Of a stretch of DNA of 64,000 bases, positions 1-64,000 are shown one piece after another. The notes below the pieces were generated by a model. The model saw only the letters and a program-made list of their open reading frames with translations. It was not told the DNA's origin and ran no database searches. Numbering within the stretch: the first letter of the stretch is position 1; each line of letters begins with the position of its first letter. Origin of the DNA: Hypomesus transpacificus. Its lineage: Eukaryota > Chordata > Actinopteri > Osmeriformes > Osmeridae. The DNA is taken from assembly GCF_021917145.1 (NCBI RefSeq), contig NW_025813837.1, positions 1,676,193 to 1,740,192 of the forward strand. Reading direction: 5' to 3'. A program made the translations under genes and the position numbers.

Positions 1-141
1 TGGCAGACCTGGAGAAGAGGCCCAACGACAGGAAGTACTTCTTTGACCGCGGCGTTGGGTGAGTCGTTCGCTACCGGCTGTCCGGGCTGTCGGGCGTAGA
101 ATCGCTCAGGCTGTCCACCTCTTTATAGTTTGAACCTGATT

Positions 142-198
<57 letters not shown>

Positions 199-1895
199 CC
201 CCCTCTCTCTCTCCTCTTCCCCCTCTCTCTCTCTTCCCCCCCTCTCTCTCTCTCTCTCCAGGTTGCTGTGGCTCTACCTGCGGGCGCGGCACGGCCGGGA
301 GGGCCACAGCTACTGCTCAGCGAGGGGCTGTGAGAGGGTGAAGGTCATGGCCACCACCTCCTCCAGGCAGACCTGCAACTGCACGGCCAAGGCCTACCCC
401 AAGTACAGCAAGACGCCCTCGGCCGTGGTGCCCATGCCCAGGGTCAACATCCAGACCTGCACTGACTGCGGGGCCTCTCAGGTGGGTGGGGGCTACACGC
501 TGGGGGTCTGGGTGAGGGGGGGTGGGGGGTATGGTATCTGCTTGACAGCAGCTGGAGTCAAGAGCCTCAGTGAGATTGATACTGATTAATGCATTCCTCC
601 ATATGGTGCCCTATGTGTGTGTGTGTAAATATATATATATGTGTGTGTGTTCTATCCTCCAGCTGGTGTTCTCCAGTGACCCGTGGAACTCCTACCTCCA
701 CACCCAGATCAAGTCTCTGAGCAGCCAGGAGGAGCAGGGCGGGGACTCTCAGGCCTTCATCACGGTGAGACCCCCCCCTCCTCAAACCCCCCCCTCCTCA
801 ACCCCCACACACACACACACAGCACCTCCCCTCAGAACCCCGGTGTCATATTTGTTATCCTCTACCCCGCCCTCCCAGGTGGAGGGAGTGCTCTCCCCCC
901 TCTCCCACACAGGCTTCCTCCTGGTCACTGTGGACGCCTGCCTGGGCAAGGTCACCAAGAAGACTCCCTTCTCCAAAATGGATGCCAAAATGGAACAGTA
1001 TTTGAGAACAGGCATACCAAAGAGGTAAGGGGGGGAAGGGGTAGACTGAATGGGAGGGGGTTAGAATGGTGACAGGGTGCTGGTGTTTGGTCAGTGATCA
1101 TTGGTGAGTCTCAATGAATGTGTTTGTTGTTGATCTTGCTCAGGTCGATAGTGCTGCTGGGGTCGCGAGGTCGCCCCGAAGGAATGGGCGGTGTCGCACC
1201 GTATCTGGTCCCCCTAGGAATGGCCAAGGCTGCTGATCTGCATAGGAAAGGTTGGTGTTACTCTCAACCGGTTCCCCTGAACAGGTCCAGTACTGTAACT
1301 GTGTGGCTGTTCAGCTGTTCTTCTGCATTGTTCCAAGACTTGCATGTGTAACGGAGTGGGAACCGTGAAACTTACTCCTCAGGTAACTAGCAGGCCACCC
1401 GCGTCAAAAATAGCTAAAAATAGCTTCGTTGGCGTAGTTGGTAGTGTTTGCGCTTGGAAGTTGAGAGGTGGCAGGTTCGACTCCCGGTAGGAGCAAACTT
1501 TGGCACCGTATGCCTCTGACGGAGCTTGCAGGACCACGTCTGTGACACATGTTTCTCTTTTATCAACTAAAAAGAGGAAGGAATTTTAATTTTCCTCAGA
1601 TATATACTTTTTTGGGGGGACAAACACGTTTTTTTTTCTCTCTCTCTCTCTCCCCCCCCCCCCCTCCACCGCCCTCTCTCTGTGTCTGTGTCTCCCCCCA
1701 GAGAGCCTGGTGTTCTGGGGCTTCCAGGGTGGCCCTACCCGGGTCCCGTGGGCCTCTCTGTTGTCCAGCCAGGGTGAGGAGGCTGTGGGGCTGCAGGAGC
1801 GCTACATCCCCCTAGGCCTGGAGGCCTACGGCTGCCCCCAGGCTGGGCGAACCCAACGCAGAGACATGGAGCTCCTCAGGGCAGCCACGGGATGA
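1..1895 (+). CDS. C-terminal part of a protein with an ILEI/FAM3-like domain (5' truncated by window edge)
   Basis: Six coding exons can be joined with matching phases: 1-58 (partial), 262-481, 663-764, 879-1024, 1144-1250 and 1702-1895, stop TGA at 1893-1895. The second exon codes a cysteine-rich stretch (CNCTAKAYPKY, then CTDCGASQ). Exons 4-6 show the fold pattern of the ILEI/FAM3 family: a strand GFLLVTVDACLGKV, then SIVLLGSRG after a helix, then a helix and LVFWGFQGG. The end is a short tail YIPLGLEAYGC. ILEI domains occur in secreted or Golgi-lumen proteins such as FAM3A-D, CEMIP and POMGNT1, often as carbohydrate-associated modules. I cannot say which family member this is, and the N-terminal part lies outside the window. 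No frameshift is visible. Exon structure is well supported; the domain assignment is inferred from pattern only. Confidence 0.72.
1424..1500 (+). mobile_element. tRNA-derived SINE head
   Basis: The sequence has a tRNA-like A box (TTGGCGTAGTTGGTAG) and about 40 bases later a B box (GGTTCGACTCC), spaced as in a tRNA gene. It lacks a complete tRNA fold and sits in the last intron of the ILEI-domain gene, so a SINE fragment is more likely than a functional tRNA. Confidence 0.6.
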
Positions 1896-3265
1896 CAGTG
1901 AAAAGCCCCAGCACCCAGACCCACAACACAACCAACCAACCAGCGAACGAATGTGAACTGTTGAAACTTTAATTTATTAACGATGGCATAGATGTTTACT
2001 GATCCGAATGGGATTTTATTGAGACTGAACGAGAATGGAGTCTTGTAAAAGAGGTTGTGCTGTGTGATTGTGTTGGTGTGTGATTGAGTGTGTGGATGTG
2101 TTTGTTTACACAGGAATGTGTGTGTGTTGCCTAGGGAGGATCCATTGAGGCACCAAATAATGCACTTTCCAAGGCGCAAATAGTTCTTTGATGTCCTACG
2201 TTTACTTTTAGTAAAAAGTAAATATGCCATAAAGTTACTAAACCCCCCAAAGAAAATCTTACCTCAACATACTGTAAGAAGGGGCAGCAGCGGAAATGAG
2301 ACAAATCAAAACTGACGACAGAGTCTCTCTGCCCATTGAGGCCCCGTGCTTCTTAAGACACCTACCAGAGGCCGGACTGACACCAAAAGGATTCTTCATC
2401 GTAACCTGCCTCTTCCTTTCTGCGTCTGTCATCTTTGGGTCGCGGTTCGTGTGCGTGCCTCTGGACATTTCTACTCAGTGACTGGACAAAAAACTGGATT
2501 GAAGAGACCTTCTTGAGAAAGAGCAACCTCGTGTGAAATGTTTCTTGTTGTATTTATTTCTTCCATCTCCTCTCTGTTGGTCTTTGGGGACGTGTGTAAC
2601 AAATGTACATGTCCTAATGTTTCATTTGTTTTCACTTTTCCAAAGCCCTTTCAGTTGTTGCTCAATTGTTGTTCAACGTGTTGTTTTTAATGACCTTTTG
2701 ATGCCAAATGTAAATGTTTGACAAGCTTTGAGAGCAAGTGGTGTCGGGGGGGAAGGGGTTGTTGATAGATACAGCAGTGGAGTGGACCAGGTCCAGACCA
2801 GAACCAGGCTGTGCCTCAAAGGTGGGCCTTCTGGAAGTGTTGTGAGCTGGGCTCTCTCAATGGACCATGACCACTCCCTCTGGATGTGCAATCTGTTGAC
2901 GAGGTGTGTACCTGCCTTTAACCACTGAACTGTGTTTATACAGAGACACATTTTGCATCTGTATCTATTTTCTCAACTAGTGCTGTTTTTTAGATGCAAA
3001 AAGAGTGATTTTACTTCAATTAGAAATTCGTTTTTTTTTTTTTCTTCTTTTTGCAACTTTGTTGTCAGAGGCAGTTGTGTGTTTGTATTTACTGTGTGCG
3101 GAGTGCCTTTATTTTGCAGTGTTCTGTTTTGAATTTGTGAAATGTGCAATCACTAAACAGAAGGGTTTCAATATCTAATCATGTTCCTGCTTTGGAAACT
3201 CAAATTCCTCAGTGCTCTCTTTATAGTGCCAAGGGATTAAAATCATTTGTAAGTTGTGTTAAAAC
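1896..3265 (+). other. 3' UTR of the ILEI-domain gene
   Basis: Follows the stop at 1895 without a further plausible coding exon. It is AT-rich, with a GT-rich patch at 2060-2130 and poly-T at 3031-3042. An ATTAAA variant poly(A) signal lies at about 3236-3241, followed by GT/T-rich sequence. The 3' limit is inferred. Confidence 0.4.
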
Positions 3266-3990
3266 TGTGTCGGGTCTTCATGGTTACACTACACCTCTCT
3301 ACTCTTACTAAAACCTTAGCACACCTTTATCACAGATTATATTTAATCATACATCATTACAAACGATGATTATGTTTAACATCTGAAACACTGTTGTCAC
3401 TTTCCTTTTCTGGGGTGGCCAAGTGATAGTTCAGACACACACACGTAATGACCCAGGACTCAAACCATTCTCTGAATATCTGACCAGCATGTCTGTCCAG
3501 GTACAAATACAATAAGGCCAATCAACAAATGTGTTCTACTTAGAGAAATTCCCAGTGGCTCTACGGTTACAACTGAAAATAGGCTAAATCTATCTTTATT
3601 GACTCTTGGTAATGTTCTTGTCTGTTCTCTTTTGGAAACCGTTCTGATTGGACCTCCCGTTAGATTGCGTGCCACCTTCCCGAACCTTCTCTGAGGTGTC
3701 TGGACCTCAGTGAACACACCACTGACGTTTTCCAACCGCAGACTCCATTAGTGATGCAGAACAGGACAATTGATCGCTCCTAGTTGACCACTAACTAGCT
3801 GCCAACGGCATTCAGCCTCCAAGAATGGTTTGGCCTACATATAACCAAGAGGCTGTCTGATAGAGACCTCCACACATGGTTTTGTCACATTTACAAATAT
3901 CCGCCCTCTCCATCAAGACGGCTGCTCTTCAAGCAACGAACCACAGAGTGTATTCCCTCCCAGACTGGAGGATATTTCTGTTTTGCTAGC

Positions 3991-4214
3991 ATGGCCTTGA
4001 GGGATAGGACGGTACTCCTCGTGCAGATGGCTGTGATGTTCTGGACTGCGTCTTGGTTTCCGGGCTTCGGCTCGTCCGCCTATGAGCTCCAGGATACCAT
4101 CCACGCTCTGAAAGAGGAGAACATTCACCTGCACCACCGCCTGGAGAACCTCACTCGCGCTCTCCGGGAACTGAAACACCTTCTGGACCGCTCCAGAGGT
4201 AGGTTGGCAGAATG

Positions 4215-4258
<44 letters not shown>

Positions 4259-4725
4259 CAGACAGACACATAGATACATTAGCCAGACAGACAGATACAT
4301 AGATACATTAGCCAGACAGACAGATACATAGATACATTAGCCAGACAGATTCACAGAGAGAAAAAGCATGTACACAAACTGGTCCCATTCTGAATTCTCT
4401 TGAACAATTTGGAACCGCGGTTCTGCCCAGACACCACAGGGGAGCACGACAGCGAGGCGCTGCATGCCTGGAACGAGTGGACCGAACACGGTAAGGTCTC
4501 AACGCGACACTGTCAGACATGGGCGCCGGCCCCACCTCACAGCCCAGAGCTAACCCTTCCTGTCTGTCTCCAGGTCTCAGCAGTGAGACCCATCACCTCC
4601 TGGAGCAGGCCTTCTGCTGGCCCGAAGCCCACGGAGCGGCCGGCTCCGTCCACGCGGCGCCCGCCCCCCTCTTCTTCCTCTTCCTCCTCGCCCCTGTCGT
4701 CCTGCTGAACCTCCTGCTCTTCTGA
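3991..4725 (+). CDS. Small secreted or GPI-anchored coiled-coil protein, unrecognised
   Basis: Three exons join in frame: 3991-4198, 4431-4490 and 4574-4725, giving 420 nt (139 residues plus stop). All junctions are GT-AG and the phases agree. The product starts with a hydrophobic signal-like segment (residues ~8-28, LLVQMAVMFWTASWFPGF). A short heptad-like helix follows (residues ~32-66, ELQDTIHALKEENIHLHHRL), with one N-glycosylation sequon at NLT. A Gly/Glu/His-rich middle leads to a C-terminal hydrophobic stretch ending directly at the stop (LFFLFLLAPVVLLNLLLF). A hydrophobic end preceded by small residues (AAGSVHAA) resembles a GPI-attachment signal; a tail-anchored membrane protein is the alternative. 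I do not recognise the family. The ATG at 3991 is the first in frame and directly precedes the signal-like stretch. Confidence 0.6.
4218..4350. repeat. (CAGA)n microsatellite plus ~28 bp tandem repeat
   Basis: Pure CAGA units run from about 4218. Three copies of a unit ending in the motif CATTAGCCAGACAGA follow. It lies in intron 1 of the small membrane-protein gene. Apparent ORFs across it are artefacts. Confidence 0.9.
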
Positions 4726-5189
4726 ACAAAAGGGACTTCTTCTGTGGTATTTTAGTCTAAAGTAATTGCTTCAAGGCGTGCAACTGTGCAACCTCCCTAT
4801 GCAACGTTCGCTGAGACTGCACAGGACAGCTCTTACACGTGAATGTTTGTTTGTCATGCGCAGTTATTTTAGTGAATAGGCGGATCACCAAGGCTCGATA
4901 ATGATAATGACGAGACATTTTACAACAGAGGATACTGTGCCAGTTATATATAGCAGCACGGTATTGTTGTGGTTCTTGTATGTATCATGAATGCTAATGG
5001 ACCGTGAGTGAGAGAGCAGTTGTAATGAGTCACGGCCCAATAACTTCAGCCTAACTGTACCTTAGAGAGAGTGTGTCAGAGTGTTCATTGGTGAAACATT
5101 CCAACCACTGAGGACTATGTCCTCACGTCACACATAGCCATGCAGTAAAATGCCTCTTATAGGAATCGTACAGCATCTTAAAACTCCCT

Positions 5190-5345
5190 GTGTCATTGGG
5201 CTGAGGCCTTAACGCAGTGGCCAGGCTTCGACTCCGGTCCAGGTCATTTCCTGCATGTCGACCCGTCTCTGTTTCCTGTCTTTCTCTAACTGTCACTATT
5301 GAAATAAAGAAAACGTAAATAAATGTCAAAAAGAATGTGTCAAAG
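5190..5345 (+). mobile_element. tRNA-derived SINE (same family as 34835-34985)
   Basis: It contains GGCTTCGACTCC (B-box-like), then CATTTCCTGCATGTCGACC, a pyrimidine-rich body, CTGTCACTATTGAAATAAAG and an A-rich end. The same order of blocks recurs at 34835-34985, which supports a dispersed family rather than a gene. Confidence 0.6.
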
Positions 5346-5375
5346 AAAATCAGTCGTCCCATGAGTTTGTTTGAA

Positions 5376-5449
5376 GCGACCAGCACCTACATCTGTACTG
5401 CATCACAGGCACAGCGACCAGGAGCTACATCTGTACTGCATCACAGGCA
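5376..5449. repeat. 37 bp direct duplication
   Basis: Two adjacent, nearly identical copies (5376-5412 and 5413-5449) each contain TACATCTGTACTGCATCACA. Confidence 0.85.
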
Positions 5450-6116
5450 TGGTTGAAGCACACCCAGACACCTATGGCTACTCCTACTGTAGCAAATTTG
5501 TGTGTTTGATGTCCTCCTCTTACAATATAACCGTTTGCTGACTAAATCAGTCTTTGTCCAGTTAATTAAAATCACCCTCCTTGCATAGATTATAAATCGG
5601 GCCATTTGTACCTCAATTTCCATTTGATTGTTCTGAATTGATTGGGAAAATAAGACCATTTACATGTGCAAAGACTACAGGTAGACATAGAGCGATGGGT
5701 AGGTGATGATGGTCATCTGGCTGAAAGGCTTCACAAAGCTGCACTGCAGCAGGCCTTGTGGTGTCGTGGAGAGGTGGCCATGGTGGGGTACCGGTCAGAA
5801 GAACGCCTGACGATGGGCGAAGGGTTCGTCTGCTTCGATCCCTCCTGTTTCTCTTCAGCGACGGACTCGTTCGAATAAAACAGTGAGCAGTGCCGGCTGT
5901 CTGCAGTCTCAATTAGCCCTACTGAGGGACTGGGGAGTTCCATTAACAATACACTAGGCTATAGGCAGTAGTCTGACATATCCTGCTACGCACACACATT
6001 CATTAAGTCATTTTGGTTCCAAGTATTGCTTGGGATGTTGGGGTCAAAGTTGGAACCTTCCAAACATACTTACATCTCATCTTAGTGTAGCAGTGATGCT
6101 ACACACCAGGGCTGGT

Positions 6117-6323
6117 CAGTCCCGTCAGTCCTGGCCCACTGTCCTGCATGTTTTAGAATTTAGATGATTCCCTGCTCCAACACACCTGATTCTAATGAAT
6201 GGGTTGTTATCAAGCTCTGTGGAAGCATAATAACTACTATTAATTTGAATCAGGTGTCCTGTAGCATGGAATCATCTCAAATATATAGACAGTGGGCCCT
6301 GAGGACCAGTATTAACACCCCTG
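6117..6323. mobile_element. Short non-autonomous hAT-type DNA transposon
   Basis: The ends form an imperfect inverted repeat. The left end begins CAGGGCTGGTCAGTC and has CCCACTGTCCTGCA; the right end reads CAGTGGGCCCTGAGGACC and stops in ACACCCCTG. The flanking 8-mers CTACACAC (6109-6116) and TTATACAC (6324-6331) differ at two C/T positions, consistent with a decayed 8 bp target-site duplication, the hAT hallmark. No transposase coding is present. Confidence 0.7.
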
Positions 6324-6637
6324 TTATACACGATTACTGCTGTCACCGCTTAAACCAATGTATTGGTTAACAGGTGTGTCGTGGTTATGTTAGACAGTCA
6401 AAACACAGGAGTGTGTGCCGTGGCCCGTGGGTTTATGATCTGGTGTGCATCATTTGAGTGCACATCAAATTATGCAATTTGATTTAAAAACAAATATGTG
6501 CAAGCCATTGATTTATCTGGTTTTAAGGTTGTGTGCTTGTGTTTCGCTAGGGATCTTTTTGACGATCTGCCTTCTCTGTGAATCGATGGTATTTTGTGCC
6601 TCAATACAGCCTTTGGCCATGAGCACATTATGCTGTT

Positions 6638-6690
6638 TGTGTGTGTGTGTGTGTGTGTGTGTCTGTGAGTATGTTAGTGTGTGTGTGTGC
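6638..6690. repeat. (GT)n microsatellite
   Basis: A nearly uninterrupted GT run. Confidence 0.9.
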
Positions 6691-7997
6691 TTAAGCATAT
6701 GCGCCAATTGAACAGAGAATTGACACCGACTTGAGCGCGAGCTGGAGAGAGCTGCTGGCAGCAGGTGCATCCTGGGTTACGACTAAAACCACAGAATTTC
6801 CCTGTCGCACCTCAACCACACACAGTAAGTTCATATCTTTCTTATAGGTCGTGTGTATAGGCTGTGGTTCATCATGCAAACATTCTGGCTAGAGTCCATT
6901 TAAATTGATAATCTCGCAGAATATGTTGCATGCATCGCGTCTAGATGGTTTACCAGATATGCAAATTTACATTTTCGTTCTTCGAATTGTGTAAACTAAG
7001 CAGATTTGAAAAAGAAAATGCAATAAGTAGCCTATGCATCAAATGTCATGCAATTTAGATGATGAGATAATTTAGCCATATAATGCATAACTTTTTTTCT
7101 GTTGAATTTACAGTTTATGGTCGTGAATATAACAATGTATAACGTTGTCGAACTATTGCCTTAAGTAACATCTGTTTCCCGACCCTGAAATAAAGAGGTC
7201 GGAGAGGGAGACTGTACACAAGCTTAGCGGTGCCTTCATGGTATTCATTTAAGGCCGATTTTAATGACTTGTTAAACCTGCGTGCCTTGGTAAATGCCCT
7301 GTCCTGGGGCCAAAGAAAACACACCCCCCCAGACTCTTAGGAACTAACTGTGTGTTAGCATACCCACCCGCTGGCACCACTGTCCATGAGTCACAGCCTA
7401 AAGTACCCATTCATGCCCATTCTCAAGCACTCCTATTGACTGGTACAGGATAACGAGGCTATGGGTGATTCACTATTGCTACGTTAAGTTCTGGTCTATT
7501 CTTTGTATTCAGTGTTTGACAGTTGATTTAAGTAGCAGGTTGTTTTAGCATCACCATCTGTTGTTGAATTAGAGTACTAGTGGGCCACACATTACCATAC
7601 TGTCCTCTACTAGGCTATATTAGGCAGTACAACAGTCTACTATACTGTACTACTACACTAGTGTAGTATTACAAAATATAAATAAATAGGCCGACTGACT
7701 TTGAGATGTAATTTTCCAATAATTATTTAAGTCCAGTTCAATGATGTTCTGTGACACTAATGAGAGTAAAATATGAAAGTGATAGGCTACACTAAAACCT
7801 GCAGAAACATTCGATTCACCATCAGATCTACATGCCTCCCACACAATGAGAATCAGATTCAGGCCTTAATTATTTCTTGACAGTTCATTAAATGTTGCTC
7901 AGTGTATGGCCTTTGCTCTTAACGCCCCATAACGGGTGTAAATGCAGAGTAGTGTCGGGGAGCAGTAGAGTCTGGACATCGTAACTGCGTGACGCTT

Positions 7998-8007
7998 CCT
8001 TATAAGG
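7998..8007. promoter_or_regulatory. Perfect CArG box (possible SRF site / TATA overlap)
   Basis: The palindrome CCTTATAAGG matches the SRF consensus CC(A/T)6GG exactly and contains TATAA. It lies about 700 bp upstream of the first coding exon of the Ig-superfamily gene. The match is seen directly; its role as promoter element is inferred. Confidence 0.4.
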
Positions 8008-8262
8008 ACCGCTCCGAGGGGGTCTATGAAAGGTGTATAGGATCAGACGGAGGGCAGCAGCTTTCTTCCAGAGGAGCTGATGGGTAACTGATCTTCCCAG
8101 ACCAAAGCTGCGCTGCTCTTTTCATGTCGCCGTCATCGAGTGGAGCGCTGCAGCGCTGTAGAGTGGCCATTGAAGTGACCAAAAGAGGAGCGCATGGACA
8201 AAGCTCGAGTCGCCGAGGACGCGGCCTCGCTCAAACGCAGCCTGAATAGGAAAAAAACAGGC

Positions 8263-8480
8263 AGAGGACGGAGGGGGGGAGGGAGGGAGGAAGGGAGAGA
8301 GGGAGGGAGGGAGAGAGGGAGGGAGAGAGAGATGGAGAGGGAGGGAGAGAGAGAAATGGATGGGAGGGGATTTTGTAGGGAGGGAGATGGATGGAGGGGG
8401 GAGAGAGAGGAAGAGATACAGAGAGAGATCCAGAGGGGGCGGGGGAGGGGGATAGAGACAGAGATAGACACGGTGTGTGT
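8263..8480. repeat. GA/GGGA-rich low-complexity tract
   Basis: A strand-asymmetric purine run made of GGGA, GAGA and GGAT blocks. Long ORFs read through it on both strands and are artefacts. Confidence 0.85.
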
Positions 8481-8704
8481 GTACAATTGCACAAAGACAC
8501 TGAGAACTGAGAATGAGAGAAAAATTGAAGTTGCTCCATACATAATTTATCATGCATGCTAACGACTGAAGATCCAGTTGTATGCTAACAGCAGCTCCTG
8601 TAACGGATGCCCTCCCTGTGTGTTTCAGCTGAAGTTTCCACCCACGGCCATGGATGAACCTCTCCACTCCTCTCCGCCTGTGTCCCAGGGTGCATTGCAG
8701 TAGG

Positions 8705-11700
8705 ATGCAGACCCGTGTGTCTGTCTGGGGGCTTCCACTGGTGACCTTTCACCTTTGGCTGCTGTTCCTCTCCAGCTCTCTCCACAGTCAGCCAGCCTTC
8801 TCAGCACTGGGTGAGTGAGAGATGAACGCTGACACATGAATGCACACGTTCAGCTCATATCGTGCTGCTGCTGTTTAGTTGCGGCTTCGTTTGACTGAAT
8901 TGGGACAGCTTGAAGGTTGCATAACAAGTGAATCATCTCACAAATGTTCGTGTGTAACTACAAATGTTCATGTTGTATGTTCCCACGCTGTGTTTGTGAT
9001 CATGTCTGAAACATTTGCAAGAAGTGCGTTCTTGAACTCTGGAATGGATGTAATTGAGGTCACGGCCAGGGCAGTGCTGTGATAGGCTGGCTCCAATAGC
9101 ACTGCTCCTATGCTAATTTCCTGTCCGCCATTTGTGATGTGACAAAAGGCTTGAAAAAACATTGTCATCTGTAACCTAGCAACCAGGTGCTTCACACGCT
9201 GCCATGGTGATGGGATCTTAGTCAGCACTGGGATGGACTGAAAATACTGGGAATGTTGAATCCCAGTACTTATATTCTTTGTACTGCATTTGAATAGTAA
9301 CGTAATATTGATTCAAGTTTCCGAATTGAACTTTTTATGTATTTTGTGAATGGCACATCAATAGATGTTCTTGGCAAAACAACCTAATTCTTAGGGATTT
9401 TAAGTGAATCAATATACCAATATTCAAGCAAGCATTCAAACTACTCTTCGTAGTCCAGAAACGAAGGCAGCACAGAGAGTTGCTGTAGGACCTTTTTCAA
9501 GAGGCTAGGCCCTCCTTCACCCATCTCTCTTTCCCATCCAGTGTTCTCTACGCGTCCGGAACATGGGGTCGGTGAGTTGGGTTCTCCCCTCACACTTCCC
9601 TGTGCAGCGTACAACTCTCTCCAGCAGAGGGCGGTGTCTGTCAGCTGGGAGAGAGCCAGCGGAGAGCCGGCACTAGAGGGCCTCCACCTAATGGCCAATG
9701 GCTCCCTGTTCTGGCCCCGACTAAGAAAGCAGGACCTGGGGAGATATTTCTGTAAGGCCTCGGCTGGTATTGACCACATCATGACCTCTGTCCAGGTGGA
9801 ACTGGCCGGTGTGTAGCGTTCGAGATGTGCTTCTAAATTCCACCGGTGAAGAATACATCACTGGTATTACTGGAGTGTTAAGTGGTTTTTCATATCTTCC
9901 TCCCCTTCCCTTCCCCTCTCCCTGTCCATCTCTCTTTCTCCCTCTCTCTCACCTTCCCTTCCCCTCTCCCTGTCCATCTCTCTTTCTCCCTCTCTCTCAC
10001 CTTCCCTTCCCCTCTCCCTGTCCATCTCTCTTTCTCCCTCTCTCTCACCTTCCCTCCCCCTCTCGCTGTCCATCTCTCATTCTCCCTCTCTCTCACCTTC
10101 CCTCCCCCTTTCCCTCTCCCCCTCCCTTACTTCCCCTGCAGATCTGGGCCCAGTGTTTCACAGCCCTCAGTCTGTGTTGGTGAGCGAAGGTCAGTCTGTG
10201 TCTCTCCAGTGTGTGTCAGGAGACAGCTCTCCTCCTGCTCTCGTCACATGGCTCAGAGATGGAGCAGCGCTCACTAGGGGCAAACAGATCCAGGTAAAGT
10301 GTGTGTGTGTGTACATCTGTGTGTGCATCTGAGTGTGTATCTTTGTGTGTGTGTGTGTGTAGCAGCTTAGTTTTGAACGTGGCGTGTGTTTCCTCAGGGC
10401 CAGTATGGAGGTGGAAGCCAGAAGAAGACCTCAGGCACTCTGCATCTCTCTAACGTGTCCATAGAGGACCAGGGAGAATATGTTTGTGTCACACACAACT
10501 CTTTCCTCAACATCAGCAGAAAGAGCCATGCTGCTACGCTAACAGTGCTAGGTAAGAGCCATGCTGCTACGCTAACAGTGCTAGGTAAGAGCCATGCTGC
10601 TACGCTAACAGTGCTAGGTAAGAGCCATGCTGCTATGCTAACAGTGCTAGGTAAGAGCCATGCTGCTATGCTAACAGTGCTAGGTAAGAGCCATGCTAAT
10701 ACGCTAACAGTGCTAGGTAAGAGCCATGCTGCTTTGCTAACAGTGCTAGGTAAGAGCCTCAGCCCATCCAGAGAGCTGATAGGACCATGTTTAGCTTGCC
10801 GTGTTTAGCTACTCGATTTGTGTCCAGGAGCCCCTAGAAGACTTCAGATCACTCACGGTCCGGACAACATCACTGTTGCCGTGGGGACGGAAGCCTCCAT
10901 GAGATGCATCGTCCGTGGATTCCCAGTTCCCACGGTGATGTGGTTTAAAGATGGCCGTCCTCTGGTCAACGGCTCCAGCTTCAGCATGCTGGACCACGGA
11001 CAGCGGCTTGTTTTCAGGTCAGGCAACATTTCCCTCCAACCAGGAAGTAGACCACTACTGCTGCACTACTGTTTCTGAGTGGTGCGAAAGAAATGTCAGA
11101 AAAATGAGAAATGGAACACAAAACAAGTTAAACTGGATTTTATTCCGATTTAAGTTGTGATTATGAAGAATAAACAATCATTGTCTCAGTGGAATCATGT
11201 TGTGTTGTGGTGTCTTGTGGCCCTCAGGAACGTGTCAGAGGAGCACGAGGGCACCTACCACTGTGAGGCCCAGAACGAGGGGGAGGCGGTGAAGTCCCAG
11301 CCTGCCCTCCTCCTCCCGGCAGGTGGGTAACTGGAGAGGAGAACCCCCGCACCCTCCATCCTCGCTGAGCACACGTACACAAACCCGCACAACTGATAAG
11401 GCTGCAGAGTCATGGTGTAACTCTTGCGAAAGTTTGGCTTGCTGGGGTTGGTCCTGTGGTGTAACACTAACATACTACACACACACAAACATACTACCCT
11501 TCTCTTTCCACAGTGATGGACTGGGATTTCGTCCACCAGCCCAGTGACCACACAGTGAGGAGGGGGGGCTCTGTCACCTTGGTGTGTCGCCCCCCCCACA
11601 GCAGACCCCCAGCACAGCTGTCCTGGTTCAAGAACAACACACTCCTCCCTCCTGATCCTCACTACACCCTGGCTCCCCAGGGAGACCTCACCTTCCACAG

Positions 11701-14700
11701 GTGTGTGTGGCTGCACATGAATGTGTGTGTGTGTGTTGGGCTACATGAGGTGACACGGCGCCTGTTGATGTAGTGTGCAGGAGTCCGACAGTGGAACCTA
11801 CCTGTGCAGGGCGTCTAACCCCTACCTTCACCGGTCTGTGACGTCTAGGAGGATCAGCCTCAAAGTCCTGGGTATGTGCACACACACACACACACACATG
11901 TTAACCAATATATGAATATATCAATCATATTTGACTGGAGTTGTTAAATCAGTATTTATCTGTATCTCCTGACTCCTCCCCCCCCCCCCCCCCCCCCCCC
12001 CCTCTCTCTACACTGCCAGCCCCTCCCACGGTGAGGCTGGACCCCCTGGTGGCCACAGTGCCTGTGGGTGCTAAGGTGCTGTTCCAGTGCCAGGTGTGGG
12101 GGCACCCGGCACCTTCCATCAGGTGGCACAAACAGGGACTCCACTGGGAGACTGGCGGGAGGACCACTGTGGGGTACGTTCAGATGAACACAAGTGTTGG
12201 ACACTGTTACCTACTGATAAAATGACAGTGTTTAGGCCATTCTCGATATAGCTGCAATTGAAGGTGCTGTCCTAATAGTAACATGTACTGAAGGCTTTAT
12301 GATATCCTTAAAAACTGTAGTTCATACAGGAAGGGTTTTTCCAAACCCTTTTACACCAGCAGAGATTGAGGATATGGGATGACATGTAGACTAGAGGAAT
12401 TGGAAATCAGTGCAATTCACCTTTAGTCTATATATTGTAGTGGTGACATGAAACCAAAATGTGATTAGTGAGACTCTAACCTATTTCTAGGCTACAAGAC
12501 CAAAGCATAGTACCAAACAAAACCACCTACAATTATATTTCAGTGGGTAGGAGTGTTCTGTGTGAAGTTTTGGGGGTGAGAGCAGTTTGTCTGTTGCCAG
12601 GGTGAGGAACGCAAGCCTCTTCATCCAATCAGTGAGGAGTTTTGACGAGGGCATGTACACCTGTGAGGCCACCAACGCTCTGGGTCGCGTCCGGAGCACC
12701 GCCACGCTGCGCGTCGCCGGTAAGTTGCCATGGCGGCAGCCTTGAACAGAGGCCTGCAGAGACTGAGTTTGTGGGAAGAAAGGATGATTTCCTTTCCAGA
12801 TCTTGCAACAAACAAGGAATTATCAATCTTATGACTGAGGACCTGGAAAAGAAGGACTGCAATCAATGCTTATCAATGCATCAGGTGATGCTGACGTGGA
12901 CATTGTCAAAGCTGCAGTCAAGGCCTCAGAACATCAGCCCACAACCTTGATAGGGGAGGATACAGACTTACATTTACATTTACATTTATGCATTTAGCAG
13001 ACGCTTTTATCCAAAGCGACTTCCAAGAGAGAGCTTTACAAAAGAGCATAGGTCACTGATCATAACAACGAGGTAGTCCCAAACATTGCAAGCAGCCAAA
13101 ACATGAAGCATACATTGTGAAAAAACTAAACAAGTGCCAAAAGGGAAGACCCATAAGAGCATGCAGTTATACAAGTTACAAATTAAAACAACATGAACCA
13201 CAAAAAGTGTAGGACTGTACCCGTAGAAGAACAATCAACAGTAAAATCAATTTATTCATTCTTCTACTCTACTATGCTGGGACGAACAATATAGGCTTTT
13301 ATTTTTGTTCAGACAAGTCCAAAGCCACTAAAGTGTACAACGTCAGGGAGATGAAACAATTCCAGGGTGACTTGTTTTCCCAGTTGCTTGACACATGTGG
13401 TGGCAAACAGAAACTTGTGAATGGTGAATCATTCATCCAGTCCTATGCAAATGCATTTCTGCTCCCACATCAAGCATGTCATAGACTAGAGGACCATGCA
13501 AATATGTATAAATAAGAAAAGTATAAAAAATATATATAAAAAACTAAAGAAAAAAAAGAAGAAATATAAACAAATATATACTAAAATAAAACACAAAAAA
13601 AATGTTAAAGGGTTAGCGGTTGTGAGCCTTCCCGTGGCAGCCCTGTTTTGACTCATTTTACAGTACAACACAGTTATAATGAATGTATTCTTTATTGGAA
13701 TCAAAAGAAAACTACCAACACTAAGCAAAACAATATGAGAAATATGCAATTACTTAAGGGAAATTATACTTATTTTTCGCATAAATATGCTTTTAACCAA
13801 TTGCTTTAACATATGATTGTACTTGTAATCACTTATCTATCATGCAAATATGCTAAGGCGAAAACATGCATCAGGCACGAGTATTCCCAGTCTACGAGGA
13901 ATACAAAGGAGTAATGTTCATTTTAAGGACCTGACGACTGCCAATTTGAAAATGGGGCCTTTCTTGGAATCAAACTTTGGTAAACTTTTAGTATGTTTTT
14001 AAGGACATCTGATACTACTGTAACCACTGAGAAACCTTTTGTTAGAATTTTTGGGGGGGTCAAGCCATATTTGCAGCTGACTACTGTAGATTGAAGACAT
14101 GTTCTCTGAGAGAATCCTGTTGAATGGTATCTCCCTCTCTCTCCTAGCCCTCCTGTGAATCTGTAAAACGACCCACGTTGACACTTTCATCTCCTCCTCT
14201 CTCCTTATGGTCCTCCTCCCTGGGGGCTGTGTTGCTGCTACAGCCAGCCCCATCATAGTGCCCTGGCTGGGCCACGTGAGGAGCTTGCTGGGGCGCCTGG
14301 TGGTTCTGCAGTGCAGGGCGGTGGGGGTCCTCCCCATCAGCTACACCTGGAGCAAAGGCGACCTGCACACCCCCATCACAGCCTCCCAGGGGAGACGTGT
14401 CGATGGTGAGCCCCTTCTACACGTCCAGTTTACATGACATTTCATGCTTTTATCCAAGCGATATTCAAATTCAAATGCATATAGAAAGTACAGTAGAAGA
14501 CTAGGTATATTTATATACTTTCTATATACAGTCCTGTGTATACACATTAGGGATGGTAAGATTCACCGGTTCGCATCGGTGCTTCTGCATAAAAGCTCAC
14601 TATGCGATTGCCCAGATCAAAAAAGTGTGCACCGGATTTAATGTGGGATGAAATCGCGATGTATTGTTTCGAACATTTTTGCATCGGTATAATCCGATGT

Positions 14701-15975
14701 ATTTATATATATAGAATTATGTGTAAGCGAAAACCTTTAGAAATGTTACCAATGATTTTTGACCAAAATGTTTATATTGAGATAGTTTCCTCCTCTCTAA
14801 TTGTTTCTTAAGTGCGCTTATCTCCACTGCTGTCAGTGGCCAATCTCATCAAGTCTCTCACGAGTTGGAGGCGTGTTGGGGCGAGTGTTATTATTGGGGA
14901 GGAAGAGTTACAAGTTCCCAAGAACTGCAATGAATCAAAGGTTTTCCAAGGAAGATGGGCAATTTGACAAGACGCATGCAATTGGCAAGACATGTCGCGC
15001 TGCACTAAGTACACAGGCAGCAAGGCTAATGTAGTTGGTCACCTGAAGGGGCTGGTATTTGGGTGGAGACGTCTGCGTCCCCCTCGGATTCAGCTATGGC
15101 TACAGTATATTAAAGATACTTTTATGTATCTTTAATGTATTGGATCGTTGGCAGGGCATCAAGATGTGTATCGCATTGTCCTCAGTGATGGAGATGCACA
15201 TCCCTAATAGACATATGTCTCGTTTGAGGGGTGGGCATGTTTGGCGTGAGGGGAATGGCTCAGTGGTGGGAGTTGATCCAGTGGTCGCCGGTTCAAATCC
15301 CCCTTTGTGTGTTGCTTTAGATAAAAGCGTCTCCTAAAGAACTGCATTATTATAATAATGAGTTCATCTTCACCATGAAGGGAAGACTGTAGGGACAGGC
15401 AGACCAGCAGACCTCCTCTACATTACATTTAGTCATTTAGCAGACCCTCTTACCCATAGCGACTTACAGTAAGTCCAGGCACATTCCCCTGAGGCAAGTA
15501 GGGTGAAGTGCCTTGCCCAAGTACACAACATAATTTTGCATGGCCGGGAATAGAACAGCCATCTGACTCACATCTGACTCCTCTTGCAGAGAAACCAGGG
15601 CCTGGTGAACTTTGGAAACAGTGTGATATTTTAAACTGCCGTGTATGTTTCCTGGCAGTGTGTGACTCTCTGCTCTCCTTGTCTGGGTAGATGACGGAAC
15701 CCTCCGGATCACCAGTGTTCAGTGGTCCGATGGAGGACAGTACCAGTGTACGGCTGAGAATGGAGCAGGACGACAGCAGAGAAACACCGTCCTCATTGTG
15801 ATGGGTATGAGACCCGTCAATGTCTAATGCTTGTCTCTCTCTCTCTCTCTTTATCTCTCTCTCTTTATCTCTCTCTCTTTATCTCTCGCTCTTTATCTCT
15901 CCTCTCGCTTTCTCTCTTTTTTCACGCTCACACTTCCTCCCCACATCTCTCACCATCGCTTCTCTCTTCCTTTTG

Positions 15976-16056
<81 letters not shown>

Positions 16057-19000
16057 TCTCTCTCTCTCTCTCTCTCATACACACACGCTCTTTCTCTTTC
16101 ACAATATGATTTTATTCTGTTTTATAATGGCCTGTGAAAACGTTCCCCTTCCTCCATCTCCAGCTGAAGATGGCCCAGCTGATACAGACAAGCAGACAAG
16201 AAATGTTTCATCTGCTGTGAGTACGAGCTCAAAGTGCAGAAATATTTATCTCTTGGTTTTGGAGACCACCGTTTCCTGTTGTCAATAGTTACTTGTAGTG
16301 CTCAAATGGTACCGAATGAGTCAGCTTTCTGGTGCTCCTCTGCGGTTTTGTGTTTTCACAAGTAGTTCCAATTGGCTTGCTGTGTCCTCGTTATGTAAGT
16401 CGCCCATGTTTGTTTGGAAAAAGGAGTGTTCGCCACTGTGAGAACATCTCCTCTGAACCTTTCAGGCAACCCACAATGAAGCCCAACAAACAACTCACCT
16501 ATCAAACAAGTCAAACGGCGTCAAACTGAATTCTGGAACAACCCACCAACCACCATCCTCACACAGGGAGAACACAGGTGCCATGATCAGTTTCATCGAG
16601 ATCATTTCATTATTTGCCAGATTATTTTATTTTTTGACACAAATCTGTTTTGTCGGTTTTTCAGTCCAGGCATCACCATTCGACTCAACAACCTTTATTA
16701 GCAAACAATTTACTCTAGGGAATACCCTACCCCTCACATCTCCCAGGGAGGTCAGTGGACTGATGGGACGTCACCCACGGATCCGATCAGACCATCCCGC
16801 CTTCGACCCAACCCAGCACATAGTTACTCAGATCCAGCCCCCTGTGCCTGCAGAACTCTACAAACCTCCAGACCTTCTGGCCCAGTCACTGGTGTCCAAC
16901 CACCTGCCCTGGATACCAAATCCCCAGCCTCCACTGACACCCACCCAGCATTCAGTGACCCACATTCAATCTCTCCTTCATATCAAGCCCCTGAACACAC
17001 ACCACACACCCTCGACTGCTGGCTTTCAGCTTCACATACGTGAATCAACGCAGGCCTCATTTCCTGTCAGTGGTGTTCGTCAGTCTTGGGCTTCATCTCC
17101 CAATGCTGGTTCACCAGCACAGCCTCCTGACCTCTTGAACCAGTCCCCTTCCTTGCTACCCGACCCTACACAACTATTCACTAAGTCTCTGTCTGAGGCC
17201 CCTACTCTAGACCCAGTCCTGCAGCCCTCTGTCCCTCCTCTAGACCCAGGCCTGCAGCCCTCTGTCCCTCCTCTAGACCCAGGCCTGCAGCCCTCTGTTC
17301 TGCCTCTAGACCCAGGCCTGCAGCCCTCTGTCCCTCCTCTAGACCCAGGCCTGCAGCCCTCTGTTTTGCCTCTAGACCCAGGCCTGCAGCCCTCTGTCCC
17401 TCCTCTAGACCCAGGCCTGCAGCCCTCTGTCCCTCCTCTAGACCCAGGCCTGCAGCCCTCTGTTTTGCCTCTAGACCCAGGCCTGCAGCCCTCTGTCCCT
17501 CCTCTAGACCCAGGCCTGCAGCCCTCTGTCCCTCCTCTAGACCCAGGCCTGCAGCCCTCTGTTTTGCCTCTAGACCCAGGCCTGCAGCCCTCTGTTCTGC
17601 CTCTAGACCCAGGCTTGCAGCCCTCTGTCCCTCCTCTAGACCCAGGCCTGCAGCCCTCTGTCCTGCCTCTAGACCCAGGCCTGCAGCCCTCTGTTCTGCC
17701 TCTAGTCCCAGGCCTGCAGCCCTCTGTCCTGCCTCTAGACCCAGGCCTGCAGCCCTCTGTCCTGCCTCTAGACCCAGGCCTGCAGCCCTCTGTCCCTCCT
17801 CTAGACCCAGGCCTGCAGCCCTCTGTCCCTCCTCTAGACCCAGGCCTGCAGCCCTCTGTTTTGCCTCTAGACCCAGGCCTGCAGCCCTCTGTTCTGCCTC
17901 TAGACCCAGGCTTGCAGCCCTCTGTCCCTCCTCTAGACCCAGGCCTGCAGCCCTCTGTCCCTCCTCTAGGCCCTGACCTAAAGCCCAGTGACGATAACTT
18001 GTTTTCAGCTTCTCAGAGTGTGTTTAAAGCAGCACCTACACAACCACTGGCATTTCTATCCCACTCTCAACCATCCCGAGGCAGACCTCAACCGTCCACA
18101 ACCCAGTCACAACCTCAACCACCCAAACACTATCCACAGCCACCTTTAGCCCAGTCTCAACCATCTCTAGCTCAACCCCAACGACCCCAAAACGTCACAA
18201 AACCCCCTTCACCCCAACCTCACCAACCCCAGTCCTCACGTGAGCAAACCTGGCATCCTCGTCTCCAAACCAAACCTACACATCCCCTCAACGAGGCCTC
18301 CATCCTCACCCCCTCACCACCACCACCTCTTCCCCTGACCCCAGAACCCCCTAGCCCTGACAGCCAGGTCCCCAGCAGCCCCCCAGTCACCACCATGGAC
18401 CCCCTCCGGCAGAACGCCAGCCAGTCTGCCAACCCAGCACCACCTGCAAGGTCAGCTGGGCCCAACCACTCGGAGCCCACCGAGAGGCTGAAGAGGAACA
18501 CCTCCCAGTCCACCATGAGGACCAGCGATGACCCCAGGTACACTGGTGGGTGGGGTTGGTATTGGTGGTGGATGAGGGGGGGGGTTAACAGGTTTGCACT
18601 TGCAGATGGCAAAGGGAGGAGGGGTGACTCTTTGGTTTTTATCTTTGTCACTTCCTCTTTTGGTGCAGAGCTTATCTATCTCGAAATAGAAAACAAAACT
18701 TGCAAATATTGCGTGCTATCAGTCAGATGAAGAATATGTTTTCACACCTTGGTCCATGCACACAGACAGCCAGTTTCCTCTGTTACTGGGTTAAACTGCA
18801 GTCTACTATGCGCTCAGATGAAAAGCATTTAGCATCTTAACCGCATGTGCTATGAATAATTGGTTTTTCACACCAACAAACTCTTCTGAGCTATAGAGGA
18901 GGAGGACTGTGAAAAATAGGAACAAAAAGCCCCAATGTAATTGACCCCAGGCATTTCATTTCTAAAACCAAACCTTAATTCACTGTCCCTTCGTCATCTT

Positions 19001-20508
19001 TCATATCGTCTTCATCTTCATCACCAGGGTGACGCCGAAGCCTCCGTCATGGCTGCCTGTGCTGGAGAAGCACGACATCCCCATCGTGGTCGGGGTGGGC
19101 GTGTCCCTCGCCTTCATCTTCATCACCATGGTCTTCTACTCGCTGGTCCCGAAGAACGAGCCTGCTCCGATTGGTCGAGGAGGTTAGTGAGGGTCGCCTT
19201 GAACCGACTGGACCAGAAACACTCATTATCTTGAATAAGCGTGGAAGGAAGTGTTTTTTCATGCACCATTCATAGGGATGATTATAGGACTATTACATTG
19301 GATTTACTTAGCTTTTATCCAATTATAAAGCATACTATGTTTGGAATTGGAAATCAATCTGGTGCCGACAAGCTCAGATCATTTTTGTGAAGGGTTTCTG
19401 TGAGAATCACCTCCTGGGAATGTTCTCCTCCAGTTAAGAGGAACCTGGGAGTACCTTGCAGACAAGCTGAATGTCTGGCCACCGGAAAAACATACGACAA
19501 CAGGTGACTTTGTTTGTCCCTAAACCTAGCCTCATCGTCTGCAGTATGTGCCAGGGACTTTTTCGATGAGCAAAATGTCACAACGTTTTTTCGGGTGTTC
19601 TGTGTAGGGCGTTTGAGGATAACGAGCTGATGGCGGTGATTGAGCAAAGCCCCAATACATCCGACACAAGGGCCCGACCCTCGACCAGCCCGGTCCCAAC
19701 CCAAACAGACCCCTCTTCAGACGGGCTCCAAGAGGGGCCCCCGGCCCGGCCCACGCCTGAACACTCAGTCATAGCAGATACCTCTCTGGAGCCCAGCCAG
19801 GACACCCTGGTCAGTGTGTGTGTGGGTGTGTGTGTGTGAGAATGTGTCAGATTGTGTCAGATTGTGGTCCCAAGGATTAAATCACTGGGACCTCATACAC
19901 AACACCATTGCACTGCCCTCACATTGACTGTGTCAGCGCCATATTCAACTGATCTGTAAGTCCTTATCAGTATCATACCTGACTTTCCGGTCCGATTCCT
20001 GCCCCCCCCCCCCCTTCAGGTGGACACCTCTCTGGATGAGGAGAAGGGGTGCACCCTATCCCACCCCAGTATCCAGCTGCAGTGTGTGGAGGACTGGATC
20101 GCCGGGGGGCCCGAGTACCCCTCGTTCCCGGACGCCCTCCCTCCCCCGTCGCCCTCTCCCTACCGCTCGCCCTCGCCCTCCCCGCCCAGCCTGCGCGAGG
20201 AAGCCTTCCGTTCCTCCCTCACCCTCCGCACGGCCGAACTGTGCACCACGCCTGTCCGTCACAGCCTGAGCATCTCCCACGGCAACATGCCCCTCCTCCT
20301 CTCCCACTGCGTGTCTCTGGGCCTCACCACGGTCGCCGTCGACGTCCATTTCTTCCCAGCGGCCAGTGCGGCGTCGGTGACGACGGCCGGCCAGCTGAAC
20401 ACCACCGCGCCGGCGACCGTCTCGCCCCAGGGGTCGCAAATGAGCTCCCGATTGGCTCACAGCCAGGAAAATGACCTCCTAATCTCCAGTATGCGCCAGA
20501 GTAAGTAA
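8705..20508 (+). CDS. Type I membrane protein with six Ig domains and a proline-rich repeat stalk
   Basis: Seventeen coding exons join with consistent phases to 1545 codons: 8705-8810, 9542-9808, 10142-10293, 10398-10551, 10828-11017, 11228-11322, 11514-11700, 11774-11871, 12020-12173, 12601-12719, 14244-14405, 15691-15804, 16164-16216, 16670-18537, 19028-19182, 19434-19503, 19608-19809 and 20020-20508 count as 18 blocks, the first being the signal-peptide exon. The signal peptide contains LVTFHLWLLFLSSS. Six Ig domains (residues ~36-599) each show Cys...Trp...Tyr-x-Cys, for example GTYHCEAQN and GQYQCTAEN. Most are split between two exons, as in I-set domains. Residues ~618-1239 are Pro/Gln/Ser-rich and include 24 copies of an 11-residue repeat. 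One TM segment (~1257-1279, IPIVVGVGVSLAFIFITMVF) precedes a ~265-residue tail. Adhesion or receptor function is inferred from architecture. I cannot assign a named family; there are no FN3 or kinase domains. The stop lies inside a splice-donor consensus. Confidence 0.8.
9906..10097. repeat. 48 bp pyrimidine minisatellite, four copies
   Basis: Four near-identical 48 bp units (starts 9906, 9954, 10002, 10050), each with CCTGTCCATCTCTC, lie in the intron between the Ig1 and Ig2 exons and form its extended polypyrimidine region. Confidence 0.92.
10521..10756 (+). repeat. 33 bp tandem repeat carrying an exon end and splice donor, seven copies
   Basis: Seven copies (starts 10521, 10554, 10587, 10620, 10653, 10686, 10719) run across the 3' end of the exon completing Ig2. 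Each unit encodes KSHAATLTVLG and ends in CTAG|GTAAG, so each copy holds a usable 5' splice site. Because 33 is a multiple of three, the frame stays open through all copies. Copies 4 and 5 have Ala-Met, copy 6 Asn-Thr and copy 7 Ala-Leu at the variable site. Confidence 0.93.
11978..12002. repeat. (C)25 homopolymer at a splice acceptor
   Basis: A run of about 25 C ends 17 bases before the acceptor of the Ig5 exon (exon begins 12020) and forms its polypyrimidine tract. Confidence 0.9.
12966..13230 (-). mobile_element. SINE-like repeat with the V-SINE-type conserved core
   Basis: Contains GCATTTAGCAGACGCTTTTA followed by TCCAAAGCGACTT, a core dispersed through teleost genomes. A simple TTTACAT tandem lies just upstream. 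It is in the intron between Ig5 and Ig6 and no coding is seen. Confidence 0.6.
14548..15206. mobile_element. hAT-type DNA transposon remnant with a BED-finger fragment
   Basis: The ends are inverted repeats, TAGGGATG at 14548 and CATCCCTA ending at 15206, with near-identical 8 bp flanks ATACACAT (14540-14547) and ATAGACAT (15207-15214). Inside, 14936-15050 translates as a decayed BED zinc finger (FSKEDGQFDKTHAI, then a CxxC-like region), as found at the N terminus of hAT transposases. The rest of the transposase is missing, so it cannot be autonomous. It lies in the intron that splits Ig6. Confidence 0.78.
15240..15345 (+). mobile_element. tRNA-derived SINE fragment
   Basis: An A-box-like segment (AATGGCTCAGTGGTGGGAG) and a B box (GGTTCAAATCC) are followed by TAGATAAAAGCGTCTCCTAA, the reverse complement of the core seen at 12990-13022. 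Confidence 0.6.
15422..15600 (-). mobile_element. V-SINE-like element
   Basis: Starts with ATTTAGTCATTTAGCAGACC, then the AGCGACTTACAGTAAG block and a block with GGTGAAGTGCCTTGCCCAAG. It ends in a decayed tRNA-like part on the minus strand (GGCCGGGAATAGAAC). It matches the better-preserved copy at 23622-23808. Confidence 0.75.
15833..16075. repeat. (CT)n-rich tract
   Basis: Long CT microsatellite with a less regular 5' half, in the intron before the exon at 16164. ORFs across it are artefacts. Confidence 0.92.
17207..17998 (+). repeat. 33 bp coding minisatellite (24 copies of an 11-residue repeat)
   Basis: Consensus LDPGLQPSV(P/L)P, with 23 good copies and a degenerate last copy (LGPDLKPSDDN). 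Copies differ mainly by a CCT/CTG or TTG codon (Pro or Leu), and one copy has Val for Asp. It makes up about a third of the extracellular stalk of the Ig-superfamily protein. High identity between copies indicates recent expansion or homogenisation. Confidence 0.95.
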
Positions 20509-21310
20509 GCAGAGAGCAAAGCCATGTTTAATCGTGACACGTTGACTTGAGGGACTACCCTGGCATACATTTGATTGTCTGTCAGCTTGACGTAGCCCTG
20601 TTTTGTCTATGTATGGCTATGAACAAGAGGGGTTGTGTTTGAGTTATTGGTATGTAAGAGGAAGTCCGTTTTTTTTCTTCTGAAGACTAGGCTTGAATTA
20701 GACTGTACATACTGCACTGTCACCTGTACTGACTGTACCATCTGGTGTATTTTTGTCTTTCTACTTGATATGCTATTTTATTACATTTTAGATGGAAGAA
20801 TAATATATTATTGCCAGCTCTCTTAAGCTGCCATGTGCACAGCTCACTGAATAGTTACAAGACTGGAGTGTAACGTACTGTACTTTGTATATTTTATACT
20901 TTTTGATTAAGGTAGAGATTACACAATTCGATTTTCTGGTATTTGTTTATTTAACACTGAAAAAAAGCCAAGGATTGTTGCAAAAATAAATCACCATTGC
21001 TGTTACACTGTCCATTCAGGAAGCCAACTCACCATCAACTATAGCTGTCAGGGTTATAGGCAGACTGTTACATCTTTACTGAAACCAAAGGAATTGTTAT
21101 TGGCTTACTGTCAATTACATCCAACAGCCCTGACTAAGCAACACCATAATCTGTGTGTGACTGTTCTGATGTTTCCATGGTGGACATTGTGTTGATGTCT
21201 GTTGTGAACCGTTTCCTAGACAAAATGCCTTTTGTCATTTTGGACTTGATACATTTTTGAATTGTACATTTTTTTAATTGTACTTACATACTTAATAAAC
21301 AAGTCTTATT
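20509..21310 (+). other. 3' UTR of the Ig-superfamily gene
   Basis: AATAAA motifs occur at about 20984 and 21293; the second is followed by a T-rich stretch. No further coding exon on this strand is seen before ptgs1, which converges from the right. Confidence 0.5.
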
Positions 21311-21848
21311 TCAGTGTATAAAAATGCCTCATGAAAAATAAATGGAAATGTGCATGAACTTTTACATTCTCATACTGTGACATGCAGTGAGTCTGGGCAG
21401 TATAAAACAGGTAAAGGAATACAGTTTGTATGCCACAAAACCATGGCAGCTTCTGTTCATTTACAAACAGATGTCGAAGTAGCAACACCTAAGGCCTTGT
21501 GGGAAGTATTCTGATGTCAATCTAATGACGGACGAAAATGGCCACACCACTTCTGGTAAACCAAAATAAATCAATATTTCACTACATTACGTTTTGTGTC
21601 ATTTGTGTCTGTTCAGAAGAAAAATCTAAAATCCCTTTCCATTTGCTAAACATCTGAAGATGATCTGATAAATTAATAAACAGTGGTACGTATTGTTAAC
21701 GTTGAAAAAACGAAACGTATTTCTATAAACTGTCAGACAAATTGTAGCCAACTGCAGTCAAAGCATTTTGTAAACATCCAGGTATCAAAGTCGAGAGAGC
21801 AGCTGACGGTGACTGAACCCCCCTGAGAGCTGAGCTTGGAACTCAGGG
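21311..21848 (-). other. Convergent spacer, probable ptgs1 3' UTR
   Basis: An AT-rich stretch between the Ig gene poly(A) signal and the ptgs1 stop. I see no minus-strand AATAAA within it. One lies near 20945 inside the 3' UTR of the opposing gene, so the two transcripts may overlap tail to tail. Confidence 0.35.
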
Positions 21849-24800
21849 CTAGAGCTCAGAAGACACCCTCTCTGGAGCCGCCTTCCGCGCCTCCTTCTGC
21901 TCCTCCTTCTGCGCCTCCTCCTTCAGAGGAACACGAAAGGCCACGTATGGACACACCTTGCTGTTCAGACACACCAACCTCTCCAGCGTGGCCGAGTTGA
22001 CAATATCGAAGCCCGTCTGCCCTCCGAAGGTGCTGGGCTTCCAGTACTCTGGCGAGCAGATGGGATTCCCCAGCAGACCTTTCAGTGAAAAGGGAGCTCC
22101 CATCTCCACCATGCTCTCGCCAAAGATGGCGCGGGGGCGGGTCTTCTCCAGCATGAGGGCGGGGTAGAACTCCAGGGCGTCGATGTCGCCGTAGAGTTCC
22201 TCCAGCTCCCTGGCGATCTCTTCCTCTCCTATGGAGGAAGAAGCAGCACAGGAGACCAGAGTCGTTACCGTACGGCGCTGTGCCTTACCGCCAACTGAAC
22301 GGGAGCAGATACTGTAGATGGGAATTATTCCTAGCCAGTAGTGGGAATTTCAATTCCCTTTAGACACTTTTATTGCACCAGATCATGACTTTTCCTAGCA
22401 TTCCAGAAAACCTTTTAAGGAGGACTGGATCAACTCATAAAAAAAATAATACATCCTGGACAGACTAACGTTGTTCTATTCTTGTCAATGGTTCCAAAAT
22501 AATCACATTCTGGACATGTTTAGGATTCAGCATTCAAGTTCCACGTTTCAGTCACTCACCAGTGAACTCTGAGAAGGAGGTGTAGGGCTTCAGGTTGAAG
22601 CGTTTCCTGTACTGGTTGAAGGGTTGCAGACGCAGAGCCCTGGACTCCTCAATGACCCCCTCCGCCACCTTAGTCACCACCCGATGGATGTTCTTGCCAC
22701 CCCCTACCTGAGATAGAAAAGGAACAGTGGAAGGAGAGAGAAAAAAAAAGTAGCTTGTATTACCATCAAAAGAAGGTTCCGGTTATTACGGTTAGAGTGG
22801 GAGGGCGAAAAATATTTGTCACTTTCCAGATAAACTGGATGACATTACAAGTCTGACACTGTTTTGGCAAAGTTTGTCTCCACAAAGAATAATTGTATCC
22901 ACTGTATGTACTTCAATTCACAGGAGATTTACAGAAATGAACACATTCTCTGTAAATAAAGACTGCTAAATCTGTGAGACTCATCTTCAAAGTGGATCCA
23001 TGCTCTGAATGTTGTAGATATAAGATAGAACAGCCTCAACATCCTTCCCTACCAGCACATCCTGTGTATTAGACTTTTTTCTGCCCCTGAATGTATCTCT
23101 CTTTAAACCACACAACCCTGTTCACCCTTGCACACTTTTGTGATTTTCTGGTGCAAAATAGAAACTTCTAGCTTCTAAAAACAACTAACCAATATACACC
23201 AAATGGGGTGACCAATACCAATACCACCACAGCCACTACCAGACCCAATACCTGTCCTCCAACATTCATTGCCATTGACAGTGTATTTGCAATGTACTTA
23301 GACACTTTTATAACAAATTGACATACAAATAGTAATGCATGCATACATATATAATATTAAATGCATATGGAAAGGACAGCAGACAATCAAGGATAAGAAG
23401 TGAATGGTTCCAACTGTATTTTGGTGGTCAGAGTCAAGAAACAGTTTGTATTGACTAGCCACAGTGCAACGTAACCCCATCTAAGCTACCAGGAAAGGAT
23501 CAACATTGCCACAATACTATCTCAATGACATAGGATTACCAAAACCAGTCTACCAATATCAGAACCAGAAGGACCACATATCACTAGAACCAGTCTACCC
23601 ATGTCATCACCAGCACCAGTTTACATTTACATTACGTCATTTAGCAGATGCTCTTATCCAGAGCGACTTACAGTAAATACAGGGACATTCTCCCCGAGGC
23701 AAGTAGGGTGAAGTGCCTTGCCCAAGAACAACGTCATTTGGCATGGCCGGGAATCGAACCAACAACCTTCTGATTAATAGCCTGACTCCCTAACCGTTCA
23801 GCCACCAGTAGGCCTACCTGTCCAGCTGGCTGGCGTGAGAAGGCATCCACAAGCTTGTCCACGCCGTAATGAGTGAGGACGGATGTGTTGAAGATGAACT
23901 GGGAGTAGGGCACGTCATCTCCGCTGATGTGGAAGCTGTCGGGCATCAGGGGGTGCCAGTGGTAGAGCTGGTTGAACTCCACAGCGATGCGGTTTCTGTA
24001 CTGGAACTGGGAGCCGAAGAGAAGCGTGGGGTCGAACTTCAGCTGCAGGAGGTAGCCACTCAGGTGCTGGACGTACTCCTCGATCACGATCCGGATGGTC
24101 TCACCTGGAAGCGGATCACATGAATTATAAAAGCATGCAAGACGAAATTCAAAAAAAAAGCTGAAAAGGGAGTTTCACAACTTGCGTTTGTGTGACCCTC
24201 TAAACATGCCCATACGCAAACCCGAGAGAGTTCAGAAAAGAACGGTCAAGAACGCAAGTCCTCCCCCCTTTCTCCCCTCTCTCCCCTTTCTCCCCTTCTT
24301 CTCCCCGTCTCCCCCTCACCGATGATGACGAGCCTAGCGGTCTGGAAGAGCTGCTCGTCGTCCCAGGTGGGGTGCTCCTTCTTCAGGACGTCGCACACGC
24401 GGTTGTGCTCTCGCAACCACAGGGTGGCGTACATGGTGAGGCCGGGCAGCAGGCCAAACACCTCCTGCCCGATGGCCATGCACTCCGCCCTGGGCACGGT
24501 CGGAGGGTAGCTCATGTTCACTGGAGCCTGGTCCACCGTAGGCGGGTAGACCTCCCCGTTAATCACCTGGGGAACGGAGTCGACATGGGGAAAGGTCGGG
24601 TTTGAGGAATTGGTGAAAGAACAATAAGAATGAAGTTGGATAAACCGTTGACTGGGAAGAAGTCACACTAACCTTTGTGACTCATGGTCTTAGAAGTTAG
24701 GCCGTATATTTTCCCAGCGCGTAAAAGTCACCAATCCTCTCAACAAATTAACTTAGCAGTACCTGCTCCAACTTCCCACCATATCTTCCAAATAGGCTTC

Positions 24801-27287
24801 CCAGAAACACTACTTTAGCAATACTTATTCTGGGGGGGGGGGGGGGGGGAATAAAATCAAGTTCTCGGATCATTGTATGCTGTAAACAATGCTTCACTGG
24901 TGCAGCACATCCAAACCTCCCCATAATGAGATGGCCCTTGCTGAACCGTTTACCTCAGAGAGGAAGTGGAGGGTTATCACCATTTTAAAGGCTACAGATT
25001 TGGTCTAGTGAGTTTATATGAACCTATTACTTAAATATAACATCCCGGGACGCAAACAAACTGTCCAAAAAGTCCACCATTCCAAGGCTATAAAAGTTAA
25101 ATAATTCCGCACACCAAAGAACACTTTCACATGTTGACAAATCTCCACACAGCATTCCGGTAAATTAACACAAAATGTAATGCACACACACACAAACATA
25201 CCGTTTTCACCGTCACACAGCGATAAAGTAACATTTTGGAGAATTTGACACTCAGCGATGGATTGGTGCTCAGTGCACAGTGGAGCAGATCTCATAGTGG
25301 TACAGAGTTCAGCTGGAAAGAGTGAACTTGGCAGCGAGATAGTCATATTGGGAAGGTCTACCTGGTATTTCAGCTTGCCGTCCTTATGAAGCCTCAGTTT
25401 CAGTTGACGAGACAGGGAGTCCCCATACACATGTCCAGCGTCCACCTAATGGGTTCAACCACACAAAAAACATTAGCCAATTTACTTTACCTTGGGAAGA
25501 TACTCTGCAAGAGTTTTAATGCATGTCCAGTTCAAGTTCGAAACACTCAATCATACTGGATAAGCCTGGTTCTATCCTGGGCCTTTGTAAAGCAGACAAA
25601 CATGGGACTAAGCTCCAGAAATGGATTTGTCTGGATTGGATTGGCCCCTGCGTCTCTCACCCCGTGTCCCAGAGCCTTGGTGAAGCCTAGTCCCATTCGG
25701 TTGTGGGTCTTGAAGAACTGGTGGGTGAAGTGCTGGGCGAAGAAGGCAAACATCAGGTTGGTGCCCTGAGGGTCCGGCCTGAACTTCCTCCTCAGAAGAA
25801 ACTTCTCCACTATCAGTTTAGGGTCTGGGAGATCAAGCTTCCCTTCAGGCGAGAGAAACAAGACATGGTGTTCATTTGGGGGATTTATAACAATAGTAAT
25901 GTAAATGTTTATTTGATATAAACATATACCGGTAATATTAATAATGTATGGCAGATGTTCTCATCCAGTAAATCACAGGTGGGGATTTGAACCTGTGACC
26001 TCTTGATCCGCTGCCAAACACTCTACCACCGAGATACACCTCGGATCTCCCCTAAGAGATGTCAGTCAACTGTGTTCCTCTAGCTGATTGGTGCACAACA
26101 CAAACGACCTCTCACCTTTGGTGCCCATGGGTTTGGGGCAGTCCTTGGGCACGGGGGGTAATAGCCGGGTGTAGTAGGAAACGTTGGAGTAGGACTCCCA
26201 GCTGAGGTAGCCATACTTTGAGTTGAAGGTTGGAGGACTGGGAACTAGGTTGGACCTGACTTTAAGAAAGAAAACACACAGTCATTGGAAAAACTGAAAG
26301 ACGTGGGGAGAAAGAAAGAACAGGGCAGAGATAAGTCCCTCGGCGACAGGATGTGGAGACGGAAGGATACTTGAACGAATGCATGTCGAATCTGACAGAG
26401 ATTAGACGTGGAACACACACTCTCATTAGGCACGAGGATGTGAGATTCATCAGTCAGCAACAAAGATAAGATAAGAATTATTTGGTGTGTTAAGGTTTTA
26501 TGGGTGAGAGAAAAAGAGAGAGACAGGGAGAGAGAGATATATATAGAAAGCCAGAAAGGGAAAGAAAAGGGGAATGAGAGAAAGAGAAGGGGGAAAGAGT
26601 GAAAGGAGAAAGTAATGTACAGGGTTGGTAAATATTTGTAGGAGTGGACAGGGTGGACAGGGTTGACAGGGTTGACAGGGTGGGTAGGGTGGACAGGGTG
26701 GGTAGGGTGGGGGCTAGAGTAAATATTCTCAGGATGTCAGGTCAGGAAAGACCACTCCACCCCATTACCGGCTTGCACAAACAGAGAGAAAGAGACTAAG
26801 AAAGATTGGCGTGTACGTGTTAATAGAACAATATAACATAACATATTAGTAACGATAGAGAAAAAACACATGAGAAGAAGCAAATACCTGGTAGAAATGG
26901 AGGTTTGGACTTGACAGACTTAACAGATGTTCAAAAGAGAAGACCATGCCAGTTGCCACAACTCCCGTTTGCCACACACCTGATTCTTGTCTCCTAATCC
27001 CGCCTGGTCACTATGGGTGTCTAATCTTGCGTCACACGCCCTCCCCCCATCTCCTTTTGCTGCAGCCGGCTGACTTGAGGCAGCCAATGGCATTCACTAC
27101 TTCAAGTCAGCCAGCTGCAGGCTGTCAACGCCGCCAGTGCTGCATGAAGTCCAACACATCTATTGACCCCAGGAATCACCCGCCACGCCCAGAGTATCGT
27201 GCCTCCTTTAGGTTTTGTTTGAAAAAGTATTTATTTTTATAAACAGGGAGGTGCTCCTATACAACTGGATCATATCTGGGTGTACAA

Positions 27288-27329
<42 letters not shown>

Positions 27330-27508
27330 AATGTGTGGAGTGTATGTATCTGAAAAGAAGCAGACTCAGAAGTCTGCACCTAAGTGTCGCTTCCCTGATC
27401 CTTCCTCATTGAAATGTTGAAAACACTGTCTGGTGGTGTTAAAACCCAACGCTTGCCTAATGCTAGCAATATTACTGCATTTCTTTATTACCTAACTTGT
27501 CTCTCTCT

Positions 27509-27567
<59 letters not shown>

Positions 27568-29809
27568 ACACACACACACACACTCTTGCTTATGCTCTCC
27601 CTGCCTCTCTCTTCTCTTTCTCGCTCCCTCTCTCACTTTCCATCTCCCTCTCTTTCACACTCTTCTGCTGCCTGGTTCTGATCTTCTGACTGGAGAGATG
27701 CTGGCCCAGTCACAGCCTGAACCTCTGCCAACATGCGTTTCATAAATATTTAGACTGGAAACCAAACAGAGGGGGGAGCTGAGGTGATGGTCAACCTTGG
27801 TTAGAAAGCAGCCAGTCTGATTTCCAGTCTCCAGTGGCAAAGAAAGTAACTTTGCCCACCCCCCACCCCCCTCCGCAGTCCAAATTGGATCAGGTATATC
27901 AACTGCTGTAAAGATACTACATGTATCTGTTGTATCTGTATGTACGTTTTTCGACATCATTAGTGGTTGTGAAGCCTGGTGTGTTTCAATGTGGACTGGT
28001 TCTGGTTCAACAGAAACGAATGCAGAGGTTCCAAGCAGCCAGCCTACCTGTGAGGACGACCCTCATGAGTCTGTCTCTGAGGAAGGAGTTGTTAATGAAG
28101 CTCCACAGCCACTGGAAGTGGGTGAGGAGGTAATGCACCGTGTCAGGACTGGGTTTGAGCAGCAGACGAACCCTCGTCCACAACTCGGCTACAGAGCGAG
28201 AGAGAGGGAGACACAAAGGGAGAGAGAAAGGGAGGTGAACGAGAGATCAGATCACACTGAACATGCATGCGTGCGGGTGATCATTTGAATGTTCATCACA
28301 TCTTAAAATGTAGTGTTTTTTCTTTCTTTTCATAAATAATTATGTAGCATCCTACTGTGAGTATAGGGGTGTGAAACCCCATATTTCAGTGCAGTCTGAA
28401 TTCATAACAGTTTGCTAGAATATGATATTCTCATGTGGTTATAAATATTTTGAATAAAGTCAAATGCCTGTTGCCAAAAAATGTTTGTGTACCTCAGTCC
28501 ACACATGAGAATATTCCATTGGTTCAATTGTAATAGGTAAACTAACATAATAAATTAACAGTATTTGTAAATACTATTACATCCAGGCTGAAGCTTCTTT
28601 CTGGTTGCCATCACAAACGAAGACAGGATATACACAGCTGTTCTCGAAAGCTTGCTCTTGCATCTTGATATACTACTTAAAATACAAATCTGATTTTAGG
28701 TTTGTAAATATTATGTCCTGATAGAAAAGAACCTTCTTAACTCCCTTTTACAATCTCAGAACAACAGAGAGAAGAATATTGCCATGTTTGTCTTGTAGCT
28801 CAGGTGGAACTTACGGACAGTGCAGTTCTCTCCATAGAAACCTGTGTAGGTACAGTCACATTGATACTGGTGTGTGCTAAACCTCACACACACACCCATG
28901 TTCTCACAGGGGTAGTAGCAACAGGGATTAACTGTAAACGAAACACACACAAACACGCTGATTACAGTGGTACACTTGACAATACCGTATATTAAATTAA
29001 ATACCAGCCCGGTTTGTTGCATGAAGCATCACTAAAACGTCCCTCTCTGAGTGTGGAATGGAGAAGCTACACGTCAGACAACAGTTCATATCTTCTGCCC
29101 TGCCCATCCACGTCATGTCATGGTTTCTTACTGTCTCTTTCTGCTCGGAAAAACGACTTTTTAAATTGAACAATTGTTTTTACAATCATTTCACTGTGGC
29201 TAATGTTGTAGAAAGGGTAGACAAGTACATCCTTCCTCGTTGAGCTCTGCTGTGAGTTTCTCAAAAGATAACCCTCTAGCAGGCAACTTCGATGACAGTG
29301 CAGTCCCCAGCTAAACTTTCTTGGGGGAAACTGCTGTCTTTAGATATGAAATGCAGTAATTTTAAGTCATCATAACTGGACGGAGATATGTCTGATGATT
29401 AAAGGGTGATTGTTCACTTGACCGATATTTTCTAGTTAATAAACTAGTTACTAGTTGTGTGCGCCTTATTTAAATGTTGCCAGCCATCTCGTTAGATATT
29501 TAATAAAAACATCCTGGGGGTGTATAGATATTTAAAACGAATTCACACATGTTATAAACGTCCTGCACGAGGACATACACTTACCTATACTAGGACTTTC
29601 TTCCTGAGGCTCGACAGCGGCTGCAAGACGTGACCTTAGAAGCACGATACATACCCAAGCGAACGCGATAGACTCTGACAATGAGCAACGAAAATAATTT
29701 GTCATTAATCACCACATGTGTCTTTAGTTTCTGTTTGCTAAAACCAAACAGACCAAATTTACCAAGGAAATATGTTAAAACCTTTCAGGAAATTGGTTTT
29801 ACCTCTCAT
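21849..29809 (-). CDS. ptgs1: Prostaglandin G/H synthase 1 (cyclooxygenase-1)
   Basis: Converts arachidonate to PGG2 and PGH2 in the ER lumen. Eleven coding exons, listed 5' to 3' on the minus strand, sum to 1827 nt (608 residues): 29803-29809, 29585-29674, 28815-28931, 28048-28188, 26116-26259, 25661-25842, 25362-25445, 24320-24566, 23818-24104, 22560-22707 and 21849-22228. The 7 nt first exon (ATG AGA G) is the COX-1-type tiny first exon; COX-2 lacks it. Visible are a signal peptide, an EGF-like domain ([17 protein letters not shown]), Arg120 in LMRVVLT, the distal haem His in [11 protein letters not shown], catalytic Tyr385 and proximal His388 in [12 protein letters not shown], Ser530 in GAPFSLKGL, and the C-terminal ER-retention type SSEL. 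The COX-2-specific C-terminal cassette is absent. Residues 434, 513 and 523 (ovine numbering) are of COX-2 type. Confidence 0.97.
23622..23808 (-). mobile_element. V-SINE-like tRNA-derived element beside a ptgs1 splice donor
   Basis: Read on the minus strand it starts tRNA-like: A box TGGCTGAACGGTTAGGGAGT and B box GGTTCGATTCC. The GGCAAGGCACTTCACC block and the conserved core TAAGTCGCTCTGGATAAGAG follow, ending in a TAAATG tail. Only about 10 bases separate its head from the donor of the 287 nt ptgs1 exon (exon edge 23818). Confidence 0.85.
24832..24849. repeat. (G)18 homopolymer
   Basis: Uninterrupted G run in a ptgs1 intron. Confidence 0.9.
25975..26045 (-). mobile_element. tRNA-like SINE head in a ptgs1 intron
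   Basis: On the minus strand it reads TATCTCGGTGGTAGAGTG (A box) to GGTTCAAATCC (B box), ending CCCACC. The first and last bases could pair as an acceptor stem, but the anticodon arm is poor. A SINE head is preferred; a degenerate tRNA is possible. Confidence 0.55.
26510..26720. repeat. GA-rich tract and (GGGTGGACA)-type minisatellite
   Basis: GA-rich to about 26625, then at 26647-26715 tandem units alternating GGGTGGACA, GGGTTGACA and GGGTGGGTA in a ptgs1 intron. Confidence 0.85.
27293..27583. repeat. (GT)n, (CT)n and (CA)n microsatellites
   Basis: GT run at 27293-27327, CT run at 27500-27562 and a CA run at 27567-27583, all inside a large ptgs1 intron. Confidence 0.9.
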
Positions 29810-30286
29810 GTTGCAGGACACTGCGTTAAGCGCACTTTGGGTGCGTCTAGTCCTATCAAAACGCCACCAGGACAAGTTTGTTGGTCTACTGAAAATATTC
29901 TACTTTTAACGTACAGATACATCCAAACTCCAACCTGATGTGTTGGCAACTCTAACTCAACCACTATGTTTCCTCACCGGAACTTTTAAAAACGTGACGT
30001 GTATAAGAACTAGTCAGAGACCTGAGAAGCTCAGCTGAACTTTATTGCAGCTTTCATCTCACTGTTCTACTGAGGCGGATTTTTTTTAACATGGGTGATG
30101 AGTTGTAAATGTGGAGCCATCTACCGGTGAATTACAAATCAAGCCCAGTTACATTGTGCCTAATTGGTCTGCATTCAAGAAAGGAAAAGTTAACCCTTGA
30201 TGGTGGTTTATAGATATAAATAATAATAAAAATCTGAAAAATAGATATTCTTTTTAATACCAAGTGTTCCGTAGCACATAGAATTG

Positions 30287-31424
30287 TTAGTTTCGGTATG
30301 AGTTGACCGTACGCACGGGTTCTTTTTCTTCTTCGGCCACACAGCGGGTGAATAGTTTCTTTATATTGTATTTTCGTATTGCCCTCCTTGCATTGCCCCC
30401 CTCTTCTGCACCTGTCCGCCTTCTGAGACGACATAATGAATACAGTTCATTAGTTACCAGCTTTCTCCCATGGATTTCTTGTAGCACATCCTTATTGAAT
30501 ATCAGCCTGAGCGAAGACGCCCAAATACAATACCCACCACTGTCTTCATCAGTTGTGTTGCTTGACGGATCAGTTGTTGGCATAACCTCTGTGGTCTGTG
30601 ATCAAAATACAGCAGAATTAGCATGGCAACAACCATTTTCCCATATCTGTTTCACATCCAATACTCCAGAGGGCGTCCTATTAAAACACTGTCATATCAA
30701 GCATGGTTGACACATTATTCTTTTATCACAACATTTGAACCTTCACTCCCATCTGAAGAGGAGTCTTCTGTGAGTCCAATGATGCCCAGACGAGGCCAAT
30801 AGTCTCTAGAACTTTCTCTCTGGCCACTATGTTAACAGAAGACTGGAGAACCTGCCGGATGATAGCCTGAGCCGTGACATGATACTGGACTTGTTTGTCG
30901 TTCTTCTTCCTTTCCTTGTTCAGCCTCACGAAGACAGCTCTCACCACAAACCACGCCACCGTCTTCGAGCGCGCAAACAGCATCGCCGACAATGCGTCCC
31001 TGTAGGGAGTGCAGAGAGGGATTTCCACCTCCAATAGCTTCTTGATCTCAACGATGGCTGCGTCAGGACTGCCCTTCACGGAGGAGCAAGCTGGGCCTCT
31101 CTGCTCCCAGCCAGCTGTCTCACTCTTCAGATTCGGCTGATGGGTCTCATCTAACGATGGGTGGAGATGTTTGAAGGTGAATTGTACTAATTTGGGGGCG
31201 AGCTCCTCCATCTTCTCTAGAAAGGTCGTCAGTTGGGCTTTGGGTGACATGGGAGAAACAGTGTCCCCTGTGCCTATCTGCCGCATGCCGTCGTCCTGCT
31301 GTCCCTGAACGAGCCCCCAGGAGAACTTTGTGACTACTCGGAGGATGGCCTTGACATCTTGTCTGGCAGACGGTCTGGCCTTCTCCATGACGAAAAGTTC
31401 TTCGTTCTTCACATCGATGGGCAT
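30287..31424 (-). CDS. Uncharacterised protein, two C-terminal exons of a minus-strand gene upstream of ptgs1
   Basis: Two open minus-strand exons fit together: 30741-31424 (228 codons from the ATG at 31424) and 30287-30595 (102 codons plus stop). The acceptor is good (TTTTGATCACAG) and the donor weak (AAG|GTTCAA), and both sides are phase 0. The first part is predicted helical and rich in charged and hydrophobic residues (for example AQLTTFLEKMEELAPKLVQF and EIKKLLEVEIPL). The second is basic (YSLCRLRRRTGAEEGG). I do not recognise it and see no catalytic motif. A polypyrimidine tract directly upstream of the ATG at 31424 raises the possibility that this is an internal exon and the true start lies farther right. 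An AATAAA on the minus strand near 30042 could end the transcript, only ~230 bp before the ptgs1 start codon. Confidence 0.5.
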
Positions 31425-32638
31425 GAGAGAGACGGCGAGAAAGAGAACGAGGTGGAGGGGGGAGGGAGAGGAACGAAAGCACGAGCAAAGAAATGGAGAG
31501 AGAGAATGGAAATAGAGAATTCACATGCCGTCAACGACAATCTTTGAAGTGTGGGTCATTTAGAACAAGCAATGGATGTTGTAACCTACCCTATTTCTAA
31601 GATTCTGGTGGAAATGGCCGAACTTGGCCATCTCTTAACGGCCTCTTGCTTCGGTCTCGGAGCCCGTGTGTGCTATGGCCAACTACTGAGCTCAAATCAC
31701 TGGGGTGTAGGACTTCAAACAGACTCAGTGCACTTCTTTTCCTATTGGTGGCCTACAACAGGACATCCAACAATGCAGAATTGTTATTATTCAAACGTGT
31801 GAACGCACCAACCGTGCAACAATGGACCAGAGGATACCTCCATTCTTAATGGAATGCTCTGGATTTGATGCAATAGTTTAAGCATTCTGTTTATCTTTAA
31901 AATTGTATTTTTTTCTTGTTTTGTTTTTGTTCAAATTTTCTGTCTTCGGTGATTGCATTGGGTAGTTTGGGGAACAGCACGATGAGGTGAATTCGAAAGA
32001 TTATGTTTCACTTAGTTCCACTAGGTGGAGCAATGGTATTACAACTCTTGTTGAAACAAGTTCCCCCCTCTCAACATCCAATGTCCCTGAAAGTTCAAAA
32101 GTGAAATGTTAACCATACTTTCATCATAACCAAAAAGACAGCCCATAGTTTCATTAATTAGTTTTGTTTTTTAAACACTAAAGTAGGCCAACAGTTTTCC
32201 TGCTTTTTCAATGTTCTGAGTAACCAGGTTAAGAGAGAGAGAGACAAAGAGAGAGAGACCGATAGAGGGAAAGAGAGAGACAGGAAGAGAGAGACGGGGA
32301 AAGAGAGGAAGAGAGAGACAGAGGGAGAGAGGGAGACAGAGAGACTGCATCACTGAGGCCCTGCAGGGCTGTGTAGGACTGAGCAGGTCCAGCTGGCACC
32401 ATATGGCCTCAGTATGTCTTCCATGTCAGAAAGCACAACACTGTCAGCAAGTCTTTCCCCGACTGCAGACTTTCTGTTCCACAGCTTCACTCCGCATACG
32501 GGGCCTGTCAGGGCCCTCACCGACACTCTGAAACTAGAGACTCGAAATAGATACCAAAAATACTATAATGACTTCTGTCATGAAGTCATGGCATCATCCA
32601 GCATTTTTAGGAGTGGTGAAGTTGGGGGGTGTAAGGGG

Positions 32639-32960
32639 GAGGAGTTAGGTTGGGGGGGGGTTGTACAGGGGAGGAGTTAGGTTGGGGGGGGGGGATGTAT
32701 GGGGGAAGAGTTAGATTAGGGGGTGTACAGGGGAGGGGTTAGGTTTGGGGGTGTACAGGGGAGGAGTTAGGTTGGGGGGGTGTATGGGGAAGAAGTTAGA
32801 TTGGGGGGTGTATCGGGAGAGGTTAGGTTGGGGGGGTTGTACAGGGGAGGAGTTAGTTTGGGGGGGTGGGAGTGGTGAGATGGGGGGGGGCTGTATAGGG
32901 GAGGAGTTTGCTTGGGGGGGTGTATGGGGGAGAAGTTGGGGGTTCATGGGTTGGGTAGGT
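32639..32960. repeat. G-rich minisatellite
   Basis: Irregular units of ~30 bp with the core GGGGAGGAGTTAGGTTGGGG, separated by TGTACA or TGTATG. Runs of three or more G recur every few bases. Confidence 0.85.
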
Positions 32961-34157
32961 GTTGTGTGTGTTGGTGATGGGGGGTGGTGTGTGAAGGGGG
33001 GCTAGACGTGGGGTGGTTGTACGGAGAGTGGTTCGATGGGGGCAGATTGGGGGAGGGGTTCATTGGTTCCAACCGGGTTCTGATAATTGATATCAGATGC
33101 TCCTCAGGATCCGACCTGGGCAGGCGAGTAACCTGGAAGCATTTATTTTATGGAGAAGATGTTTAGTTAAGCAATGCTCCTGCTCTTAATGAGTCTGGGT
33201 CCAGGCCTGGTGATGGATACCACTGGTGAAAGCACTGAAGTCTCGTTCCTTCCTCCTTCCTCTCAGTGGATCAGATTACAGATTAGCAGACTTCCTGTCC
33301 AGTTGGAGAACGGGCCGATCCAACTGATGGTTTTGGGTGGGCAGAAGACTTGGGGTGGGATGTATGCGTGTGTGTGTGTGTTGGAGGGGGGGGGGGGGGT
33401 GGTCATCATGTATTACCTCAGATGGGTTTTTGGATAGAGGCATAGAGTACTGGAGGTCCTGTGAGAGGCCCTCGGTGTGTCGTTTGCTAAAGCTGTGAGA
33501 TGAAACAGCTGATTCTCAGTGAGGCCAACTGCTTCCTTCTCCAGACCAGATACATCCATCTCCATCACCTTCTTCCTCGCTGGAGGTCATGAAGAGGAAG
33601 TTCTCAAGAGATTGGTGGTCTACCAAATTAAAACAAGTCTGCCCCTACTAATGAGTGGCTTCGTGCTCATTCCTAAAGAATGTTTTTTTTATGCTGTAAT
33701 CATATACCTCATACTTGAATGTTCATTAGCATAATTTCATTACATACAGCGTTGTATCGCTTCAATCAAATGTAGGAACATCAAGGGGAATTGCTTGGCT
33801 TCCAAATGGTGATAGCCAGGAGCACATTTATACGTGTGTTATCTAGTGATAGAGACTGTATCACACCTCATGATTTAATTCCCCGTAGCGGTAACTGACC
33901 AGTGAAATAACATAAGGACAAAATAACTTGGATTGTTCTCTTGAACACAGATTCTTGTATCACCTTTCACACTCCCTATGGCTAGAATCCGACTGCTGAC
34001 TGAAATATCTCAGAGGTCTGTCAATGATTCCTACCCTCCTTTTTCTTGCCCCCCCCCCCTCAAAGATCATTGGATGAAAACATCCCCGGCTCCTCCCCTG
34101 GGACCTTCCCATCCAATACATTTTGAGGAGGAGGTAGTAAAGCACTTTGGAGCCTCA

Positions 34158-34257
34158 NNNNNNNNNNNNNNNNNNNNNNNNNNNNNNNNNNNNNNNNNNN
34201 NNNNNNNNNNNNNNNNNNNNNNNNNNNNNNNNNNNNNNNNNNNNNNNNNNNNNNNNN
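34158..34257. other. Assembly gap (100 N)
   Basis: Exactly 100 N, the usual placeholder for a gap of unknown size. The flanks share GCCTCA on both sides, so the true join could be an overlap rather than missing sequence. Confidence 0.98.
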
Positions 34258-34834
34258 GCCTCACCTCTTCCCTGACACCGTCCAGAGCTGTTGAGATCAA
34301 CAACCAGGCAGGATATTGTAGTCGGCGTAAAATTCAACACAAGATGGCTGCTCCGGCAGTAATCTCTGTTTCGAGCCTATTTGACCTGACAGTTTACAAC
34401 ACTTGAACTTCACATGCCTTGTTGAAGGGGGCAAAAGCAGTACTGGGGTGTGTTTGGGGGCAGGCTACACACTTCCTGGGGAGGCGTCCTTGATTAGGAG
34501 CGTGCTTCACCTCTAATTGCTGTGGTCACTGTAGGTGAGTGCAAGTGGTCGGAAGGAAACAATTTTCCTCCTGGAGCTAGTTACCTGATTGGGTAAGTAA
34601 GTGACCTTGACCTGACCCCACTCCATTCAGAATTTAAGATGAGTTAGATCATGGTCAGTGATAGGGTTTTAGTATAGTGTGCAGTACTTATATATTGCAG
34701 GGTTATAACGTTCCATAGTTATGTATTTGTTACTTCAACATGCGGCTTGATATTACTTATACTAATTCTGTGATATGGTGATTCCGTTTTTTTCAATTAT
34801 CTTTTTACTCCTCAAAGTTGTTTAGGGGGTGGAC

Positions 34835-34985
34835 CAGTGCCTTACTGCTTACATATGTAGGCTAAGGCCTTACCTCACAAGTCTGGTTTGAATCCACCCT
34901 GGCCAATTTCCTGCATGTCTTTCCCTCTCTCTATCTTACATTCCTTTCACTCTTTACTATCTATCCCCCAGTAAAACAGAAATGC
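34835..34985 (+). mobile_element. tRNA-derived SINE (same family as 5190-5345)
   Basis: It reads GCTAAGGCCTTACCTCACAA, then GGTTTGAATCC (B box), then ATTTCCTGCATGTCTTTCC and a pyrimidine-rich body. Confidence 0.6.
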
Positions 34986-36101
34986 CCTTACACAAAAAAA
35001 CTTCAAATGACAATTATAATGATATAACATGGACATGAATGTGCCGTGATACGAGTGGATCTGGTGTTGTTATGGTATTATTCATCACTCACATATCCAA
35101 ACTGCTGGACTCATTCATAAACGGGGGTGCCCCACAGTGGCTACACACCTGCCCTTGACCCTGGCTGCGCGTGGATAATTCATCACAATGTTTACAGAAT
35201 GCCCTTCACAGCTTGTATATTTTCATCCTGCAGAGGGAAAAAAAGAAAAACACCTCCACCTCTTCTCGCTGCTCGGCCAAACGTATCGCCTGCCTCCGAG
35301 CTGTAAATAAGAAGGCGTACTGTAATCCACTTGATACATTTCAGGCGAAATAAAGTCATCAGCTGAAAGCAATTTACTGTCTGTGTTCGAGCCAGAGGCT
35401 CGCGATTTCTCTGTTGTCATCATCATAGGCCGCAAGGCCAGCCAAGTACACACACACCCTTCAAATTGCTGTCGTATGCTGGCGCGAGTGCTGAAAACCC
35501 AGCCATTTTTCCTTGTCTGTACTTCAAATAAACTTTTATTTTGTTTATGATGATGGGGGAGTTTTTTTGTCAACCAGCAATGCAGCTATCGTGCGGGAGG
35601 TATGTCTCATTTACTTTGTTGGTTGAGAGCCGTAGAAGTCCAATCCACGTTTAGTGACTGTATATTCATCCTCCACGGTGGAGGCTTCCCATTGGCTAAC
35701 AAAAACAACAAATCCTCCATTTGGTTATGGACAAATGTTGAGTCCGTTTGAGTTGTAAACAAATCAAATCAAGTGTGATTTCCATAGGCCTGCAGTAGAT
35801 CACATTTGTCTTCACAGATGCCCATAGCTGTCATCACGTGAAATCCAATCTAAACCCTCAAAGCAGACAAGGAAAAATGCACGTAAATGATTATTTAGTG
35901 TGTAACAGTGTTATCAAAGGTCCTTTAACACATACACATGGAAAACATGTGGAAGGTCTTTTATGCTGAAGGAAACGCATCACATACCGGGCAACTTAGA
36001 GGTCAACTACTTCTGTTCACACAGCCTCCCTTCCACTGTCGTGTTCGTCAGTGTGTAGTCGAGTATGGACCTAGTCGTCAATCAAAGGATATACTGTCAT
36101 T

Positions 36102-36244
36102 GGCCGGGTTTCCAGATTCGTTAAGAAGCTCTTAACGCTAACAGCGTCTTAAGAACGTTCCAAGGACGCTCTCCAACGCTCTTAGAACTTTCTTAAGAAG
36201 ATTTTAGCGTTAAGAGCTTCTTAACAAATCTGGGAAACCCGGCC
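36102..36244. mobile_element. Palindromic MITE
   Basis: Nearly the whole element is an inverted repeat. The left arm GGCCGGGTTTCCAGATTCGT continues TTAAGAAGCTCTTAACGC, and the right arm mirrors it, ending AAATCTGGGAAACCCGGCC. Flanking ATT on both sides could be a 3 bp target-site duplication. No coding. Confidence 0.8.
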
Positions 36245-36523
36245 ATTTTCTGAGCCCCTTGTCTAGCCAATATTTTTTTTTGTGAAGTATAAATGATGCT
36301 GCTCATTACCCGCCCCGCCCCCATCCACAAGCCATCACATAGAAGCCATTTTATCAGTCAGGTCTGACCCAAGATCACAGAGGCGCTGGTGCTACAAGAT
36401 AAGGCTCCACTGCTGGGCTTGGGGCTTCAATGCGCCCCTTCCCTCTCCAAACATTTTCTTCAGCGAACATGCCAAGCGGAGGTTATGTCATATTGTCACT
36501 TGGCTGTGTGCTGCATGCAGGGC

Positions 36524-37165
36524 AGGGCAGGGCAGGGCAGGGCAGGGCAGGGCCGGGGCCAGGCTGGGCAGGGCAGGGCAGGGCAGGGCAGGGGCAGGGC
36601 AGGCAGGGCAGGGCAGGGCCAGGCCGGGCAGGGCAGGGCAGGGGCAGGGAGGGCAGGGCCGGGCAGGGCAGGGCAGGGCAGGGGCAGGGCCGGGCAGGGC
36701 CGGGCCGGGCTGGGCAGGGCCAGGGGCTGGGCAGGGCAGGGCAGGGCAGGGCAGGCCGGGCAGGGCAGGGCAGGGCAGGGCAGGGCCGGGGCAGGGCAGG
36801 CAGGGCTGGGCAGGGCAGGGCCAGGCTGGGCAGGGGGCAGGGCAGGGCAGGGCCAGGGCCGGGCAGGGCAGGGCAGGGCAGGGCAGGGCAGGGCAGGGCC
36901 GGGGCCAGGCCGGGCAGCAGGCAGGGCAGGGCAGGGCAGGGCCGGGCAGGGCAGGGCAGGGCAGGGCAGGGCAGGGCCGGGCAGGGCCGGGCCGGGCTGG
37001 GCAGGGCAGGGCAGGGCAGGGCAGGGGCAGGGCAGGGCGAGGCAGGGCCGGGCAGGGCAGGGCAGGGCCAGGCAGGGGCAGGGCAGGGCGGGCCAGGCTG
37101 GGCTGGCAGGGCAGGGCAGGGCGGGCAGGGCAGGGCCGGGCAGGGCAGGGCGGGGCAGGCTGGGC
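36524..37165. repeat. (GGGCA)n array of ~640 bp
   Basis: Pentamer GGGCA with GGGCC and GGGGCA variants in near-perfect tandem. Hundreds of residues are open in several frames on both strands, which is an artefact of the missing stop codons. G3 runs every two bases make the plus strand strongly G-quadruplex-prone. It lies ~1.6 kb upstream of the first lhx6 coding exon. Confidence 0.95.
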
Positions 37166-38782
37166 CGTGGAGGTGTCAAGCTCTCACACACCCCAGGGTG
37201 CTGCTGTGAGGTTCACTGAAATCGTGTGGAGTATCAAAACTAGAGAGAGATATTCCTGTCTCAAGTTTTGATACGACACAGTGCACACTATTACGTTCAG
37301 AGTGATCTACCACGAAGCTGAGAAATCTACCTTAACTTACAGAAACAGCTGAAAGGAGAACCTATAGACAGCTGTAACCAGTCATAATGACAGGAAGGTT
37401 GACTATTCATTTGTGTTAATAGGCTGATTGGACATTGTTATTATTATTATTATGAATAAGTATATGTGCAGTGCGGATGAATGGAGGACTGTGAGAACGG
37501 GAAGAGGATATCATATCCTGGATATGATTTCCCACCAATGCAGCTGATAGTCGCAGACGCGTCTTGCCTGTCACTACAAGGGATGTAGTCCATTAGTTTT
37601 CCTGGTTCAGACAAGCTTTACGATCAACATGTTGTTCGCTCTTGTTGTTATTCAAAAGCAACAATGGCTCCCCTTCTTAACGCTGATGATAATTTCCTTT
37701 TAGTAAACACATTCTGTAAAAAGCGCCCTCGAACAACCTTCCCTTACCTTACGAGCTATTGAGGAACGGATGACACGGCGTAATTACCGTTGACACGCTG
37801 ACCTCCCGACCGTCCGTTGGGGGTGTTTAAGCCGCGGTGATAAGTTAAGCATATGTTACGTTTTGTTTTTATTCAGGTGGGGGACTCGTGGTTCATTGTT
37901 TGCCTGGAACCCCGGCAGCTGGTGCTAAAGGAAGGGGGTGGGGGTGGGGCAGGACAGAGATATCAGACCAGCAGCAGTCCACCTTCAGTTCCTACATTCA
38001 CTGTTCCGGATGCTGCAGGTGACACAACCCGGTCTTTGACCTCGCATTGTGTGTGCTGTGTTAGAGAATTGTGTTCACTGATCAATACTGGAATGTAGGC
38101 CTACTGGGATTTCAGTACGTGGTGCAGGGACAAACTGCACCACGGAAAAACAAACAATGTAACAGCATTTGATCACAGTTTTGTTATATTTTTATAACCC
38201 AGCCTTTAACTTACTCACGCAGACAAAACACACTTTTAACTAGTGTTACGACACATAAACTGTAAATGATACAAAGAAAAGTAAAATGATCAATTTCAAT
38301 AACAATACACTTTTAACTACATATTTTGTTTATATTTATTAATGCTTCATATTATTTGATAATGCTATTTTTTTTAATTAATTTACCATATTAGTGGAGG
38401 TAATTGTTTTCTCATCAGAGTGAATGGGGAGTAGCCTAACTTCCATTTTGGAGGAGAGGCGGAGGAAAAAGCCAAAAAGATAAGTGGAGCCCCATAGCTC
38501 TGCTTTCCTGAATGAACACGGGTAGCTTATTTCTTAAAAGGATACAGGTCGCCTTTGCTTCTAATTTGTTTTTTACTGGGAGAAGTTAACAACAGGACAG
38601 ATACACAACGAAATTAGCTTTCTCCACAGAGTATAAACTGAAAGATTAAATCTTAATGTTGACCTGATTTATAATAAATTCGGAGGGCGTTTCGGTTGTT
38701 CATTTGAATGCCGGATTTTCCCCTATTGAAGAATAAAGCCTGTAGGCTGGTAGGCCTATATTTGGATGTTTCCTCTTTTCTC
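37166..38782 (+). other. lhx6 upstream region
   Basis: No coding exon can be supported. The last ~350 bp before the MYWK start is plausibly promoter and 5' UTR of lhx6. The sequence is otherwise AT-rich with no recognised repeat. Confidence 0.35.
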
Positions 38783-41700
38783 ATGTACTGGAAAAATGAA
38801 TCTCAATCCTCACTTCCAAAAGAGAGAAAATGTGTTATTGGACAATGATTTCGTTAAGGTAATGAAACGATTTGGGGGTCATTAAGCCTCAACTTCAATG
38901 TGATAATTTTTTAGTCTGATGAATTTGTATCTGCATTTTTGTTTCCAATGTTTATGTTTAGTGACAATCACGAACATTTTTTACATTGGTGCTAATTTTT
39001 TGAAACGAAGGACAACATGGATTCTGAATTCCACCCTGAAGCACATTTTTTGGCAGTGGGGTGAATAGTGCCGTAATCACCCGGGGGACTCTCAAGTATT
39101 TAACGAGCCTAACATGACCGACACAATCACCGTCCTTTATGTTTCAAGATCAGCTGCAACTTCTGTACATTATCTCGTATGAATAGTGCGATCTACAATT
39201 GAACCACTTCACATCCTATGGCTGTTTAGAGAGATTCGATTTTCGATTACGGCTATTAAAATTATAATATGTAATTCTGCTGGTGTCCCGGTGCCTTCTC
39301 GTGAGTGACAGCTGAAATTGACACTCTTACTGCCTCTTGTCGCGAGCATTTCAAGCAAACACTAATTGCAGGTGGTCTATCTTTTTCAGGGCTTTTCGAT
39401 TGCATGGGGAAGATGAGGTAGGCTGTTGCGCGCAAGGAAAAAAATCAATCATTTAAGTTTAATTGCCTCATCAAATTTTGCCTTTGTGGCCAGCTTTTAA
39501 ATGCGTTATTTAATGTTTTTGGACCGGATGTGGCTGGCAGTGTGGGTTAGGGATGCGTAATGCGTGGAAGAGGGCGAGTAGTCCTATCTTTTAGGCTCCA
39601 TCTTTCGCACCGACACCCCAGTGTCCGAGGCTTGATAATGGTGAGTCAAAACTACAAGGTCTTCCTTTTCCTGGTATAATGCTTCCGATTCTTAGATTGT
39701 GTCGAAAAGGGCGTTAATCGAACTGCTTTCCCCCAAGGACACCCAATGCTGTCCTCTGAGCTGTGTCGACTGTTTGGGCGTTGAGTTTCGTAGTTTTGTC
39801 ACTTTAAATCAATTACATTTTGGATCGTGTCATGTTATTGTCAACTCACTGTAATATCTGATGTGCGTAGACACATTTCATATGGTGGGTAATAGACTAT
39901 ATAAAATTTGGCAAGTGTGAGAAGTTATTGTATCGTATAAAGGTAAGTTATGCAAGTTATATTAAACATTGGAAGAAGCCTATTTCAACCCAAAAAATCT
40001 GATTGTAAAGTGTTGTTGTTCATAACAGTCTCACTCAGTAGAGGAGTCCCAATCGGAGGTGAAGAAGGAGGCAAACCTGTGCAGTCCTTCCCTGACGCCG
40101 TGTGTGTGTTCTTCGCCGCTGCCCTCCTCCGTCAGCAGTCCGCTCCTTGGGGAAGAATCAGTGCGCGAGCTGCGGGACGGAGATCCAGGACAGATATCTG
40201 CTCAAGGTGACCAGAACCATTTTAGGCCGAAATCACATAATTCAGTGTTGTCCCCACATATGCCTGCCTGGTATCTGATGATCTTGGATTACAATCAATT
40301 TAACAGTCCTGGATGATGTTTCGCCGCCTGCATCACCTGATAGTAGTTTTTTTGACATAATTATCAAAAAACGAAATAAATCATTTTGAAAGTTTTCTAA
40401 AATGATGACTATAATATGTGCATGTTTTTACAATGTAATAACTTTGCATTATATTGATCACCTTGCAGGTGAATAATCAGAATTGGCACGTGGGATGTCT
40501 GGAGTGTTCAGTCTGCAGAGAATCTTTACGTCAGCACAATAGCTGCTACATAAAAAACAAAGAAATCTATTGTAAATTGGATTATTTCAGGTAGGGTAAA
40601 TTCTGCAACCTGTGTAAATTAAAGTGAAAGCCTTTATGTGCATGTAGGCTACGAAATTATTTTTGTCATCTCGTGACGCAAAATATAACTAGGCCTGAAA
40701 GGAAAATGTAAAATATTGGATAGCCTACACTCTATAGCCAAGAAAAGTGTTTGCCGTTTAAAACGCCAAAATGCGTTTTGGCGCTTGGCATACTTGGCAT
40801 ACTTAGTTTATCAATATATATGTGATATAGAAATAACACTTATTATTTTTAAACTATCTATTAAATTAAATTGTCTACCCGTTAATCATTTGTCTTTCTG
40901 GTCACCTTTCAAGTTTCTCTTGGTCGTAGACAATAATGTCGTGACAATTAACAAATGTTTTTTTAAATGGTTAGTTTATTCCTCTGAATATCTGCGATTT
41001 ACAAAACATCTCTTCCTGAAATTTATTATTATTTAATGATCTTATTTTTCACAGTATTTTCTAACTTCTTCAGATTATATTATATTATTGCTATTACTAA
41101 ACGATATTGCCGTCACACATTCATACAAAAAAAATATTTTGAACTTAAATGAGCCTATATTTGACAGCGTTCAATCTGTCTCACAGTCGGTTCGGCACCA
41201 ATGTGCCCAGTGTGGCCGTCAGATCTATGCCAGTGATTGGGTGAGGCGAGCGCGGTGGCAGTGTGTACCACCTGGCGTGCTTTGCTTGCCTACTCCTGCA
41301 AGCGGCCAGTTGTCTACCCGGAGAGGAGTTTGGTCTTGGTGGAAGGCAGGGTTCTCTGTCGAGGACACTATGATACCATGGTGGACAACCTGCGTAGAGC
41401 TGCAGAAAATGGTTAGTAACAGCTTCAAGACCATACCAGACATTCAAGTTGCAGGCATAGCCTGTGTTAATTATGTATTTATTTTCGCCACAATTTGAAA
41501 ACAATACTAAACTGGCGCGGCCTAGTCTCAGTGTAAGAAAATAAACATAAATGCGTTGAGTGTGGTTGGTAAATGATTGTTCCTGTAACCCGTAGGGACA
41601 GGGCTGACTCTGGAGGGAGCCCTGCCTTCTGACCAGGACAGTCAACCCAGGCCCAGCAAAGAGGGCACGGACATCCTTCACTGCAGAGCAACTTCAGGTA

Positions 41701-42997
41701 TAGCCAGTAGCATGTTGTGCCTACAGTGTGTGTGTGTGTGTGTGTTTCTCTAAGAGGGAAAAAACAGTGATGGCTGACTTAAGTGTTCTGGTGTGTTCTC
41801 CTAGGTAATGCAGTCCCAGTTTAACCAAGACAACAACCCAGATGCCCCAGACCCTACAAAAGCTTGCAGACATGACGGGACTGAGCCGACGGGGTCATAC
41901 AGGTCAGGGAAACATTGCACACTGATATATGGTATAGGCAACAGGACATAATTCCATGTAGTACAATATGTTGTACATGATAATTTAATATATAGGCCTA
42001 TCTATATGATTCTATGAACATGTATGATTTTTTTTGTAAAAATTATAGAACATTTATTTGAATATGTAAACCCACAATCATTTTTATACATGTTTACTAG
42101 CAAGCCACCTTATACAATCAGTATTTCTTCTTTATTTGGTTTGTAGAAATGTAGCATTTTCTGTGATTATGTAGTTGCTTCATTTGCATGTGATTTGCAT
42201 CCACTTCACAATTACAGATTGCACACAGCCATATCAGGTTCCAACCCACAAAATAATGAGAATTTATCAACATCAAATCCTAAAAAATCTCAAGCCTTGG
42301 AAAAGAAAAGAAAAAACTACTTTGCATACTCCCCCTTACAAATAAATAAACTAAATGATTTCTTCAGCAATTGATAATGAAAAATAAATCATAGGCTATA
42401 TTTTCCATTTTTTATCAGGTTTGGTTTCAGAACTGTAGAGCAAGACACAAAAAGCACCCTCCGCAACCCAGCACTCTGTCCCAGGGTGTCCCCCACTCCC
42501 GTATGCCGTCCTCCCTGCCAGAAGACTTCCACTACTCCTCCTTCAGTAGCCCTGACCACCCCCCACCTGATGGGTCTGCATGGATACCTGGACAGTGAGT
42601 CAGCGGCTTCTCAGCCTGTCCCTGGGAGAGATTGTATTTGAGAGAATTGTCTAGTCTGTTTTCTTAGTATCAATCACCGTGGAACTGTGCTCTCCTAGTC
42701 CTTGACTATCTGCTGCACTTATTATCCACACTTTCGTATATCGCCGTGGATGAAAAGCATCTGCTAAATTAATGAATGTAAATGTTGATGCCAACCATGA
42801 GGGCTTGATTTCCTACTGATTAATATGTTCGACTGCTGAATCTGTTATGTTTTGTTTTTGGCTTGTCAAGTGCATCTTCTTGAGTAGATCTCTTTTGTGT
42901 TTGTGTCTGTATGCAGGCCATCCCTTCTCTGTGCTGGCAGGCTCGAACCATCTCAACCACCCCCACCATGGGCTTGACTCAGCTGCCGCTACGCTGA
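38783..42997 (+). CDS. lhx6: LIM/homeobox protein Lhx6, reading frame broken by 13 single-base indels
   Basis: LIM-homeodomain transcription factor; in vertebrates it specifies forebrain interneurons and craniofacial mesenchyme. Coding exons: 38783-38858 (MYWK start), 40029-40206, 40469-40590, 41187-41411, 41596-41697, 41805-41902, 42419-42594 and 42917-42997. Homology is unmistakable: [15 protein letters not shown] and [17 protein letters not shown] (LIM), ADMTGLSRR and [13 protein letters not shown] (homeodomain), C-terminal HPFSVL and TQLPLR. Yet only the third exon is in frame throughout. Extra bases lie at 38840-41, 40147-48, 41256, 41289-90, 41306-07, 41317-19, 41338-39, 41652-54, 41845-48, 41891-94, 42559-64 and 42960-64, with one base missing near 41200. 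Exon lengths minus these indels give the expected phases at every junction and a 348-residue protein, close to human LHX6. Splice sites are all intact. It is either an assembly error cluster or a very recent pseudogene. Confidence 0.9.
39590..39640 (+). promoter_or_regulatory. lhx6: Alternative lhx6 first exon ending in an ATG at the splice donor
   Basis: The sequence CTTGATAATG|GTGAGT places an ATG (39638-39640) exactly at a strong donor. Spliced to the exon at 40029 it would give [16 protein letters not shown], resembling the shorter mammalian LHX6 isoform that begins MAQ. The 5' end of the exon is not determined. Confidence 0.5.
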
Positions 42998-43580
42998 ACC
43001 CTGCCCAGCACAGCCTGGCTATACAGATCCCCAATCCCTGTTCAGTTTTCCTCATGTGAGCTCACAGCAGGACGGTCCCCTCCTGCCTCTTCACAGGATT
43101 ACAGTGTGTTTTTTTACGCCATCTAATTCAGTTTGGAATTCTGCTTTTCGAGGAGATGTATGTTTTTCTCTCTCCTCTTGGAAAATCCTCCTGGAAGATC
43201 AGACATTAGCAAGGACGAAAGGACGTGACGTGAAATTCCCACCCCAAAATGTTGTCCTGGATAACTTTTTTTTCTTGCCCTTTTCCATCAAGTCACACTA
43301 TTAAACCACTTTTTTCTTTTTTTTTTCAATCCTGAGGTTTTAAATGTGTAAGAAATCCCCAAATGCATGACTTGTGTGTTTCTCTGGGCCGAAGATATGT
43401 CTGACCCCGGAGGACTGTGTTTTGTGTTAATGTTGTTTTGAAGTTGTTTAATAGAATGTTACGGTATTTATTTTGACTTTACAGAGAAGCACTTTAGTAA
43501 ATGTCCTTATATGCTGACTGCTAAAGTCATTTATTGTATATTGTAAATACTGTACGAATTTAATAAAATGTGCCTGTAAG
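42998..43580 (+). other. lhx6: lhx6 3' UTR
   Basis: AT-rich sequence with poly-T patches ends in AATAAA at 43562-43567, followed by a TGTGCCTGTAAGTGTTGTGT GT-rich element. A canonical poly(A) site is supported. Confidence 0.65.
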
Positions 43581-52986
<9,406 letters not shown>

Positions 52987-53320
52987 AGGAAGAGCCTGCC
53001 TTCATCATCCTCATCCTCATCATCACCATCAGCATGTCAAGCGTCTATGGAATCGTGGCCTTCCACGTGTGATACTGGAGTTGAAGGCTCACCCATGTGG
53101 GCGTCAGTAGTTTTTTTTTTTACAGGGTGACCTCTATAACAGTGACTGGAAATGCAGAATCTATCAACTGTTAAAAAATTAAGGAATACATAAAAATGTG
53201 TAGTCCCATGTATTGACTGTGTCAACACTGTGTAGACCTAAGAATGTGTCGTCACATGTAGTCTTCTGTAGATTATCTGAATGTCCATGGTAGTGAGGGA
53301 GAAAATAAATACTTTTTAGA
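52987..53320 (+). other. Keratin gene 3' UTR
   Basis: Ends with AATAAA at about 53304-53309, about 320 bp after the stop, followed by T-rich sequence. A short (CAT)n patch is at 53005-53035. Confidence 0.6.
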
Positions 53321-55518
53321 ATCTGCAATACATCCTTTTAATATGATTGGTCATTTCAATGTTTCACTTCTTTGTCAACATTGTTATAACATAAATGTCA
53401 AAGTCTGTGTACCAAATGCTACAGCTTTCAAACCCTGTGAGCATGTGGCAAATGCCCCTTTATGGAGAAAGAAACTGAGGAGAAACTTAGGTAACACTTA
53501 AACAAGAGGCAGAAACCAAAATCACTGAATGACCAAACACAGGGTCTCGGATATCAAGGCTTTTATGTGTGTGTGTGTGTGTGTGGGTGTGTGTGTGCAC
53601 AATAAGAAGAGTAAAGTTATTAAATTAAAAGTTAACCAACGAGTCACCTTTTTACAGCCACATATGGCGCCTCCAACTGAAAGCTAAATTCCAGAGATAG
53701 GTTTTATCGTGACATGGTTGACATCCTAGTTTTGCGAACACAAAACAGTGTTGAAGTCATGAGAACCTTTGTCCTGTCCTTCTGGGTCACTGTGACACCA
53801 GAGGACAGATCAGATGACATGTCAGTCTACAATTCCCATGGCGATTTACTCTATCAACAGACCCCAAATACTGAACCTGAAAATCTGGTCCTGTGCTCAT
53901 TATCTTGCCTGGAACTTCTTATGGAGCTAACATAGCAAACATGGATGGCCTGTTGATAGTCTTGATAAGATATCATTCCTAAATTGTCAAATGGCCACTG
54001 TTGTTGAGTATAAGTGCATGTGGAACTAATATCCCATGTTGCTAAGTGTTCCAAAAAAAAAAGTTAAAGTGCACTGCACTCTGAGGTTTTACTGGTGTTG
54101 CTGTGACTGGACTTTTTGTCACTGATCACTGAAGCATCATGTGAAGGGACATTGTGTGTGTGTGTGTGGTAAATATATCCCTTTTTAAGACTTTCCAGTT
54201 TGAGCTAAGTCATTCCATGGCCTTGCGCTAATAGTCAAGCTGCTATTCCTGTGGTCACTGTAGCCTACAATGCTAAGAGTACTTGGTCATTTTCTTTAAC
54301 GTATTGACTGATGTAATGGGCTGCTGACACACATTATCACAACACAATAATATGAGATACCGGCAGTGGTAATCTGACTTTAAAGGAACATTCTAAGAGA
54401 GATTGGTGATGCTCCAAATAGGCTTTTGTGAGTCATGTTCAGTTGTTCAACATCACCTTTATTTGGAAAACAACTGGTGAGATGAAGAGAGGGATTCTTT
54501 TTCCTTTAAGCAAAAAAGGTTTCAACAACCTTAAGCAATATTTGAAAACCAGCCTTGACTGGATGATCATTATGACAAACATATGTTCACGAACCCACAC
54601 ACCGCATGTGTCCGTGCAAACGTGTATGTGAGTTTTCAGTAGGGTGAATGCGTGTGTGAACGTTTCACGTGTGAAAGTGTATGTGTTTCATAATGTGTTT
54701 GTGTAACAGCAGTCTGTTACTAAAGTTGGCATGACTTGTCCATCGCCATATCATTGTCAAACCAACAGTGCCGCTTTAAATAGTCTCCCGTCTAGATTGC
54801 CTCCGCCCCCTTCCGACACCGCTGTTCCGTACACAATCGGCCATTTTTCTAGAACGATTCTAGAAATGAAATAAATCCCAGCTTTGTTGGGGTCCACCGA
54901 AAAAAGTGGCCTGTTTATTTAGCTTTTTCCCAGCTATAGGTGAATATATTTTGAATACATAAGTGAGTCTAAGAATATATTTAAATGTTCTCTTTCATAA
55001 GACAGGTTGTTTCGGAATACGAAGTAGATTTTAGAGCCTCTTCTAGACGCTACATGAATAGGATGGAATGGGATGTTTAGCCAACAGATTAGCTACAACG
55101 TAATTGTTCACATGAAACAAAATGATAATACAGCTGAATTCGTTTTTGCTGAACCATGCAATGTGTTCAGAATGTTTAATTGCATGCAGCGTCTGCCTAA
55201 TGCCGTGTCATTATATCTAATGGAAATATTCAACAATTTAATCTACTTAAATTGTGTTCTACACGTTGTGTGGCTTCACCGAATTGATAGGCTCATGGTT
55301 AATACTTTTTTTAAAACTGATTGTCATTAGGGGAATAGGAGTGGTAATAACTTAATAGTTGCTTAGAACATCTGAATGCTGATCAAGAGTTAGCAGTTTG
55401 GATAAAAGTCTGCTAAATTAATACATGGATTCGTTATTTAGTGTAGTGCAGGTGTTACCCAGGAGAGCCTTAATATTTGACAGTGTATTGTTTTCCAGGT
55501 TCTCATATGTGAGGCACC
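53321..55518. other. Spacer and zbtb26 5' region
   Basis: Contains (GT)n at 53563-53597 and otherwise unique AT-rich sequence. Around 54780-54870 a GC-box (CCGCCCCC) and repeated TTCCG motifs look like a TATA-less promoter. CTATAG|GTGAAT at 54939-54945 could be the donor of a non-coding first exon, matching the acceptor TTTTCCAG that ends at 55498. The non-coding exon is inferred. Confidence 0.4.
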
Positions 55519-56835
55519 ATGACCCAGAACCAGGTGATCCTCCAGTTCCGCTTCTCCACCTTCGGAGACTCCATGCTGCAGAAGATGAACCTTCTTCGCC
55601 GCCAGAGCCGGTTCTGCGATGTCACGGTGCGCATCAACGACCTGGAGGTTCCCGGGCATAAGGTGGTGTTTGCCGCCGGCTCGCCCTTCTTGAGGGACCA
55701 GTTCATCCTGCAGGACTCCAGGGACGTCCAGATCTCCACCATCCAGGAGGCGCAGGTGGGCCAGCAGCTCCTGCTCTCCTGCTACACTGGCCAGCTGGAG
55801 CTCCCTGAGCTGGAGCTGGTCAACTACCTGACGGTGGCTAGCTTTCTCCAGATGGGCCACGTGGTGGAACAGTGCACCCAGGCCCTCAAGAAGTTCATCA
55901 AGCCCTACCCTCACCTGCAGCCCCAGAAGCAGGAGGAGGAGAGGCCCTCCTCCCGCCACAGAGGCCTGGAGCCTCCGGCCGCCCCTCCGCCGGCCGTGTG
56001 TCACCAGGTGGTTGACGAGGACGAGGACGACGTCGTCATCATGGAGCCCAGGACTCCGCCCCGTGGGCGAGCGGAGCAGGAGCTGCTGATAAAGGACAGC
56101 CCCATCACCATCGTGAAGGTGGAGTCTGTGAGCGAGGAGGTCTCAGACACAGAGAACCCCCCTTCGGGACACTACCCCCCCAGCAGCCCACCATCCTCCC
56201 CACTACACTCTCCCGAAGCCCAACACTCCCTCATCAACTCCACCGTGGACACGCGCTCCGGCGAGATGCCGGGCGAGATGGCTGGCCTCTCCATGCCAGA
56301 GTACCCGCTCAGCCCCCCTCCCGCTGCCACCCCCACGGGCAGAAGCAACAGTCTGGGTGGCGGGCACCTGCGCTACTTCGACAAGTCCCTTCAGTGGTAC
56401 CACCAGTGCCCGAAATGTGCCCGCGTCTTCCGCCAGCTGGAGAACTACGCCAACCACCTGAAGATGCACAAACTCTTCATGTGCCTTCTGTGTGGCAAGA
56501 CCTTCACCCAGAAGGGCAACCTGCACCGGCACATGCGCGTCCACGCCGGCATCAAGCCCTTCCAGTGTAAGATCTGTGGCAAGACCTTCACCCAGAAGTG
56601 CTCCCTGCAGGATCACCTCAACCTGCACAGCGGAGACAAGCCGCACCGCTGTAACTACTGTGACATGGTGTTTGCCCACAAGCCCGTCCTGCGTAAACAC
56701 CTCAAACAGATCCACGGGAAGAACAGTTTCGACAATGCCAACGAGCGCAGCGTGCACGACGGCGTGCACGACGGCGTGCACGACGGCGTGCACAACGGCG
56801 TTCTTGACGCGACACACGACGGCTACGCACTGTGA
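55519..56835 (+). CDS. zbtb26: Zinc finger and BTB domain-containing protein 26
   Basis: Nuclear BTB/C2H2 transcription factor encoded in one coding exon, 438 residues (human ZBTB26 441). The BTB domain spans residues ~1-125 (GDSMLQKMN, FCDVTV, GHKVVFAAGSPFLRDQF). A low-complexity Pro/Glu linker follows, with the conserved blocks ITIVKVESV and AQHSLINSTV. Four C2H2 fingers start near residue 296: CPKCARVFRQLENYANHLKMH-type, then CLLCGKTFTQKGNLHRHMRVH-type, a third with KCSLQDHLNLH, and a fourth with KPVLRKHLKQIH. HGKNSFDNANER follows as in the mammalian protein. The final ~25 residues are a repeat-derived tail (HDGV units) unlike the mammalian end. The ATG at 55519 follows an acceptor at 55498 by 20 bases, as expected for a gene with an upstream non-coding exon. 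Confidence 0.97.
   Translation: MTQNQVILQFRFSTFGDSMLQKMNLLRRQSRFCDVTVRINDLEVPGHKVVFAAGSPFLRDQFILQDSRDVQISTIQEAQVGQQLLLSCYTGQLELPELELVNYLTVASFLQMGHVVEQCTQALKKFIKPYPHLQPQKQEEERPSSRHRGLEPPAAPPPAVCHQVVDEDEDDVVIMEPRTPPRGRAEQELLIKDSPITIVKVESVSEEVSDTENPPSGHYPPSSPPSSPLHSPEAQHSLINSTVDTRSGEMPGEMAGLSMPEYPLSPPPAATPTGRSNSLGGGHLRYFDKSLQWYHQCPKCARVFRQLENYANHLKMHKLFMCLLCGKTFTQKGNLHRHMRVHAGIKPFQCKICGKTFTQKCSLQDHLNLHSGDKPHRCNYCDMVFAHKPVLRKHLKQIHGKNSFDNANERSVHDGVHDGVHDGVHNGVLDATHDGYAL
56750..56800 (+). repeat. zbtb26: 12 bp coding tandem repeat (HDGV units)
   Basis: Three exact copies of CACGACGGCGTG, a fourth with CACAACGGCGTT, then decayed copies, encode the C-terminal tail of zbtb26. Confidence 0.9.
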
Positions 56836-57220
56836 GACTCTGCGTCAGACTGAAATGCACTGAAAACCAGTGTAGTGGTTAGCTGGTGACATCCATGTTT
56901 TTAAACCATGTTGGTTATGTTTATGGAAGGATTATTGAAGCTAGTCTGGAACCTGTCTGTGTTGAATGTCATTTTGTATATGAATACTGTTGGCTTATTG
57001 ATTTTTTAAAGATCTAGCTTCCAAATCACAGTTTAATTTTAAATCCATGACATTTTAGAGTAGGTTTAGGCCACTGCAAGTGTTCTTTTGTGAAAAGGTG
57101 TGTGCTAAAATGTTGTTTAAGAACTGACATGATTTCCCTTCTCCCTAGAAGGTAATGTAGGACCAAAGTGAAAACTGTGTTTCCATAAACATGTCATTTT
57201 CAATATCAAATGACTTAGAT

Positions 57221-57559
57221 CAGTGGTTCTCAAACTAGGGTGCCCCTTTCCAGTGGTACGCGGAGGAATCTCAGATTATTTAAATACCTTAACCATTATA
57301 TAATTGAAATGTGATTTAAAATAAGTTTTGCCTTCCCTATAATATTTTTGTTTCGAAACAAAAATAAATGTTGGCACGCGCTACTACCTGACTTTTCCCG
57401 GGTATTGCCGCATGCAAACATCCACACACACGTGAACTGTGTGTAGCTCAATAGGGTAGGCTTACAGTACTGTATTTTAACGTTGGTCATAATGGTGGTA
57501 CTTGGAGAGTGAAATATTTTCTGATGTGGTACGGGGTGTAAAAAGTTTGAGAACCACTG
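57221..57559. mobile_element. Non-autonomous hAT (Charlie/MER5-like) element
   Basis: Terminal inverted repeats CAGTGGTTCTCAAACT and AGTTTGAGAACCACTG are the classic hAT ends. The 8 bp flanks are ACTTAGAT (57213-57220) and ACTTGGAT (57560-57567), one mismatch. The interior also shows symmetric GTGGTAC segments. No transposase coding. It lies ~400 bp downstream of the zbtb26 stop, possibly within its 3' UTR. Confidence 0.88.
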
Positions 57560-58392
57560 ACTTGGATAATAAACGTGTCTTAGATCTGGTGTTGTAACGT
57601 CAATAGGTTTTTTTCTTCTTAAGGAATATGTTTTGTGGACAACTTTAATCTGCCTTAATATATATTACATATAATTAAGAATCCTAAATAGAATAAATTA
57701 TTTTCCCCAGTGAATCATTCAAATTTTCTTATGACGGTGATAGCTTGCAATATCCAGCAGAGGGCACTGTTGGAACACCATATTGCATCTGAAAAGCATG
57801 GTGTGTGTGTGCTTGTCTGCGTGCACACTACTAGAGCAGCTGCTGAAAGAGGAAATCAACTATAAACTTCTCACTGCTCAATTATGTCAACTGGCATCCA
57901 ATTAATTTCATTAACTCATTTGGCCAGAAAATACAGTTTTTCTCTTGATTTAGCTCCCAGTATGTGAATAGCCATTCAATTGGCCTCTCTACATACTGTG
58001 AATTAAACATTAACAACTAGTATTATTGGTCCATACAATAGCTCCAGTGGGACATTTATCAGGATAAGTTGACACATTCACTCCATACTGAAACAAAAAT
58101 TCCAGGTGCAATAAACTGCTCTTATGTCGACATCCTTTACTGTTCCTGAGGCCCTGCTCTCCCCCTCCCCTCTCTCTTTCCTTCTTCTGCCCTCCAGTTA
58201 TGTGCCCAGTGGTTTTATAAATGGGCCGCATTGTAGAAAATATGGGGCCCTTTGTCAAACAACTTGCCGTCTACAAATAGCACTAACTCCTCTTAGTGGC
58301 GAGCATCAGTGTTTCCTGCCGTTTGTCATGCGCCGGGACCTCACTGGGGCTTTTGTTCTGAGATTGGCGACCCCAGAGAACCCAGAGGCCGG

Positions 58393-58570
58393 TCTACACC
58401 TGTCTGAAAGGAGACTGGACCCAGTCTACACCTGTCTGAAAGGAGACTGGACCCAGTATACACCTGTCTGAAAGGAGACTGGACCCAGTCTACACCTGTC
58501 TGAAAGGAGACTGGACCCAGTCTACACCTGTCGGAAAGGAGACTGGACCCAGTCCACACCTGTCTGAAAG
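58393..58570. repeat. 32 bp tandem repeat, 5.5 copies
   Basis: Copies start at 58393, 58425, 58457, 58489, 58521 and 58553 (partial), with core ACACCTGTCTGAAAGGAGAC. Copies differ by one or two bases. Confidence 0.95.
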
Positions 58571-58636
58571 CAGGGCAGCTGTCACCCGGGAACACATCCA
58601 GGGTGGTGGATCTGAGAGCTGGTTGGTTGATGGGCA

Positions 58637-58745
58637 ATGGATGGATGGATGGATGGATGGATAAAGAATGGATGGATGAGGGATGGATGGATGGATAAAG
58701 GATGGATGGATAAAGTATAGATGGATAAGGGATGGATGGATAGAT
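58637..58745. repeat. (GGAT)n microsatellite with interruptions
   Basis: GGAT tetranucleotides interrupted by AAAG and GAGG blocks. Confidence 0.9.
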
Positions 58746-61646
58746 TCACAGACAGATGGATTGATGGACATTGTGAATGGATGGGTGGATACTGATACTG
58801 GGTCTATTGGTACACAGTGAACTAACTCAGTGACAAGTCACTAATAGCCCTGACTGCATCAAGTGACAAAACAACCAACACACTTATAAACACCATTGTG
58901 CGTGATAATTGGATGACATTCCCTTTCATCTGAGCTAAACAACATGAACAAATGAAAAACGAGTCAGCCAGGGACAAGAACAGTGGAAGGACCCAGAAAA
59001 ATGTCCACTCTGTATGGAACGTAATTAATAACAATGTTCCTCAATCCGTCTGCATAGAAATCTGGGATTGCAGCCAGTATCTCTGAAAGTGTTTTGGCGG
59101 AATTAACACAGACAAACTGCCTAACGTATTCATCACATTCAAGTGGTTGTGAAGTGTACAGAGAAACCCTGTGAATACAATTGTTCTGATTCTTTGGATA
59201 ACCAAGTCTCAAATGAAGATTTGTTCAGTTTAAATGTCGTAATAATCAATTACTTTGTGATCCATGAAAGAAAGTTTCCTTAAATGTCCCTTAAGAGGAT
59301 ATCTTATTGGAAGATGTTTTTAACATCAATGAGGGTCCTGCTATTAAAAGTGAGTCTGTGTTTCTCTTCCTGTCTCTATCCTAATCAAATTGCGTTGCTA
59401 GACGTAGGATCAACTTCTGAGGCTTTTTGTCGGTGTGTGTGTGTGTGTGCGTGTGTGTGGAGGGTGGGGGGGACTGTGACAGAGGGAGGAAGATAACATG
59501 TGTGTGTGGGGGTGCAAGCGTTGCTGTGAATACATGTCCTATGCATGTTCCTCTTCGTGTGTGATCAGGATGCCGTCATGCGTGCGCTCTTCCCACACAC
59601 TCCTGTGGTTACCGACCCTGATAAAAACCCCATTGAAGGCTACTTTCCGTCATGCGGTGGCAGACGGCATACAGCCCACAGACAGCGAGCAGACAAGGGT
59701 CCTGAGGGTTTACGGTAGCCTAAATGAAAAGTCACACGTGAATGAGCAAAGGAGTGATATTAAAGTTATTTATTAATCCAAGGTATTTCATATGTTATTA
59801 CAGTCTCCTCTTGAGAAATTCCATAGCATAGGCTGCACCTTGCATCAAGCAACCCGCAGCTGTCTGAAACCAACCCGCTGGTTCCAAGCTTTACCAAGAC
59901 TTCCAAACCCCGTTACAACGTTTAAACATGCAACGAAAAGCGAACATGGGCTCTCCACAGTTTATAAATGGATATCAGTATGTATACATGTAATTAAATA
60001 ATTCTAAACGGTGAAGACAGTAGGGGGATGTAAGTGAAGATGAAGAAGAGCCCAAGAGATATTCTTGAAACCCAAACACCACAGTAGACTACATACAGAC
60101 GCTTTCAAGGAGGGAATCCATCATGTCAGTTCCGTATTAATAGCCGACTTCCATGTCCTCCTTGTTCTTAATCAGAACCTTGAGATTGAGGCATCAAAAT
60201 CCTTTTAAAAATAGACGTTGTCTGCCAGCTGTGGCAATTAGCGTAGTTTCCAGTGGGGGGTTTCCAGTGCGAGTTGGAGTGTGCGATGTGGGACACGTCA
60301 GGGATCCTCATCGTTGACATAAGGAATGAGGGGTGTTTTAAGAGATTTCAGGCCGTTCTCAGCAGTGCAAAGATTAATGTTGATGGTGTTTACACCTAGG
60401 GGACTCGTTTAATCTAAAGCCTCTATTTTAAACAATAGCCTGTAATTACATCAACGTAACTGCTTTAATGAACATCCTACTGGGCTATCACTCCCACTCC
60501 CATAATCAACCTTCTTCACATGCTAGTTTCGCTGAACTTCAGACGTCAGGCGTGTTTACTTAAGAATTTCACCAGCTTTTGAGAATGTTTGCCAAACACT
60601 TAGTCCGTATCTGAAACTCAGTACGTCCAAGTCTTTTTTATTTTTCCTTTCTTAGTTCTTCCACCCCGTTACCGCGCACCAGTGATTAACGTGATTTATG
60701 CAGTAGGCTACGACTCACACTTCATATTAAGTGACCATGGACACTTCAACGGCTCCCTGCCGGAGTAACCAGTGGCAGAGATTAAATCTGACCTTCCGTT
60801 CGTCCTGTGGCTTTATGTTGCGCGGGTATTCCCGTGATTACAGTGATAGGGTTAAATAATGGCTGGTATTGGGCGTTTAGCCTGTATGGTTTCATTACAC
60901 TGATGTTGAATTAAATCTGAATGACTGAGATGTTCAGTTCAGTTGGAAGTGCGCCGGGGGCTGAAAGCGTAGAGGGTGAAAGTTCAGGTTTAGGATTTTA
61001 TTGCAGTAGGTAGGCTGTCCACACATATTAAGATGTACTCAGTTAAAACACACCACACTCAAGCTTACTGTATAAACCTCTAACCTTAAGTAATAGGCTA
61101 CTACACTCAAGAGATTTAGAGTTAGATTTAGAAACTCAAAATATGTAGGCTATCCTTTCTTGCACAAGATGCTCATTACATAAAGTAGGCTACATTCTGT
61201 TCCTTGAGGTTTTAGGTTGGTTTTGGTGCAGTACAATCAGTGGATGTGAAGCTCTGTGACACAGCTTGTACATTGGGCTGTCCAAATACAATTTGATTAG
61301 ATTTTGTTTAGATGACTAGTCTTTAGCACTGCCTTAATGCCTTGGCCCTGTCCTCCATTAACGCCCTCTGTGATGGTCTCTTTCCAGAGAAGTCTCTCTC
61401 TCATTTTCAGACAGTGGCCACATGCAGACTGTCATTGTAAAAATAAATTGCCTGTGGCACCACACTGGACTCTTGTAATGAACCATGTGCCTGGGGTTAA
61501 CTCAATTTGGATGCTAGGTTCAAATGTGACTTTGTGTCTGTGTTTCTTTGCAAATGGGAATTAGTGGATGAAACGGGAACATGTGAGGGCTGGACTGTGG
61601 GTTTGTACAGAGGGTGTACTTGGCACTCCTCCATGTGTCTTCTCAT

Positions 61647-61772
<126 letters not shown>

Positions 61773-62740
61773 CCAAACCCCACAGCCACTCCCTCTGTTT
61801 GTCCTCTCCTGTCCTTTTCTTCATGTCTTCATGTACGGCGAATGTGAATGACTCCTCTGTGCTGCTCCTGTTCTGCCTGCAGCACAACCTGTTCTGCGTT
61901 GATAACGGGAAGAAGTGTAGGAAGTGAGGTCACCCGCCCCTCCACCCACCAACCGCCACTATTTACGCGACACCTTTCTGGTTCCCTTGGTGACGTCGGG
62001 ATGTGGCGAGGTTTCCGTTTACACGTCTTGCGCGGGGGGGGGGGGGGGGGGAGGGTGTGTGTGCGTGTTTGTGGCAGGACAGACCCTCCGCTTGTTCGCC
62101 AGGCACCTCGGACCCCCGGTTCGGTCCCATAACGTCGGCAGATGTGCGTTCGCTGACCCCTGACCCAGATGTAAACACTGTCTCTGACACCTCACCACCC
62201 CCCCCCTTCCCCACATGGACCATATGGTGAAGAATAACAAGCAAGCTCTCAATGCTGGCTCTGTTTTTACCCATCAACTCACCACGGCACTACAACTGTG
62301 TATGTGTGTGTGTGTGTGAGTCTGTGTGTGTGTGTGTGTGTCTGTGTGTGTCTGTGTGTCTGGAGAGGGATTAAAACAACCTCCCTGGTCTGCCCGTAAC
62401 AGGGGATGTAGACTGTCGTTAAGACGTCGCAATGCTACCCAGATCATGTGGCATGCGTCGAGGAAGTGTGGTAACAGGAGCTTCTCGTGCCGTCTGATTT
62501 ATATGGACAGCTCCCTGTGTGTGTCCTGCCAGATCATTCCTTTATTACCCCAGTGGCGTGTTGTGTTGCAGTTTGTGTACACAAAAGCTTCGGCGCTCCC
62601 CTTCTGACCGGAGCCAAATCTGGCAGCCGAGGTTCATCATGCATTTTAATGAGCTGCAGGTGAGCGAGGAGAAAAGGAGCCATGCGCCGCTCGATCTTCC
62701 TCTGAAACCAACAGTCTCTCATTAGATGCCAGTTATCATC

Positions 62741-62802
<62 letters not shown>

Positions 62803-62830
62803 TTGTTTCTCTCTTTCTCCTCTCTCTCTT
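62741..62830. repeat. (CT)n microsatellite
   Basis: CT run with three CTTT interruptions. Confidence 0.92.
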
Positions 62831-63185
62831 TCGTGTCTTCTTGCAGACACATTGTTTTTCTCCCACAAGTGATGGCAGTGCGTTTGTGTCTGGGTGTGTG
62901 TGTGTGTATGCGCTTGCCTGGGAGTATAATGGGCTTGGGCATCAGTTCATCTCTCCTGTTCTGCGGCGCACGTGTCTACGTGAGAGTACACACACCGTGT
63001 GTCAGGACATTTGCACGCATACCCGTGTGTGATGGAAGCCTTCCCACAGACTGCTGTAGTGCACGTGGGTGGGTGTGTACCGTCTGTGAGGAGAAAGCCC
63101 CCCTCTCCGCCTGGCGATTGGCCGAGGAAGCAGGAAGGGAGGAGCCTGTCTCCGGCGGTTGCTGCTGCTGCTGCATGCACGGAGC

Positions 63186-63193
63186 AAGAGAGA

Positions 63194-63240
<47 letters not shown>

Positions 63241-63390
63241 CGAGAGCGAGAGAGAGAGAGAGAGAAGGAGAAAGAGCAATTGAGAGAGAGAGAGAACGAG
63301 AGAGACAGAGGAAGAGGAAGAGAGAAAGACAGAGGAAGGGAGAGCAAGAAAGAGCAATTGCTTGAAAGAGAGAGAGAGTAAAAGGGGAGG
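63186..63390. repeat. (GA)n-rich tract
   Basis: GA dinucleotides mixed with GAAA, GCGA and GGAA variants. Arg/Glu ORFs across it are artefacts. Confidence 0.92.
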
Positions 63391-64000
63391 GAGAGGGCAG
63401 AGGCAATTTCTGCATCATTGCTACAGCTGTGTAGTGAGCAGTCTACTCCTCTCTTCAAACAGCTCTCAGACTCTGGCTCGTAACAGACAGGGAATTAGAG
63501 AGACTCTCTTCTTGACTGATCCATCACCTCAGGACGTGCGTGTGTGTGTGTTCTTGTGTGTGTGTGTGTGCTCTTGTGTGTGTGTGGGCGTGTTCCTCCT
63601 GTTCTCTGGTAGTGGATACCGGCATCAAGGATACTCTCTCCAGCTGTATACTGAGTGGATGTTATTATCAGGACACACCGTTTTACACTGCTAAAGAGAC
63701 TTCTGGATGTTTACGACCCCGTTTGTTGAGGGTTTGCAGTCCTGCGGTCGACTGCTTTCGTTTGCAGAGACTCAGCTGGACAATTCACATCAAAAAGTTT
63801 GTTTTTTATTAGGGCGGAGGAGAGGCTTTCATTTGCTTAACTGGAGTTTTTGCATCACCAATCTGCTGGACCGGCTGAACTTGGGAAGATTTTGTGTTTC
63901 AGCACATCCTGTGTGAACTCTCTCTGCAGCCAGGTGCTCCACTGTATGGGACCAGGGGACTCCTGGGTGGATCAATACCAGTGAGAAGATTGTTTATGCT

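Follow-up and report, generated by a model that had tools for sequence, protein, structure and literature searches.

A LIM-homeodomain gene of the lhx6 type is interrupted in this assembly by 13 one-base frame breaks (12 insertions and one deletion), and these breaks very probably, at roughly 0.94 on our estimate, reflect an assembly artefact due to base-calling or consensus errors rather than a real feature of the locus. The odds rest mainly on the size and polarity of the indels, on the conserved residues and on the clean neighbouring genes. The analysed window is a stretch of 64,000 nucleotides (C169:1676193-1740192) from a genome of 437 Mb in 376 contigs, which from its genes would be that of a fish. 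The gene lies to the right of the N gap and has eight coding exons between 38783 and 42997, which total 1058 bp; all seven of its introns have GT-AG borders. The exon coordinates and lengths given in the initial annotation were reproduced for all eight exons (Table 1). The lhx6 genes belong to the Lhx6/Lhx8 group of LIM-homeodomain genes.

Table 1. Features of the lhx6 locus and of the sequence around the gap, with positions in the window.
Feature	Position	Strand	Remarks
100-N assembly gap	34158..34257		presumed left edge of suspect tract; only gap in the window
Palindromic MITE copy	36098..36251	.	1-base deletion in CCC run near 36112
lhx6 coding exon 1	38783..38858	+	76 bp; 1 inferred insertion
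lhx6 coding exon 2	40029..40206	+	178 bp; 1 insertion near 40142-40152
lhx6 coding exon 3 (LIM)	40469..40590	+	122 bp; intact; Pfam PF00412, E 1.1e-11
lhx6 coding exon 4 (second LIM)	41187..41411	+	225 bp; 5 insertions and 1 deletion
lhx6 coding exon 5 (homeodomain start)	41596..41697	+	102 bp; 1 insertion
lhx6 coding exon 6 (homeodomain)	41805..41902	+	98 bp; 2 insertions
lhx6 coding exon 7 (homeodomain end)	42419..42594	+	176 bp; 1 insertion, C6 run
Old SINE-like repeat, last lhx6 intron	42682..42790	+	extra base near 42750
lhx6 coding exon 8	42917..42997	+	81 bp; 1 insertion, C5 run; terminus QLPLR-stop
Element conserved with C23:225021-225157	45186..45325	+	window copy longer by one base at three sites, shorter at none

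The presence of the frame breaks is confirmed. When exons 2-8 of the window were aligned, with frameshifts tolerated, to the peptides of the lhx6 ohnolog on contig C23, 242 of 318 residues were identical and 12 breaks (11 insertions and the deletion) were found in six of the seven exons, exon 3 being unbroken. Once these shifts are allowed for, the sole stop in exons 2-8 is the terminal one. The break in exon 1 is deduced from its length of 76, from the TGA and TAA codons in its frame and from the phase 0 that exon 2 needs. The 13 breaks and the seven broken exons out of eight that the initial annotation had listed are therefore recovered, 12 breaks in six exons by alignment and the one in exon 1 by phase and stops. 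The unshifted frame of exon 8 is open to 43058, and the exon was also considered as intact; this reading was rejected, as the shifted frame ends in QLPLR-stop and the C23 gene in QLPLSR-stop. Together with the 25 residues that follow the split codon in the window and in C23 alike, this ending supports the break that had been placed there.

To locate the extra bases, all possible removals of one base were scored around the 11 aligned insertions. In 10 cases, the best-scoring removals included a base belonging to a run of 2-6. The claim that the indels lie near homopolymers held, but not the exception attached to it: the T at 41256 had been described as standing outside any run, and removal of a G from the preceding GG scores equally, so that this insertion is not exceptional. 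The exception is instead the insertion in exon 2, whose best removal is 40142 or 40143, outside any run and in a poorly conserved stretch.

The underlying gene would be an ordinary teleost lhx6 ohnolog, most likely intact. Like teleost lhx6, the window gene encodes two LIM domains plus a homeodomain, which are distributed over exons 2-8, and its junction phases in these exons are the same as those of the C23 ohnolog; it differs from teleost lhx6 by the 13 interruptions of its reading frame in the assembly. On C23 the exons are open, and exons 2-8 of that gene have no frame break. The window and C23 agree in the order of the conserved elements, of lhx6 and of a keratin gene, and the LIM-LIM-homeodomain gene of the window lies in the segment shared with the C23 lhx6 locus. 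At a larger scale, 33112-53022 of the window and C23:164387-236885 look ohnologous. A search of solved structures with exon 3 returned LIM relatives, with lhx6 not among them. The initial annotation had also suggested looking for a second lhx6 locus. The genome was searched with 38700-43100 of the window, and the best 40 of 141 candidates that were scored comprised the locus itself, the C23 ohnolog (70-83% identity), an lhx8-like gene on contig C26 and short repeat matches; an intact ohnolog is thus present, and no second near-identical copy was found among these 40.

Genes outside the suspect tract behave differently from lhx6. The zbtb26 gene is a single open frame of 440 codons (1323 bp); keratin, located 5 kb downstream of lhx6, has open exons that align to the C23 keratin over 1044 bp. 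Set against the 13 breaks in 1058 bp of lhx6, there is no net break in these 2367 bp (Fisher P 2.2e-7), for which the lhx6 rate predicts about 29. One keratin alignment to C23 contains a compensating pair of gaps and another a gap at an intron edge, the open frames being unbroken; the keratin match at 52868-53022, with gaps at and after the stop codon, and simple-repeat matches were left out of the counts. About eight exon segments of ptgs1, identified by eye, are open, and only one of them reached Pfam An_peroxidase, at a score below the curated cut-off. The statement that these neighbours are unbroken was accordingly upheld, as no net break for keratin and zbtb26 and as open segments for ptgs1. 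A UnaL2 LINE 3' element lies within the ptgs1 region (23631-23684, minus strand). Across the genome, 150 of 433 homeodomain candidates were scored and one of these 150 had an internal stop, as did 14 of 133 LIM matches, so that stops in lists of this kind are not rare; these lists give only a rough background, since at least one of the LIM stops (C26:3347311) comes from a match that runs into an intron. The second LIM of the window gene (exon 4) was absent from the genome LIM list, and its C23 and C26 equivalents were present.

A different reading is that the breaks are real and that the window copy became a pseudogene very recently, this species having lost one of its lhx6 ohnologs through a burst of one-base insertions, with the C23 copy alone left. 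As lhx6 has roles in the forebrain and the jaw, the C23 copy alone would then serve them. We consider such a loss improbable, and it keeps a small share of the odds because the intact C23 ohnolog would make it tolerable. The window copy has also changed more than its ohnolog. Exons 3-6 and the first part of exon 7 contain 150 residues that are identical in C23 lhx6 and C26 lhx8, and of these the window gene keeps 138; of the 143 residues common to the window and C26, the C23 gene keeps 138. The changed shared sites are thus 12/150 vs 5/143. These 138 retained residues and the seven GT-AG introns are in line with the earlier description of conserved LIM and homeodomain residues and splice sites.

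If neutral decay brought eight substitutions per indel, about 31 of the 150 sites would be expected to have changed and only 12 have (P 2e-5), and five nonsense codons would be expected; at four substitutions per indel, however, 12 changed sites are compatible with neutral decay (P 0.17). Among the signs of a unitary pseudogene other than frameshifts, no premature stop or nonsense substitution was seen in exons 2-8 with shifts allowed, and no splice loss in the seven introns. Nor do the indels in lhx6 show the mixed sizes and the frequent deletions of such a pseudogene. That all 13 are one base long has P 1.2e-4 if half of natural indels are of this size, and 12 insertions out of 13 have P 0.0017 if insertions make up half of natural indels and 5e-6 if they make up 30%; a set of this kind, with no longer indel, is unlikely to come from neutral decay. 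For comparison, a survey of mammals gives deletion-to-insertion ratios of 0.85-12.82, below 1 in the opossum only, and one-base events as 29-71% of insertions (PMC2671719).

Still less probable is that the assembly contains a faulty duplicate or a low-quality haplotype of lhx6, a good copy being placed elsewhere. The VGP paper reports such a mechanism in the assembly of a bird (PMC8081667). Here, however, the next best match to the locus is the C23 ohnolog at only 70-83% identity, within the best 40 of 141 candidates of a search to which an alternate haplotype filed separately would be invisible. We give hardly any credence to real indels that frameshifting or message editing would make tolerable: the conserved residues would fit this, and nothing else does, the ohnolog having no break in exons 2-8 and the keratin neighbour none net. 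Moreover, we know of no process by which a vertebrate gene could cope with 13 shifts.

We favor errors of the assembly, whose source would be low-coverage or unpolished long-read sequence. In lhx6 the one-base indels are dense, mostly in or beside runs and without matching substitutions, and breaks are absent from zbtb26, keratin and the recognised ptgs1 segments outside the tract. The initial annotation had proposed an unpolished long-read patch to the right of the gap; one-base insertions, their association with runs, retained residues and splice sites and the clean keratin gene strongly support this proposal without proving it. From these observations we infer a technical cause, the limits of the tract and an indel-free true sequence. 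With about one indel for every 80 coding bases, the stretch falls far short of the Q30-35 that PMC8081667 gives for assemblies not yet polished, and it would have to be nearly raw sequence. The same paper, in its account of TLK1 in the assembly of Anna's hummingbird, reports frameshifts where one copy stayed unpolished (PMC8081667). As in that account, short indels within one stretch break a conserved gene in our window; unlike in the TLK1 case as described there, a scaffold gap adjoins the stretch and no alternate copy turned up among the 40 candidates scored in the assembly.

The error tract would start at or near the 100-N gap. Its right end would lie between 43.0 kb and 48.2 kb, where the keratin exons are clean. 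If the deletion in the MITE copy is an error, the suspect sequence covers at least 36.1-43.0 kb, and it may reach the gap on the left and go past 45.3 kb on the right. Its length would correspond to one or a few long reads. In an alignment of 30 MITE copies, which are the best-scoring ones, the window copy is the only gapped row and the 29 others have no gap; among 10 further copies that were listed and unaligned, two have lengths that imply a loss. The element, of about 150 bp, has at least 39 further close copies across the genome at 90-95% identity (best 40 of 1145 candidates). The extra base of the SINE-like repeat is absent from the four copies that could be aligned out of six tried, copies that also differ from each other by gaps.

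The non-coding evidence is mixed: the MITE deletion and the extra SINE base would fit an excess of indels in the tract, but conserved non-coding elements do not cleanly separate the two sides of the gap. Against C23, three elements to its right have five one-base excesses and two one-base losses, and one element to its left (33112-33298) has 3 and 4 gaps. Just left of the N gap there is a G-rich tandem array with units of 28/57 bp (32621-32937) and about 10% indels, and the end of the left contig, too, may be poor in quality. To the right, a GCAGG array of 643 bp (36517-37159) has about 6% indels according to TRF, with G runs of 1-5. This array looks noisy, but in other arrays of the window indels amount to 0% for the 33- and 48-bp units and to 0-10% for other short units, also outside the tract. 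The repeat search within the window returned no pair of copies that reached into 34-48 kb.

An annotation that trusted the assembly as it stands would lack a conserved developmental regulator or would contain an lhx6 pseudogene, and flagging the breaks averts a false claim of gene loss. The sequence that starts at the gap and ends at some point between 43.0 and 48.2 kb should be regarded as unfit for indel or microsatellite analysis. Moreover, an ohnolog and repeat copies in the same genome are practical gauges of error when reads are not at hand. Elsewhere in the window, an open frame of 757 residues (16457-18730) is made up largely of a 33-bp repeat, present in about 23 copies, that encodes LDPGLQPSVPP-like units, and other frames are open there too.
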